Part shown: in pieces, positions 1 to 64,000 of the stretch
How positions within the stretch are numbered: the first letter of the stretch is position 1
Layout: each line of letters starts with the position of its first letter
Source: Marispirochaeta aestuarii
GTDB lineage: Bacteria > Spirochaetota > Spirochaetia > JC444 > Marispirochaetaceae
DNA length: 64,000 bases
Reading direction: 5' to 3'
Assembly (NCBI RefSeq): GCF_002087085.1
Contig: NZ_MWQY01000003.1
Span: 1-64,000 of the forward strand
Program-made: the position numbers and the translations under genes
Notes under the pieces: model-generated
Seen by the model: only the letters and a program-made list of their open reading frames with translations
Database searches by the model: none
Told to the model about the DNA's origin: nothing

Positions 1-186
1 GCGAATCCGTCAGGATTCTGCCGATAGTACGCGAAGAAGCCCGATAAAAAAAGCCTCAGCCCTTCCGTATATTCATTTGAGGGCTGGGCCCAACGAATCG
101 CAAAGCGATTCGCAAGCCAAGCGTACGGCAGGCGAATCCGTCAGGATTCTGCCGATAGTACGCGAAGAAGCCCGATAAAAAAAGCC
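1..186. repeat. Tandem 55-bp repeat with 131-bp period, rich in palindromes
   Basis: Positions 1-55 and 132-186 are identical over 55 bases. Between them lie a perfect 8-bp palindrome with a 3-nt loop (94-112) and a nested inverted repeat spanning 121-163 (outer arms gcgtac/gtacgc, inner arms cggcag/ctgccg and gaatcc/ggattc). Both copies end in agcccgat followed by seven A and gcc, the reverse complement of the 3' end and tail of the neighbouring tRNA-Pro. The array runs off the left edge. It looks like a tRNA-proximal repeat built by duplicating the tRNA tail and terminator, but a REP-like mobile repeat is also possible. Confidence 0.75.
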
Positions 187-220
187 CCATCCCTTCGGAT
201 GAGGCTTTTTTTATCGGGCT
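169..220 (-). terminator. Rho-independent terminator of the tRNA-Pro unit
   Basis: On the minus strand the tRNA-Pro 3' end is followed by the stem GCCTCATCC / GGATGGGGC closed by a GAAG loop and then seven T. The stem sits inside a longer perfect 18-bp inverted repeat (169-186 with 203-220) that includes the last seven bases of the tRNA. The A-run on the other arm makes the structure look bidirectional. A second, poorer copy of the stem plus T-run lies at about 49-92. Confidence 0.8.
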
Positions 221-286
221 GGGGGGATTTGAACCCCCGACTTCTTGATCCCGAACCAAGCGCGCTCCCACTGCGCTACAGCCCGA
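213..286 (-). tRNA. tRNA-Pro (anticodon CGG)
   Basis: Read on the minus strand, a 7-bp acceptor stem (tcgggct with agcccga), a D arm with gcgc stem, an anticodon stem cttgg/tcaag around the loop TTCGGGA (anticodon CGG, codon CCG) and a T arm with loop ttcaaat form a full cloverleaf. CCA is not encoded. It lies 33 nt downstream of tRNA-Asp and probably shares its transcript. The terminator starts directly after the 3' end. Confidence 0.93.
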
Positions 287-319
287 TTTTCCCTGTTCCT
301 GGTCCAGGAAAAAAGGATA

Positions 320-394
320 CGGGAGTGACGGGACTTGAACCCGCGGTCTCCGGCTTGACAGGCCGGCGCGATAACCAGCTTCGCCACACCCCCG
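320..394 (-). tRNA. tRNA-Asp (anticodon GTC)
   Basis: The minus strand reads as a cloverleaf with acceptor stem cgggggt/actcccg (one G-T pair), anticodon stem ccggc/gccgg and loop CTGTCAA, giving anticodon GTC. The T loop is ttcaagt. CCA is not encoded. It is the first gene of a two-tRNA unit with tRNA-Pro and has a strong promoter just upstream. Confidence 0.94.
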
Positions 395-408
395 TAATTA
401 TGTGTGAG

Positions 409-437
409 AATATATAGTATGACGAAATACCTGTCAA
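409..437 (-). promoter_or_regulatory. Promoter of the tRNA-Asp/tRNA-Pro unit
   Basis: On the minus strand TTGACA (432-437) is followed by a 17-nt spacer and TATATT (409-414). The predicted start is about 8 nt before the tRNA-Asp 5' end, the expected layout for a stable-RNA promoter. Confidence 0.8.
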
Positions 438-477
438 GGGCGGCCTTTTTTCAGAGCGGCGCAGCTAAATCGATTCA

Positions 478-506
478 TTGACAAAGGATAGGGCCCATGA
501 TACCGT
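478..506 (+). promoter_or_regulatory. Probable promoter of the PpiD-like gene
   Basis: TTGACA (478-483), a 17-nt spacer and a weak -10 TACCGT (501-506). This would give a leader of about 33 nt containing the Shine-Dalgarno gatgagga in front of the ATG at 546. The -35 is perfect but the -10 is poor, so the assignment is tentative. Confidence 0.5.
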
Positions 507-545
507 TGTGCGGTTAAATAACAACTTGATTGATGAGGAAACTTT

Positions 546-2078
546 ATGGCGAAACGGGATCCGCAACACGGCACAAAGCGGAATACTGAACTGGGCGGAA
601 AAGATCATCCGCCAAAAAGCCGCATGCATCCCTGGATGTACATCTTCAGCGTAGCAATTCTTGTTATAATAGTGGTTACCTTCATCGGCGGACCGCTTGT
701 TGGCAGTACAGCCGGTGGCGGCGGTATTGTGTTTGGAAGCTATGACGGTGAAGACATTGAATTTTATCCCGGGAACTACCTGGCACGACAGCGGGACACC
801 ATAGCCGAACGTATTGCCCAGTCCGGTATGGATACGAACCTTGAATGGATAGCATATCAGGTCTGGCGAGGTGCATATCAGAATACCGTTGTGCATACCG
901 CCGTCCTTCAGAAGGCGAAGGAGAGCGATTTACAGATACCCGGCGAAGTGATTGATCAGGCGCTAACTGCGTATCCAGCTTATCAGGAAAACGGAGAGTT
1001 CAGCCCGGCCAGGTATCGCGACACCTCAAGAACCGAAAAGGCTTCCATTCGCAAGTATTACAGAGAAGAGCTTGTAAGCAGCCAGGTCAGGAGCGATATT
1101 CTCGGTGGGGTTAATTCTTCCTCCCAGGCCGTGGATTTTATCAAGAATATGGCAACTCCGGAGCGCAGTTTTCTCTACAGCAGAATCGGATTCTCCGCCT
1201 TCCCGGATGAAATGGTGGGAAATTATGCGGAGGAGAATGCGGATCTTTTCAGAAAGATCAATCTGAGCCGCATAACCATCCAGAGCAGCGAAGAGAGTGC
1301 AAAAACCGTACATCAGCAGTTGCTTTCCGACCCGAGTCTCTTCGACGAGATTGCACGCAACCAGTCGAAGGATGCATATGCGGAAAACGGAGGCTATATC
1401 GGACAACAGTATTTCTTCTCCCTCTCCACTGAACTGGAATCCGAAGAGAAGGCAGAGGAGATATTTTCTCTCAGCAAAGGCTCGATATCAGAGATAATGT
1501 CAACTCCCTTCGGATGGGTCATCTACAAATGCAACGAAGAACCCGTTGCGGCGAACAGAACCAGTGATGAGGATATCGATACCGTTCGCAGTTACATGGA
1601 GCGCTTTGAAAAGGGCAGCATCGAGGATTACCTCATTGAACGGGGACAGGCACTTCGAGCCTCGGTCGGAGAAAACGGTCTCAGCGGACTCGAAGCTGAG
1701 GGCTGGGAAGACGGAGAGACCGCATCGTTTCCTCTGAATTACGGTAATGTGGAAATCTTTAAAAGCGTGCGTGACGCCAATCAGGATTCCGGAGCCTTTG
1801 AGGGTGCGGCCTTCAACGAGTCTTTTCTGGAAACCCTCTTTTCGCTGGAACAGGGAAGTATCAGCGAACCTCTGGTTTTGAACAATATGATCTATCTTTT
1901 TGAACTTAAAGAAGAGACCGAAATTTCAGATGAGAATCTCAGCATGCTGGAAAGCTATTACCCCTATCTGGGTCAGCAGTATGCAGAGACTGATATGAGG
2001 GCCCTTATCCTGTCCTCCGACAAGCATGAAGATAATTTTGATGCGGTATTCAGCCGCTATTTCCTGAACGGCGAGTAA
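546..2078 (+). CDS. Membrane-anchored PpiD/SurA-like peptidyl-prolyl isomerase
   Basis: Predicted periplasmic foldase of 510 residues. A basic N-terminus (KRDPQHGTKR) precedes one membrane helix at about 30-50, placing the rest in the periplasm. A SurA_N/PpiD-like helical segment follows (about 60-215), then a parvulin-type rotamase region (about 240-345) with the typical ENGGYIG turn and a FSLSKGSIS stretch. A second, degenerate copy seems to lie at about 395-480 (SLEQGSIS). The family binds unfolded exported proteins and assists prolyl isomerisation; whether this member is catalytically active is not clear. The ATG at 546 follows the Shine-Dalgarno gatgagga. The DUF115 gene starts 2 nt after the stop, so the two are co-transcribed. 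Confidence 0.82.
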   Translation: MAKRDPQHGTKRNTELGGKDHPPKSRMHPWMYIFSVAILVIIVVTFIGGPLVGSTAGGGGIVFGSYDGEDIEFYPGNYLARQRDTIAERIAQSGMDTNLEWIAYQVWRGAYQNTVVHTAVLQKAKESDLQIPGEVIDQALTAYPAYQENGEFSPARYRDTSRTEKASIRKYYREELVSSQVRSDILGGVNSSSQAVDFIKNMATPERSFLYSRIGFSAFPDEMVGNYAEENADLFRKINLSRITIQSSEESAKTVHQQLLSDPSLFDEIARNQSKDAYAENGGYIGQQYFFSLSTELESEEKAEEIFSLSKGSISEIMSTPFGWVIYKCNEEPVAANRTSDEDIDTVRSYMERFEKGSIEDYLIERGQALRASVGENGLSGLEAEGWEDGETASFPLNYGNVEIFKSVRDANQDSGAFEGAAFNESFLETLFSLEQGSISEPLVLNNMIYLFELKEETEISDENLSMLESYYPYLGQQYAETDMRALILSSDKHEDNFDAVFSRYFLNGE

Positions 2079-2080
2079 GA

Positions 2081-3669
2081 ATGTCCACTCCCCGACAATT
2101 AGATACCGGGTCGGGGATTACCCTGGAATATCAGGGTAGATTGCTCTATTCGCGGGTCGATCCGAAATCAAGGCCTCTTCGGATTGCCCGCGAAACAGAG
2201 CTTGAACCCGAAACCCTCTATCTTATTCCATCCCCTCTGCTTCTCTACGGAATTGAAGAACTCCTTGTACGGCTGCCCGCAAGCTCCTTTGTAGTGCTGC
2301 TGGAAAAGGAAGAGTCCCTGGAACAGCTTTCAAGAGAGGTGCTTTCTGGTAAGAAATTAAAGAATTACAGATTTCTCTTTGCAGAACGGAAAGATGCTGA
2401 AGGAATAATCGATACCCTGAACGGGCTTTCTCTTTGGCCTTTCAGACGTGTCAAACAGCTTCTTTTAAGCGGAGGGTATAATCTTAACCGTGAATACTAC
2501 TCCCAGGTTTTCAAGACCCTGGAAGAGGCAGCGCGTATATCCTACCAGGACAAGCTGACGCAGGTCTTCTTTGCCCGCCGCTGGATGAAGAATTTCTTTG
2601 CCAACCTCTTCAGCTATGAGAGCCCCCTTCCCTATACCAGCCTGCAGAGTGAAAGACCGGTGCTTGTAGCGGGGGCCGGCGAATCGCTGGAAGCTAACCT
2701 TAACCAGATCAAAGAGGCCCGGGACAGGATTTTTCTGCTTTCCGTTGACACGGCCCTGCCTTTTCTGGCCGCAAAGGGTCTTGTTCCGGATGCAGTTGTC
2801 GTTCTTGAATCCCAGTTTATCAACCTCAGGGACTTTTACGGGATTCCCACAAAGGACATCCTGTTAATCGCTGATCTTTTTTCCTACCCGAGGGTGTGGC
2901 GTCTTCCCTGGAAAAAGAAAATCGCCTTTTTCAGTCGTTTTGCACCCTTACGCTACTTCAATACTCTGGAAAAACATGCCCTGGAGGAGTATGTGCTGCC
3001 CCCCTATGGGTCGGTTGGTGTTGCTGCAGTTGCAATAGCGGCATCCATCAGTCAGAATACCGTCTACTGCAGCGGTATCGATTTTTCCTACAGGCTCGGC
3101 AAAAGCCATGCCAGGGGGACCCAGTTTCTGTTCGAGGAACTCTGCTCTTCCACCAGGGTATCTCCTGCGGGTTTATTTGTTCCTTTCTTCAAGCGTCCCC
3201 TGCTCCGCACCACGGGGAAGGTTTCGAAGGTCCTCAGCGACCTGATTCTTCTCAATTACCGTTTGACCCTCAAGAATTTTATCCGCGGGTCGGAAAATAT
3301 CTACGACTTGAATCCCCTGGGTCTGGATATCGGGGCAACGTATACGGACAGGATCGATGTTTCGGAAGTCTCCCCACAGACTCCGGTATGCAGGGAGACT
3401 TCCTTCAGAAATGTTTCGTTCAGCTGGAAGTATCTGCTGCGACAGGAGCATGATATGCTCTCCCGTATATACACCAGCGGGCTGCGTTACCTGAAGGGAG
3501 AATCAGTGGATACAGACTTTTTCGGCCTCATCGAAGAACGGGATTACCTGACTGCCCATTTTCCGGACAACCTGCACAAGCTGCCTCGAAATCCCGCTTT
3601 TGCCAAACGCCTTCTGCTGGCCGTTGAAGGGTACCGGATTTATCTGTCCAGGCTGCTCGGCATACCTTC

Positions 3670-3673
<4 letters not shown>
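2081..3673 (+). CDS. DUF115 / MptE-like protein
   Basis: 530 residues. The central part (about 190-345) resembles the DUF115 family (Maf flagellin-modification proteins and archaeal MptE pterin pyrophosphokinase-like folds): a nucleotide-binding-type start [11 protein letters not shown] at 194-204, then [15 protein letters not shown] and PDAVVVLE. The N-terminal 180 and C-terminal 180 residues are not recognisable to me. No signal peptide or membrane helix is visible, so it is probably cytoplasmic. Possible roles include glycosylation of flagellin or other surface proteins, but no flagellar gene is nearby. The gene follows the foldase by 2 nt. Its stop codon shares the palindrome CTAG with the lepA stop on the other strand. 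Confidence 0.65.
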
Positions 3674-5481
<1,808 letters not shown>

Positions 5482-5488
5482 TGAGGGT

Positions 5489-5518
5489 ACTATATCCTAA
5501 CGAGGCCGGTTACTTCAA
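5489..5518 (-). promoter_or_regulatory. lepA promoter, leaderless type
   Basis: On the minus strand TTGAAG (5513-5518), an 18-nt spacer and TATAGT (5489-5494). Seven nt then separate the -10 from the lepA ATG (5479-5481), so transcription should start at or next to the A of ATG. The -35 overlaps the stop codon of the upstream kinase gene. Confidence 0.65.
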
Positions 5519-7416
5519 TCCTGGGAATCGAGAACAGTGCGCACCAAGCGTAATAATTCTTCTGGTTTGAAGGGCTTGGACAATATTGCATCCGTTTCAA
5601 GTTTTTCGGAATTCACCCTCTTCATGTATCCGGACATTATTATACTCGGCAGGCCGGGAACGATACTGCGCAACCTGAGAATCAGCTGATCCCCCGTCAT
5701 GTGGGGCATTATATAGTCGGTAATGAGCAGCTGTATTTCGGAGCCATTCTGCTCACAGATTAGCAGGGCTTCTCCGGCGTTTCCTGCTTCGACTACCGAA
5801 TACCCCGCCCTCTTCAGAATACTCATTGCAACGGCTCTGACTGCGTTGTCATCTTCCACCAGAAGGATATTCTCGCTGCCCACATATTTTTCTATTTCGG
5901 GTATATCAATCTGCTCCTTTCTCAGCAGTTTGTCGGTAACCGGGAAAAAAATCTGAAAGCTGGTCCCCTTGTTTATCTGACTCCGGACGTTGATAAAACC
6001 CCGGCTCTGCTTTACTATCCCGTATACCGTCGACAAGCCCAGGCCCGTACCTTTATCTGCCGGTTTTGTGGTAAAAAAAGGTTCGAATATGAGACTGAGC
6101 TGATCCTCAGGAATCCCCTTTCCATTGTCTTCGACTTCAATCACGCAGTAATCTCCCTCGGGGATCGAACCAAGAGGGCTGGCTATGGGCTCCGTCAGCC
6201 GCTCATTACGGCTTTCAATGGTCAGTTTTCCCCTGGCGCCCATGGCATCCCGTGCATTAACCACCATGTTCAGAAGAACCTGTTCGATCTGTCCGGGATC
6301 CACATAAATCTTAGGGTTTTCGGCAGCGGCAAATATGCTTAAGTTTATGTCCTCATGAACAAGGCGTCGAAGCATTTTTTCCAGATCGTTTATCAGCACG
6401 TTTGTATCAACGACCTCGGGATTAAGCACCTGCTGCCGTGAAAAGGCCAGAAGCTGCCGTGTCAGCCGAGTGGCTTTGCCGGCCGCTGTTCTTATACCTT
6501 CCAGTTCGTTCTCAAGAGGCTCGTTTTCCAGATACTTTTCGTTGACCAGGGTAATGTACCCCAGTATAACCGTAAGCAGGTTGTTGAAATCATGGGCGAT
6601 ACCCCCGGCCATTCTGCCGATGGCTTCCATCTTCTGAGCCTGCCTCAACTGTTCCTCGAGACTCTTTATCTCGGTGGTATCAATTAGATATCCATGCAGA
6701 TTCTGAAGATTTCCCTCTTCATCAAAATTGCCCACCATATTTCCCAGAACCGCAGCGACGCTTCCGTCCTGCCGGAGGATTTCGAACTCCTGCAGCCGTA
6801 TTACCCCTTCTTCTCTTAACGCTTCCCACCGCTCTTCATGACGTTTCGTCTCAGAAAAAAGAGTATTGATATTAAGTCCAAATACATCTTCCCTGGACCT
6901 GAATCCGAAGAGAGACAGAAACGCTGGATTACAGTCCAGAATTTTCCCCTCTCCGTCGGCAATAAAGTCCCCGGACAGGTCTTCTTCAAAGAGCCTCCGG
7001 TATCTTTCTTCGCTTTCGTGAAGTCTGACCTCCATCCGATGTCTGTACAGGGCCATTTCTATGGTTGTCTTCAGTTCCCGTTCATTAAAGGGCTTCAGGA
7101 TATAGCCGAAAGGTCCGCTCATCTTTGCCCTGTCCAGGGTCTGGTCATCCGCAAAGGCTGTAAGAAGAATCACCGGCCGATGATACTTTTCTCTGATAAT
7201 CCTGGAGGCCTCGATACCATCCATATTGCCGTGTATCTTGATGTCCATCAGCACAAGGTCGGGAACCTGTCTGTTAATCTCGCTGAAAGCTGCTTCTGCA
7301 GACGAGACAGGTCCCATGGTCCCGTAGCCGAATCGTAAAAGATGGTTTTTTATATCAAGAGCAACTATTGATTCATCTTCAACGACCAGAATGACCGCAG
7401 TACCGTCCTTTTTCAT
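5515..7416 (-). CDS. Hybrid histidine kinase REC-PAS-HisKA-HATPase-REC
   Basis: 633 residues, no membrane segment, so a cytoplasmic sensor. An N-terminal receiver (about 8-122; phospho-acceptor Asp58 in LVLMDIK, Lys108 in LKPF) is followed by a PAS domain (about 135-250), then HisKA with GGIAHDFNN (His275). The HATPase_c domain (about 370-492) shows NMVVNARDAM, EDNGKGIP and GTGLGLSTV, and a C-terminal receiver (about 514-630) has Asp567 in ITDYIMP and Lys614. The GIAHDFNN box is typical of PAS-linked hybrid kinases whose partners are often encoded elsewhere. It ends the che/two-component cluster, 33 nt behind the NarL-type regulator, with a clear Shine-Dalgarno gagg before ATG. The signal is unknown. 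Confidence 0.9.
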   Translation of the reverse strand: MKKDGTAVILVVEDESIVALDIKNHLLRFGYGTMGPVSSAEAAFSEINRQVPDLVLMDIKIHGNMDGIEASRIIREKYHRPVILLTAFADDQTLDRAKMSGPFGYILKPFNERELKTTIEMALYRHRMEVRLHESEERYRRLFEEDLSGDFIADGEGKILDCNPAFLSLFGFRSREDVFGLNINTLFSETKRHEERWEALREEGVIRLQEFEILRQDGSVAAVLGNMVGNFDEEGNLQNLHGYLIDTTEIKSLEEQLRQAQKMEAIGRMAGGIAHDFNNLLTVILGYITLVNEKYLENEPLENELEGIRTAAGKATRLTRQLLAFSRQQVLNPEVVDTNVLINDLEKMLRRLVHEDINLSIFAAAENPKIYVDPGQIEQVLLNMVVNARDAMGARGKLTIESRNERLTEPIASPLGSIPEGDYCVIEVEDNGKGIPEDQLSLIFEPFFTTKPADKGTGLGLSTVYGIVKQSRGFINVRSQINKGTSFQIFFPVTDKLLRKEQIDIPEIEKYVGSENILLVEDDNAVRAVAMSILKRAGYSVVEAGNAGEALLICEQNGSEIQLLITDYIMPHMTGDQLILRLRSIVPGLPSIIMSGYMKRVNSEKLETDAILSKPFKPEELLRLVRTVLDSQD

Positions 7417-7449
7417 TACATCCTCGAATTATAAAATATTTTTATCTGT

Positions 7450-8103
7450 TCAGCGAACATTCGTCAGATACCATTCCACGGCGTACTGCATCAATTCAGT
7501 GCTGTTTTTTAAGGAAAGTTTCTGTTTCAGATGAGATTTATAGGTCTCGATAGTCTTGATACTCAGGTTCAGATCTTCGGCAATGGTTTTGGTGCTTTCC
7601 CCGCGGCCAACCGCCTGCAGCACCTGCAGTTCCCTGTCGCTCAGATACTCTTCAATCTTTTTATCCTTTCGCAGGTTTCCCCCCGATGTTATGGAATGCA
7701 GGAGACGATTTCGCATACTGTCACTCAGGTAAATATCACCCCGCAAAACCGCGCGTATGGCCGTCATGACATTCTCGGTCGCTTCGGCCTTCATGATAAA
7801 ACCCTTTGCCCCCGCCCTGAGGGAACGCTCTGCATATACTGATTCCTCATGCAGAGAGATTACGAGCATCAGAAAGTCGGGATAAATCCGGGACAGATCC
7901 TTAATTAATTCTATGCCGTTGGAATTCTTTAAAGACAGATCGATGAGTGCCAGATCAGGTTGTAATTTTTCAATCAGTTCAAAGGCCCCGGCAGCATCTT
8001 CAGCCTCACCCACCACAATCAGGTCGTCCTCCTGATTGATCAACTGTGTAAAGCCCTGTCGGACAATGGGATGATCGTCAATAATAACAATCCTCTTTTT
8101 CAC
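7450..8103 (-). CDS. NarL/FixJ-family response regulator
   Basis: 217 residues. The receiver domain (1-120) has the acidic pair DD (9-10), phospho-acceptor Asp55 in LALIDLS and Lys105 in MKAEA. The C-terminal LuxR-type helix-turn-helix (about 150-212) contains LSDRELQVLQAVGRGESTK and a KTIETYKSHLKQKL recognition region. It should be a DNA-binding regulator phosphorylated by the adjacent HisKA_3-type kinase, whose gene ends 18 nt upstream. The start is a GTG with the purine-rich stretch ggtggtaagg in front. It belongs to the same probable transcript as cheA-cheR-cheB. Confidence 0.92.
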   Translation of the reverse strand: MKKRIVIIDDHPIVRQGFTQLINQEDDLIVVGEAEDAAGAFELIEKLQPDLALIDLSLKNSNGIELIKDLSRIYPDFLMLVISLHEESVYAERSLRAGAKGFIMKAEATENVMTAIRAVLRGDIYLSDSMRNRLLHSITSGGNLRKDKKIEEYLSDRELQVLQAVGRGESTKTIAEDLNLSIKTIETYKSHLKQKLSLKNSTELMQYAVEWYLTNVR

Positions 8104-8121
8104 GCCCTTACCACCTGCTTA

Positions 8122-9915
8122 TTACTGTGTTATAGGGACCCTGCATATAACAGCAGTACCCCAGCCTTCGTTACCTATTATCGACAGGTGTCCCCCTACC
8201 ATGTTAGCCCGATACTGCATGATTCTCAATCCCAGACCGGACGTGCTTTCTTCTGATATCCCATTGCCGTTGTCACGAATTGTCAACACAATCTCCGTTG
8301 TATCCTGCTCCAGGGAAACGATAATGCTTGTTCCGCCGGCGTGCTTGATTGCGTTGGTTAAGGCCTCCTGACATATATGATAAAGCTGAACCTCCGCAAT
8401 GGGCTGAAGGTCGACAGGATCACGATGACCTTCAAAGGAGGTTGCCACACCGTACATTGACTGGCAGTAGAGACTCAGCTCCTGAAGAGCTTCTACAAGT
8501 CCGTTGGTCTGCAGTGTTACGGGAATTAGCCCCTTTGCCATTTCCCGCGTCTGTTCCACCGTGTTTCTCACAATCTGCTGAATATCCCGGGCATCCTCGA
8601 CACAAGTACTGTCCTTCTCTTTCAGAAGTTTACCTTCCAGTGCCTTTACCCGAAGAAGGATACCCGTTAATTGCTGTCCCAGGCTGTCATGAAGATCCTG
8701 TCCTATCCGTGATCGCTCGCGGTCCTCGATTTCCAGGATTTCCTTTTCCAGCTGTTTGCGCTTGCTCATGTCCCGGGCGATAAGCGAAACTGCAATCAGG
8801 TTTCCCCGGGAGTCCCTGATGGGAGAGATCTTTACAGACATGTCTATAATACCCCCGTCCTTACGGGCCCGCAGAGTTTCGTAATGGTCAATAAGCTCTC
8901 CATTGCGTATTCTGTCGAGCATTTCGGGGATCTCGTTGGGGTAGAAATCGGGAACGAGAATCGAAAGATTCTTACCCCGGACCTCGCTCTGATCGTATCC
9001 GAACAGGATCCGGGCTCCCCGGTTCCAGCTTATTATGGTGCCTTCGGGCGTTGAACCGATTATTGCATCTTCGGAGGTCTCTACAATGGAGGCAAGACGT
9101 GACTGCATCTCCTGAACCTGGTACTCCTCCTCGATGTTGCGAAGAATCACAATGTATCCGGAAATCTTCTCATGTTCATTTTTCAGAACTGATACGGTAC
9201 AAAAAACGTGGAAACGGCTCTGCTCCAGAACAAAGAAATATCTTCCTGAGACTTCTCCGGTATTCTCATAGGAAGAAAAATCCAGGGGATCCGGAGGATT
9301 CTCCTCGAAAGTGTTCTCTATTCTGACAGGCAGGTCCCGGGTCGAACGCCCCACATAATCATCCTGTTTTAGATCGAGCATTCTGCAGGCGGCTATGTTA
9401 ATCAGCTGGATCTTCCCCTCTTTATCGCAGGAAATGACTCCGTCGGAGATTCCGCTGAAGGTGGTGGAAAGCAGGCGTTCGCTTTCAAGAATTTTCTTTT
9501 CCATATCATGACGGTCCAGAGCCATCTCAATGGAGAAGAAAAGATCATTCTGGTCAAAGGATTTGATGATATACCCGTAGGGACGGGTATTCTTTGCACG
9601 GGAGAGGGTATCCACATCAGAATAGGCAGAAATATAGATAACAGGGATCCTGTGCGTCTGCTGGATAATCTCCGCCACCTGTATTCCGTCAAGTTCTCCC
9701 TTCAGGTGAATATCCATCAGGATAAGATCGGGTTTGACTTCATTCAGAAAACTCAACACTTCCGGACCGTTATCCTGGGTATCGAGTACGATATACCCCA
9801 GGGAATCCAGAATATTGCAGATATCAATCGCCAGAATGGCTTCATCTTCCACAACAAGAATACGAGGAGGATCTGTCCTGGGTTGAATCTCTATATTGTC
9901 ATGATGCTCCTGCAT
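8122..9915 (-). CDS. Histidine kinase REC-PAS-PAS-HisKA_3-HATPase (NarX/UhpB type)
   Basis: 597 residues, soluble. An N-terminal receiver (about 18-132; Asp68 in LILMDIH, Lys118 in IIKSF) is followed by two PAS domains (about 143-262 and 273-385), then a HisKA_3 dimerisation domain with RSRIGQDLHDSLGQQ (His409) and a HATPase_c domain (about 500-595) with HICQEALTNAIKHA, DNGNGIS and GLGLRIM. HisKA_3 kinases pair with NarL-type regulators, and exactly such a regulator is encoded 18 nt downstream, so I infer a cognate pair. The N-terminal receiver suggests that another kinase, perhaps CheA, feeds into it; that link is inference. cheB ends 6 nt upstream. Confidence 0.9.
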   Translation of the reverse strand: MQEHHDNIEIQPRTDPPRILVVEDEAILAIDICNILDSLGYIVLDTQDNGPEVLSFLNEVKPDLILMDIHLKGELDGIQVAEIIQQTHRIPVIYISAYSDVDTLSRAKNTRPYGYIIKSFDQNDLFFSIEMALDRHDMEKKILESERLLSTTFSGISDGVISCDKEGKIQLINIAACRMLDLKQDDYVGRSTRDLPVRIENTFEENPPDPLDFSSYENTGEVSGRYFFVLEQSRFHVFCTVSVLKNEHEKISGYIVILRNIEEEYQVQEMQSRLASIVETSEDAIIGSTPEGTIISWNRGARILFGYDQSEVRGKNLSILVPDFYPNEIPEMLDRIRNGELIDHYETLRARKDGGIIDMSVKISPIRDSRGNLIAVSLIARDMSKRKQLEKEILEIEDRERSRIGQDLHDSLGQQLTGILLRVKALEGKLLKEKDSTCVEDARDIQQIVRNTVEQTREMAKGLIPVTLQTNGLVEALQELSLYCQSMYGVATSFEGHRDPVDLQPIAEVQLYHICQEALTNAIKHAGGTSIIVSLEQDTTEIVLTIRDNGNGISEESTSGLGLRIMQYRANMVGGHLSIIGNEGWGTAVICRVPITQ

Positions 9916-9921
9916 AGAAGA

Positions 9922-10998
9922 TTATTTCCGCTTATCGCTTTTTAGAATTTCCGCCGCAATACGGTTGAGGGGCAGAATAAGATCTACGGCGTTGCGTTTA
10001 ACAGCCTCTTGGGGCATTCCGTAGACGACACAGCTCTCCTCGTCCTGGGCAATTGTATAGGCTCCGTTCTGATGCATTTCAAGCATCCCGCGGGCACCGT
10101 CATCACCCATTCCCGTCATTATAATGCCTATTGCATTCTTTCCGGCATAACGGGCAACAGAGCGGAAAAGGACATCCACTGAAGGACGGTGACGACAGAC
10201 AAGAGGTCCGTCCTTTACTTCCACATAGTAACGGGCCCCGCTGCGCTTCAGAAGGGTATGTTTGTTTCCCGGGGCAATGAGTACCCGTCCCCGAAGCACA
10301 GAGTCATTGTTTTCCGCTTCTTTTACACCCACGCTGCAGATGGAATCGAGACGCTTGGCAAAGGCGGCGGTAAAGTGTTCAGGCATATGCTGGACAACCA
10401 CCATCCCCGGTGCATCCACCGGCAGAGCCTCAAGGACCTCCCGCAGGGCTTCGGTACCACCCGTAGAGGCACCCACCGCGACAACCAGCTCGGTTGTTTC
10501 GATTCTAACATGCTCTTTTCCCAGCGGCAGAACAGCATCGGCGGTCAGTTTGGCAGACACCTCAGGTTTGGGCTTGAATTTTCTGGTTTTTGCCATGTGG
10601 GCAGCCCGGACGACGTCCGCAATGCGAAGCCGTGATTCAGTAAGAAACTGTTTTGTTCCCAGTTGAGGTTTCCTGATTATTTCGACAGCTCCGTAATCAA
10701 GGGCATTAAGAACATTCTGGGAGCCCTCTTCAGCTTTACTGGAGCAGATAACCACAGGAATGGGAAACTGCTGCATCAGTTTCTTCAGGAAGGTGAGGCC
10801 GTCCATTCGGGGCATCTCAATATCCAGAATTATTACATCGGGTATCTCTTTTTCCAGTTTCTTGGCGGCAATAATCGGATCCGAGGCCGTCCCCATAATT
10901 TCTATATCTTTCTCCGATCCAAGAATCTCGGACAGAGTCTGCCTCACAACCGCTGAATCATCGACAATTAAAACCTTTATACTGGTGGCTTCAGACAT
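9922..10998 (-). CDS. cheB: Chemotaxis response regulator / protein-glutamate methylesterase CheB
   Basis: 358 residues. The receiver (about 7-125) has phospho-acceptor Asp59 and Lys111. The methylesterase domain (about 168-355) contains the full catalytic triad: Ser178 in VGASTGGTE, His204 in VVQHMPEHF and Asp300 in GMGDDGARG, each 14 residues after the E. coli positions. It demethylates and deamidates chemoreceptor glutamates in response to CheA phosphorylation, opposing CheR. The ATG is preceded by gggaga. It lies 27 nt after cheR, in the order cheA-cheR-cheB. Confidence 0.96.
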
Positions 10999-11025
10999 TT
11001 GTTAAAATCTCCCGATTGTAAGGAC

Positions 11026-11910
11026 TCATGCAAGTTTCCGGAAATTGTTTTTAAGGGCATCGGAGCTTTTTTTATATACAGTAGCCGCAACGTTATGAAG
11101 GTCAGTTTCGATTCCGGTCAGGGATTCAGAATGCCCGAGAAAAAGATACCCGCCGGGTTTCAGATGTTCGCAGAGTTTAGATATAATCTTTTGTTGAGTC
11201 GGCTTCTCAAAGTAGATCATTACATTTCTAAAAAATATCACATCGAGATTCTTTGGCAGGGGGTACTTTTCACTGAGAAGGTTCAGTTGATAAAATCTGA
11301 TTTTTCCCCGGAGTTCCGGCTTAATTCTGACCTGACTCCTTGCACTGTCCCGGCTCTTCAAAAAGTATCTCTTTATAAGATCCATGGGCAGGTTTTCAAT
11401 TCTTGGATATTCATAAATACCGGAACGGGCGTTTTCAAGAACACGGGAAGAAATATCGGACGCGAAGATTTCGTAGACAAAACGCCGGTTCTGCCGAAAG
11501 TACTCCTCCATGACCATTGCGATCGTGTAGGGTTCTTCTCCCGTCGAACACCCGCACGACCAGATCCGAAAAACCTCGCCGGATGCAGCGGAGAACTTCG
11601 TCAGTACTGAAGAAGACAAAAAATCAAAGTGTCCGGGTTCGCGATAGAAATCAGTTTTGTTTGTGGTAATCAGATCCACAAACTCCTGGATGTGTTTTTT
11701 CCCCTCGTTGCTGTCAAAAAGAAAATCACAATAATCGCTGAAACCTGATTTTCCAAGCCTTATAATATGCTTGCGCAGTCGGGACTCAACCATAACCTGC
11801 TTTGCCGCGGGCAGACGAATACCAAGGTTTTTTTCAACATAGGTTTTGATTCGAAGAAAGTCTTTACTGCTCAGTCCCGGCAGGGGAGCTAATGTATTAC
11901 CCTGCTGCAT
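11026..11910 (-). CDS. cheR: Chemotaxis protein methyltransferase CheR
   Basis: 294 residues. The N-terminal helical domain (about 15-75) is followed by the SAM-binding methyltransferase domain with ITTNKTDFYREPGHF (81-95), the SAM loop IWSCGCSTGEEPYT (116-129) and DVIFFRNVMIYF with the NVMIYF signature. It adds methyl groups to chemoreceptor glutamates. No C-terminal TPR is present, unlike some CheR fusions. The start overlaps the end of cheA by 14 nt, so the two are translationally coupled. Confidence 0.96.
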   Translation of the reverse strand: MQQGNTLAPLPGLSSKDFLRIKTYVEKNLGIRLPAAKQVMVESRLRKHIIRLGKSGFSDYCDFLFDSNEGKKHIQEFVDLITTNKTDFYREPGHFDFLSSSVLTKFSAASGEVFRIWSCGCSTGEEPYTIAMVMEEYFRQNRRFVYEIFASDISSRVLENARSGIYEYPRIENLPMDLIKRYFLKSRDSARSQVRIKPELRGKIRFYQLNLLSEKYPLPKNLDVIFFRNVMIYFEKPTQQKIISKLCEHLKPGGYLFLGHSESLTGIETDLHNVAATVYKKSSDALKNNFRKLA

Positions 11911-14029
11911 CTTTTTCCAGGACCTCGGTGTCCATGGTACTGACCAGGCCGTTAATATCGAGGATCAGAGCGATAGACCCGTCCCCCAGAATCGACGCAC
12001 CGGAGAAGCTCTTCTGTCCCTTGAACATGTTTCCCAGACTCTTTATTACCGTCTGATGATCTCCAAGAACCTCGTCGACCATAATTCCCATGCGCCCGTG
12101 ACTGGTTTCTATAACCACCATCTGTTTACGCCGGCTGTCCTGTTCCGGAATATCCAGGAACCTCGCCAGATGAACGTAGGGTATCAGGCTTTCCCGGTAG
12201 GAAATCAGGCGACGGCGGGTATCAACCTCATCGATGCGTATTTCCATACATGATTCAACTGACGCCAGGGGAATAATAATGGTCTCGGTTCCCACGGAAA
12301 CCGCAAGACCGTCGATTATGGCCAGGGTAAGAGGAAGGGTCAGAATGAAGCTTGTACCTTTTCCAGGTTCGCTCTGGATTGTCACAGATCCGGACAGGGA
12401 CTGAATATTTTTTTCCACAACATCCAGTCCCACTCCGCGACCGGATAGATTTGTAACCGCTTCAGCGGTAGAGAAGCCCGGAGCAAAAAGCAACTGGTAA
12501 GCATCCTCATCGGAGATCTGCTCCCCGGCGTGGATCAGACCTCGCTGAACAGCTTTCTTTCGAATAACATCCGGATCGATGCCCCGTCCATCATCTCTGA
12601 CGACTATCATGACTGCAGCCCCGCTGTACTTTGCTTCCAGGGTGATGGTTCCAGTGGCTGACTTGCCGGCTTTCATTCTGACTGCCGGGAGTTCGATGCC
12701 ATGGTCAGCGGAGTTTCTTATTATATGGACCAGGGGATCATGGATCTTATCAAGCACAGTCTTGTCCAGCTCAGTCTCTTCTCCAATGGTCTTTAACTCA
12801 ATCTCTTTTCCAAGATCCACCGAAAGGTCCCGGACCATACGCCTGAACTGGCTGAAGGTACTCCCAATAGGCAGCATCCGAAGGCTCATGGCATTGTCCC
12901 GCAGATCGTCGATCAGACGTTCCAGCTCTTCGCTGACGGTCAGAAGATTTTCTTCCTCCATCTGGGCCGATATCTGTCCAAGCCGTGCCTGTACGGTAAC
13001 GAGTTCTCCCACAAGATCAATGAGCTGATCGAGTCTCTGGGAGCTCACCCGAAGGGTGTTCGAGACCTGCTGGGTCTGATTCTGTGTTCTGGATTTCTTG
13101 AAGTGCTCCTGAACATGAAGGGCCGACTCAATCTCCGACTTGTCCGCCAGACCCGCATCTTCGATTCTCTGTCCGATAAGCTTCTGGCTCTCAAGCAGGG
13201 ATTTCAGCTCCTTGGGATCAAGGATGCCGCTGTCCACCAGGATTTCTCCAAGCCGCTTGGGCTCTCCCCGTGAATCGATATAATCGGAACTTTTCAGTTC
13301 CTGAATGATTATATCGGATTCGGATTCTACAAAGATAAAAACATCCCGCAACTCATTATATTCGCAGCCTCCGGTCAGGAAGATTTCCCATCCCAGGTAG
13401 AGGGTCTCCGGATTAATTTCAGAAAGACGGGGAATCTCTGCAATATTTGCAAAAACCGTAACCTTTCCAAGATCATGGAGTTCCCGGATAAGAAGCAGCG
13501 GATTTGCCCCGCTGGCAAAGATATCCGAGCGGGGCTTGAAGCTGATCCGGAAGGTCGCTTCTTCCTTTTCCAAACCGGTCCCGCCGGCGGTGTCGGAAAC
13601 GACCGGGGGAGCCTCGTTATCTTCAGATTCCCTTTCCATGCCGGAGATCCTGGAAAGTTCCTTCAGGATAGTCGAACCCTTCTCTTTCAGAGCAGCGTTC
13701 CCGGATCCTGTTTCGTTATTCCGGGTCGCATCGAGAAGATCCCGCAGATGATCCTTTCCCCGGAGGGACAGGTTCATCAGTTCCCGGTTGATTTTGAGGG
13801 TTCCGGAACGGACCTCGTCCAGCACCGTCTCGAAGGCGTGGGCGAATTCGGAGATCTCCTGAAAACCGAACATGGCAGCGGAGCCTTTTATCGTATGGGC
13901 GGCGCGGAATACAGCCTGGATATGCCCTTCGTCATCCGGTTCAGCTTCGAGAGCCAGAAGTTCCTTCTCCATGGAATCCAGAAGTTCATAGGATTCTTCA
14001 ATAAAGGTTTCGATGAAGCGTTTATCCAT
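11897..14029 (-). CDS. cheA: Chemotaxis histidine kinase CheA
   Basis: 710 residues. The P1 Hpt domain (1-105) has His45 in FRAAHTIKGSA. Residues 158-245 form an alpha/beta segment in the P2 position (FKPRSDIFASG, RDVFIFVE) seen in many non-enterobacterial CheA proteins. Residues 258-307 hold two adjacent copies of a LG-x2-[LI]-x3-G motif. P3 dimerisation (about 325-395), the P4 kinase (N box HIIRNSADHGIE, DDGRGIDP, GRGVGLDVV) and the P5 CheW-like domain (about 570-705) follow. It couples chemoreceptors to CheY and CheB. Its start overlaps the STAS gene by 8 nt. No cheW, cheY or receptor gene is in the window. Confidence 0.96.
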   Translation of the reverse strand: MDKRFIETFIEESYELLDSMEKELLALEAEPDDEGHIQAVFRAAHTIKGSAAMFGFQEISEFAHAFETVLDEVRSGTLKINRELMNLSLRGKDHLRDLLDATRNNETGSGNAALKEKGSTILKELSRISGMERESEDNEAPPVVSDTAGGTGLEKEEATFRISFKPRSDIFASGANPLLLIRELHDLGKVTVFANIAEIPRLSEINPETLYLGWEIFLTGGCEYNELRDVFIFVESESDIIIQELKSSDYIDSRGEPKRLGEILVDSGILDPKELKSLLESQKLIGQRIEDAGLADKSEIESALHVQEHFKKSRTQNQTQQVSNTLRVSSQRLDQLIDLVGELVTVQARLGQISAQMEEENLLTVSEELERLIDDLRDNAMSLRMLPIGSTFSQFRRMVRDLSVDLGKEIELKTIGEETELDKTVLDKIHDPLVHIIRNSADHGIELPAVRMKAGKSATGTITLEAKYSGAAVMIVVRDDGRGIDPDVIRKKAVQRGLIHAGEQISDEDAYQLLFAPGFSTAEAVTNLSGRGVGLDVVEKNIQSLSGSVTIQSEPGKGTSFILTLPLTLAIIDGLAVSVGTETIIIPLASVESCMEIRIDEVDTRRRLISYRESLIPYVHLARFLDIPEQDSRRKQMVVIETSHGRMGIMVDEVLGDHQTVIKSLGNMFKGQKSFSGASILGDGSIALILDINGLVSTMDTEVLEKDAAG

Positions 14030-14300
14030 TAATCTGTTCCCCGTATCGAACCCCGCTCAACTGAAATTGTTCCAGAACCTTTTCGTTCATGGGGCCCTTG
14101 AATTTCAGTGGAATTTTTCTTTTTTCCACCTCGTTGAACAGAGAGACGAAGAGTTGTATTCCTGCGGTATCGATCTCTTCTATTTGAGATACATCCAGAA
14201 GGACTCCCTCGGAAGACTCGTTCAAGGCTTCCAGTAATGAGGATTTCAGGTCCTTAACAGTATCAATAACGCATCTGGTTCCAATGGGCACAGTAAGCAC
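14022..14300 (-). CDS. STAS-domain protein (anti-sigma factor antagonist family)
   Basis: 92 residues from the chosen GTG start. It is a single STAS domain: LLDVSQIEEIDTAGIQLF matches the conserved DxSxxxxIDSxG region, with Thr in place of the usual phosphorylatable Ser. Proteins of this type act as phospho-switch partners of anti-sigma kinases; some lie in chemotaxis operons and probably serve CheA arrays. I prefer GTG 14300 because GGAGG lies 5 nt before it, whereas the upstream GTG 14312 has only AGGA 12 nt away. It is the first gene of the che cluster and overlaps cheA by 8 nt. Confidence 0.85.
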   Translation of the reverse strand: MLTVPIGTRCVIDTVKDLKSSLLEALNESSEGVLLDVSQIEEIDTAGIQLFVSLFNEVEKRKIPLKFKGPMNEKVLEQFQLSGVRYGEQING

Positions 14301-14339
14301 AGCTTCCTCCACACCGACAGCAGTTCCTGTTACACTGAA

Positions 14340-14368
14340 AGTATAGCAGACAGGAAAAGCAAACGCAA
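14340..14368 (-). promoter_or_regulatory. Promoter of the STAS-che cluster
   Basis: On the minus strand TTGCGT (14363-14368), a 17-nt spacer and TATACT (14340-14345). The predicted leader is about 33 nt and contains the GGAGG that selects the GTG at 14300. The promoter is of the main sigma type; I see no sigma-28 motif here. Confidence 0.6.
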
Positions 14369-14380
14369 AAAAGGGCTCTT

Positions 14381-16135
14381 TTAGATAAAATAATCGACAT
14401 CTATATAGGATGCAAGCTGAATGGAGGATTCCAGAAAACCGGCCTTTCGTTTTTTAATAACCATGCGCAGCAGGGCTAGCTTGTTTTCCGGATCGATCTT
14501 GAGTCCCCGCCAGTAGAAGGGATCATTTGGGGAAAGACCTGTCTCGTCGGCAATAGTACCGGGGTACACCTTCTCCACTACATAACTTTTTTCCCACAGT
14601 GCAGCCCCTGTCTCCTGAATCTTCATACCGAACAGGGGGAGTACAAGTTCCTTTTCAGCTCCCATCCTGTGGGCTTCCAGCACCGGGGAATGGGGACGTT
14701 CAGCAAGCACCATATATACCGTTTCCCGTGTCCCGCCCTGTTGTTCCCATAGGGTTTTGAGCAGATTTCCCGGTCGTTCCCGTACAAGTATGGCGTTTAC
14801 TTCCCGTAAACTGCTGACTGCCTGTCCATTCACCGAAACCAGGCGGTATCCCTCTTTTATCCGTGCATTATCAGCAGGGGATCCCGGGACTGTATACAGA
14901 TTGATCAGGCCATCTGCCCCTTCATGCAGTGCAGAGCCTATCCAGGAATGCCGGACCTCTCCTCCCGCATACATTTCAGAAAGAATGGCCTGGAGCCAGT
15001 AGACGGGAACGGCGAAATTGATCCCCTCAAAGAATTCAATCCCCGCAAAGACTATTCCCACAAGGCGGCCCTGTTCATTCATGAGCGGCCCCCCGCTGTT
15101 TCCCTGGTTTATGGGTACATCTATCTGCATGGCCTCGCCAAGCTGAAGAAGACGACGCTCAGTAGCAGAGACAATACCCGAAGTGATGGTTTTTTCCAGC
15201 CCTCCGGGACTACCAATGGCATAAATGGTTTCACCCAGACGCGGTGTCCGTTTACCGGGACTGAATATATAACCGGGAGTGATTTCCGCTTTCAACAGGG
15301 CAAGATCCAGTATAGGATCCCAGCCCACTACCCGGGCCGGAATTCTGGGAGAACGACTGTCACCCCTTCGAATAAACAGGCGGGAGTATCCTTCGTATTC
15401 CGGATCAACCTCGCTGGCTATTACATGGTAATTGGTTATAAGGTAGCCGTTTTTATCGACAAAGAAACCACTGCCTATAACCCGGTCGGGGTATCCCATT
15501 CCTCCCTCGATCCGGATACCCCTGTTTACCCAGATCGTTACCGTGGAATCAATTATGCCCGGCAAATCTCCGGTTATTTTTTCCTCAGGATCATCAGGCT
15601 CAGCCTCCAGGTATTCAGACCATTCCCGGTACCCTGAATTCCTTGCAGCCTCAGCAAGAAAGCCCAGATCGTCATATCTTACAAGCCCTGAGGAAAGTGC
15701 CTCTGCGGCCTGGGCGAAAGCCGGAATCAGCATCTCCTTTTCTACCAGTCCATGAAGCATGTCCAGGTACAGTTCTTTTCTATCAGGGCCTTCCTCCAGA
15801 GACAGCTCCAGTAGTTCCGCCGCCCGGGAAAGACGCAGGGCCGCGTTGAAATCCGAGGCCTCAACCGCCTTATGGAACTCCTCGGAGATCATCTGGTCAA
15901 TTTCTTTACGGTAGGTACTGTGTTCGTCTCTTCCAATGAGACCGCGCTTGTGCAGAATATCAACGGTTTCCAGGGCCCGGAGGGGTTCCCTGCTATCCAT
16001 CAGACGCTGCAACTCCTGAAGATTGATTTCCCGTACATCCGGGATTTCCGGGAGGACAGGTCCGCTGGCACAGGATACGAGAATAAGAAGAATAATCAGT
16101 ATGGATACGAACTTACACCGTTGAATAATAAGCAT
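14381..16135 (-). CDS. HtrA/DegP-like trypsin-family lipoprotease with PDZ domain
   Basis: 584 residues. A lipoprotein signal ends in LVSC (Cys22), so it should be membrane-tethered outside the cytoplasm. Residues 30-180 form a helical, possibly TPR-like region. The S1C protease domain (about 195-370) has the triad His237 (NYHVIA), Asp277 (DPILDLALLK) and Ser347 (PINQGNSGGP). A PDZ domain follows at about 385-470, then a less clear C-terminal module. The family degrades or refolds damaged envelope proteins. It lies 29 nt behind the TPR gene in the ftsH operon, pairing a periplasmic protease with the membrane protease FtsH. The long N-terminal helical insert is unusual for DegP. Confidence 0.88.
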   Translation of the reverse strand: MLIIQRCKFVSILIILLILVSCASGPVLPEIPDVREINLQELQRLMDSREPLRALETVDILHKRGLIGRDEHSTYRKEIDQMISEEFHKAVEASDFNAALRLSRAAELLELSLEEGPDRKELYLDMLHGLVEKEMLIPAFAQAAEALSSGLVRYDDLGFLAEAARNSGYREWSEYLEAEPDDPEEKITGDLPGIIDSTVTIWVNRGIRIEGGMGYPDRVIGSGFFVDKNGYLITNYHVIASEVDPEYEGYSRLFIRRGDSRSPRIPARVVGWDPILDLALLKAEITPGYIFSPGKRTPRLGETIYAIGSPGGLEKTITSGIVSATERRLLQLGEAMQIDVPINQGNSGGPLMNEQGRLVGIVFAGIEFFEGINFAVPVYWLQAILSEMYAGGEVRHSWIGSALHEGADGLINLYTVPGSPADNARIKEGYRLVSVNGQAVSSLREVNAILVRERPGNLLKTLWEQQGGTRETVYMVLAERPHSPVLEAHRMGAEKELVLPLFGMKIQETGAALWEKSYVVEKVYPGTIADETGLSPNDPFYWRGLKIDPENKLALLRMVIKKRKAGFLESSIQLASYIDVDYFI

Positions 16136-16164
16136 GCTTTAATCGTCCTTGCTCGTTAAGGGCT

Positions 16165-17772
16165 TCAGTTGCCGTTATAACTTTGATAATCGATTTCTCC
16201 GTCCTGATCCCAGTCCCATTCATGCAGCCCCCGGGAGGGATAATAGAGATATTCTGATATCCCGTTCTCATCCTGATCAAGATAAACTCCATAGAGGGAA
16301 TTGTCACGGTATATTTCACGTATCTCCGGTTTTCCATCCCCGTCGAGATCCCGTTCAATGCGCTTATCGCTGCCTTCCGTCAGGCTCCTGATGCGTGTGC
16401 CGTTCTCTTCCCTTACAGTCATCCCCGAAGCATCACCCCGGGTAGTTCCGCGGGCGTCATTCTCGACATAACGGTAGGCAAGTTCCCGCAGTTCCGTATC
16501 GGCGGGGATTTTCCCTGAATCTGTCCCGACGAAGGGCGGGAGATGCTCATGGTCCACAACATCCAGGTTGAGAACCGATTCGGCGAAATTGAACTCCCAT
16601 ACAAGATCGGAGTTGTCTATTTTTATCCCCCGGACTTCAGGATACCTTCCGTATTCAATGGTATATCTTCTGTCATCTTTCAACAGAAAAAGGGTTTCAG
16701 GCTCTGATAAAACTTCACGGTTTTCAGTAAACTCGATGATAATCTCCTGCACGGCATCCTGATCCAGGTCTTTTCTGACCTCTGCCAGCTGCCCGTCTTT
16801 CAGGATATACATGCCGTCATCGTATTCATCGCCGTTCCGGTCTTCGTATACGACAATGCGCCGATGAGCGCAGAAATCCCGGAACTCCTCCAGCCGTTGT
16901 GCGTCTTCGAAGAGAAGGTATATCTGGCGAAAAACAGATAAACGCCTCAGGTTTTTCTCTGTCAGCAGGACGCTGATGTCCGGACTGCTTTCTTCTTCAC
17001 CTTCAGTCGTGCTGAAATCCCGGAGAATAATAATTCGCGGATCCCCATAACCAAGGTCCAGGTAACGCTGCAGAAGCTGCATTCTCAGATCGCCGGTGGA
17101 TTCGAGGACAAGAGTACGAAGCAGGAGTTCCGAGGTCTGGCTGCCCCCCGGAGCCAGGGCTTTATCGATCAGGGAGCGTCTGTAAGCCGGGTCAATTTCG
17201 GATCTCAGGGCTTTGATCTCCTCATGCCTGGGGAACAGTCGGGTTCCCTTCCTGGCAAGCTCGCCGGCATCATCCAGCCGGCCTGTGGCTAAGGCGGAGC
17301 GCAGGGCGAAATAGTACCAGCCTCCGTCAGTCCTTTCGGACTCAGTCAGCGAATGCAGCGTGTTCCACATATCATCGTAACGCATGAGTTGATCGTACTG
17401 TTCAACCAGGAGGAGCAGCGCGCTTGCCGGATCCGTAAAATGCCAGGTATCGCTGTCCAGGGCGTTTTCCAGTTCCTCCGCGGCCTTTCGTATTGACGAT
17501 CCCTCTTCCAGTATTCTTCGGGCCTTGAGATACCGCGCGTCGGAGTTATCAGGATCAAACTCCAGAGCCGCCTCTATAAGCGAGGAGGCGGCGTCCGTCT
17601 CCGTACTCAGGTCAAGAGCAACCTGAACGTAGGCTCTGGAAAGAGCTTTGTCCCTGTCAAAGCCCGACTCTGTAAACACGGAAAAAGATCCCGCCAGAAG
17701 CAGTATCAGGGAGAACAGGGCTTTAAACCTTGCCGGGAGGCTCCAGAAAACTTGTCTGTTTGCTATTATCAT
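16165..17772 (-). CDS. Exported TPR protein with aspartate-rich calcium-like loops
   Basis: 535 residues from the chosen ATG. A signal peptide (about 1-30, SLILLLAGSFSVF) is followed by TPR-like helical repeats (about 35-260) and a beta-rich C-terminal half. The latter holds at least five Dx[DN]x[DN] loops resembling dockerin or EF-hand calcium loops: DRNGDEYDD, DLDQDAVQE, DLDGDGKPE, DQDENGISE and DWDQDGEID. Its function is not recognised; it is probably a periplasmic or surface scaffold. The frame is open further upstream to 17841, but ATG 17772 has ggggtttcct in front and puts the signal peptide at the N-terminus. It overlaps ftsH by 50 nt. Confidence 0.7.
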   Translation of the reverse strand: MIIANRQVFWSLPARFKALFSLILLLAGSFSVFTESGFDRDKALSRAYVQVALDLSTETDAASSLIEAALEFDPDNSDARYLKARRILEEGSSIRKAAEELENALDSDTWHFTDPASALLLLVEQYDQLMRYDDMWNTLHSLTESERTDGGWYYFALRSALATGRLDDAGELARKGTRLFPRHEEIKALRSEIDPAYRRSLIDKALAPGGSQTSELLLRTLVLESTGDLRMQLLQRYLDLGYGDPRIIILRDFSTTEGEEESSPDISVLLTEKNLRRLSVFRQIYLLFEDAQRLEEFRDFCAHRRIVVYEDRNGDEYDDGMYILKDGQLAEVRKDLDQDAVQEIIIEFTENREVLSEPETLFLLKDDRRYTIEYGRYPEVRGIKIDNSDLVWEFNFAESVLNLDVVDHEHLPPFVGTDSGKIPADTELRELAYRYVENDARGTTRGDASGMTVREENGTRIRSLTEGSDKRIERDLDGDGKPEIREIYRDNSLYGVYLDQDENGISEYLYYPSRGLHEWDWDQDGEIDYQSYNGN

Positions 17773-19627
17773 CAGGAAACCCCAATAGTTGCCGGATTTC
17801 TTTATCGTCAAGACTCTCTTTGGCCACCAGGTGCTCGGCAAGCCTGGTCAGCTGATCTTTATGCTCGCTCAGGAGTTTGGTCACGGAATCAAGACAGGAT
17901 CGCAGAATATCATGTATCTCGCCGTCTATTTTCTCGGCGGTTTTTTCAGAATAGTCCTGGTGTCTGGCTATCTCCTTGCCGAGGAAAATGGGTTCCTCCT
18001 CTCCCCCGAAAGTGACAAAGCCGAGGGAATCACTCATGCCCCATTCACAGACCATTCGCCGGGCTATTTTTGTAGCCTGTTCAATGTCGTTCTTTGTTCC
18101 TGTGGTCGTCTGATTGTAAATCAGCTTTTCGGCCACATAACCGCCCATGGTAATCTTAATCCTGTCCAGCAGCCAGTTTCGGTTGCGGGAGTAGGTCTCT
18201 TTTTCGGGAAGACTCATGGCAAGTCCCAGAGCCTGCCCGTGGGGAATCACCGTAACCTTGTGGAGAGGATCGGCATTCTCCAGATAGTAATGAAGAAGAG
18301 CATGGCCTGCTTCGTGGTAGGCGGTCATCAGCTTGTCTTCCGGAGAGATAACCCGGGATCTTCGTGCAACCCCCAGGAGGAGTTTATCCCGGGCCTCCTC
18401 AAAGTGCTTCATGTTAACGGCACTGGAGTTCTCCCGGGCGGCAAAAAGGGCTGCTTCGTTTACGAGATTTGCCAGATCGGCTCCCGAGGATCCCGGTGTG
18501 GCCCGGGCAATCCGGTTTATATCCACATCCTCGGAAAGAGGGACCTTGCGGGAATGTATATTGAGTATCGATTCCCGCTCCTTGATATCCGGCATATCAA
18601 CAACAACCTGCCTGTCGAAGCGTCCAGGTCTGAGGAGGGCGGGATCAAGAACATCCGGACGGTTCGTCGCAGCCAGAATTATCACCCCGTCCTTGGTGTC
18701 AAAACCATCCATCTCCACCAGCATCTGGTTGAGGGTCTGTTCACGCTCGTCATGACCGCCCCCGTAGCCGGCTCCCCTGGTCCTGCCGACGGCATCCAGC
18801 TCATCGATAAACAGAATGCAGGGGGCATTCCGCCGTCCCTGCTCAAAGAGGTCCCGGACCCTGCTTGCACCGACGCCGACGAACATTTCAACAAAATCCG
18901 AGCCGGACATATGAAAAAACGGTACCCCCGCCTCCCCTGCGCAGGCCTTCGCCAACAGGGTCTTTCCCGTTCCGGGCATACCAACCAGAAGCACTCCCGT
19001 TGGAATACGGGCTCCGATTTTGGTAAATTTCTGGGGGTTCTTCAGGAAGTCCACAACCTCCTGGAGTTCGTATTTTGCTTCGTGCTGCCCGGCAACGTCG
19101 TTGAAGGTAATCTTTGAATCGTTTTCCAGGTACTGCTTTGCCCGGCTTTTTCCGAAGGAGAAGGCTTTGTTTCCACCTCCCTGGACCTGTCTGAACATGA
19201 ACCATATAAGGAAAAAACCGATAAGCCATGGCAGGGACTGAAGAATGATCATAAACGGCGAAGGTGATTTCCGTCCCCCCCGGACAATAACTCCGTTGTC
19301 CCGCAGAAGAGGCATCAACTCCTCGTCAGGATAGGGTATCCTGGTAATGAAACTTCTGTTCGTACCATACTCGCCGCCCCGAAGGGTACCCTGAATCTCG
19401 TTGTAATCCAGAATCGTGACGGTATCTATCTGTCCATCCGTCAGATACCGGAAAAAAGTGGAGTACGGCAGCTCCATGTCGCTGTTCCCTGTATCAAACA
19501 GAAAAATGAGGGCAAAAAACACAATGAGACTCGCCACAAAAATCAGGGCAAAGCGGTTATTGTTAAAATTGAAAGGAAACCAGTCAGGTCCGCCCTGACC
19601 GCCTCCCGGCTTTTTCTTATCGTCCAA
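17723..19627 (-). CDS. ftsH: ATP-dependent zinc metalloprotease FtsH
   Basis: 634 residues, typical length. Two membrane helices (about 26-46 and 124-146) flank a periplasmic domain. The AAA module has Walker A GMPGTGKT (216-223), Walker [12 protein letters not shown] and the second region of homology with [19 protein letters not shown]. The protease has the zinc site HEAGH (438-442). It degrades misassembled membrane proteins and regulatory proteins. The start overlaps tilS by 11 nt. It closes the conserved spoVG-rplY-pth-tilS-ftsH run. Confidence 0.97.
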
Positions 19628-21038
19628 TCCCTGTCTCCATCCGTTGTATACTCAGTACATCCCCTGCCTGCGGGGCCGGAAAATCCTGATAGCCCTCGGC
19701 AAGAACATCCCGGTATCCGAAAAGCGATCCGAAGACGGCCGCGACCTCGTCTCCAACCTGCAATACCGGTATTTTATCCCGGGAATCCTCGGAAACACCG
19801 AGTTCCCTGTATATGTCCTTAAGTCGTTTGCTTCCCCCGGGGGTCCGAATTGAATCAGACAGCCGTCTGCTTCGCAGGAAAAGAGTCTTTCCGCGACTGC
19901 TCTCCGTCAAGGCAAGTGCAGTCCCGTGCCCCTCAGCAGGCATCCGGGACCCCCAGGAATAGCGGAACTCAGCAATGGTACCGTCACTTCCCCGGAATAT
20001 TCTCTTAACATATCGTGTTTTAACGGGAAATACAACCGAGGGGACAAAGATGAGTCGGGCATCCTCTTTGCGGAGGGTAAAACCGTGGCCCCGGAGCAGA
20101 ACAGCATTTTTTCTGTAGTATGAAAGCTCCTTTACGGAAAGAAAATCCCGGGGCACCCGGGAGCTTCCTGGCAGATAGTAATGAATCAGCGATAATAGAC
20201 TCCTTACCCGCAACGCTTCAGGGGCGGAGAAAAAAACCGGGACATCCGTCTCGGCCCTGTTCTTACCAAGGGACCAGGGGATTCTTCTGAGCGCCTCCTC
20301 CTGTAAAACAGCCTCTTCCTGGCGGAAAAAGCGGGCCGATTTTCCCAGACTCCCGGCCATGGAGGGAAACTCCCGGGCCAGCACTGGTATGAGTTCGTTT
20401 CGAATCCGGTTTCGCAGATACCAGTCCTCCCGATTGCTGCTGTCCTCGCTGAAGGGCAGCCCGAGCTCCCGGACAAGCTCTCCCAGTTCTGCCTTGCTGA
20501 CTTCAAGAAGCGGTCGGATTCTGTTGCCGCGAAGGGGGGGAATACCGTGTAAACCCGAGACACCGCAGCCCTGAAAAAAACGCATAATCATGGTCTCCAC
20601 CAGATCATCCAGGGTGTGCCCCAGGGCGATGTATCCAAGATTCAGCCTGTTCAGCCAGACATCAAGGGCTTCATATCTGGCCCGGCGTGCCGCAGCTTCC
20701 ACACCTTCGTGCAGCGCGGAGGCGGATCGTGCTATGTCATTCTCCGGAACATCGATTCGATGTACTGGTACCGAACACAGCCGGGCTGCCGCGCGCAGTC
20801 CGCTCCAGTCTTCTTCTATCTCTTCTCCGGTTCGAAGATTGTGGTTTACGTACAGGGCATGGAGAGGCAGTTCCTTTTTGTTGAAGTCACGGTAGCGGGC
20901 CAGGGCAGCCATGAGGGCGGTACTGTCAATTCCGCCCGAGGCAGCTATGAGAATGCCCTTCGCGGGATCTATATTCCAGCGTTTGAAATAGACGGACACA
21001 GCCCTGTATACTTTCGAACTACTCTTTAGCGGTTCCAT
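19617..21038 (-). CDS. tilS: tRNA(Ile)-lysidine synthase
   Basis: 473 residues. The N-terminal PP-loop ATPase has ILIAASGGIDSTALM (SGGIDS at 34-39) and GHTLDDLVETMIMRF, followed by the TilS substrate-binding and C-terminal domains. The enzyme converts the wobble C34 of the CAU anticodon to lysidine so that the tRNA reads AUA as isoleucine. The start overlaps pth by 20 nt and the end overlaps ftsH by 11 nt. Confidence 0.94.
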   Translation of the reverse strand: MEPLKSSSKVYRAVSVYFKRWNIDPAKGILIAASGGIDSTALMAALARYRDFNKKELPLHALYVNHNLRTGEEIEEDWSGLRAAARLCSVPVHRIDVPENDIARSASALHEGVEAAARRARYEALDVWLNRLNLGYIALGHTLDDLVETMIMRFFQGCGVSGLHGIPPLRGNRIRPLLEVSKAELGELVRELGLPFSEDSSNREDWYLRNRIRNELIPVLAREFPSMAGSLGKSARFFRQEEAVLQEEALRRIPWSLGKNRAETDVPVFFSAPEALRVRSLLSLIHYYLPGSSRVPRDFLSVKELSYYRKNAVLLRGHGFTLRKEDARLIFVPSVVFPVKTRYVKRIFRGSDGTIAEFRYSWGSRMPAEGHGTALALTESSRGKTLFLRSRRLSDSIRTPGGSKRLKDIYRELGVSEDSRDKIPVLQVGDEVAAVFGSLFGYRDVLAEGYQDFPAPQAGDVLSIQRMETGIGR

Positions 21039-21633
21039 TATATTTATTCATTACCCGGTCAAGGGGAAGTCGGGTCATTTCCAGTACAGCATCCGCTGCT
21101 CTGCTGATACCCTGCCTGAATTCGGAAAGCTCTTCCCCGAGGGGAGCCGACAATACCCAGGAGATAACCTCTTTTTTCTGATCCGGTCTGCCTATTCCTA
21201 CAAAGAGGCGTTTAAATTTGTCCGTTCCCAAAACGGAGATGATGGACTCGAGCCCCTTCTGACCGGCGGAAGATCCCCTTTGTTTTATCCGTATAATCCC
21301 GGCGGGAAGATCAAGACTGTCGCAAACGACAATTATCTGTTTTGGTGCCGCCGTATAACGCTGCAGAATATCGGGGACCACCTTGCCGGAAGCGTTCATG
21401 TACGTCAGGGGAGCTGCAAGTACCAGGCGACAAAAGCCTTCCCCGGTTGTAATATCGGTACATGCAGATCGCCACGGACGAAAAAAGGGCTTGGTAAACT
21501 TCAGGGAAAGCCTTTCTGCAAGTTCTTCCAGAACAAGAAACCCGGCATTATGCCGGGTTTTCTCATATTCCCTTCCAGGATTTCCAAGTCCGAAGACTAT
21601 CAGCACATCTCGGGGATTACTCTTCACCCTCAC
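21019..21633 (-). CDS. pth: Peptidyl-tRNA hydrolase
   Basis: 204 residues. VFGLGNPGREYEKTRHNAGF holds the family's conserved Asn18 and catalytic His28; CDSLDLPAGIIRIKQRGSSAGQKGLESI and RLFVGIGRP are also typical. It releases peptides from drop-off peptidyl-tRNA. The drawn start is a GTG inside the 3' end of rplY (17-nt overlap). A second GTG two codons on and one at the VLIVFGLG position are alternatives, and none has a clear Shine-Dalgarno, so the first ten residues are uncertain. Confidence 0.94.
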   Translation of the reverse strand: MRVKSNPRDVLIVFGLGNPGREYEKTRHNAGFLVLEELAERLSLKFTKPFFRPWRSACTDITTGEGFCRLVLAAPLTYMNASGKVVPDILQRYTAAPKQIIVVCDSLDLPAGIIRIKQRGSSAGQKGLESIISVLGTDKFKRLFVGIGRPDQKKEVISWVLSAPLGEELSEFRQGISRAADAVLEMTRLPLDRVMNKYNGTAKE

Positions 21634-22255
21634 CTTCTGCAGATCCAGCCGCCACTTTGGCTTCAGCAGTTTCTTCCGCCTCCTCTGCTGTTTCTACGGC
21701 ACCGACCTTAACAGCGGTAATAGCTACAATGTCGTGATCTTCAGGAGTCAGAATCCTGACGGAATCGCTGACAGGTATATCGGAAACATGAAGGGCGTCA
21801 CCGATCTGCATTGCCGCTATGTCGAGGACAAAAGACTCCGGGATATCCTTGGGAAGGCACTCGATCTCCACATCGTGAAGCTGTACTTCGACAATCCCGC
21901 CGTTCCGCACACCCTGGGGCACACCTTCAAAATGGACAGGCACGTTGGTACGCAGAACCTTTCCCTGCTCGATTTCGTAAAAATCGATATGAAGAATACG
22001 GTTCTTGATCATATCTTCCTGGTAGTCCTTGACCAGAACATCGTATTTTTTGCCCTTATCTACCGAGATGTTGATAATTGTGTTTTCACTGACATTGTGG
22101 AATTTCTTCTCGAATTCCTTTGAACTTATACTTATGCTGACAGGTTCGCTGTGTCCGTAAATTACTGCGGGGATCATGCCTTCATTGCGCAGCCGCCGGG
22201 TTACGGTTTTCTTTGTGTCGGGCCGCTGGTATCCGGCCAGGGTTTTCTGTTCCAT
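21617..22255 (-). CDS. rplY: Ribosomal protein bL25, CTC/long form
   Basis: 212 residues: an N-terminal 5S-rRNA-binding L25 domain (1-95; VTRRLRNEGMIPAVIYG) plus the C-terminal TL5/CTC beta domain, ending in an Ala/Glu-rich tail (about 185-212). It binds 5S rRNA in the large subunit. gaggag lies 9 nt before the ATG. It follows tRNA-Gln by 107 nt; that gap holds a weak hairpin (ggatcc...ggatc) but no convincing promoter. Confidence 0.95.
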   Translation of the reverse strand: MEQKTLAGYQRPDTKKTVTRRLRNEGMIPAVIYGHSEPVSISISSKEFEKKFHNVSENTIINISVDKGKKYDVLVKDYQEDMIKNRILHIDFYEIEQGKVLRTNVPVHFEGVPQGVRNGGIVEVQLHDVEIECLPKDIPESFVLDIAAMQIGDALHVSDIPVSDSVRILTPEDHDIVAITAVKVGAVETAEEAEETAEAKVAAGSAEGEGEE

Positions 22256-22362
22256 GAATCGTTCTCCTCATTGCTATACACCATTTAAGGCGTTCTGTTT
22301 TCAATATCATTCTACGCCAGCAGATCCTTTTCGAGGATCCTGACGGTGCAGACTTGTTATCC

Positions 22363-22433
22363 TGGGACGGCAGGAATCGAACCTGCGAATGCCGGAACCA
22401 AAATCCGGTGCCTTACCGCTTGGCGACGTCCCA
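22363..22433 (-). tRNA. tRNA-Gln (anticodon TTG)
   Basis: The minus strand gives a 7-bp acceptor stem tgggacg/cgtccca, anticodon stem ccgga/tccgg with loop TTTTGGT (anticodon TTG), and T stem gcagg/cctgc. CCA is not encoded. It sits 35 nt after spoVG with no obvious promoter of its own, so it is probably cut from the spoVG-rplY transcript. Confidence 0.93.
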
Positions 22434-22468
22434 AATATTTTAAGATTTTAGACTGATAAGCAGCGGAA

Positions 22469-22759
22469 TCAGCTGTCTTCGTCTTCGTCGTAGGCCGGGC
22501 TGCTGTCAGCCTGGGCCTTATATTCTTCCAGAATGCGTTCCTGCAGTTTTCCCCGGAAATCCGAATTAATCGGATGCGCCACATCCTTGTACTCACCGGT
22601 TTTCGTCTTTCTCGAAGGCATGGCAATAAACGCGCCGTTCTTCCCCTCGATCACCTTCACATTGTGAACAACAAAGGAGTCATCAAAGGTTACGGTTACG
22701 TAGGCCTTAAGTTTACCGTCCGCTTCGACACGCCGAATCCGGATATCCGTGATTTCCAT
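22469..22759 (-). CDS. spoVG: SpoVG family RNA/DNA-binding regulator
   Basis: 96 residues from the chosen [33 protein letters not shown] and the strongly conserved FIAMPSRKT plus [11 protein letters not shown] identify SpoVG. The tail is acidic (YDEDEDS). The family binds nucleic acids and acts as a site-specific regulator in Borrelia and Firmicutes. The frame is open four codons further, but GGAGG sits 5 nt before ATG 22759, which fixes the start. It lies 33 nt after ispE. Confidence 0.95.
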
Positions 22760-22792
22760 ACTTTCCTCCACTCATGTTGCATAAATATTACG

Positions 22793-23683
22793 TCATTGTA
22801 ATATGCTATCCGGAAATATAGCAAGTGTTTCTATTGTAAGCACTTGTTTTAGGTTTTTTTTACCTTTTAGAACTAATGCCGCCCTCCGGGCAGCGGCTTC
22901 ATCGGTAAAAACACCAAAGATGGCAGAACCGGAACCGGAAACATTCGCGTACAGGGCCTGCGAGGAGAGCAGGGTATCAATCAGCTGGCCAATCAGGGGA
23001 TATCGTTCCCGTAAAACCGGCGTAAAGGAGTTGAAGAATGTCCATTTATCCGGAGTGCGTTCATACAGGGAGGCATAATCACTGCCGGCAGAAAGCATCG
23101 GATAATCCCCTCCACGCTTTTCATCCAGCCATCGATATGCATCCGCAGTGGAGACCGGGAAATCAGGCAGAACAAGGACCAGAGGAAGAGTGCGGGGTTT
23201 GTTCAGGGGAAGCACCTTTTCACCTCGACCGGTGACGAGAGCCAGGGGACTGCGGCAGAAAAACGGGACGTCGCTCCCCAGTTCCGCAGAGATCCGTGCA
23301 AGTTCCGCATTATCCACAGGAACGGAAAACAGATCCCTCAGACTTTTCAGCATTGTCGCAGCATTGCTTGATCCGCCTCCCAGTCCGGCCCCCTCGGGTA
23401 TGCGCTTTTCAACAGTGACTTCCACGGAAGTCTTGAGCCCGTAACGCTCCGAGAAGAGCCTGTATGCCCTGCATATAAGATTATCCTCAGAAACACAGCT
23501 GAAACGGCCGTGAATACTGCAGGTATTGTTAGAATCTTTCAAAGAACGTACCGTGATCGTATCCGCAAGGGAGACAATCTGAAAAAGAGAGCACAAGTCA
23601 TGAAACCCGTCGTTTCGTCTGTCCCCGATCTCGAGATGCAGATTCACCTTGGCCGGGGATTGAAGGGTTACGGCCCTCATCAT
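22793..23683 (-). CDS. ispE: 4-diphosphocytidyl-2-C-methyl-D-erythritol kinase
   Basis: 296 residues. It is a GHMP kinase with SPAKVNLHLEI at the N-terminus, the ATP motif PEGAGLGGGSSNAA (about 94-107) and a C-terminal GSGSAIFGVF glycine motif. It phosphorylates CDP-methylerythritol in the MEP isoprenoid pathway. Two consecutive ATG codons could start it. No Shine-Dalgarno is present, and the -10 ends 11 nt upstream, so the leader would be only about 4-5 nt. It heads the spoVG-to-HtrA run. Confidence 0.95.
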   Translation of the reverse strand: MMRAVTLQSPAKVNLHLEIGDRRNDGFHDLCSLFQIVSLADTITVRSLKDSNNTCSIHGRFSCVSEDNLICRAYRLFSERYGLKTSVEVTVEKRIPEGAGLGGGSSNAATMLKSLRDLFSVPVDNAELARISAELGSDVPFFCRSPLALVTGRGEKVLPLNKPRTLPLVLVLPDFPVSTADAYRWLDEKRGGDYPMLSAGSDYASLYERTPDKWTFFNSFTPVLRERYPLIGQLIDTLLSSQALYANVSGSGSAIFGVFTDEAAARRAALVLKGKKNLKQVLTIETLAIFPDSILQ

Positions 23684-23694
23684 AATGCTGATGT

Positions 23695-23722
23695 ATTATA
23701 CATATCTGCCGCCGTCTGTCAA
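23695..23722 (-). promoter_or_regulatory. ispE operon promoter, very short leader
   Basis: On the minus strand TTGACA (23717-23722), a 16-nt spacer and a perfect TATAAT (23695-23700). The first ispE ATG is 11 nt beyond the -10, so the 5' leader is about 4-5 nt. Confidence 0.75.
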
Positions 23723-23725
23723 ACC

Positions 23726-25285
23726 CTAGCCCTGCAGATAATGGCAGCCGATGGACTGTCCGTTGTTAAGGGCTGATCGGGTAACCACAAGGGCGCTGAT
23801 AATTGCATTTCTCAGCTCGACAACGTCCCTGCGCAGCGTGGCAGAACGATAGAAGCGCTCAATTCGGTGGTTAAGGTAGTTCAGGTCCGCAAAGGCCCGG
23901 GAAAGCCTTTTTCTGGTCCTGATTATACCCACATAATTCCACATGGTACTCTGAATCTGGTTCAGATCGCTCCGTATCAGCACCGGATCGAAACTGGTTT
24001 CCCCGGGGGGAGATACCCAGGGGGGTATACTGCGGATAAGACGGTCGGCCAGGTCACTGGAACAGCAGAGAATAGCATCAGCGGTTCGCACCCCGTAGTA
24101 AAGCCCCTCCAGCAGCGATACTGAAGCCAGCCGGTTGGCCCCATGCACCCCGGTACAGGCCGTTTCTCCCACAGCGTAGAGTCCTTCCAGGGAAGTCCGC
24201 CCTTCGAGATCGACCTTTATCCCTCCGCAGGAGTAGTGGGCGGCGGGAACCACGGGAATAAGGTCCTTTCGGATGTCGATATTCACGGCGGCACAGGCCG
24301 CGAATATAGAAGGAAAACGCTCCTTCAAATCATGGTCCCTGATGCCCCGGGCATCCAGATAGACGTATCCCGCCTTGTCCTTTTCTATCTGCCGGTAAAT
24401 TCCCCGGGCAACCTCGTCCCTGGGGGCCAGGTCCTTCAGCCGCGGGGCGTAACGGGACATGAAGTACTCCCCTTCCCGGTTTAAAAGCTTCGCTCCCTCG
24501 CCCCGTACGGATTCGGAGATCAGAAAGCGATCGGAATCCCGGTGAAACAGGGTCGTTGGATGAAACTGTACAAATTCCGCATTTATTATCTCTACGTTGG
24601 CCCTGTACGCCATGGCCATACCGTCACCGACCGCACCCCTGGGGTTGGATGTATGCTGGTAGATGTCTCCCAGTCCCCCGGTGGCAAGAACCACGGCGGA
24701 AGCGAAAACAGGAAGAACCTCACCGCTCTCGTTGTTCAGAAGATACATGCCGAGGGCACGGCTCGGTTTATAGCGAACCTGGTAATCCACGGAATGGTGT
24801 GTCGAGGTTATAATGTCGATGGCCGTGTAATTTGTCAGACGGCTTATACGTTCCTCCGCCTCGGCAGCCCCGGCCAGGTGCTCCATGATCGAGCGTCCTG
24901 TATAGTCGTGAACGTGGAGAATCCGCCGTACAGAATGGGCCGCCTCACGGGTCAGCATATATCCGGATTCATCCCGGATAAAAGGCACCTCTAATTCACG
25001 GGCGAGAAAATCGAGTACCAGATCGGGACCTTCGGCGGCGAGAGTCTCCACGGCCTCGATGCAGTTTATGCCGTCTCCGGCCTCGAGGATATCGTGCTTC
25101 AGCAGTTCTGGGGTGTCCCCTTCCCCCCTGGCGACAATACCACCCTGGGCGTAGCGGCTGTTGCATTCCAGGGGATCCGCGCTTTTTGAAACCAGACAGA
25201 CGTCGGCACCCTTCCGCGCGAGCCGGATGGCCGCACTGATACCCGCTATTCCTCCCCCAATGACAAGGGCATCAAACCGCATCAT
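23726..25285 (-). CDS. nadB: L-aspartate oxidase
   Basis: 519 residues. An N-terminal FAD site (ALVIGGGIAGISAAIRLA), the ARYAQGGI region, FVQFHPTTL and HGANRLASVSLLEGL are typical of NadB in the succinate dehydrogenase flavoprotein superfamily. It oxidises aspartate to iminoaspartate for quinolinate synthesis. The start overlaps the nadC stop as ATGA. nadA (quinolinate synthase), which must complete the step, is not in the window. Confidence 0.95.
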   Translation of the reverse strand: MMRFDALVIGGGIAGISAAIRLARKGADVCLVSKSADPLECNSRYAQGGIVARGEGDTPELLKHDILEAGDGINCIEAVETLAAEGPDLVLDFLARELEVPFIRDESGYMLTREAAHSVRRILHVHDYTGRSIMEHLAGAAEAEERISRLTNYTAIDIITSTHHSVDYQVRYKPSRALGMYLLNNESGEVLPVFASAVVLATGGLGDIYQHTSNPRGAVGDGMAMAYRANVEIINAEFVQFHPTTLFHRDSDRFLISESVRGEGAKLLNREGEYFMSRYAPRLKDLAPRDEVARGIYRQIEKDKAGYVYLDARGIRDHDLKERFPSIFAACAAVNIDIRKDLIPVVPAAHYSCGGIKVDLEGRTSLEGLYAVGETACTGVHGANRLASVSLLEGLYYGVRTADAILCCSSDLADRLIRSIPPWVSPPGETSFDPVLIRSDLNQIQSTMWNYVGIIRTRKRLSRAFADLNYLNHRIERFYRSATLRRDVVELRNAIISALVVTRSALNNGQSIGCHYLQG

Positions 25286-26121
25286 GCTTCAGGTCCTGCG
25301 ATTTTCAGAGAGAAATCGAAATTCTTAACTGAATGGGTCAGTTTTCCCACGGAAATATAATCCAGACCGATCTCCATATACCCGGCAATCTTCTCCAGAG
25401 ACATGTCGCCGGAGGCTTCGAAAGCAACATCTCCTCTTCGCTGCCCCAGGCATTCCGCCGCTGTTTTTGCGTCCATATTGTCCAGCATGATAATATCCGC
25501 CCCCGCATCCAGAGCTTCACTGACCTCTTCGGCATTGCGGCATTCCACCTCTATCCTGTAGCGACTGCCCCATTTGTCCCGTACCATGGAAACAGCCCGT
25601 TGAATGGATCCGGCTGCATCGATGTGGTTGTCCTTGATCATAACCATGTCATAGAGTCCCATTCGGTGATTGGTTCCACCCCCCACTGAAACAGCGTACT
25701 TGGCAAGTTCCCGGTACCCCGGCAGGGTTTTTCGGGTATCCAGTATCCGTGTTTTACCCCGCTGCAGACGGGAAAATTGCTGCGTTACTGTGGCAATACC
25801 GGAAAGATAGCCCAGAAAATTGAGGGCGATCCTTTCAGCAGTCAGGATGGAAAGGGTTGATCCCCGAAGCTCTGCGACGATATCTCCAGGCTTCAGGCTG
25901 TCTCCATCGCTGAACAGGCATTCCACCTGCGTGGACGGATCTATGCGGTGAAATACCCGGGTAAAAAAATCAGTGCCCGCAAGAATTCCCGTATCCTTGC
26001 TGTGCAGCCGGGCAAGGACCTGATCATCCCCGAAAATCGCGCGGGATGTAACGTCCCCCGCCTCGGCGAGGTCTTCTTTTATCGCCAGTTCCAGCAGAAC
26101 CTCAAAGCTTGTCTGTTTCAT
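25282..26121 (-). CDS. nadC: Nicotinate-nucleotide pyrophosphorylase (carboxylating)
   Basis: 279 residues. DTRKTLPGYRELAKYAV, GGGTNHRMGLYDMVMIKDNH and the C-terminal IMLDNM and GLDYISVGKLTHS are quinolinate phosphoribosyltransferase signatures. It makes nicotinate mononucleotide from quinolinate and PRPP. It is the first gene of nadC-nadB. The ATG has ttcgccc directly upstream, so there is no Shine-Dalgarno, and the -10 ends 7 nt before it, which suggests a leaderless mRNA. Confidence 0.96.
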   Translation of the reverse strand: MKQTSFEVLLELAIKEDLAEAGDVTSRAIFGDDQVLARLHSKDTGILAGTDFFTRVFHRIDPSTQVECLFSDGDSLKPGDIVAELRGSTLSILTAERIALNFLGYLSGIATVTQQFSRLQRGKTRILDTRKTLPGYRELAKYAVSVGGGTNHRMGLYDMVMIKDNHIDAAGSIQRAVSMVRDKWGSRYRIEVECRNAEEVSEALDAGADIIMLDNMDAKTAAECLGQRRGDVAFEASGDMSLEKIAGYMEIGLDYISVGKLTHSVKNFDFSLKIAGPEA

Positions 26122-26128
26122 GGGCGAA

Positions 26129-26157
26129 ATAGTACGCTAACTTTATGCTATTTTCAA
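26129..26157 (-). promoter_or_regulatory. nadC promoter, leaderless type
   Basis: On the minus strand TTGAAA (26152-26157), a 17-nt spacer and TACTAT (26129-26134), then 7 nt to the nadC ATG. Its -35 lies 7 bp from the -35 of the divergent cheX promoter. Confidence 0.7.
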
Positions 26158-26164
26158 CTCTCAT

Positions 26165-26194
26165 TTGACTTTTCAAGAATTACCGTCCTATACT
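26165..26194 (+). promoter_or_regulatory. cheX promoter, leaderless type
   Basis: TTGACT (26165-26170), an 18-nt spacer and TATACT (26189-26194), then 7 nt to the ATG at 26202. The 20 bases before the ATG contain no purine-rich Shine-Dalgarno. Confidence 0.72.
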
Positions 26195-26201
26195 GCTTTC
26201 T

Positions 26202-26678
26202 ATGAGCGATTATTTACAGCAGTTTACCGGTGCCCTCAGGGAAGTTGTACGGGAGATCGGTTTTGAAGATACAAGCATTTCCGTGGAGGATATCGATCCA
26301 TCCTCGGTGGAGCTGGTCGCCAGTGTCGGGATAACGGGAGATCTCCACGGCTTCATGATGCTCCGTGCGGATATGCAGAGCGCTCATAATTTCGTCTCCA
26401 AGATGCTCATAAATATGGGCATTGAACCTGAAGAAGAAGAGGGGTTCGGCCAGTTCCACAAGGAGGCTATTGGAGAGATCGTGAATCAGGTTTCCGGTCG
26501 ATCCACCATGATGCTGGCGGATCAGAATATCGACTGCAATATTACTCCCCCCACAATTATCTCGGGGCAGAGTATCTACTCCGACATAGCCTCCTGCGAG
26601 TCCTCCATTTCTCATATTCTGAGTGGAAATTTCGGGAAAATAGGACTTTTTGTAGGCATAAAAAACAGCTCTCTTTAA
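26202..26678 (+). CDS. cheX: CheX-type chemotaxis phosphatase
   Basis: 158 residues, the normal CheX size. GDLHGFMMLRADMQSAHNFVSKML and the phosphatase helix KEAIGEIVNQVSGRS contain the E-x2-N signature of the CheC/CheX/FliY family; IITPPTII-type strands follow (ITPPTIISG). The protein dephosphorylates CheY-P and so resets the chemotaxis signal; CheX is the CheY phosphatase of spirochaetes. It stands apart from the cheA cluster. It is probably transcribed alone, with a leaderless start. Confidence 0.85.
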   Translation: MSDYLQQFTGALREVVREIGFEDTSISVEDIDPSSVELVASVGITGDLHGFMMLRADMQSAHNFVSKMLINMGIEPEEEEGFGQFHKEAIGEIVNQVSGRSTMMLADQNIDCNITPPTIISGQSIYSDIASCESSISHILSGNFGKIGLFVGIKNSSL

Positions 26679-26688
26679 TAATAAACAG

Positions 26689-26717
26689 TTGACATAGTAT
26701 TCACCCCTGACTTAGAT
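26689..26717 (+). promoter_or_regulatory. Promoter of the acidic small protein
   Basis: A perfect TTGACA (26689-26694), 17-nt spacer and TTAGAT (26712-26717). The leader would be about 37 nt and carries the strong Shine-Dalgarno ggagagga. It begins 11 nt after the cheX stop, so the acidic gene has its own promoter. Confidence 0.75.
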
Positions 26718-26761
26718 TAGCAGTATATCGCGTTAGATTTTTAGGGCGGAGAGGAAACCGG

Positions 26762-27043
26762 ATGGAGTATTACGAGTTGGAGAACGATGATATCTATCCA
26801 ATGTCGATGGATGACGCCGACGATGACGAGAACGGGTTCTACAACGACAACTTCGATGATTACGACGACGAGTTCGATGATGATCTGGATGATTTCGACG
26901 ATGACGAAGATCTGGATGACGACCTTGATGATGATGACATGGACGACGACGAACTCGAAGAAGACGATTTTGAAGACGACGACTACATCGAAGACGACTA
27001 TGACTTCGACGACGGCCTGGATTACGAAGATTTCGACGACTGA
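26762..27043 (+). CDS. Extremely acidic small protein, unknown function
   Basis: 93 residues, of which 45 are Asp and 12 Glu (61 percent), with not one Lys, Arg or His. The rest is mainly Tyr, Phe, Leu, Asn and Met. The sequence looks intrinsically disordered and resembles no enzyme; DNA mimics, chaperone-like acidic tails and metal buffers are possible, but nothing proves any of them. That it is a real gene is supported by a perfect -35, a fair -10 at the right distance and ggagagga 7 nt before the ATG. Codons are nearly all GAT/GAC/GAA. The 3' end overlaps the convergent rsfS gene by 22 nt. Confidence 0.72.
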   Translation: MEYYELENDDIYPMSMDDADDDENGFYNDNFDDYDDEFDDDLDDFDDDEDLDDDLDDDDMDDDELEEDDFEDDDYIEDDYDFDDGLDYEDFDD

Positions 27044-27387
27044 AAAACAGTTTCTCCGGAATACCACAGTTTTTCCAACTCGTAGAAATTCCGGGTATCC
27101 CCGTCCATGAGATGGACAACCATAAAACCGCAATCAATCAGCACCCATCCTTCCTCATGAACTTTTTTATGACGATGGAGGATGGGTATATCGTTTTCCT
27201 TGAGAAATATCTGTATGTTTCGCACAAGCCCCTTGAGATGTCCCGTGCTGCGAACTGTGGTAATTATAAAGTAATCCGTCCATGAACTGACCTGAGAAAT
27301 ATCCAGGACCATGGTTTCAATCCCCTGGTGATCCTGAATGAACTCTCCCAGATCCTTTGCCAGTTTACTCTTTACAGTAGCGTCCAT
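27022..27387 (-). CDS. rsfS: Ribosomal silencing factor RsfS
   Basis: 121 residues. MVLDISQVSSWTDYFIITT, STGHLKGLVRNI and GWVLIDCGFMVVHLM are diagnostic for the RsfS/Iojap family. It binds uL14 and blocks subunit joining when nutrients are short. ATG 27387 is preceded by aaaggattttg; the TTG one codon upstream is less likely. It overlaps the LCP gene by 23 nt. Its last codons (FQSSKSS) are read opposite the Asp codons of the acidic gene, so the C-terminal tail is constrained by overprinting. Confidence 0.93.
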   Translation of the reverse strand: MDATVKSKLAKDLGEFIQDHQGIETMVLDISQVSSWTDYFIITTVRSTGHLKGLVRNIQIFLKENDIPILHRHKKVHEEGWVLIDCGFMVVHLMDGDTRNFYELEKLWYSGETVFQSSKSS

Positions 27388-28554
27388 CAAAATCCTTTCC
27401 TAATATGATTAATACATCGATTCTGGTATCAATTTCATCTTCGAACTCTTCGATACCCGTCTGAATCAGGATATTATTGCACTTTATGACATCCGCCACC
27501 CGTTTTACGGCCTGCTGATTACCCATACGATCGATAATTACTGTTTTATCGTAGTTTTCTTCCGCGTTTCCGATACGGGCTACGTCATAGCCGAAACTCT
27601 GATAAAGCTGAGAGGTTCTGCCGGCCAGACCGGTTACGGAAGTTCCGTTCCTGATCTCCAGAGCCACCTGGAGATCTCCCTCCGAGAGGACCTCCTCGCT
27701 TTTGAGACTGTTGATAGTCTGCGCTATTGTCTCCCGCAGCAGACGTCCGTCGGAATGGGGAAAGAGGAGCTCCTGGTCGTCGACACTGCGGGAGGTACCC
27801 CGCAGCCTGAGCTGTACCATATTCTGTACATCCAGCGCCTCCATGGCTCTGGTAAGGGTTACAAGACTTCTCTGGGAGAGGTTAGTGGTAAGCGATTCCT
27901 CCAGAACCCCCGCAACCTCCGGATTAGAGATACGCTGTGCGGAGTTCCCCAGACCGTCGAGCAGGCTCTTCAGAAAGCTCTGAGCCCTGGATACTTTTTC
28001 GGATTCGCTTTCTCCGGGATCCCCGTAACGCAGATAAATCGCAGCCTTACTCCCATCCATAATAAAACCGCCGGAGGGCAGCAGGATGTATTTTCCGTCT
28101 ATCTCCGTGTCCACCGGATTGGGAATGAATGTTTCAACCCCGCCGACCAGGTCAACGACTCTGCCCAGGTTTTCAAGATTCATAATGAGATAAAAAGGGA
28201 TTTCCAGCCCCGAAAGGCCGCCGACCATGTCCAGATAGCTCTGGGGGTCCGCAGAATCGAAGAGAGTCTCTATACTGCCTATTTTTTCATACCCGGGAAG
28301 CAATGCACCGGTATTCGCCGGAATATCGATGAGCGCGCCTTTTCCGGTGGATAACTGGTACAAAAAGACCTGGGATGTCAGGATCTCCTCCCCGTCGGTT
28401 ATAATCAGCATCAGGGGAACCGGCTCTTCCTGGTCAAAGGCTCTTTCAAGCTTGTTTACCCTGACCTTTCCGTATAGAAAAACCCCGGTTGCGGATAGAA
28501 TCAGTACCATTATAAAAAGCAGAATAATTCCGGGATCGAAGATCGATGTTTTCT

Positions 28555-28558
<4 letters not shown>
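27365..28558 (-). CDS. LytR-CpsA-Psr-like protein with LytR_C domain
   Basis: 397 residues. One N-terminal membrane helix (about 10-30), then an LCP-like extracytoplasmic domain (about 45-200; VVDLVGGVETFI, LRYGDPGESESEKVSRAQSFLKSL) and a C-terminal LytR_C module (about 300-395; VALEIRNGTSVTGLAGRT). LCP proteins attach polymers to peptidoglycan; spirochaete versions are less studied and the substrate is unknown. The start overlaps nadD as ATGA. Its place between nadD and rsfS seems conserved in spirochaetes. Confidence 0.8.
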
Positions 28559-30385
<1,827 letters not shown>

Positions 30386-30391
30386 ATCAGT

Positions 30392-30766
30392 TTACTCCTT
30401 GCTATTTTCCCGCTGAACGTCATGATGAGTTTTGAGACATCCCTCTGACACCTCAAAACGACACAGACGCGGATTCTCACGGCTCGCAGCCTCGAGACCC
30501 CGGATCAGTGTGTCCAACACTCCCCGGGCCCTATCGAGGGGCGCCCCGTCTCCATACCGTACATAAAAACGGAGCACTCCGGGTCGCGGAGCGCTTCCGT
30601 CAATTTCAAGATCATCAAGATCCTTCAGAGCCTGGGACGAACTTCTGCACAGCAGACTTACCGCGGCGCAGATTGACGCGTCCTTTTCGGCACCCTTGCT
30701 GGCATGACCTTCCGCCTCAAGACTGAGCAGAAGCCCCGAATCGACCTTGAGCCGTACCCGGATCAT
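30392..30766 (-). CDS. Prp-like cysteine protease (YsxB/DUF464)
   Basis: 124 residues. The family motif GHA-x(n)-D-x3-CAAVS is present, with the catalytic pair His21 and Cys33 ([20 protein letters not shown]). In Firmicutes Prp removes an N-terminal peptide from bL27 and is encoded between rplU and rpmA, as here. The bL27 next to it has no such peptide, so the substrate here is unclear. It lies 18 nt after rplU. The C-terminal 20 residues ([14 protein letters not shown]) look like a loose tail. Confidence 0.85.
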
Positions 30767-30784
30767 ACCATTACACCGGACACA

Positions 30785-31099
30785 TTATGCGCCGACAATA
30801 TCCTTGACTTTGATCACCGAATACTGCTGCCTGTGACCCTGCTTCCGCCGATAGCCTTTCCGCCGCTTGTATTTGATGATGGTAACCTTGTCACCCTTTG
30901 TGTGATCCTCGATTGTGGCGGTAACCTTTGCATTCTTGACATAGGGGGCACCCACATTGACGCCCGCCTCGTCGCTGGTCATCAGCACCGAGTCGAACTC
31001 AACATCCGAGCCGGCATCGCCTTCGAGCTTATCAACCTGAAGCACAGACCCTTTTTCGAGCTTGTACTGTTTTCCTTTAATCTCTACCAGTGCGTACAT
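30785..31099 (-). CDS. rplU: Ribosomal protein bL21
   Basis: 104 residues. MYALVEIKGKQYKLEKGS and the C-terminal IIKYKRRKGYRRKQGHRQQYS are bL21 signatures. gagg lies 8 nt before the ATG. It is the first gene of rplU-prp-rpmA-obg-nadD-LCP-rsfS. Confidence 0.97.
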   Translation of the reverse strand: MYALVEIKGKQYKLEKGSVLQVDKLEGDAGSDVEFDSVLMTSDEAGVNVGAPYVKNAKVTATIEDHTKGDKVTIIKYKRRKGYRRKQGHRQQYSVIKVKDIVGA

Positions 31100-31142
31100 T
31101 ACGACAACCTCAACTCAATCTACTAGAAAATTCGTAAGCGTC

Positions 31143-31172
31143 TATATACCATAGGGATACGGGTATCGTCAA
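31143..31172 (-). promoter_or_regulatory. rplU operon promoter
   Basis: On the minus strand TTGACG (31167-31172), an 18-nt spacer and TATATA (31143-31148). The leader of about 37 nt ends in a gagg Shine-Dalgarno. Confidence 0.65.
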
Positions 31173-31186
31173 GGGACACAGCCCTA

Positions 31187-32644
31187 TTAGGGCAGATAAG
31201 TCCTTCCCATAAGGTACCTGTCCACCTCTCGTGCCGCTCCGCGTCCCTCATTTATAGCCCAGACAACCAGGGATTGTCCCCGACGCATATCGCCGGCGGA
31301 AAAAACTCCTTTTCTGGAGGTGGCAAAACGGCCGTATTCCGCGGCGACCGTGCCGGTTCCGGTCGTATCGATGCCGAAACTTTCCAGAATCGGTTTTTCG
31401 GCGCCGATAAAGCCCATGGCCAGAAGAACAAGATCGGCCCTGAAGATCTCCTCGGAGCCGGGAACTTCACTCATCTGATAGCGCCCGTTTTCATCCTTTT
31501 TCCACTGGACCCGAACGGTTTTTACAGCCTCTACCCTTTCATCCCCGATGAACTCTTTTGTAAGGATATTGTACTCCCTGGGGTCCTTTCCGAAGCGTTT
31601 GATGGCCTCCTCATGCCCGTAGTCGACCTTGAGGAGCTTCGGATACATAGGCCAGGGAAACTCGTCAGTCCTCTCCGTGGGCGGCTGGGGCAGCAGCTCA
31701 AAGTTAACCAGCCCCGCACAGCCGTGACGCAGGCTTGTCCCGATACAGTCGCATCCGGTATCTCCGCCTCCGATCACTATAACATGTTTTCCCTCTGCGG
31801 ATACAGGGGCCTTTTCGCAGTTTCCGGTATCCAGTAAAGTTCTGGTATTCCCGGTAAGAAAATCCATGGCGTAATGAATGCCCTCCAGCTCCCTTCCGGG
31901 CACCGGAAGATCCCTGGGGACGGTGGAGCCGCAGGTGAGTACAACAGCATCAAATTCCGCCTCCAGCGCTTCCGCCTGAATATCGACCCCTACCTCGATA
32001 CCGGTGCGAAACTCCACACCTTCCTCTTCCATGATACCGATTCTGCGAAGAACAACATTTTTATCCAGTTTCATATTGGGGATACCGTACATCAGAAGCC
32101 CCCCGGGACGGTCTGCCCGTTCGAAAACCACAACCCTGTGGCCGGCCTGATTCAACTGGTCCGCCGCTGCAAGACCCGCAGGGCCCGATCCTACCACCGC
32201 GACCTTCTTTCCCGTACGGAGGGCAGGAGGATTGGCACTGACGTAACCTTCGGCAAAAGCCTTTTCTATGATAAAGTATTCGTTGTTCTTTATGGTGACC
32301 GCCGGTTCGTTGATGCCCAGCACACAGGCTGTTTCGCAGGGGGCGGGACATACCCGACCGGTGAATTCCGGAAAGTTATTGGTCTTCATAAGACGCTTGA
32401 AGGCGTCTTTATCCCGTCCCCGGTAAACCAGGTCGTTCCACTCGGGGATAAGGTTGTCCACGGGACATCCGAAGGAGGAGTGACAGAAGGGTACGCCGCA
32501 GTCCATGCAGCGGGCTCCCTGCTCCCGTCGCTCCCCGTCGCTTAAGGGAACAAGAAATTCGTTATAATCGCCGAGGCGTCTGTCTGCGTCGGCATACGGT
32601 ACAATCCGTCGTTGATACTCCATGAATCCTGTGGGCTTACCCAT
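31187..32644 (-). CDS. gltD: Glutamate synthase small (beta) subunit
   Basis: 485 residues. N-terminal iron-sulfur cysteines occur in CMDCGVPFCHSSFGCPVDN and CPAPCETACVLGIN. The FAD site VAVVGSGPAGLAAADQL and NADPH site VIVIGGGDTGCDCIG follow. It passes electrons from NADPH to the GltB subunit. tggagg lies 6 nt before the ATG, which overlaps gltB by 8 nt. A short hairpin (gccctattagggc, 31181-31193) covers the stop codon but has no T-run. Confidence 0.96.
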   Translation of the reverse strand: MGKPTGFMEYQRRIVPYADADRRLGDYNEFLVPLSDGERREQGARCMDCGVPFCHSSFGCPVDNLIPEWNDLVYRGRDKDAFKRLMKTNNFPEFTGRVCPAPCETACVLGINEPAVTIKNNEYFIIEKAFAEGYVSANPPALRTGKKVAVVGSGPAGLAAADQLNQAGHRVVVFERADRPGGLLMYGIPNMKLDKNVVLRRIGIMEEEGVEFRTGIEVGVDIQAEALEAEFDAVVLTCGSTVPRDLPVPGRELEGIHYAMDFLTGNTRTLLDTGNCEKAPVSAEGKHVIVIGGGDTGCDCIGTSLRHGCAGLVNFELLPQPPTERTDEFPWPMYPKLLKVDYGHEEAIKRFGKDPREYNILTKEFIGDERVEAVKTVRVQWKKDENGRYQMSEVPGSEEIFRADLVLLAMGFIGAEKPILESFGIDTTGTGTVAAEYGRFATSRKGVFSAGDMRRGQSLVVWAINEGRGAAREVDRYLMGRTYLP

Positions 32645-35600
32645 GTACAGCCTCCATTTGTTCGGCTTTCTGTTCTTCCAGTACCCGCTTATAGTCCCGG
32701 GGCATGACTTTTCTGAAATTCTTCAGGCAACTTTCCCATTCCTCCAGAACCCTGATGGCGAGGTCGGATCCGGTATATTCACAGTGCTGTTCCAGCATTC
32801 CCCGCAGATATTCGGTATCGTCCTTATCGAGGTCGTCCAGATCCACAAGCTCCCGGTTTATCCGTTCATCCAGCTCCATACGGGGGTCATAGACGTAGGC
32901 TATTCCTCCGCTCATGCCGGCGGCGAAGTTCCTCCCCACCGATCCCAGGATGACGGCACGACCGCCGGTCATATACTCGCAGCCGTGATCTCCCACACCT
33001 TCGATTACCACCTGGGCTCCGGAATTCCGCACGCAGAAACGCTCGGCGGCCCGTCCTCGAATAAAGGCGCTACCGCCGGTTGCCCCGTAAAAGGCGACAT
33101 TACCGATGATTATGTTCTCCTCTGCCGAAAATAGACTCTCTTCAGGGGGATGAATAACCAGGGTTCCTCCGGACAGTCCTTTTCCGACGTAGTCGTTGGC
33201 ATCGCCCTCGAGGCTGAAGTTAACCCCCTTCGCAAGCCAGGCGCCAAAACTCTGCCCCGCGCTGCCTTTGAAGTTAACCGCAAGGCGGGTCTTCGGAAGT
33301 CCGTCGTTACCGTAGCGTGAGGCGATGGCATTGCTGAGGATTGTTCCCACGGTGCGGTCCGTATTGGTTATGGGATAACTCAGAACCAGGGAACTCCTGC
33401 CGTCCAGGACATCCTCTGAATCTTCCAGAATACGCCGGTCAAGGACGAACTCCAGGCCGTGGTCCTGCTTCCGGGTACAGTATACGTCTGCCTCCGGATA
33501 GGGCTTGCGGGCGGACATCAGCAGGGGCGCCAGATTCAGCCCCTGGTCCTTCCAGTTCAGTACCTCCGGATCGGCCTCCAGCATATCCGTATGCCCGATC
33601 ATATCGTCCAGCCGGGTAAAACCCAGGGAGGCCATGACCTCTCTCACCTTTTCCGCGAGATAGGTGAAATAGGTTACCACGTCTTCCGGACTTCCGCGGA
33701 ACTTTACCCGGAGTCTGGGGTCCTGGGTGGCGATACCCACGGGACAGGTGTTCTTGTGACATTTGCGCATCATGATGCATCCCATGGTCACCAGGGCGGC
33801 GGTGGCGACGCCGAATTCCTCGGCCCCCAGCAGGGCTGCGATGACGACATCCCGGCCGGTCTTGAGCTGTCCGTCGGTCTGGAGCACCACCCGGCTCCTC
33901 AGGTCGTTCATAACAAGGGTCTGATGGGTCTCAGCGAGCCCGAGCTCCCAGGGAAGCCCCGCGTTTTTGATGCCCGTCAAGGGGGAAGCACCGGTTCCGC
34001 CGTCGTGGCCGGAAATGAGGATATGGTCCGCGTGTCCCTTGGCGACCCCCGCGGCGATGGTACCTACGCCCACCTCCGAGACGAGTTTGACGCTTATCCG
34101 GGCCTTTTCGTTGGCGTTTTTCAGATCATAGATAAGCTGGGCCAGGTCCTCGATGGAATAGATATCGTGGTGAGGCGGCGGACTGATAAGTCCCACCCCC
34201 GGGGTTGAGTACCGGGTTTTTGCGATAAAGTCGAAGACCTTGTGACCCGGAAGCTCTCCCCCTTCGCCGGGCTTTGCCCCCTGGGCCATCTTTATCTGGA
34301 TTTCGTCGGAGTTTGCCAGATATTCGATGGTCACCCCGAAGCGTCCCGAGGCGACCTGCTTGATGGCAGACCTCTTTGAATCACCGTTGGGCAGGGGTTT
34401 GAAACGCTCCGGATCCTCTCCTCCTTCGCCGGTGTTCGACTTTCCGCCGATGCGGTTCATGGCGATGGCCAGGGTTTCGTGGGCTTCCCGGGAAATCGAG
34501 CCGTAACTCATGGCCCCGGTTACAAAGCGCTTCATGATGTTTTCTGCGGGTTCAACCTTTTCAAGGGGTACCGACTCAGCCTTTTTGAAGCGCAGCATAC
34601 CCCTCAGGGTAGACTGCTGAGTTGAACGGGCATCCAGACGTTCGCAGAACTTGTCAAAAAGGTCCCGCCGTCTGTAACGGGTGGCTATCTGCAGGTTTGC
34701 AATGGATTCGGGGTCCCACATGTGCTTTTCCCCATCCGTCCTGAAGGCATAATCCCCGTTATTGAGAAAATCCTCCCATACCGGTGCGTTTCCTGAGGGG
34801 TAGGCGGTATCGTGACGCATCATAGTCTCCCGGGCAAGAACATCGAAGCCTGCGCCTTCGATGCGCGACGCAGTTCCGGCAAAACAGCGTTCCACTACCG
34901 GCGAAGCGAGGCCCACGGCCTCGAAGATCTGGGCCCCCTTGTAGCTCTTCAGGGTTGAGATTCCCATCTTGCCGAAAACCTTCCTCATTCCCTTGGCCAG
35001 GGCTTCCCGGTAGTTTTCCACCAGCTCCTCCTCGGAGAAGCTGCCGTCCAGGTAGCCTTCGCTGTTCAGGTACGAGAGACTTTCCAGGGCAAGGTAGGGG
35101 TTTACCGCGTCAGCCCCGTAGCCCGTGAGAAGACAAAAATGGTGAACCTCCCGGGGTTCCCCGGTCTCCAGGACCATACCGATCTGGGCCCTTTTTGCCT
35201 GCCGCACCAGATGATGGTGCACCGCTCCCTGGGCAAGCAGCATACTGACGGGAACCCTGTCCCCGGAGGCTGCACGGTCGGAAAGAATGATCAGGGCGTA
35301 GCCTTCCCGGATGGCCTTTTCCGCTTCAGCGGTTATCCTGTCCAGCGTGGAGACTAGTCCGGCCTCCCCCTCTTCCCGGGGATAGGTTACGTCGATGCAC
35401 AGACTCCGCCAGCCGCGATGGTCCATATTCTTGAGGGCCAGGAGCTCCCGATTGCTCAAAACCGGCATGGGTACATGCAGACGATGGGCGTGGGACTCTT
35501 CCACGGACAGCAGGTTTCCCTCGGGACCGATAAAGGAGTCCAGGGACATGATTATCTCTTCCCGGATTGAATCGATGGGAGGATTGGTGACCTGGGCAAA

Positions 35601-37172
35601 GAGCTGCTTGAAATAATCGTAGATCAGTCTGGAACGGGATGAGAGTACCGCCAAAGGGGAATCATTCCCCATGGACCCCAGGGGCTCCTTATGGTCCTCC
35701 GCCATGGGCTTGAGGATCACCTGAAGATGCTCAATGGTGTAACCGAAGAGCTTGAGCCGCCGGGTAATATCCGCCGCATCGAGGCCGGGTTGCTTTTGGG
35801 GTGCGGGCAGCTCTGAAAGGGAGATCTTCTGCCTGTCCAGCCACTCCCGGTACGGGCGCTTACCGCTTATTCTCGATTTCACCTCTTCGTCGTCGACGAT
35901 ACGGCCTGCTTCAAAATCGACGAGAAACATCCTTCCCGGCTCCAGGCGTCCCTTCAGGACAACCGTCTCCGGAGGTACGGGAAGAACACCCACCTCGCTG
36001 GCCATGATGACCAGGTCGTCCTGGGTAACGTAGTAGCGGGAAGGCCGCAGACCATTGCGGTCAAGAACCGCACCGATTACCCTTCCGTCGGTAAAGGATA
36101 TGGAAGCGGGACCGTCCCAGGGTTCCATGATACAGGAGTTGTACTCGTAAAATGCCTTTTTCTGGTCTCCCATCTGACCGTGATTCTCCCAGGCCTCGGG
36201 AATCATCATCATGACCGACTCTTCCAGGGCGCGGCCGTCCAGGTAGAGCAGCTCCAGTACGTTGTCAAAGGTCCCGGAGTCCGAGAGGTCCGGTTCGATA
36301 ACGGGAAAACTTTCCTGAAGGACAGGACCGAAGCTGTCGCTTTGCAGGGTTCCTTCCCGGGACCGCATTTTGTTTATGTTTCCCCTCAGGGTGTTGATCT
36401 CTCCGTTATGGCTCATATAACGCAGGGGTTGTGCCCGGTCCCAGCTGGGGAAGGTATTGGTGGAGAAACGGGAATGGACCATGGCCAGGTGGCTCCTGTA
36501 GTCCGGGTCACGCAGATCCGGAAAATACCGGGGCAGCTGTTCAGGGGTAAGCATTCCCTTGTAAACAAGGATCTTTGTGGAAAGACTGCAGACGTAGAGG
36601 TAATGATCGGGATCGTACTCTCCACCCCGCATGGAGTTGATCAGTTTTTTACGCAGGATATAGAGATCCCTGTCAAAGGATTCCTGATCGGAGTCCTCCC
36701 TGCGGGCGATAAAGACCTGCTCCATCCAGGGTTCACAGGCCAGGGCGCTGGGCCCTATCATGCTGTTGTCCCTGGGGACCGTTCTCCAGCCCAGGAGGGT
36801 ATGTCCCAACTCTTCGCAGAGATCAGCGGTCTTTTGCCGAATCACTTTGCGGGAATCTTCCCTTTCCGGTAGAAATACAAGTCCCACGGCATAAGAACCG
36901 CGTTCAGGGAGCCTGGTACCGAGATCTTCTTCGGCTACCCGTTCCAGGAACTTCCAGGGAACCGCTGTCAAAATGCCGGCACCATCGCCGGTATTTACTT
37001 CGCTGCCCACCGCGCCGCGATGGGTCATATTGATGAGGATCTCCTCCGCATTACTGATAATCGAATGGCTGGCCTGTCCTTTCATGTGGGCCACGAATCC
37101 GACACCGCAGTTTTCATGTTCAAACTCGGGACGATACAGGCCGATTGGCCCGGGTCTCTTTTTCAGGTGCAT
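32637..37172 (-). CDS. gltB: Glutamate synthase large (alpha) subunit
   Basis: 1511 residues, full length. The class II glutaminase starts at Cys22 (ENCGVGFVAHM) after a 21-residue propeptide that must be removed. The central and FMN/synthase domains follow, with GGEDPERFKP, PGVGLISPPPHHDIYSIEDL and the 3Fe-4S cysteines in GCIMMRKCHKNTCPVG. The C-terminal beta-helix is glycine-rich (GGSAFIRGRAAERF). With GltD it makes two glutamates from 2-oxoglutarate and glutamine. ggagg precedes the ATG closely. A sigma-54 type promoter lies just upstream, pointing to nitrogen control. Confidence 0.97.
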   Translation of the reverse strand: MHLKKRPGPIGLYRPEFEHENCGVGFVAHMKGQASHSIISNAEEILINMTHRGAVGSEVNTGDGAGILTAVPWKFLERVAEEDLGTRLPERGSYAVGLVFLPEREDSRKVIRQKTADLCEELGHTLLGWRTVPRDNSMIGPSALACEPWMEQVFIARREDSDQESFDRDLYILRKKLINSMRGGEYDPDHYLYVCSLSTKILVYKGMLTPEQLPRYFPDLRDPDYRSHLAMVHSRFSTNTFPSWDRAQPLRYMSHNGEINTLRGNINKMRSREGTLQSDSFGPVLQESFPVIEPDLSDSGTFDNVLELLYLDGRALEESVMMMIPEAWENHGQMGDQKKAFYEYNSCIMEPWDGPASISFTDGRVIGAVLDRNGLRPSRYYVTQDDLVIMASEVGVLPVPPETVVLKGRLEPGRMFLVDFEAGRIVDDEEVKSRISGKRPYREWLDRQKISLSELPAPQKQPGLDAADITRRLKLFGYTIEHLQVILKPMAEDHKEPLGSMGNDSPLAVLSSRSRLIYDYFKQLFAQVTNPPIDSIREEIIMSLDSFIGPEGNLLSVEESHAHRLHVPMPVLSNRELLALKNMDHRGWRSLCIDVTYPREEGEAGLVSTLDRITAEAEKAIREGYALIILSDRAASGDRVPVSMLLAQGAVHHHLVRQAKRAQIGMVLETGEPREVHHFCLLTGYGADAVNPYLALESLSYLNSEGYLDGSFSEEELVENYREALAKGMRKVFGKMGISTLKSYKGAQIFEAVGLASPVVERCFAGTASRIEGAGFDVLARETMMRHDTAYPSGNAPVWEDFLNNGDYAFRTDGEKHMWDPESIANLQIATRYRRRDLFDKFCERLDARSTQQSTLRGMLRFKKAESVPLEKVEPAENIMKRFVTGAMSYGSISREAHETLAIAMNRIGGKSNTGEGGEDPERFKPLPNGDSKRSAIKQVASGRFGVTIEYLANSDEIQIKMAQGAKPGEGGELPGHKVFDFIAKTRYSTPGVGLISPPPHHDIYSIEDLAQLIYDLKNANEKARISVKLVSEVGVGTIAAGVAKGHADHILISGHDGGTGASPLTGIKNAGLPWELGLAETHQTLVMNDLRSRVVLQTDGQLKTGRDVVIAALLGAEEFGVATAALVTMGCIMMRKCHKNTCPVGIATQDPRLRVKFRGSPEDVVTYFTYLAEKVREVMASLGFTRLDDMIGHTDMLEADPEVLNWKDQGLNLAPLLMSARKPYPEADVYCTRKQDHGLEFVLDRRILEDSEDVLDGRSSLVLSYPITNTDRTVGTILSNAIASRYGNDGLPKTRLAVNFKGSAGQSFGAWLAKGVNFSLEGDANDYVGKGLSGGTLVIHPPEESLFSAEENIIIGNVAFYGATGGSAFIRGRAAERFCVRNSGAQVVIEGVGDHGCEYMTGGRAVILGSVGRNFAAGMSGGIAYVYDPRMELDERINRELVDLDDLDKDDTEYLRGMLEQHCEYTGSDLAIRVLEEWESCLKNFRKVMPRDYKRVLEEQKAEQMEAVHG

Positions 37173-37205
37173 AGAACCTCCAGGAGAGTATGGCTAAGTT
37201 AAATA

Positions 37206-37221
37206 TGCAAGATTCATGCCA
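37206..37221 (-). promoter_or_regulatory. Sigma-54 (RpoN) type promoter of gltB-gltD
   Basis: On the minus strand TGGCATG-AATC-TTGCA matches the -24/-12 consensus TGGCACG-N4-TTGCW with one mismatch; the invariant GG and GC are 10 nt apart. The start would fall about 23 nt before the gltB ATG, leaving just enough leader for the ggagg. Confidence 0.72.
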
Positions 37222-37289
37222 CACATGGTCCTGAAGACACACAGAGAAAAAAGAGATTAATAATTGACTGAGGATTACCGTATATCTTG

Positions 37290-37313
37290 TTGCACTACAG
37301 ATACTTACACTAC
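37290..37313. promoter_or_regulatory. Direct repeat upstream of gltB, possible activator site
   Basis: Two 9-bp copies, ttgcactac and ttacactac (plus strand), are separated by 6 bp and lie about 95-120 bp upstream of the predicted gltB start. This is the usual place for an enhancer-binding activator of sigma-54 promoters. The rest of 37222-37380 shows nothing recognisable. Confidence 0.35.
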
Positions 37314-37382
37314 CCCTCCCCAGTCCCTGCAAAACACGAAAATATTGAAAGCGGGGAATCCGGGAGGGAGAAACATGCAAGT

Positions 37383-37430
37383 CCTACTTTTTCGTAGTGC
37401 TCACGGCGGCAGAGACTACGAAAAAGTAGG
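37383..37430. repeat. Perfect 16-bp inverted repeat with 16-nt loop
   Basis: cctactttttcgtagt (37383-37398) and its exact reverse complement (37415-37430) flank gctcacggcggcagag. It starts 7 nt after the argS stop on the minus strand. There is no T-run behind the stem, so it is not a standard terminator; an mRNA-end stabiliser, processing hairpin or small repeat element are options. Confidence 0.8.
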
Positions 37431-37437
37431 AAGGTCA

Positions 37438-39210
37438 TTACATTTTTTCCACGAAGGGAATGTTCAACAGGTACATACCGTTTTTCAGCACACAGAGTAC
37501 AGCGGAAGCCAGGGCAAGACGGCTCACGGCGGTCTCCTTTTCGCTGCCGGTCAGAATGGGAGTCTCATGGTAATACCGGGAAAAGGTCCTGGCAAGTTCG
37601 TACAGGTAAGAGGCCAGAAGGGATGGATTATACTGGTCCGCCGCTGCTGCGATTACTGAAGAGAAATCGGAACAGAGCTTGATGAGTTCCCGTTCTTCCG
37701 GGGTATTAAGCAGCTCGGGCTTCGCCTCAATTCCTGTAAACTCATCCCGGCGCTCCTGAAATTTCCTCCTCATTGAAGAGATGCGGGCTCCCATGTACTG
37801 CAGGTAGGGACCGGTATTTCCGTTGAAAGAGAGAGACTCCTTCGGGTTGAATATCATGTCCTTGTTGGGAGAGACCTGCAGAAGATAGTAGTGCAGTGCA
37901 GCCAGTGCGACCTTGCGGGCGGTCTCATCCACCGATTCTACCTCGTCCTCCCGTTCTTTCTCCCGGATTTCCGCCTCCGCCATGGAGGTCAGTTCCCGGA
38001 TCAGATCGTCCGCATCTACCACAGTGCCTTCCCGGGACTTCATCTTTCCTTCCGGCAGATTAACCATACCGTAGGAGAGATGATACAGGTTTTCAGCCCA
38101 TTCGAAACCGAGTTTAGTCAGCACATGGAAAAGCACCCGGAAGTGGTACTGCTGCTCGCTTCCCACAACGTAAACCAGACGGGTAAAATGCCAGTCCTTC
38201 TGGCGCTGGATGGCGGTTCCGATATCCTGCGTCAGGTAGAGGGAGGTTCCATCGCTGCGGAGGAGCACCTTTTTGTCCAGTCCGATCTCTTCAAGATCGA
38301 CCCAGATGGATCCGTCCTCTTCCTTATAAAAGACTCCCCTCTCCAGTCCTTTCAGGATCTCGTCCTTGCCCAGACTGTAGGTCTGACTTTCGTAGTAGAT
38401 CTGGTCGAAACTGATTCCCGTAGCCTCATAGGTCTCTTCTATTCCCTCGATAGCCCAGCGGTTCATCAGTCTCCAGAGGCTGTTTACCTCGGGATCGTTC
38501 TTCTCCCAGGCCACCAGCATTGACCGGGCATCTTCCTCCGCCCGGGGATTCTCTTTGGCCCACTGATTGAATTTAACGTAGTAGTCTCCCACGAAGTGAT
38601 CGCTTTTTTTACCCGTCGATTCAGGAGTTGATCCGTCGCCGAACTCCCGGTAGGCGAGCATGGATTTACATATATGTATGCCCCGGTCATTGATAAGGTT
38701 TACCTTGCGCACATCCGCTCCGGCGGCCCGAAGAATCCGTGAGATACTCTCCCCCAGGGCATCGTTTCTCAGATGGCCCAGATGGAGGGGTTTGTTGGTA
38801 TTGGGACAGGAGAATTCCACCATAACGGGCACTCCCTTCAAATGTCCGCTGGAGCCGTATGCCTCCGGCAGATCCCGGGTGGCAGCAAGAAGCTCCGCTG
38901 CGATGTTTCCCACACCGATAACGACATTGACATAGGGTCCGGCGGTTCTGACTTCTCCGGAAAGATCGTCACGATTTCGAAGCCCCTGGGCAAGTTCTTC
39001 CGCCAGGGCCTGGGGAGAAGTCCGGAATACCTTTGCGAAAGGGAACAAAGGAAAGGCAATGTCCCCCATTTCACTCTTCGGCGGCACTCCCGGAACAAGG
39101 TCCTTTTCTTTCAGCGCCGCGGGGTCATCTCCCCGGCGGTCGGCAAGGGCACAGAGCTCCTCAAAGACCGCCTTTTTCCAGTTTTCCCGTACTGCCTCAA
39201 TTCCTGTCAT
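37438..39210 (-). CDS. argS: Arginyl-tRNA synthetase
   Basis: 590 residues. Class I features: CPNTNKPLHLGHLRND with HLGH (143-146), the KMSK-equivalent GKMKSREGTVVD, and the DALR anticodon-binding domain at the C-terminus (LQYMGARISSM onward). The Add-1 N-terminal domain covers about 1-110. It charges tRNA-Arg. agagg lies 5 nt before the ATG, and the gene follows pgeF by 36 nt. Confidence 0.96.
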   Translation of the reverse strand: MTGIEAVRENWKKAVFEELCALADRRGDDPAALKEKDLVPGVPPKSEMGDIAFPLFPFAKVFRTSPQALAEELAQGLRNRDDLSGEVRTAGPYVNVVIGVGNIAAELLAATRDLPEAYGSSGHLKGVPVMVEFSCPNTNKPLHLGHLRNDALGESISRILRAAGADVRKVNLINDRGIHICKSMLAYREFGDGSTPESTGKKSDHFVGDYYVKFNQWAKENPRAEEDARSMLVAWEKNDPEVNSLWRLMNRWAIEGIEETYEATGISFDQIYYESQTYSLGKDEILKGLERGVFYKEEDGSIWVDLEEIGLDKKVLLRSDGTSLYLTQDIGTAIQRQKDWHFTRLVYVVGSEQQYHFRVLFHVLTKLGFEWAENLYHLSYGMVNLPEGKMKSREGTVVDADDLIRELTSMAEAEIREKEREDEVESVDETARKVALAALHYYLLQVSPNKDMIFNPKESLSFNGNTGPYLQYMGARISSMRRKFQERRDEFTGIEAKPELLNTPEERELIKLCSDFSSVIAAAADQYNPSLLASYLYELARTFSRYYHETPILTGSEKETAVSRLALASAVLCVLKNGMYLLNIPFVEKM

Positions 39211-39246
39211 GAAAACCTCTTGAATCGGTGTGGAATGCTTAGAAAT

Positions 39247-39987
39247 CTATTGAAAATAACCAATCAGTGCAAGCATGGAGCTGAACTTTTGCGGACCCTG
39301 CCGACGGAAGGAACCGAACTCCGGGTTGCAGCAGGTGCAGGGATTGTAATAATACACAGACGTGACTTCAAGCTTTTCAGCAATACCAAGGTTCGCCTGC
39401 AGAAGAGAAAGAAAATAATGCCCTTCTTCTTCCCTGACAGCTCTGCCGCCGAAGGACGCCCGGAACAGATTATACCGTTCCCGGTCGACCTGGTAACAGC
39501 AATCAGCTATGGAGGGACCCAGAAAAACTGTGATCTCCTCTTTTCGTTCCCGGGGAGAATAACGAAGAAGGGCTTCCGCGAGGATTCCAGTCCCTTTCCA
39601 GCCGGAATGAAGCAGTATAATCTCTCCGATTTTTCTGTGCCATATATATACGGGCATGCAGTCAGCGACGGTCGCCGAAAGGAATCCCGGCCCCCGGGGC
39701 ATGCGAAGACCGTCCCCGGTCTGAACAGGGGGATTCCGCAGTGTCTTATCAGATACAGGATTCACGAGCTTTGTATGCTGCTGCAGCTGGGCGTGGACGG
39801 GCACCTCTATTCCAAGATTATCGTACAGGCGCTGCCGGTGTTCCGGCCCCCGGGAATCTTTCCAGCTCATGGAACCGGCTTCCACGGTGCTGAGGGCAAG
39901 AAAGGGAGCGTCATCACCATCCGAGAGCAGTCGGAACTCAATGTGGTCCCGGTTTCTGAGGACCGAGGATTCAGGAAGACCGGGCAT
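39247..39987 (-). CDS. pgeF: PgeF/YfiH-type multicopper-like purine nucleosidase family protein
   Basis: 246 residues. Metal-site residues are His71 (LQQHTK), Cys110 (TVADCMPVY) and His127 (LLHSGWKGT). GPSIADCCYQVDRE is also typical, and a C-terminal CTCCNPEFGSFRR matches the family end. Members were first called laccases and are now assigned purine-nucleoside cleavage or correction of peptidoglycan precursors. Which of these applies here cannot be told. It overlaps the DUF5312 gene by 17 nt. Confidence 0.85.
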   Translation of the reverse strand: MPGLPESSVLRNRDHIEFRLLSDGDDAPFLALSTVEAGSMSWKDSRGPEHRQRLYDNLGIEVPVHAQLQQHTKLVNPVSDKTLRNPPVQTGDGLRMPRGPGFLSATVADCMPVYIWHRKIGEIILLHSGWKGTGILAEALLRYSPRERKEEITVFLGPSIADCCYQVDRERYNLFRASFGGRAVREEEGHYFLSLLQANLGIAEKLEVTSVYYYNPCTCCNPEFGSFRRQGPQKFSSMLALIGYFQ

Positions 39988-41692
39988 AATTTTCTTCCAG
40001 GCTTATCATGTCCGCAAGAATCCTGCGTCCTTCGGAGACAATATGTGACACGGATCCAAGCTCCTTTAAAAAGGCTTCGTTATTACGTCCGCCGATGTAC
40101 CCGAGGTTCGAAAGGGTATCGAAGCGTCCGCCTTTTTCCCCGTGGAGGATTCCCTCCAGTACGGAAGACAAAAGAGATATGTGTTCGAGACCGGTATTCA
40201 GAATGCGCCTGGCCCGCTTGTCCGCATCGACGGCCACTTTGGCGGCTTTTTTCTGCCGCAGGGTTTTGGACGGTACATCGGAAGCTATGGAGACAAGCAG
40301 CCTGCCACCCTCCCCGGCGGGTGCAAGATAATCACTGGGTTCGGATATGTTTTCCGCCAGCAGATGGAGACCATTGTAGGCTTCCGAATAGTCCTCGCTG
40401 TTCTGGGCCTTGTAGAACTCCCCGTCAATCAGCAGCTGTTTGAGCACAATGTTGATCTTTAACGAAAACAGGTGATCCAGGAATTGGGCCAGAAAGGCGA
40501 TCGAACCTTCATGAACAAAGTCCACGGGCACGGGGAGAACGCCCTCCTGATAATACGCCAGGGGCGTAAGTTTCTGTCTGCCGACCAGCAGTTTCGCCTG
40601 ATCCATGGTGCTCTCATATTCCCGGGAGAGCAGATAACGCCGGGCTTCCCCTTTCAGTTTCTGCTTCCAGAAGGAACGAAAAAGTCCGATCCATTCCTCA
40701 CCGGCGGATACGGGTTTCAGAAAAACATTGGCCTTTCCCGAGGCAAGACGAAGGATATCGTAGAGGGGAATGGATCGATAGAAATTCCGTATTCCCCTTA
40801 AGCCCTCGCTTGCCTGGGCTATCTCTTTTTTCAGGTCTTCCAGGACGGAACCGTGGTCGGCCTCCTCCTGGTCGGGCCGGGTCACGATAAAGAGAGATTC
40901 GATAAGGCCCGGCGAAGCGGAACAGTTCATGCTGTGGAAAATCCGCATCAACTGACTCAGGGGTTCCCGAATTTCAGCCGCCGGGCACCCTTCATCCTGC
41001 CCGGCAGCTGCATATTTATTCTTGATCTTTTCATAGGGAAAATAGACAAGTTCACTCAGAATCTGCAGACACCTCGAGTCCTGACTGAGCTTTGACTTTT
41101 CCTCGGGGGTCAATTCAAACAGAATATCTTCGAACTGATTATAGAGCAGCTTTGCCAGCTCCTTTTCGTCATCATTGTCCAATTCGGCGGCGAACTTTTC
41201 CGGGACGCAGGTATCCCGTATACGCTGATCGACATGGGGAAGATCCTGATTGATAATGAGGGCAAAGAGTTCTTCTTTTTTCTGAACGCTAAGACGCGAA
41301 AGAGGCAGCATGAAGACCTGCACCGCTTTTCGCAGCTTTTTTACTTCTTCCAGAAAAGCACCGCTCAGGGTACTTCGGGAATAATCGTAAAGCCCGGGAA
41401 AAGCGGAATCCACCTCATGGTAAATCCGGCGCATTACCGTATCTTCAATTACCTCAATCCTGGTAAGGGGAGTAAAAAGAGTCCTGAAAAAAACGATGAG
41501 CTTCTGGAAAAAGGTGAAGGAGCTGTATTCGCTCTCGAGATTAACCGTCTGGGGTTCATCTTCCAGGGCATGAACCGGTTCCGCTTCACTTTCGAGCATC
41601 TTCGTAAGGCGCACCAGCATGGCCTGGCGTTCTTCCCGGGATAATTCACGAACAAGACGATCGAAGCCGGATGTACCCTGCTCTGCACGCAT
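39971..41692 (-). CDS. Spirochaete conserved protein (DUF5312-like)
   Basis: 573 residues, mainly helical and soluble, without signal peptide or clear membrane helix (FFQKLIVFFRTLF at about 60-72 is amphipathic rather than a full helix). I associate it with the spirochaete DUF5312 family from memory; its function is unknown. It heads the DUF5312-pgeF-argS unit. The ATG has aagctc directly in front, thus no Shine-Dalgarno, and the -10 ends 6 nt upstream, giving a leaderless-type start. Confidence 0.6.
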   Translation of the reverse strand: MRAEQGTSGFDRLVRELSREERQAMLVRLTKMLESEAEPVHALEDEPQTVNLESEYSSFTFFQKLIVFFRTLFTPLTRIEVIEDTVMRRIYHEVDSAFPGLYDYSRSTLSGAFLEEVKKLRKAVQVFMLPLSRLSVQKKEELFALIINQDLPHVDQRIRDTCVPEKFAAELDNDDEKELAKLLYNQFEDILFELTPEEKSKLSQDSRCLQILSELVYFPYEKIKNKYAAAGQDEGCPAAEIREPLSQLMRIFHSMNCSASPGLIESLFIVTRPDQEEADHGSVLEDLKKEIAQASEGLRGIRNFYRSIPLYDILRLASGKANVFLKPVSAGEEWIGLFRSFWKQKLKGEARRYLLSREYESTMDQAKLLVGRQKLTPLAYYQEGVLPVPVDFVHEGSIAFLAQFLDHLFSLKINIVLKQLLIDGEFYKAQNSEDYSEAYNGLHLLAENISEPSDYLAPAGEGGRLLVSIASDVPSKTLRQKKAAKVAVDADKRARRILNTGLEHISLLSSVLEGILHGEKGGRFDTLSNLGYIGGRNNEAFLKELGSVSHIVSEGRRILADMISLEENYARSS

Positions 41693-41698
41693 GAGCTT

Positions 41699-41727
41699 AT
41701 TCTAGGTTATCTGGCTGGACTGGTCAA
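41699..41727 (-). promoter_or_regulatory. Promoter of DUF5312-pgeF-argS, leaderless type
   Basis: On the minus strand TTGACC (41722-41727), a 17-nt spacer and TAGAAT (41699-41704), then 6 nt to the ATG. It is divergent from the ilv leader promoter, whose -35 starts 36 bp away. Confidence 0.68.
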
Positions 41728-41762
41728 GTTCCGCATTTTTTGCCTTTTTTAAAACTTTTTCC

Positions 41763-41791
41763 TTGACAACCCCTGAACATTAGGGTATCTC
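41763..41791 (+). promoter_or_regulatory. ilv operon promoter
   Basis: A perfect TTGACA (41763-41768), 17-nt spacer and TATCTC (41786-41791), then 7 nt to the leader-peptide ATG. Transcription would begin at or beside that ATG. Confidence 0.65.
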
Positions 41792-41798
41792 ATTAACA

Positions 41799-41882
41799 AT
41801 GCTTTTTAATATTCTAAGCCTTATTATTATTCTCCCCATTATTCTGATTATCAGCCCTCAATCGCGGGGAGAATATGCCTAG
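41799..41882 (+). CDS. ilvL: ilv operon leader peptide (attenuation)
   Basis: 27 codons and a TAG. It holds 8 Ile and 5 Leu but no Val, with Ile runs at residues 9-11, 14-15 and 17-18. It ends just before overlapping hairpins and a terminator that precede ilvB. This is the classic layout of ribosome-mediated attenuation: slow Ile decoding should free an antiterminator. The lack of Val suggests Ile, with Leu second, is the sensed amino acid. No Shine-Dalgarno is present at a normal distance (aggg is 13 nt away), so it may be translated from a leaderless 5' end. Confidence 0.85.
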   Translation: MLFNILSLIIILPIILIISPQSRGEYA

Positions 41883-41941
41883 GGCTTTTCAATAGCCGAT
41901 AACAGGCCGTTCTTCCTGCGGGAAGAACGGCCTTTTTTTTT
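41832..41941 (+). promoter_or_regulatory. ilv attenuator: pause hairpin, antiterminator and terminator
   Basis: Pause stem: ctcccc (41832-41837) pairs with ggggag (41866-41871). Antiterminator: gcct (41877-41880) with aggc (41904-41907), plus inner ggct (41883-41886) with agcc (41894-41897). Terminator: aggccgttcttcc with ggaagaacggcct around tgcg/g (41904-41932), then nine T to 41941. The antiterminator takes the 5' edge of the terminator stem, so the two are mutually exclusive. Confidence 0.82.
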
Positions 41942-41990
41942 CAGGGACCCAGAGCGACGGGTTTTCCCATCCGAGAGAAAGGAGCAGTGC

Positions 41991-43739
41991 TTGAAAGGTA
42001 CGGAAGTCATTGTAGAAGCATTAAAAAAGGAGCGGGTCGAAATTGTCTTCGGGTATCCCGGAGGGGCGGTGATCCCGCTCTTTGATCAGTTGTACGGGGA
42101 GAAGTCTATCCGGCTGGTCCTGACCCGTCACGAGCAGGCTGCAGTCCATGCCGCTGATGGTTATGCGCGATCCACCGGCAGGCCCGGCGTCTGTATTGTA
42201 ACCAGCGGCCCGGGAGCAACAAACACGGTAACCGGTCTGGCAACGGCTAATTTTGACAGTGTTCCTCTTGTCTGTATTTCCGGACAGGTTCCGCGACAGA
42301 TGATCGGGAACGACGCCTTTCAGGAAGCTGACACTGTAGGCATCACCCGGCCGGTAACCAAGCATAATTATCTTGTGACGGATGTGGACAAGCTGGGAAG
42401 AATTGTGCGGGAAGGCTTCTTTATTGCCTCTTCCGGCCGTCCCGGTCCGGTTGTAATCGATGTCCCCAAGGACATCATGACCTCGGACACCCGTAAAGCA
42501 ATTCCGGAAACCGTTCATATCCGGGGTTACAACCCGGTAACCAGCGGACATGCTGTGCAGATCAAGCGTGCCGCAACGGCAATCAATAAAGCCCGTCGGC
42601 CCCTGATTTTTGCCGGCGGTGGCCTGCACATTGCCAATGCCGCTGAGGAACTGAAGGAGCTCCTGGAAAAAATCAGCGTTCCAATGGTTACCAGCCTTAT
42701 GGGCATAGGGGCCGTTCCGGCGGACCATCCCCTGAACCTGGGAATGATAGGGATGCACGGCAGCTATGCTGCGAACATGGCTGTCCAGAAGGCGGACCTT
42801 CTTCTTGGCATAGGCGTACGTTTCGATGACCGGGCCACCGGAGATCTCTCCCGTTTTGCGCCTGAAGCACAGATTATCCATATCGACATCGACCCTGCGG
42901 CAATAGCCCGGAACGTTCCGGTATCGATACCCATAGTCGGAGATGCGAAACAAACCCTCACCGATCTTATGCCTCTGGTGGAACGCAGGGCCCCGGAGGA
43001 GTGGCTTGCTGAAGTCCGGAACTGGTCGAAGTACTACAAAAGCCTGGACGAGGTCAGTACAGACAACTCCGATGACCTGACAGCCAGACGAACCATTCAG
43101 CTTCTGGGAAAAACATTTCCCGATGCGATTGTCTCCACCGAGGTCGGCCAGAACCAGATGTGGGCCGCCCAGTTTTTTCCTTTTACCAGGAGCAGAAGCT
43201 GGCTTACCTCCGGGGGCCTGGGTACAATGGGATACGGATTTCCCGCCGCCATCGGCGCACAGGCAGGCAACCCCGACCAGAAGGTCCTTGTGATTGCGGG
43301 GGACGGATCTATACAGATGAACATCCAGGAACTCGCCACTGCGGTTCTGGACGGATTTCCCGTCATTATCGCGATCCTGAACAACGGCTACCTGGGAATG
43401 GTACGCCAGTGGCAGGAGCTTTTTTATAACCGGCGTTACGCAAAAACCTGCCTCGAAGCCGGTATCGACTGTCCTCCGGACTGTTCGGATCCGCGGGTTC
43501 CAGGGGCAGGCTGCCCGCCCTATGTACCGGATTTCGTCGCTCTGGCTGAAGCCTACGGAGCGGTGGGATTACGGGCGGCCACTGTCAGTGAAGCAGTGAA
43601 GGCAGTAGAGACTGCTGCGGCAGAGAAAGACCGGCCGGTAATCATCGATTTCATCATCCCCAGGGAGGAGAACGTCTGGCCCATGGTAGCCCCCGGTGCG
43701 GCACTCCACGAGATGCTGGGAAAAGGAGGCCCCCTGTGA
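41991..43739 (+). CDS. ilvB: Acetolactate synthase large subunit
   Basis: 582 residues. RHEQAAVHAADGYAR contains the catalytic Glu48, and GDGSIQMNIQELATA with ILNNGYLG is the thiamine diphosphate motif. It makes acetolactate or acetohydroxybutyrate for Val, Leu and Ile. The start is TTG, fixed by aaaggag 5 nt before it. A cysteine-rich insert (C-x6-C-x3-C and a later CPPY; nt about 43447-43520) sits before PDFVALAEAYG, where E. coli has a short loop. It overlaps ilvN by 4 nt. Confidence 0.96.
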   Translation: MKGTEVIVEALKKERVEIVFGYPGGAVIPLFDQLYGEKSIRLVLTRHEQAAVHAADGYARSTGRPGVCIVTSGPGATNTVTGLATANFDSVPLVCISGQVPRQMIGNDAFQEADTVGITRPVTKHNYLVTDVDKLGRIVREGFFIASSGRPGPVVIDVPKDIMTSDTRKAIPETVHIRGYNPVTSGHAVQIKRAATAINKARRPLIFAGGGLHIANAAEELKELLEKISVPMVTSLMGIGAVPADHPLNLGMIGMHGSYAANMAVQKADLLLGIGVRFDDRATGDLSRFAPEAQIIHIDIDPAAIARNVPVSIPIVGDAKQTLTDLMPLVERRAPEEWLAEVRNWSKYYKSLDEVSTDNSDDLTARRTIQLLGKTFPDAIVSTEVGQNQMWAAQFFPFTRSRSWLTSGGLGTMGYGFPAAIGAQAGNPDQKVLVIAGDGSIQMNIQELATAVLDGFPVIIAILNNGYLGMVRQWQELFYNRRYAKTCLEAGIDCPPDCSDPRVPGAGCPPYVPDFVALAEAYGAVGLRAATVSEAVKAVETAAAEKDRPVIIDFIIPREENVWPMVAPGAALHEMLGKGGPL

Positions 43740-44245
43740 AGCATACTATATCTCTTCTGGTGGAAAACCACGAAGGAGTCCTTTCAAGAATAGCCGGACT
43801 GTTTTCCGGACGGGGCTACAACCTGGAAAGCTTTACCGCGGGACCCTCGGTGGATCCCAGCATGACCCGCATAACCCTTGTCTGCGGCGGGGACGACCAG
43901 ATAATCGATCAGATAAAGAAGCAGCTGAACAGGCTCATCGATATCATAAAGGTCGTGGATTTGACCGAAAGTCCAACCGTAGACAGGGAACTCGCCCTGG
44001 TCCGGGTAAAAGCAAAAAGCGGTGCCAGGGGAGAGATTTTTCAGATCGCGGATATCTTCCGCGCCAAGGTCATGGATGTAGCCAGCGAATCCATCATGCT
44101 GGAACTGACAGGTTCGTCGGATAAGATTGACGACTTTATCGCTCTTTTGGGAGACTTTTCCATCCTCGAGTTTGCCCGGAGCGGAATCGTATCCATGTCC
44201 AGAGGTAAAAAGGAACAACGCGGCCCCTCAGCCGCTAAACAATAG
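43736..44245 (+). CDS. ilvN: Acetolactate synthase small (regulatory) subunit
   Basis: 169 residues. The N-terminal ACT domain starts HTISLLVENHEGVLSRIAGLFSGRGYNLESF, which has the valine-binding loop region; the C-terminal half (about 80-160) is the second IlvN domain. It activates IlvB and confers feedback inhibition by branched-chain amino acids. The GTG start overlaps the end of ilvB by 4 nt (GTGA). Confidence 0.95.
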   Translation: MKHTISLLVENHEGVLSRIAGLFSGRGYNLESFTAGPSVDPSMTRITLVCGGDDQIIDQIKKQLNRLIDIIKVVDLTESPTVDRELALVRVKAKSGARGEIFQIADIFRAKVMDVASESIMLELTGSSDKIDDFIALLGDFSILEFARSGIVSMSRGKKEQRGPSAAKQ

Positions 44246-44269
44246 CTGACTTTTTTCAGGAGATTCAGG

Positions 44270-45847
44270 ATGAACAAAATTACAGTGTATGATACGACCC
44301 TTCGTGACGGTATGCAGGGAATAGAGGTAAGCTTTACCCTGCAGGACAAACTGGCGATATCCCACGCCCTGGATGATATCGGGGTCGACTATATCGAAGG
44401 AGGTTTTCCCCTTTCCAACGAGAAGGAGGAGGCCTTTTTCAACCAGGTGAAAAAGGAGAAATTCAGTCACGCGAAAATTGTCGCCTTCGGCTCCACCCGC
44501 CACGCCGGAAAAAAGGCTGCCGAGGATGCCCATATCCAGGCCCTGCTCAACGCAGAAACCGAGACTGTTGTGGTGGTGGGTAAAACCTGGAAGGCTCACG
44601 TGGAAAAGGTCCTCCGTACCGATACTGAAGAAAACCTGGAAATGATCCGGGACTCCATATTCTACCTTAAATCCAGGGGCAGGGAGGTATTCTTTGACCT
44701 GGAGCATTTCTTTGACGGATACCGGGATGATCCCGACTACGCCCTTCGGGTTCTGCAGGCCGGTTCCGATGCAGGAGCGGATTGCCTTGTCATGTGCGAC
44801 ACAAACGGCGGAGTGCTGCCCCATGAAGTGGAACAATTTATCCGGGAAATTCCGCGGGATAAGCTTGCACCCCTGGGAGTACATTTTCATGATGACTCCG
44901 GTGTCGCGACGGCAAACAGCCTGACAGGAATCCGCTCCGGGGCAATCCACATCCAGGGAACCATTAACGGATGGGGAGAGCGCTGCGGAAACGCAAACCT
45001 CTGCGTTGTCGTGCCGAACCTGGCCCTTAAATGCGGGTACGAAGTGAACATGAGCCGTAATCTGGAGCACCTGACCTCCCTATCCCGTTTTGTGGCTGAA
45101 AAAGCCAACATTATCCCGGAAAAACGTCAGCCCTATGTGGGGATTGCGGCCTTCAGCCATAAGGCAGGCCAGCATGCGGATGTCATAGCCAAGGCGCCGG
45201 AGCTCATGGAGCACATTGACGGGGCAAAGGTTGGAAACGAACGGAGAATACTCCTGTCGGAACTGGCGGGAAAATCATCGGTCCTTCCCAAGCTGAAGAA
45301 ATACGGAAAGTTCGACCGGAACTCCAAGGAGGTCCTCTCCATAACAAAACTGCTGAAAGAGAAGGAAAACCAGGGCTACGAGTACGAAGCCGCGGAAGCA
45401 TCCTTCGACCTGCTTGTCCGCAAACATCTGGACCGCTATCGGCCGATGCTGGAACTGGACAACTACCACCTGGAGAGCTACAAAACCGGGGATACCCCCT
45501 CAAAGACGGTGGGCAGAATTTTCATGCGAATTGACAGGCGCCAGGTTATGGGTGCCGGAGTCGGTATTGGACCGGTGGAAACCCTGGACGCCGCCCTGAG
45601 GGACGCCCTGCTCCCCTTCTACCCCTTCATCGAAAAGATCAGCCTTATAGACTACAAGGTGCGTGTATTGAATCCCCAGGAAGCTGCGGCTTCAAAGGTC
45701 CGGGTATTTATAACCTCCACCGACCACAAGGAGAACAGCTGGGATACCGTGGGGGTTTCCGAGAATATAGTGGAGGCCTCCTGGGACGCCATCGTTGAGA
45801 GTTTCGAGTATTATTATAATACGTATATGGATAAACATAAGACCTAG
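44270..45847 (+). CDS. cimA: (R)-citramalate synthase
   Basis: 525 residues. YDTTLRDGMQGIEVSF, YIEGGFPLSNEKEEAFF, AFGSTRHAGKKAAED, FFDLEHFFDGYRDDP and VMCDTNGGVLPHE follow the CimA branch of the isopropylmalate/homocitrate synthase family rather than LeuA. The C-terminal LeuA-dimer regulatory domain covers about 390-520. It condenses pyruvate and acetyl-CoA to citramalate, so 2-oxobutyrate and isoleucine come from pyruvate instead of threonine. caggag lies 9 nt upstream. It follows ilvN by 24 nt and shares the Ile-sensing attenuator. Confidence 0.9.
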   Translation: MNKITVYDTTLRDGMQGIEVSFTLQDKLAISHALDDIGVDYIEGGFPLSNEKEEAFFNQVKKEKFSHAKIVAFGSTRHAGKKAAEDAHIQALLNAETETVVVVGKTWKAHVEKVLRTDTEENLEMIRDSIFYLKSRGREVFFDLEHFFDGYRDDPDYALRVLQAGSDAGADCLVMCDTNGGVLPHEVEQFIREIPRDKLAPLGVHFHDDSGVATANSLTGIRSGAIHIQGTINGWGERCGNANLCVVVPNLALKCGYEVNMSRNLEHLTSLSRFVAEKANIIPEKRQPYVGIAAFSHKAGQHADVIAKAPELMEHIDGAKVGNERRILLSELAGKSSVLPKLKKYGKFDRNSKEVLSITKLLKEKENQGYEYEAAEASFDLLVRKHLDRYRPMLELDNYHLESYKTGDTPSKTVGRIFMRIDRRQVMGAGVGIGPVETLDAALRDALLPFYPFIEKISLIDYKVRVLNPQEAAASKVRVFITSTDHKENSWDTVGVSENIVEASWDAIVESFEYYYNTYMDKHKT

Positions 45848-45882
45848 GGGAACTTCTGCAGCCGCCGGATTTCTCAAAAAAC

Positions 45883-45921
45883 AAGAAAAGGAGCCTGGCC
45901 GCAAGGACGGCTCCTTTTCTT
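45883..45921. terminator. Bidirectional terminator between cimA and carB
   Basis: aagaaaaggagcc (45883-45895) and ggctccttttctt (45909-45921) form a perfect 13-bp stem whose arms carry A and T tracts, so it can end both the ilv operon (plus) and carAB (minus). Confidence 0.85.
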
Positions 45922-45936
45922 ATGTTCTCAACAGTA

Positions 45937-48900
45937 TTACTGCCCGGTAAACCCCTCCGTCTCCAGAGGCCGGACCATAACCTCGCCGCCCGAAAGGTAC
46001 TTTATCCCTTCAATTGCCGCCAGGGCAGCTGATGTGGTGGTCGTGTAGGGTACCTTGTGCCGGACCGCCTGGATGCGGATGTCATGGTCCCCGTATTGGG
46101 AGTTCCTGCCCAGAGGTGTATTGATAATCAGGGAGAAACGCCCTGATTTTATGTGGTCGATAACATTGGGGTGTCCTTCGTGAATCTTCAGGACCACCTC
46201 GGCGAAGATCCCCCGGCCGAACAGGTAATCCGCCGTTCCCCGGGTGGCGGCAATCTCGAAACCGCATGCTTTGAGTTCCCGCACAATGGGAAGTATGGTC
46301 TCCCGGTCGTTCTGGTGGACTGAAACCAGGGCTCTGCCGGTGGTGGGAAGCACACTGCCCACGGCGGCCTGGGCTTTCGCGAAAGCCTCGCCGAAGCTGG
46401 CGCCGGTACCGATAACCTCTCCGGTGGACCGCATCTCCGGTCCCAGCAGGGGATCCACCAGGGCAAAGCGGTCAAAGCTGAAAACAGCCTCTTTTACAGC
46501 CCATCCGGTGATGCAGTGTCCTTCGCCCATGCCGTTTTTGCAGAGACCCTGCTGTTCAAGATCGATCCCCTGCCACAGCAGCACCCCGGCCTTGACCAGG
46601 TTGACCCCGGAAGCCTTCGACAGAAAGGGAACCGTCCGGGATGCCCGGGGATTTACCTCCAGTACATAGAGCCGATCACCTTTTACTGCGAACTGAATGT
46701 TCAGAAAACCCTTTACCTGAATCTCCCTGGCAATCTTCGCCGTCGCCTCTTTCATTTCCGAAAGGATTTCGGGGCTCGATTTATAGGGGGGAAAAACGCA
46801 GGCTGAATCGCCGGAGTGAACCCCCGCGGCCTCGATATGCTGCATGATCCCTGAGATATAGACGTTTTTGCCGTCCGACAGGGCATCCAGATCATATTCA
46901 AAGGCGTCCTCCAGGAACTGATCCACCAGGACCGGCCGTTCCTTCGACATGGGCAGTTCCTGCTTCAGGAACTCCTCCAGTTCATCCTCGCTGTAGGCAA
47001 TAAACATGCTTCTGCCCCCCAGCACGAAGGAGGGACGAAGCAGCACCGGGAAACCGATCTCCCTGGAAAAGCGTTTTACCTCCGCCGCATCCGCGGCCAT
47101 CCGGTTCTCCGGCTGCCTGAGTTTGAGTTTTTTCAGCAGAGCAGTAAAGAGTCCCCGGTCTTCGGCATCGAAGATACTTTTTACGCTGGTTCCGACGATG
47201 TTGGCTCCCGCCGCCTCGAGCTCTTCAGCAAGATTCAGGGGAGTCTGTCCGCCAAGCTGTACCAGCACATCCCTGACCCCTTCTTTTTTCATGATGGATT
47301 TAACATGCTCGGCGTTCAGAGGTTCGATATACAACCGGTCGGAGATATTGAAATCCGTGGACACCGTCTCGGGATTGGAGTTTACGATAATCGATTTTAC
47401 TCCCTCTTCGCGATAGGCCAGGGAAGCCAGGGTACAGCAGGTATCGAACTCGAGACCCTGACCTATACGGTTCGGTCCGGAGGCAAGTATTATTACCCCC
47501 TGCCCTGTCACCGCTTCGCCCTCGTCTATTTCTCCATAGGTGGAGTAAAAATAGGGGGTCTCGGCGGTGAACTCTCCGGCACAGGTATCTACAAAATGAT
47601 ACCCCGCCTCAATCCCCTCGGATTCCCGTTTTTTCGCCACCTCCGTCTCTGTCTGTCCGCTTATGGTGGCGATACGTTTATCCGAGAGACCCATGCGTTT
47701 GGCCCTGAGAAGCAGGTCGCCGCCAAGGTGGCCCGCCGCCAGCTCATCCTCCAGTTCCACCTGCTTCAGCATATAGTGCAGAAACCAGGGATCGAACATG
47801 GTTCTCTCCTGAAGCCGTTTGAGAGCCCGTTTTCCTTCCCGCTTGAGTACCGTGAAAGCCGCGAAGATCCTCCGGGGGTGCAGGGTATCCAGCATGGCAT
47901 CGAGTCCGTCGTAACCGATGGAAAGTTCCTGAAGACCTTCGACCCCCAGCTCCGCGGAACGCAGGGCCTTGTTCAGGGCCTCAGGAAAGGTCCGTCCCAG
48001 GGCGAGGGATTCGCCCACGGATTTCATCTGGGTCCCCAGCTGTTTGTAACCCAGGGGAAACTTTTCCAGCTCGAAACGGGGAACCTTTACAGCCACGTAG
48101 TCCAGGGCCGGTTCGAAGCAGGAGACGGTTTTTCCGGTTATCTCGTTGGTTATCTCGTCCAGGGTATAACCGACGGCAAGCTTCGCACTGCAGCGGGCAA
48201 TGGGAAATCCCGTCGCCTTGCTTGCCAGGGCGGAAGAGCGGGATACCCGGGGATTCATCTCTATGATCACCAGCCTCCCGGTATCGGGCTTGACGGCGAA
48301 CTGAACGTTCGATCCGCCGCAATCCACCCCGACGGCCCGCAGGGTCTCGATGGAGGCGGTTCGCATAATCTGGTATTCCCTGTCGGAGAGGGTCTGAATA
48401 GGCGCTACGGTTATGCTGTCCCCGGTGTGGATACCCATGGGATCAAGATTCTCGATGGAACAGACAATCACTGCGTTATCCATCCGGTCCCGCATGACCT
48501 CCATCTCGAACTCCTTCCAGCCCAGAAGGGACTCCTCCACCAGGGCCTCGTGAACAGGGCTCTCTTCAAGGGCCCTGGAGACAAGGTCGTCAAGTTCCTC
48601 CATCTCGTAGGCGATGCTGCCCCCCATTCCTCCCAGGGTGTAACTGGGTCGTATGATCATGGGGAGTCCCACCTCCTCGGCAAGCGCCCGGGCTCCGGCC
48701 AGGTCTCTGGTCATTACCGAACGGGGGGTATCCAGTCCGATCTTTGTCGCCAGGTCCTTGAAGCGTCCCCGATCCTCCGCCAGGCGGATCGCTTCCACGG
48801 TGGCCCCGATCAGCTCGACCTTGTACCTGTCCAGGATTCCCCGGTCGTAGAGTTCCAGGGAGAGGTTAAGCCCGGTCTGGCCGCCCATGGTCGGCAGCAG

Positions 48901-49155
48901 TGCATCGGGACGCTCTTTTTCTATGATCTTTTCAACGTACTGGGGTTTGAGAGGTTCGGTATAGATAACGTCGGCGATGCCGGGGGTGGTCATGACGGTC
49001 GCGGGATTCGGGTTCACCAGAACGACCCGGTACCCCTCTTCCTTGAGGGCTGCCACTGCCTGGGTTCCGGAATAGTCGAATTCACAGGCCTGGCCGATTA
49101 CTATAGGACCTGAGCCTATAATCATAATGGTGGATAAATCTTTCCGTGCCGGCAT
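45937..49155 (-). CDS. carB: Carbamoyl-phosphate synthase large subunit
   Basis: 1072 residues, full length, with two homologous ATP-grasp halves ([24 protein letters not shown] near the N-terminus; [16 protein letters not shown] for the second half), and the C-terminal MGS allosteric domain (about 935-1060; [13 protein letters not shown]). It makes carbamoyl phosphate for arginine and pyrimidines. The start overlaps the carA stop by one base (TAATG). Confidence 0.97.
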
Positions 49156-50330
49156 TAAGCTTCTCCTCCTGTCTCCGTTTCAAAGCGCTGCATCTCGTCG
49201 TAAAAACGCCGGAAGATCCACAGGGAATCATGGGGTCCCGGCGCCGCTTCCGGATGAAACTGGCTTGTATAGATTCGCTTTTCGTCATTGATGATGCCTT
49301 CGATTGTTCTGTCGTTGGCGTTCCGGAACCAGACCCGGGTATCCCCGGGCAGACTCTCTTCGTCCACATCGAAGCCATGGTTCTGACTCGTTACAGCAAC
49401 ACGGCCGGTAAGCTCGTCCCGTACCGGGTTGTTGCAGCCGTGGTGGCCGAACTTCATCTTGCGCGTTCTGGCCCCCAGAGCACTGGCTATGAGCTGATGC
49501 CCCAGGCAGATGCCGAAAAGAGGTACCTTTCCGACGAGTTTTTTTATCTCTCCGATAAGACCATCAAGGGTCGCGGGATCTCCGGGACCGTTGGAAAAGA
49601 GAACCCCCTGGGGAGACAATTCCAGTATCTCCTCCGCAGAGGCACCGGAAGAAAGCACCCGTATTCCCACGCCGAATTTTTTCATCTCCCGAAGGATGTT
49701 GCCCTTTGTCCCGCAGTCGACGGCAACCAGCTTCAGGTCCCCGTCGCTTATTATATTTTCGTCTTCCGTAATTCCGACTTCGGGAATACAATTCCTCCCC
49801 TCCATGGAGGGAAAGGAGTTCAAATAGCTTTTCACCTTTTTCAGTTCCCCGTCGTCCAGGGAATCTTCCGCGGCAGGGCGTACTATTATTCCGTTCCGGC
49901 TGCCTGAATCCCGCAGATGGAGGGTCAGAGCCCGCGTATCAAGACCGGCAATTCCCGGGGTACCGTACTTTTTCAGAAATTCACTGAGGCTCAGACGCCC
50001 GGGCGGTACGGGCCCGTCATAGTATTCCCTCACCACGAAGCCCTGGGCTTTGACCCGGGGTAAAAGCCGGTCTTCCGGTCCGTTCTCCGACCATGAATCG
50101 TCGGTGCCGTAATTACCCATATGAGGGTAGGTCATGACGACAATCTGTCCGGTATAGGAGGGATCAGTCAGGATTTCATGATAACCGGTCATGCCGGTAT
50201 TGAAGACCACTTCTCCAACACCTTTGGAAAACTCATGTAATTCCGGCAGATCATCTACCTTTGGGGGATCGGCACCGAAGGAAAAACCGGAAAAACAGGA
50301 ACCGTCATCAAGTATCAGGTAAGACCGCAC
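49155..50330 (-). CDS. carA: Carbamoyl-phosphate synthase small subunit
   Basis: 391 residues from the chosen GTG. The N-terminal domain ([38 protein letters not shown]) is followed by the class I glutaminase with [15 protein letters not shown] (nucleophile Cys) and [11 protein letters not shown] (His, Glu). It supplies ammonia to CarB. The frame is open to an ATG at 50384, but gaggagg 5 nt before GTG 50330 and homology to the family start favour the shorter form; the extra 18 codons would lie within the operator region. Confidence 0.95.
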
Positions 50331-50365
50331 TTTCGACCTCCTCGAGAAAGCGACATATGGATACT

Positions 50366-50398
50366 TATGCAGTATTAACTGCATAAATATACATTCAA
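50366..50398 (-). promoter_or_regulatory. carA operator palindrome and probable promoter
   Basis: TATGCAGT-ATTA-ACTGCATA (50366-50385) is a perfect 8+4+8 palindrome of arginine-box size and spacing. A possible promoter reads TTGAAT (50393-50398), 16-nt spacer, AATACT (50371-50376) on the minus strand, so the palindrome would cover the -10. ArgR-type control is a natural candidate; the match to the E. coli arginine box is only partial. Confidence 0.5.
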
Positions 50399-50403
50399 GA
50401 TTT

Positions 50404-50430
50404 AAAAAAAAGCCGGCAGATTGCCGGCCT
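50404..50430 (-). terminator. Terminator of the tRNA-Gln/tRNA-Glu unit
   Basis: On the minus strand gccggca/tgccggc with a short loop is followed by eight T. It lies directly after tRNA-Glu and just before the carA promoter region. Confidence 0.85.
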
Positions 50431-50433
50431 AAT

Positions 50434-50506
50434 TAGTCCCTAGGGGAATCGAACCCCTCTTTGAAGAATGAGAATCTCCTGTCCTAGCCGATAGACGAAG
50501 GGACCA
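50434..50506 (-). tRNA. tRNA-Glu (anticodon CTC)
   Basis: The minus strand gives acceptor stem tggtccc/gggacta, anticodon stem ggaga/tcttc with loop TTCTCAT (anticodon CTC) and T stem aggggttcgattcccct. CCA is not encoded. It follows tRNA-Gln by 5 nt and is co-transcribed with it. Confidence 0.9.
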
Positions 50507-50511
50507 CTAAG

Positions 50512-50582
50512 CAGCCCGAGAAGGATTTGAACCCTCACAAACAGAACCAGAATCTGCTGTGCTACCGTTACACCATCGGGCT
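50512..50582 (-). tRNA. tRNA-Gln (anticodon CTG)
   Basis: The minus strand gives acceptor stem agcccga/tcgggct, anticodon stem gcaga/tctgt with loop TTCTGGT (anticodon CTG), and a T arm with loop ttcaaat. It is the second Gln isoacceptor in the window (the other, TTG, is at 22363). Confidence 0.9.
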
Positions 50583-50597
50583 TTGTTCTTGGCGGGA

Positions 50598-50626
50598 AAA
50601 ATACTATATCTTTCCTTTACTGTCAA
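50598..50626 (-). promoter_or_regulatory. Promoter of the tRNA-Gln/tRNA-Glu unit
   Basis: On the minus strand TTGACA (50621-50626), a 17-nt spacer and TATTTT (50598-50603), placed about 15 nt before the tRNA-Gln 5' end. Confidence 0.75.
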
Positions 50627-50645
50627 TAGAGGCAATCCAAAAAAC

Positions 50646-51188
50646 TTATTCGCCCAGGTAATCCACAAGGGTGGTGATCTCAAGATCCTGAAGCTTATCG
50701 CTATAGTTCAGAAAAGGGAGCCCCACTACACCGAACAGGTCGCTCACTTCACCCCCTGCTTTGCGTATGAGGGATGCAGCTCCGGACAGGGTGCCGCCGG
50801 TTGCTATAAGGTCATCCACCAGCAGGACCCTGCCGTTTTCCGGAACATCCGTCAGGTGAACATGAAGCTCGTCTTCTCCGTACTCGAGACTGATTTTCTG
50901 ACTTATCGTTTCTCCCGGCAGCTTTCCCGCTTTACGTATCAGAATGAGCGGCAAGCCTCTGTGAACCGCAAAAGGCGCGGCAAAGACAAAGCCCCTGGCT
51001 TCAATGGCCGCTACAGCGTCAAAGTCATCCTTCTGATACCTCTGATCCATGGCATCGATAACCAGCCTGAAGGATTCCGGATCTGCGAGAATACTGGTAA
51101 TATCGTAAAAAAGAACCCCGGGTTTTGGAAAATTCGGAACCCGGCGGATAACCGCATCCAGTTTCGCGGCGATATCGGCTTTATACAT
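50646..51188 (-). CDS. apt: Adenine phosphoribosyltransferase
   Basis: 180 residues. The PRPP-binding motif is VLLVDDLIATGGTLSGAA, and ARGFVFAAPFAVHRGLPLILIRKAGKLPGE is characteristic of Apt. It salvages adenine to AMP. aaggag lies about 11 nt before the ATG. It is monocistronic, with the tRNA unit's promoter just behind its stop. Confidence 0.95.
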   Translation of the reverse strand: MYKADIAAKLDAVIRRVPNFPKPGVLFYDITSILADPESFRLVIDAMDQRYQKDDFDAVAAIEARGFVFAAPFAVHRGLPLILIRKAGKLPGETISQKISLEYGEDELHVHLTDVPENGRVLLVDDLIATGGTLSGAASLIRKAGGEVSDLFGVVGLPFLNYSDKLQDLEITTLVDYLGE

Positions 51189-51231
51189 GGGGGTACTACT
51201 CCTTCCCTTTCTGTTCTATCTGCCGTTATCA

Positions 51232-51260
51232 TTTATACATCGCAGGGACAGGTATTTCAA
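51232..51260 (-). promoter_or_regulatory. apt promoter
   Basis: On the minus strand TTGAAA (51255-51260), a 17-nt spacer and TATAAA (51232-51237), leaving a leader of about 37 nt. Confidence 0.75.
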
Positions 51261-51291
51261 GCACATGGAACCGGCAATAGTAACTCTTATC

Positions 51292-51321
51292 TTGTCAAAG
51301 GATTACCACCTCTAGTATACT
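51292..51321 (+). promoter_or_regulatory. Promoter of the TPR-greA-vWA unit
   Basis: TTGTCA (51292-51297), an 18-nt spacer and TATACT (51316-51321) give a leader of about 39 nt with agga before the ATG at 51367. A second candidate, TTGACT (51341-51346) with TATAAT (51363-51368), overlaps that ATG; if used, translation would start at the ATG at 51379. Confidence 0.6.
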
Positions 51322-51366
51322 CTGCGGCTTTCTCCGCTGATTGACTAAAAAGCTCAGGATGATATA

Positions 51367-52326
51367 ATGGAAGGATTGATGGACGGCAACACACGGCACC
51401 GCTCCGGAGAGTTAAAAGAGTTGCTTTCCGCTGCTTATACGCGTACCAGGGATGGAGACTTTGCAGGCGCCGAACTCAACCTGGAAGAGGCCCTGCGAAC
51501 CGATTTTGAAGATGAGGAGGTTATTTCCTCCCTTAAATGTGTCCATTTCTGGAAAGAACGCTTTGACAGGGTTGACGAAGCGGCAAATGATTTCGAAAAA
51601 GGGGATTTTCTTCTACGTGAATGGAAGGCGTTTCTCCTTTTTTTGAACCGCGTGCCCGGAGCTGTGGAAGAGTGCCTGTATGCTCTCCGGCATTGTATTT
51701 TTGGCGCAGCCCTGGCTGCATACAGACGATTTGCCCAGAACAACGACGGCAATGACCCCGAGCTGCAGTATCGTATTGGTCTTTGCCTGAAAAGGATGGG
51801 GGATTACCAGAACGCAGCAGAATATCTTGAACTCGCATCCGCAAGGGATGGCGAGAATGCCGGATATCTTGCTGAGCTGGCGGATTGTTACGCATTCCTG
51901 AACGAAGTAAGGGTATCAAAGGTCTTCTTTAGGGAGGCCTTTTATATTGACCCCCAGGGGATCGACCTGCAGAGTCTCGAATCCCTGCTGATTCGCCGTC
52001 TGATAGACGAGGTGGGCAAAAAAAACTACCCGCCGCCGGTAGCACAGGAGTGGATTCCCGTGTTCGGTGTAATCTACGGCGTTTTCTCGGTCAAACGGGA
52101 GCTAAGACCCCTGGAGCTCGGAAAGCTGCGGCAGGGTATTTTCTCGCTGGAAAAGCGTGTTCTTGAGGAACCGGAAAACGATATTCTGGTTCCACGACTT
52201 ATAAACCGTTATTTCTGGCTGATCGATCATTATGTTAATATCAGGGATTCCCGTCCTAAAATAGACGAAGTCCTTGAAAAAATTAAGGCATTAGACCAGC
52301 AAGTCTACGAATTATATGCAAACTAG
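51367..52326 (+). CDS. TPR-type protein upstream of the GreA fusion
   Basis: 319 residues, all helical. TPR-like units are seen at about 15-50 and 115-190 (DPELQYRIGLCLKRMGDYQNAAEYLELA; AGYLAELADCYAFLNEVRVSKVFFREAFYIDP). No signal peptide, so cytoplasmic. Function unknown; TPRs usually bind protein partners, and co-transcription with the GreA fusion (16 nt gap) makes a transcription-related partner role plausible but unproven. The ATG at 51367 has agga 7 nt before it; the ATG at 51379 is an alternative. Confidence 0.7.
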   Translation: MEGLMDGNTRHRSGELKELLSAAYTRTRDGDFAGAELNLEEALRTDFEDEEVISSLKCVHFWKERFDRVDEAANDFEKGDFLLREWKAFLLFLNRVPGAVEECLYALRHCIFGAALAAYRRFAQNNDGNDPELQYRIGLCLKRMGDYQNAAEYLELASARDGENAGYLAELADCYAFLNEVRVSKVFFREAFYIDPQGIDLQSLESLLIRRLIDEVGKKNYPPPVAQEWIPVFGVIYGVFSVKRELRPLELGKLRQGIFSLEKRVLEEPENDILVPRLINRYFWLIDHYVNIRDSRPKIDEVLEKIKALDQQVYELYAN

Positions 52327-52341
52327 AATGGAGTTTGAAAG

Positions 52342-55035
52342 ATGTCTACCCAAAGCGTAAAAGCTGTGAGCGAGCTGTTGAATGAAGAAAAATGGACAAG
52401 GGCTACCCTGAACAGCTATGGAATAAATAACTTCCAGGAACTGGACGCAGTTATTGCCGATGTAGTCGATGACGGCAGTGAAGAAGAGGTGCGGGAAATC
52501 TGTGAAGAACATCTGAAGCACACAAAGAACAGTATCATTGCCCTCTACATAGCAGGAATTCTCGCATTACGGCGTCAGCTGGTTGATGATACAAACCTTG
52601 TGATGATTATAAATATCTTCACCGACAACCGCAAATGGAATATCGTCGAATACCTGTGCAAGCGCATCCTTGAGTTCGGCGAAAACAAGTTTGCCCTGCG
52701 GACCCTGGCGGACTGTTACGACAATAAAAATGAAGACGAAAACAAGATAGAGATCTGGGAACGGCTGATCAAGGTTGACTACGAAGAAGCCGACATTGTC
52801 CGCCAGCTGGCTGAATTCCGGGAAGAGGAAAAAGACATTGAAGGCGCCATCGACTACTACAAGAAGGCGATCCATCGGTACATCAACAAGAAGATGTTCA
52901 CCAACATCAAGGATATCTGGGACAAACTGGTGGAATACTGTCCCGAAGAAACGGACTTCTTCTTTAATGTAGATAAAAAAATTGAGAAGATGATCAGCCC
53001 CGAACGGGCCTCCCAGCTGCTGGAAAACCTTTACGGATATTATCGGGAAGCGGAGGACTGGGACAAATCCATCGATATTTTGAAGCGAATCCTCGATTAC
53101 GATCCAAAGAACGTATGGGCCAGAAAAGAAATTACCGAATGCTATCGACAGAAATTCAAGGACCACAGCCAGTTGGCCGAGTATATCCGGATTTCGAACC
53201 TTACCCAGAGCTGGCGGAACGTTCACGATGCAATCGCGGACTTTGAAAAGCACATCTCCTTTGACTCCGGCAATTTTGTCTGTCACCGCTCCTGGGGAAT
53301 CGGACGTATCCGGGCAATCGATGGCGATGACATAACCATAGACTTTACCAGAAAGCGCGGTCATTCCATGTCACTGAAGATGGCGGTAAACGCCCTCTCC
53401 TCCCTCCAGCGTGACCATATCTGGGTTCTGAAGGTAACCAAAAGCAAGGACGAGCTGCGCAGCATGGTGAAGGAAGACCCCTCCTGGGCACTTCGTACCA
53501 TCATCAGGAGTTTTGACAATGCGGCCAACATGAAACAGATCAAGGCCGAGCTTGTTCCTTCCATCCTGACCCCCAGCGAGTGGTCATCCTGGAGTACCAA
53601 TGCCCGCAAAAGACTCAAGGAAGATACATCCTTTGGAAATCTTCCGGACAAGATCGACGTCTTTGTCGTACGGGAACAACCCATCTCTGTGGAAGAGAAG
53701 GCTTTTAACCGCTTCAAGGCGGTAAAAAGCTTTTTCGGCAAGGTCGCGGCACTGCGGGATTTTCTCGGAAGCGCCAAGCCCGAATCCGAATATTTTTCCG
53801 AGATGTTCTCCTACTTTGTGAACATTCTCAAAGCCTATGCCAGCGTTAACGAACAGGTTGTAGGCAGCTTTCTGCTGGTTGAGCATATTGTTGAGGACTA
53901 TCCCTACCTCAATCCGGGACTTGGAATCACCTTTAAGGACCTGATTGAAGAGATCGATGATATCATGGCCCTCTTCGGCAAGATCGAGGATTCGGAACTG
54001 GCGAAAAGATTCCTGGCGGAACTCAAAGCTCTGGATGAATGGCCGGAGTACTATGTAAAGATATTCCCCACCAGCCTTTCAAAGTACATTATCGACGAGT
54101 TATACGCTGCGGGCCACGATGACCTGGTCCAGTCCCTCTTTTCCGATATCATTGAGAAGTACCGGGAAAACAGGGAGGCCTTTATCTGGCTTGCCAAACA
54201 CTATGAAAATGATCCCCGGGTTGCCGAGTACGGCATTGAATACGAGAAGATCCTGATCAATATGATTCACCTGGTGGACATTACCTTCCGGGAGATTACC
54301 AACCGCAGGGACGTCAGCAGTAACCGAAAACTGAATCGCCAGGCCCAGAATTTCCTTTTCAAGGAAAAACGCCTGGAGAATTATCTCATGAAGGCCGACG
54401 AGGACTCCATTCACCGGCTGTACACCCTGGTCTCCGACGTTAAGGATCTGGATCCCTCTATTTCAATTGAACTTAAACATAAGATTATCGAACGTTTCCC
54501 GAACTTCAAGTTCTTCGGCGAACCCGCTCCCGCCGCTTCAGTCGGACGGGTCAAGATAAAGGGACTCATTGTTACGGCGTCGAGTTACCAGAGAAAGCAG
54601 GATGAGCTGCGTCATATTATCGATGTCGAAATACCTGAAAACTCCAGGGAGATAGGAACGGCTTCGGCCCTGGGCGACCTTCGGGAAAACGCCGAGTACA
54701 AAGCGGCGAAGGAAAAACAGGAACTCCTTAACCTTAATGTCAGCAGGTTGAAGGATGATCTGGACAAGGCACAGATTTTCGACAAAAACCAGGTTGATAC
54801 CGAGCAGGTCTCCTTCGGAACCAGGGTTGAGCTTCTCAATAACAATACAGGCAAGGTTGAAACCTACGCCTTTTTCGGACCCTGGGAATCAGACCCCAAT
54901 AAAAATGTGATTTCCTACCAGTCCCCCTTCGGCATGAAACTGTGGGGATTGAAGGAAGGTGAGCACATTGATTTCTCGATCAACGAGAACCACTACGACT
55001 ATACGGTAAAGAGTATTGCAAAAGGAGATTTTTAA
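52342..55035 (+). CDS. greA: Long spirochaete-type GreA transcription elongation factor
   Basis: 897 residues against about 158 for normal GreA. An N-terminal TPR-like helical region (about 1-300) is followed by a small beta module at about 312-355 (FVCHRSWGIGRI) that recalls the RNA-polymerase-binding Tudor fold of CarD/TRCF, and a further helical region (about 360-720). The C-terminal GreA part (about 740-897) retains the coiled-coil tip GDLRENAEY with Asp779 and Glu782, the residues that promote transcript cleavage by RNA polymerase, and the FKBP-like end. Long GreA proteins of this kind are known in Borrelia and Treponema. ggag lies 8 nt upstream. Confidence 0.9.
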   Translation: MSTQSVKAVSELLNEEKWTRATLNSYGINNFQELDAVIADVVDDGSEEEVREICEEHLKHTKNSIIALYIAGILALRRQLVDDTNLVMIINIFTDNRKWNIVEYLCKRILEFGENKFALRTLADCYDNKNEDENKIEIWERLIKVDYEEADIVRQLAEFREEEKDIEGAIDYYKKAIHRYINKKMFTNIKDIWDKLVEYCPEETDFFFNVDKKIEKMISPERASQLLENLYGYYREAEDWDKSIDILKRILDYDPKNVWARKEITECYRQKFKDHSQLAEYIRISNLTQSWRNVHDAIADFEKHISFDSGNFVCHRSWGIGRIRAIDGDDITIDFTRKRGHSMSLKMAVNALSSLQRDHIWVLKVTKSKDELRSMVKEDPSWALRTIIRSFDNAANMKQIKAELVPSILTPSEWSSWSTNARKRLKEDTSFGNLPDKIDVFVVREQPISVEEKAFNRFKAVKSFFGKVAALRDFLGSAKPESEYFSEMFSYFVNILKAYASVNEQVVGSFLLVEHIVEDYPYLNPGLGITFKDLIEEIDDIMALFGKIEDSELAKRFLAELKALDEWPEYYVKIFPTSLSKYIIDELYAAGHDDLVQSLFSDIIEKYRENREAFIWLAKHYENDPRVAEYGIEYEKILINMIHLVDITFREITNRRDVSSNRKLNRQAQNFLFKEKRLENYLMKADEDSIHRLYTLVSDVKDLDPSISIELKHKIIERFPNFKFFGEPAPAASVGRVKIKGLIVTASSYQRKQDELRHIIDVEIPENSREIGTASALGDLRENAEYKAAKEKQELLNLNVSRLKDDLDKAQIFDKNQVDTEQVSFGTRVELLNNNTGKVETYAFFGPWESDPNKNVISYQSPFGMKLWGLKEGEHIDFSINENHYDYTVKSIAKGDF

Positions 55036-55041
55036 GCATTC

Positions 55042-56841
55042 ATGATGAAACGTGCCGTTCTCATAGTATTCATAATCCTCGCCGCCCTCAGCCTGGCGGC
55101 GGAACCGATGGATATGATTGTTCTGTTGGACGTATCCCAGAGTATGTTTCCATACTTCGACGATACCATCAATTTTCTTCTGAAAGATTTAATTGACGGA
55201 CACCTTCAGACTGGGGACGGTTTTCATTTACTGAGTTTCGCCGGGTCACCGGAACAGGAAATACACCGCGTAATAAACTCAGAAAGCGATATGGAAGCTG
55301 TACTTGCACGTATAATGCTTCTGCACCCTCTGGGCCGTCATACGGATCTGCTCTTTGCCATGAACTATCTGTATGATTATGTCTCCCGCCTTCCCCTTCG
55401 TACCAGCAAGAATATTCTCATCCTGACCGATGGTATCCATGACCCTCCCCCCGGGACATCCTACCCGGCTGAAACAGCGGCGCAGAGAGAAAACAACAGG
55501 GAAGAAGTGGTGCGGGTGGCCACAAAAATGAAGCGCGAAGGCTGGCAGGTCCGTCTTATACAGTTCCCCAGAGATCTTTCTTCGGCTGCGGATAGTGCAG
55601 GGACCGGAGAGGGCTCATTGGCTGAGGAACAAATCGATACTTCCGGGGAGATACGTTCTCCTGAAGAAAAACCGAAGGATTCCAGTACTTCCTCGATAAA
55701 CGAATCGGGTCCTTCCGGAGAGAATGATTCGAACCTTTATGACTCCATTTCAGAAGCCCTGGGCGTCGATATTATCGAATACGAAAGCGGCCGGGAATTG
55801 AGCCATGCAGCCACAGGGGCACCGCATCTTCAATTCCCCGATAATCTCGGGGCCGTGGCGAGAAGCTTCACGGTTCCCTTCACGATAACAAATTATATCG
55901 ACAACTCGATTCTCATAAAGCTTAACCGGATACAGACGCGGGGAATAAATATTCTGGATGAACCTGTTCAGCTTAAGCTTGGTGCTGAGGGCTCCGGCAC
56001 CCTGAACGCTCACATGACGCTGCCCGAGTCCTTTGAACCCGGGGAATACCGTCTCGATGTTGAACTGTTCTTTTCAGATGATCTGCGTATTTTCCCCCGG
56101 AAGGGAGAACTGATTTTTGAACTGAAAAGTCCGGTAAACCTTGCCTGGATAAAGATCGTTCTGTTTGTAATCCTGGGACTTGCCCTTCTGTATTTCCTGC
56201 TGTTTTATATTATCTTTCCCTTGAGCCGGCATATTGAACATAACGCCGGAGCGGATAAGACCTACGTCAGCCTCCAGGCAGCCTCCGGTTCAGATCGAGA
56301 CCCCGCAGCCCTGCAAAAGGCCGGACACGCTGCTCAATCAGAACCCGTGCACGCTAAAGGCAAGGTTCCGCTCCTTGAAGCTTCCCATTATACTCCCGGG
56401 GGGAAAATCCCCCTCTCCCAGATATCCTCATCCCAGACAGCAATTCTTCAGGATATGAAACCGGGACACCGTCCCATCGAATTCCGGCTTTCCGGTCAAA
56501 ATCCTTATAACGGCGGTCGCAACATTCGCTGGGTGGGAAAGAACAGCAGATCCGTCGGCGGCGGCGGTTCGTTCTTCCTGATATTCCTTATTAAGGTTCC
56601 GGAGAGAATAGCTGAAGTCACCTTTACCGAAACCGGCCTGCGTTTTACGCCCATCCGGGAAGAGTTCTTCCCTTCCCTTTCAGGGCCGATTGAAAACTGT
56701 CTGAACAAGCCTGTTCTGCTGGAAACTGAATACGGCAGTTTTACAATGGTTTTCAGGGAATGGATATCCCCGCTGGAAAGGATAAACCACGTTCTCCACC
56801 TTACCGACCATCCCGGGGTAACTCCGGAAGATATGGTATAG
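55042..56841 (+). CDS. von Willebrand factor A domain membrane protein
   Basis: 599 residues. Signal peptide (1-20), then a vWA domain (about 22-175) with a complete MIDAS: DVSQS (Asp30, Ser32, Ser34), Thr101 and Asp130 in LILTDGIHD. A Ser/Glu-rich linker (about 185-235), a beta domain (about 265-362) and a membrane helix (370-393) follow, with a cytoplasmic C-terminal domain (about 400-599). The outside vWA domain should bind a ligand through a metal ion; the partner is unknown. It begins 6 nt after greA, whose last codons include an aaaggag that may serve as Shine-Dalgarno. Confidence 0.8.
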   Translation: MMKRAVLIVFIILAALSLAAEPMDMIVLLDVSQSMFPYFDDTINFLLKDLIDGHLQTGDGFHLLSFAGSPEQEIHRVINSESDMEAVLARIMLLHPLGRHTDLLFAMNYLYDYVSRLPLRTSKNILILTDGIHDPPPGTSYPAETAAQRENNREEVVRVATKMKREGWQVRLIQFPRDLSSAADSAGTGEGSLAEEQIDTSGEIRSPEEKPKDSSTSSINESGPSGENDSNLYDSISEALGVDIIEYESGRELSHAATGAPHLQFPDNLGAVARSFTVPFTITNYIDNSILIKLNRIQTRGINILDEPVQLKLGAEGSGTLNAHMTLPESFEPGEYRLDVELFFSDDLRIFPRKGELIFELKSPVNLAWIKIVLFVILGLALLYFLLFYIIFPLSRHIEHNAGADKTYVSLQAASGSDRDPAALQKAGHAAQSEPVHAKGKVPLLEASHYTPGGKIPLSQISSSQTAILQDMKPGHRPIEFRLSGQNPYNGGRNIRWVGKNSRSVGGGGSFFLIFLIKVPERIAEVTFTETGLRFTPIREEFFPSLSGPIENCLNKPVLLETEYGSFTMVFREWISPLERINHVLHLTDHPGVTPEDMV

Positions 56842-56874
56842 AGTACCGGCGGATCGTACCGGGCAGCTTGAGGA

Positions 56875-58219
56875 TCACAGTTTTTCCAGTGCTTCCTCAG
56901 CTGTTTTTTTTATTGATGAAGAGGTATTGCTTTCGCTCAATGTCTGCACCTTGTCCCGTAATCCGCTGAAACGGTTTTCCCCTATACCCTTCAAGGCCAT
57001 CAGAACAACAGAAACATCCCCGTGGGTCAGAAATCTTTCAAAGTAGTCGGCAAGCCTCGGGTTTTCTTCCTGCGACATGGCCTTTACCAGCTCAATAAAG
57101 ATACGGGAACCGGGTTGCTTTTCCTCTTTTTCCAGAATCGTATCTATAAGACCAAAGGAGTTTCCCAGATCATTTTTTACAAGTTCCTGTAGCGCTACGA
57201 TTCTGGAGGCCTGGGAATAGCGCTGATTCCCGGCCAGGTCCCGGAGACTCCTGTAGGATCTCCCGCCGATCTTTCCGAGGGCCTGGATCGCAGCGATTCG
57301 GATCCTCTCTTCAGGATCCCGGGTAGCCTTGTATACGAGAATATCGATGGCATCTTTCTCTTTTCTCTCCCCCAGTGTCTCGACTGCCGCAAGACGAACC
57401 CTCCAGAAGGAGTCCCTGAGAGCTTCCATCAGGTAATCCAGGACTTCCCCGCTTTCAAAGGTCGTCAGGGCCCGTACAGCGTAGGTACGGAGAATTGTAT
57501 CATCGTCGTTCAGTAAATCAGCGAGCACGGGCAGGACCTCGGGAGTTCCGATTTCTCCCAGGGCCTGACAGGCCCGCCAGCGGTAGGATCGTTCCTGGCT
57601 TGCATCGGTGACGATTTCTTCCAGAAAGGGAATACTCTCGCTGTCCTTGAGCATTCCCAGGGCGCTTAGCGCGGAGGCCCGCACATTCTGTCCAAGGGAG
57701 GTATCGTCATAAAGATCCCGCAAGAATTGAATATCCCCGGGATCCCCCAGTCTGCCGATCCCCTCCACGGCCTTCATTGCAACGGCAGTCTGTTGAGAAC
57801 TGGTAAAATCCTTGAGTATCTCCACACCTTCCCTGTGATCAAGTTCAATAAAGTACTCAATTCCTGCAATTATGAGTTCTTCCTTGTCAGGATAGTCGAG
57901 GAGTATTTTCTCTACCTGCTCAAGAGCGGGCCTGTATTCCACGGAACTGAAAATTCTGACAGCCGCTGCCTTCAGCTCCTGATTTCGTGAATTGACAAGA
58001 AGATCCATGATTTCTTCGGTGAAATCATCAATATCTTCATCATCTTCGAGATCCTTCAACAGAGAGATAACCTCGCTGTCGATACCGTATCGCAGGATAT
58101 CCCTGCGCTGATCATCATCCCGGTTTTCTTCCGGATTCCCGGTCGTCTGCCCCTCCATCGGCAAAGTGAAAAAGGGTTGAGAAAGAAGGAGGAAAACAAG
58201 GATTCCCATCCGCATCATT

Positions 58220-58227
<8 letters not shown>
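56875..58227 (-). CDS. Exported HEAT-repeat protein
   Basis: 450 residues. Signal peptide (about 1-27, ILVFLLLSQPFFTLPMEG), an acidic segment (DDEDIDDF, about 60-70), then about ten HEAT/PBS-like repeats of roughly 30-37 residues (for example RASALSALGMLKDSESIPFL; RACQALGEIGTPEVLPVLADLL). It is likely a periplasmic scaffold; no enzyme motif is seen. It overlaps murJ by 8 nt and converges with the vWA gene at 33 bp, a gap with no T-run terminator. Confidence 0.78.
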
Positions 58228-60914
<2,687 letters not shown>

Positions 60915-61988
60915 TCATGTCCGGATAAATTTTAACATTGCAGTCCCGATGGTCAGAAAAATAATAACCGGGATAAATGAACCGGCCACCGGAGAAAGAT
61001 AACCGATTACTGCAAATAGACTTGTCAACATCTGAAAAACATAGAAAACAACAGATAAAGACAGACTTAACAGCAGACTCATAAGAAGCACATTTTTCTT
61101 GAATCTGCTTCCTATTGCAGAAGAAAGCATGGCGACGATTATTGGCGTAAAAGCAAAGGCTATCCTTTTATAATAATCCGTCCGCTCCGCGCGGCTCTCC
61201 TGGCCGGATCGTCTGAGTTCCTCGATATAGACCTGAGCTTCCGACAGGGTCATTTCTTCAATATCCTTCTGTTTGCGCTGAAAATTGGCGGGATCATCCG
61301 TCAGGAGCGGATCAGTGTATTCGGCATATCTATCTTCTGCAAGTCCTGAATCAGAAAAAGAATAAACCCTGGCATCCCGCATAATCCAGATGGATCCGTT
61401 ATACTCAGCCCAGGCAGCGTCTATACGCTTTTTGAATCTTCCATCATCCGTCAACATGAGAACCACAAGATTGGAGATGGTTCTGTCTGCGTTGTTATAG
61501 TATTCCGCTGAGTAAATGACTCCGCCGGCATCTCCACGAATTGTAACATTCGAATTGTTCAGGTTCTCCCGCTGTCCCAGTACCTGCTGCATCAGGGCAT
61601 TCTTTTTGCTGTAACTTTCTATTACCACGGCATCTTCGAAACCCAAGAGGCCCAGACCGAGAAAGGCTCCCAGAACAAGCAGGGGACTTACCGCGTAGCG
61701 AAGGGAAACTCCTGAACCGAGCAGGGCAATCAGTTCATTATTACCGTAAAGCTGGCCCAGGGTGTAGGAGATGGAAAATAATAGAGATATGGGAACAGCA
61801 TAGGATATACATTTGGGAATATAGAGCAGTTGAAGTTGAAGGATAACGGCGACCGGAACATCCTGGTTCAGGTAGCGCCAGAGGTTACCGAAAAGATCCA
61901 CCATCTGAAGCATGAGAACAAAGAAAAACAGGGCTGTAAAAAAAACCGGTATACAGTCCAGGAGGAGCATCCGTCTCAGCAACTTCAT
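60915..61988 (-). CDS. lptG: LptF/LptG-family permease (second copy)
   Basis: 357 residues. A YjgP/YjgQ permease with three N-terminal membrane helices, a periplasmic beta-jellyroll region (about 125-265) and three C-terminal helices. It should form the membrane part of the LptB2FG complex that extracts lipopolysaccharide-like lipids. Which of the pair is LptF and which LptG cannot be decided firmly. It overlaps lptF as ATGA. Confidence 0.85.
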   Translation of the reverse strand: MKLLRRMLLLDCIPVFFTALFFFVLMLQMVDLFGNLWRYLNQDVPVAVILQLQLLYIPKCISYAVPISLLFSISYTLGQLYGNNELIALLGSGVSLRYAVSPLLVLGAFLGLGLLGFEDAVVIESYSKKNALMQQVLGQRENLNNSNVTIRGDAGGVIYSAEYYNNADRTISNLVVLMLTDDGRFKKRIDAAWAEYNGSIWIMRDARVYSFSDSGLAEDRYAEYTDPLLTDDPANFQRKQKDIEEMTLSEAQVYIEELRRSGQESRAERTDYYKRIAFAFTPIIVAMLSSAIGSRFKKNVLLMSLLLSLSLSVVFYVFQMLTSLFAVIGYLSPVAGSFIPVIIFLTIGTAMLKFIRT

Positions 61989-63265
61989 CGACGGCTCCGG
62001 ATAATAAGCAGGCCTGTTCCTGCGGCAAGAATAACCAGATTACCCGTCCATATTGCAATCCAGGGCGACAAGTCGGAACGGATTCCCAGGGTTTGTCCGG
62101 CAAAAAGAAGGCCCCAGTACATCATACACACAAAGAGCCCGATTCCGAAACCGATTGATCTTCCTCCCTTCCGGGTCAATACTCCGGCGGGGAAGGCGAA
62201 GAGCAGAAAAATAACACAGGCCGCCGGCAGGGCAATCTTCTTGTGGTATTCCAGAAGGTGCATCTGGAGGGAGCGATCCCGAATATCCCGTTCCCTGGCG
62301 GTCCGAAGCTGTTCCTGTCTGGCAGCGATCTTCGTGCCGGGCAGCTTTTTTCCTGATAGAAAGGTCTCCAGATAGAGAGCCGCAAGGTCTGTCTCAAGCT
62401 GATCGACCTGCATCTGATTATGCATTGTCCTTTGGGATAATTGTTCCCTTTTTTCTTTAATAACAGCGAGAATATCCCTGATGCTTTTTTCCCGGGGAGT
62501 CAGACTATGGACCGCAAGACTGATATCCTTCAGCAGGATATTGTACTCCATGATATCGGCGCTGGAATATTCATAGAATCCCCGTCGTTTCTGATCGCTC
62601 ACGATGCTGACCACATCGTACAAACGGAGACTTATTACGCCCCCGCTTCCGTAATTCTTATCCAGGACTCCCCTGGAGGCATTGATTGTTCGACGGTTTT
62701 TTTTCTCGTCCCGGTCAAAGATCACGATATCTTCGATACTCCCCGATTCTACCTTGCCCGTTGCTATAACCCTGTCGCGGTAGCGTTTAATCGAATAAGC
62801 TTCAAGCTCCAGCGCCGGATTGCTGTAGAGAATTTCCCGGTACAGGGTGTTGAACCTCATGGTTCCGGCGGGAAGAAGTACATCGTTGGAAAAATAGGCA
62901 AGGACGCCAAAGATCAGTCCCAGGGTAAAAATGGGCAGTGCGATTGTTTTCAGGGGTATCCCCGCCGACTGCATGGCAAGAATCTCGTTATCCCCCACCA
63001 GCCTGCCGACCGCCATCAGACCCCCTACCAGGGCGGAAAAGGGAAAACTGTAGGAGATAATATTAGGTACAGCGTATACTATGAGCCGCAGGACATCCCC
63101 CGGAGCGACGTTCTTTGACAGGATCTCTTCCGCCATAAGCAGAATCTGATTTATGAAGAAGATAAAAAAGAAGAACAGAAAAACAACAGCGAAGGAAAGG
63201 ATAAACTCCCCCGCCACATATCTGAATAGTATTGTTTTTCTCCGTATTACAGCTAAATCAGACAC
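61985..63265 (-). CDS. lptF: LptF/LptG-family permease (first copy)
   Basis: 426 residues from the chosen GTG. Six membrane helices in the 3+3 arrangement flank a periplasmic region; the latter carries an extra charged helical stretch (about 245-310, [19 protein letters not shown]). The frame stays open to 63325 inside dut, but that part is dut antisense-phase sequence and not family-like. GTG 63265 overlaps the dut stop (GTGTCTGA); ggagg is 14 nt away, so the start is weak. Confidence 0.82.
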
Positions 63266-63704
63266 CGGTCGATCCGAAACCTCCTGTTCCCCGCTCAGTA
63301 CCTGGCAGTCGGCTCTTCTCCTCAAAAACTGCCTGTATTACCGGAGCAAAGACTATCTGAGCGATCCTCTCTCCCGGCAGGATAGTCACCTCTTCGGCGG
63401 AGAGATTAACCATGATGACCTTGATTTCTCCGCGGTAATCGGCATCGATAGTACCGGGGCTGTTGAGCACCGTCAGCCCCCGTCTGAGGGCGAGGCCTGA
63501 TCGGGGACGGACCTGGGCTTCGAATCCAGGGGGAATCTCCAGAAAAAGACCAGTGGGGATCAGCGCTCGTTCCAGACTTTTAAGAACGACTGCACCATCA
63601 AGAGCCGCTTTCAGGTCTGCGCCGGAGGATACCTCTGTCGAGTATACAGGAGCCCCAGATTCAGGAAGAATCGCTGGTACCCGAATCGAGCCTGTTGAAT
63701 CCAT
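63258..63704 (-). CDS. dut: dUTP diphosphatase
   Basis: 148 residues from the chosen ATG. Motifs: GADLKAAL (1), [10 protein letters not shown] (2), [13 protein letters not shown] (3), GERIAQIVF (4) and the C-terminal [10 protein letters not shown] (5). It hydrolyses dUTP to dUMP. aaggag 7 nt before ATG 63704 fixes the start; the open frame continues 16 codons further through a terminator hairpin. Confidence 0.96.
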
Positions 63705-63718
63705 TGCCAGTCTCCTTG

Positions 63719-63758
63719 TAAAAAAGCGGATTGCCCCGGTAAGACAGGACAATCCGCT
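63719..63758 (-). terminator. Terminator between pnp and dut
   Basis: On the minus strand agcggattg / caatccgct (63725-63758) with a 16-nt loop is followed by six T. The dut Shine-Dalgarno begins a few bases after the T-run, so read-through or a hidden promoter must feed dut. Confidence 0.75.
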
Positions 63759-63798
63759 GAATCTTTTTCTGATCCATGGGGATCATACGGGGGTCAGG

Positions 63799-64000
63799 CT
63801 ATCGCCTTTTCTGCCCCTGATTACCGCTGTTGCTTTTATCGGGATCGATGGCATCGATATAACTTAAGTTTATTCTTCCCATCCTGTCGATCTCTATCAG
63901 CTTGACCGGGATTTCCTGATCAACCTTAAGTACATCAGAGACAGAATTAACCCGTTCCCGGGAAAGCTTTGAAATGTGAACAAGCCCCTCTTTACCGGGA
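63799..64000 (-). CDS. pnp: Polynucleotide phosphorylase, C-terminal end (partial)
   Basis: The last 66 or so codons of a gene that continues beyond the right edge. The translation [17 protein letters not shown], then [13 protein letters not shown] and [12 protein letters not shown], is the C-terminal S1 RNA-binding domain of PNPase, ending in a basic NQGQKRR and TAG. The enzyme degrades RNA from the 3' end. Other S1-domain proteins would be possible on this fragment alone, but the [11 protein letters not shown] context and the neighbouring dut-lptFG-tgt-murJ genes favour pnp. Confidence 0.82.

Follow-up and report, generated by a model that had tools for sequence, protein, structure and literature searches.

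Start-Adjacent Divergent Promoters and Probable Leaderless Initiation at nadC, cheX, and Other Genes of Marispirochaeta aestuarii

In the genome of Marispirochaeta aestuarii, the 80-bp gap between the divergent genes nadC and cheX appears to be filled by two sigma-70-type promoters, back to back, and 7 nt lie between each -10 box and the ATG of its gene. The explanation that we favor with considerable confidence is that sigma-70-type promoters of this kind yield leaderless mRNAs beside genes led by a Shine-Dalgarno (SD) sequence. The same architecture is predicted at lepA, at a DUF5312 gene, probably at an ilv leader peptide, and at about one-seventh of divergent gene starts. Starts with an adjacent -10 box occur in genome-wide excess, are conserved across families, and tend to exclude SD sites. 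Coordinates refer to the window, the whole stretch of 64,000 nucleotides analyzed here, which belongs to an assembly of 4.2 Mb in 78 contigs (G000).

Promoter Architecture of the nadC–cheX Pair

The nadC gene (25282..26121, minus strand; PF01729 and PF02749) encodes a quinolinate phosphoribosyltransferase of 279 aa, and cheX (26202..26678, plus strand; PF13690) encodes a chemotaxis phosphatase, CheX, of 158 aa. The two form a divergent pair with a start-to-start interval of 81 bp, and each is promoter-proximal, the first gene of its transcription unit. Upstream of nadC, the minus strand reads ttgaaa-atagcataaagttagcg(17)-tactat-ttcgccc(7)-ATG; the -35 box TTGAAA lies at 26152..26157, the -10 box TACTAT, which matches the consensus at only 4/6 positions, at 26129..26134, and the start codon, with the predicted transcription start, at 26119..26121. 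Upstream of cheX, the plus strand reads ttgact-tttcaagaattaccgtcc(18)-tatact-gctttct(7)-ATG, with the -35 box TTGACT at 26165..26170, the -10 box TATACT at 26189..26194, and the start codon, again with the predicted transcription start, at 26202..26204; these cheX elements are evident both on direct reading and among orthologues, and the -35 box also in the genus alignment. The two -35 boxes are back to back, separated by 7 bp. No SD was found within 20 nt upstream of either start. A preliminary description of this DNA had given the promoters as TTGAAA-17-TACTAT-7-ATG and TTGACT-18-TATACT-7-ATG, both SD-less, and direct reading shows this to be exact to the base.

By established promoter geometry, a sigma-70 holoenzyme whose -10 box lies 6–7 nt away would initiate on the A of the ATG or on the base preceding it. 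Since 7 nt separate the -10 box from the ATG in both genes, their transcription would start at, or within 1 nt of, the A, and because the preceding base is a pyrimidine (C in nadC, T in cheX), the usual preference for a purine favors the A itself. RNA polymerase starting there, at the A of the AUG or within one nucleotide, would produce a leaderless mRNA that leaves no space for an SD, and ribosomes would bind the 5'-terminal AUG without SD pairing. From promoter spacing and conservation we infer precisely where the RNAs of nadC and cheX begin and that their 5'-terminal AUG is translated. Two polymerases on the 81-bp interval would crowd each other upstream, and competition or coupling of nadC and cheX transcription is possible.

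Transcripts might instead begin a few nucleotides before the AUG and carry near-leaderless leaders of 1–5 nt, too short for an SD. We regard this as unlikely: with 7 nt instead of 6 between box and start codon, transcription could indeed begin on the base preceding the A, and ispE in the same window (23683, minus strand) has the arrangement TTGACA-17-TATAAT-11-ATG, with a tandem ATGATG, which would give a near-leaderless transcript with a leader of about 4–5 nt, but the pyrimidines before the nadC and cheX start codons point to the A, as does the class-wide peak in spacing described below, among the matches listed.

Conservation within the Genus and across Families

The divergent nadC–cheX pair is present in two other genomes of the genus; the gap is 80 bp long in G002 and about 77 bp long in G001. 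Between M. aestuarii and G002, none of the 24 bases in the four hexamers differs (the nadC -35 box among them), as against 11 of the 56 remaining bases (P=0.03). Small indels make this ungapped comparison inapplicable to G001. The boxes can be recognized there, as can their distances from the starts, and the -10 boxes read CATACT for cheX and TACTAT for nadC. The nadC -10 box is kept in all three of these genomes and in G017, from another family.

Orthologues of cheX in many families of the class share the start codon and the arrangement TTGACA-(about 17)-TATACT-6/7-ATG. When one sequence was taken per family, a -10-like hexamer was found 5–8 nt before the start of cheX in 8/11 families, of lepA in 7/18, of the DUF5312 gene in 8/19, and of nadC in 7/20. 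Mononucleotide shuffles of the upstream regions, used as controls for the four genes, gave means of 1.2–1.6 (P ~0.0005–0.001 per gene). The start codons themselves could be misassigned, with the true starts downstream and preceded by SD sites. Nothing was found in favor of this very improbable reading, which we rejected: the nadC N-terminus is conserved from its first residues among orthologues, there is no alternative in-frame start close to its assigned ATG, and the cheX start is the one shared among orthologues.

The 68 family-level upstream regions also relate the adjacent -10 box to the SD. An SD occurs in 4/37 regions with a -10 box at 5–9 nt and in 17/31 regions without one (Fisher P=0.00015); lineages lacking the adjacent -10 box thus tend to carry an SD.

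SD-less leadered genes occur in many bacteria. This background (cf. PMC5397173), along with the fact that further promoters could lie upstream within the neighboring gene, would fit a situation in which the adjacent -10 boxes are genuine but contribute little, the main transcription starts lie farther upstream, and SD-less translation of the leadered mRNAs proceeds, for example, via ribosomal protein S1 or low structure. We consider this quite unlikely, as many families conserve the -10 box at a constant distance from the start, and G002 has identical -35 and -10 hexamers amid flanking bases that vary. Leaderless transcription from the adjacent promoters is the reading that we retain.

Genome-Wide Frequency of the Pattern

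The preliminary description had proposed a genome-wide scan for -10 boxes 6–7 nt before start codons as a check, and the excess that it anticipated is present. The strict pattern TTGAC-N17-19-TANNNT-N6-7-ATG matches 52 times in the whole 4.2-Mb assembly, compared to 9 matches when N14-15 separates the same promoter from the ATG and 4 when the pattern is reversed. Promoter-like hexamers could fall near ATGs by chance at moderate G+C, and one site alone would be weak evidence; with the genome-wide counts (52 vs 9 and 4), the class-wide counts, and the orthologue shuffles all standing against it, a chance origin was rejected statistically and its probability is negligible.

Across 41 genomes, comprising that of M. 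aestuarii and 40 others of its class, the totals are 1764 matches at 6–7 nt, 530 at 14–15 nt, and 287 for the reversed pattern. The strict pattern is in excess in 40/41 genomes, the exception being the small genome G021. In the genomes of its family f19 (G021, G043, and G059), which are small members of the class, matches to the strict pattern do not clearly outnumber those to the reversed control. With an independent pattern whose gap was left free at 0–30 nt, the distance from -10 box to ATG peaked at 5–8 nt among the 150 matches listed. In many genomes outside the class but within the phylum, matches likewise outnumber those to the reversed control, which agrees with what has been published on Leptospira. 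In three members of the class (G009, G020, and G026), the whole-genome pattern counts show an excess, and the gene-start samples there are small.

A second set of analyses drew on stretches totaling 855 kb, about 20% of the M. aestuarii genome, in which genes were called with a home-made codon-model finder and starts were chosen blind to upstream signals. All nine strict matches in this sample open reading frames of at least 57 aa; five coincide with independently predicted gene starts, and two more are in frame with one at most 16 codons away. Starts were classed as divergent, co-directional with a gap of at least 60 bp, or operon-internal. An unsupervised EM mixture with free position recovered from divergent genes a TATAAT-like motif with its peak at 6–7 nt; the motifs that it recovered from operon-internal genes were all SD-like or purine-rich. 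With a fixed -10 model at 5–8 nt, the component accounts for 15% of divergent starts (bootstrap 95% 6–25%), corresponding to 38% of SD-less divergent starts, 1% of SD-bearing ones, and 0% of operon-internal starts, and sham windows at other distances gave 0–7%. Samples from two further genomes, G027 and G049, agree with this estimate (20%; 4–38%), while the identical pipeline applied to E. coli K-12 (seven 50-kb stretches, 350 kb) returned 0. A plain count of 5-of-6 consensus matches in divergent genes gave only p=0.0014, for which reason the mixture model and the orthologue tests were added.

Unlike divergent starts, co-directional starts with gaps of at least 60 bp showed no adjacent -10 component in the M. 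aestuarii sample; those with gaps of 30–80 bp showed a weak one. This discrepancy may stem partly from genes or starts missed by the home-made caller.

Coexistence with SD-Led Initiation

The 3' end of the 16S rRNA is GGATCACCTCCTTTCT, with a canonical anti-SD, in the same-genus genome G002 and in G027; a 16S rRNA gene was looked for in the 78-contig M. aestuarii assembly and not found. Given the canonical anti-SD in these relatives, SD-led initiation should be intact and both modes should coexist. The suggestion made earlier, that two modes of initiation operate side by side in this spirochaete, gains support in that SD-led and -10-adjacent starts are nearly mutually exclusive and the E. coli control is negative. 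The analyses thus support the coexistence of a set of putative leaderless starts with an SD-led majority in M. aestuarii.

Additional -10-Adjacent Starts

The preliminary description also listed lepA, the DUF5312 gene, and the ilv leader as operon starts of the same kind. All three examples exist, with two qualifications, concerning the operon position of lepA and the strength of the ilv -10 box. The start codon is ATG in all of them, as in nadC and cheX. The lepA promoter and start (5479..5518, minus strand) read TTGAAG-18-TATAGT-7-ATG; just 33 nt separate the gene (TIGR01393, 996 bits) from a co-directional gene upstream, and its status as an operon start is therefore inferred. The DUF5312 promoter and start, identified by direct reading and from orthologues, occupy 41690..41727 on the minus strand and read TTGACC-17-TAGAAT-6-ATG. 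In its extended form, CTTGACC-17-CTAGAAT-6-ATG (41690-41728), this promoter is unusually conserved in several families (orthologues L163, L164, L166, L168, and L172), whose proteins are only about 28% identical. Elsewhere in the genome, on contig C2, a second divergent pair has starts near 191302 (minus strand) and 191390 (plus strand), 87 bp apart, and a -10 box 6–7 nt before the ATG of both genes.

The third example is a probable ilv attenuator, the whole element spanning 41763-41990 on the plus strand. Its promoter and start (41763..41801) read TTGACA-17-TATCTC-7-ATG, in which the -10 box is weak, the final T being missing. The start opens an Ile/Leu-rich reading frame of 27 aa (41799..41882) that encodes the peptide MLFNILSLIIILPIILIISPQSRGEYA; a terminator hairpin with a U-run follows, and then ilvB. 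The hairpin is strong, the leader region having a fold z-score of -6.0 for a minimum-free-energy structure only. The peptide is kept in the same-genus genomes G002 (MILAIISLIIILPIILIIG...) and G001 (MQVLMNSNIIIILLALIIIG...); in both, a spacer of 17 nt separates TTGACA from TATnnn, and the ATG follows after 7 nt. A short Ile/Leu-rich ORF, a terminator, and a biosynthetic gene thus succeed one another as in an attenuator, and the element is probably a leaderless attenuator leader upstream of ilvB.

A precedent is trpL of Sinorhizobium meliloti, in which the attenuator mRNA begins at the ATG of the leader peptide (PMC7298713). The ilv leader is proposed to have its RNA 5' end at the same place; the S. 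meliloti case differs in concerning a trp operon in an alphaproteobacterium and in having an experimentally mapped 5' end (PMC7298713). The probable leaderless attenuator peptide upstream of ilvB looks new.

Relation to Known Leaderless Systems

Leaderless initiation itself is already known, though little mapped. Zheng et al. 2011 (PMC3160421) reports predicted leaderless genes with an adjacent Pribnow box in 6/18 spirochaete genomes, amounting to 1.8–6.9% of genes (mean 3.9%). In those bacterial leaderless genes, a TANNNT box precedes the start by about 12 bp and, as in nadC and cheX, a start-adjacent -10 box goes with the lack of an SD and a promoter-proximal position; the available part of the paper gives no gene-by-gene conservation for spirochaetes, whereas here the architecture recurs at the same orthologues across families (PMC3160421). 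In Leptospira interrogans, the transcription starts of 430–450 genes have been mapped to no more than 10 nt from the start codon (Zhukova et al. 2017, PMC5243855). This species belongs to the same phylum and likewise has leaderless and leadered genes together, but it represents a different spirochaete lineage, its starts were measured by dRNA-seq whereas ours are predicted from DNA, and no general promoter motif was found in that study, in contrast to the clear TTGACA/TATAAT-like elements found here (PMC5243855). Leaderless mRNAs are also stated to be frequent in Borrelia, in a paper on its ribosome (PMC10618245). Outside the spirochaetes, work on Deinococcus-Thermus presents the -10 region adjoining ORFs as an important way of expressing genes through leaderless mRNA, with promoter-to-start geometry identical to that seen here (PMC12340547); this is another phylum, with a far higher predicted leaderless fraction (mean 39%; PMC3160421).

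The proposal of leaderless starts in a spirochaete is therefore supported, yet it is less new than the preliminary description implied, given these reports (PMC5243855 and PMC3160421). What looks new is the conservation of the leaderless architecture at the same genes across families; a literature search of partial coverage found no report of this for the class.

Implications

One tentative and, in our estimation, unlikely idea is that the Spirochaetia keep an ancient leaderless core (cheX, lepA, the DUF5312 gene, nadC, and the ilv leader), whose promoters stay at a fixed distance from the start across many families because these genes are translated under conditions, or by ribosomes, not shared with SD-led genes. 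More generally, our results indicate that, beyond Leptospira, a class with a canonical anti-SD regularly uses leaderless initiation as its second mode and conserves it gene by gene. Where leaderless genes are conserved, sequence alone suffices to fix promoter positions, and gene-start calling in these genomes becomes more reliable; such genes also form a defined set in which to ask why some remain leaderless beside SD-using neighbors.
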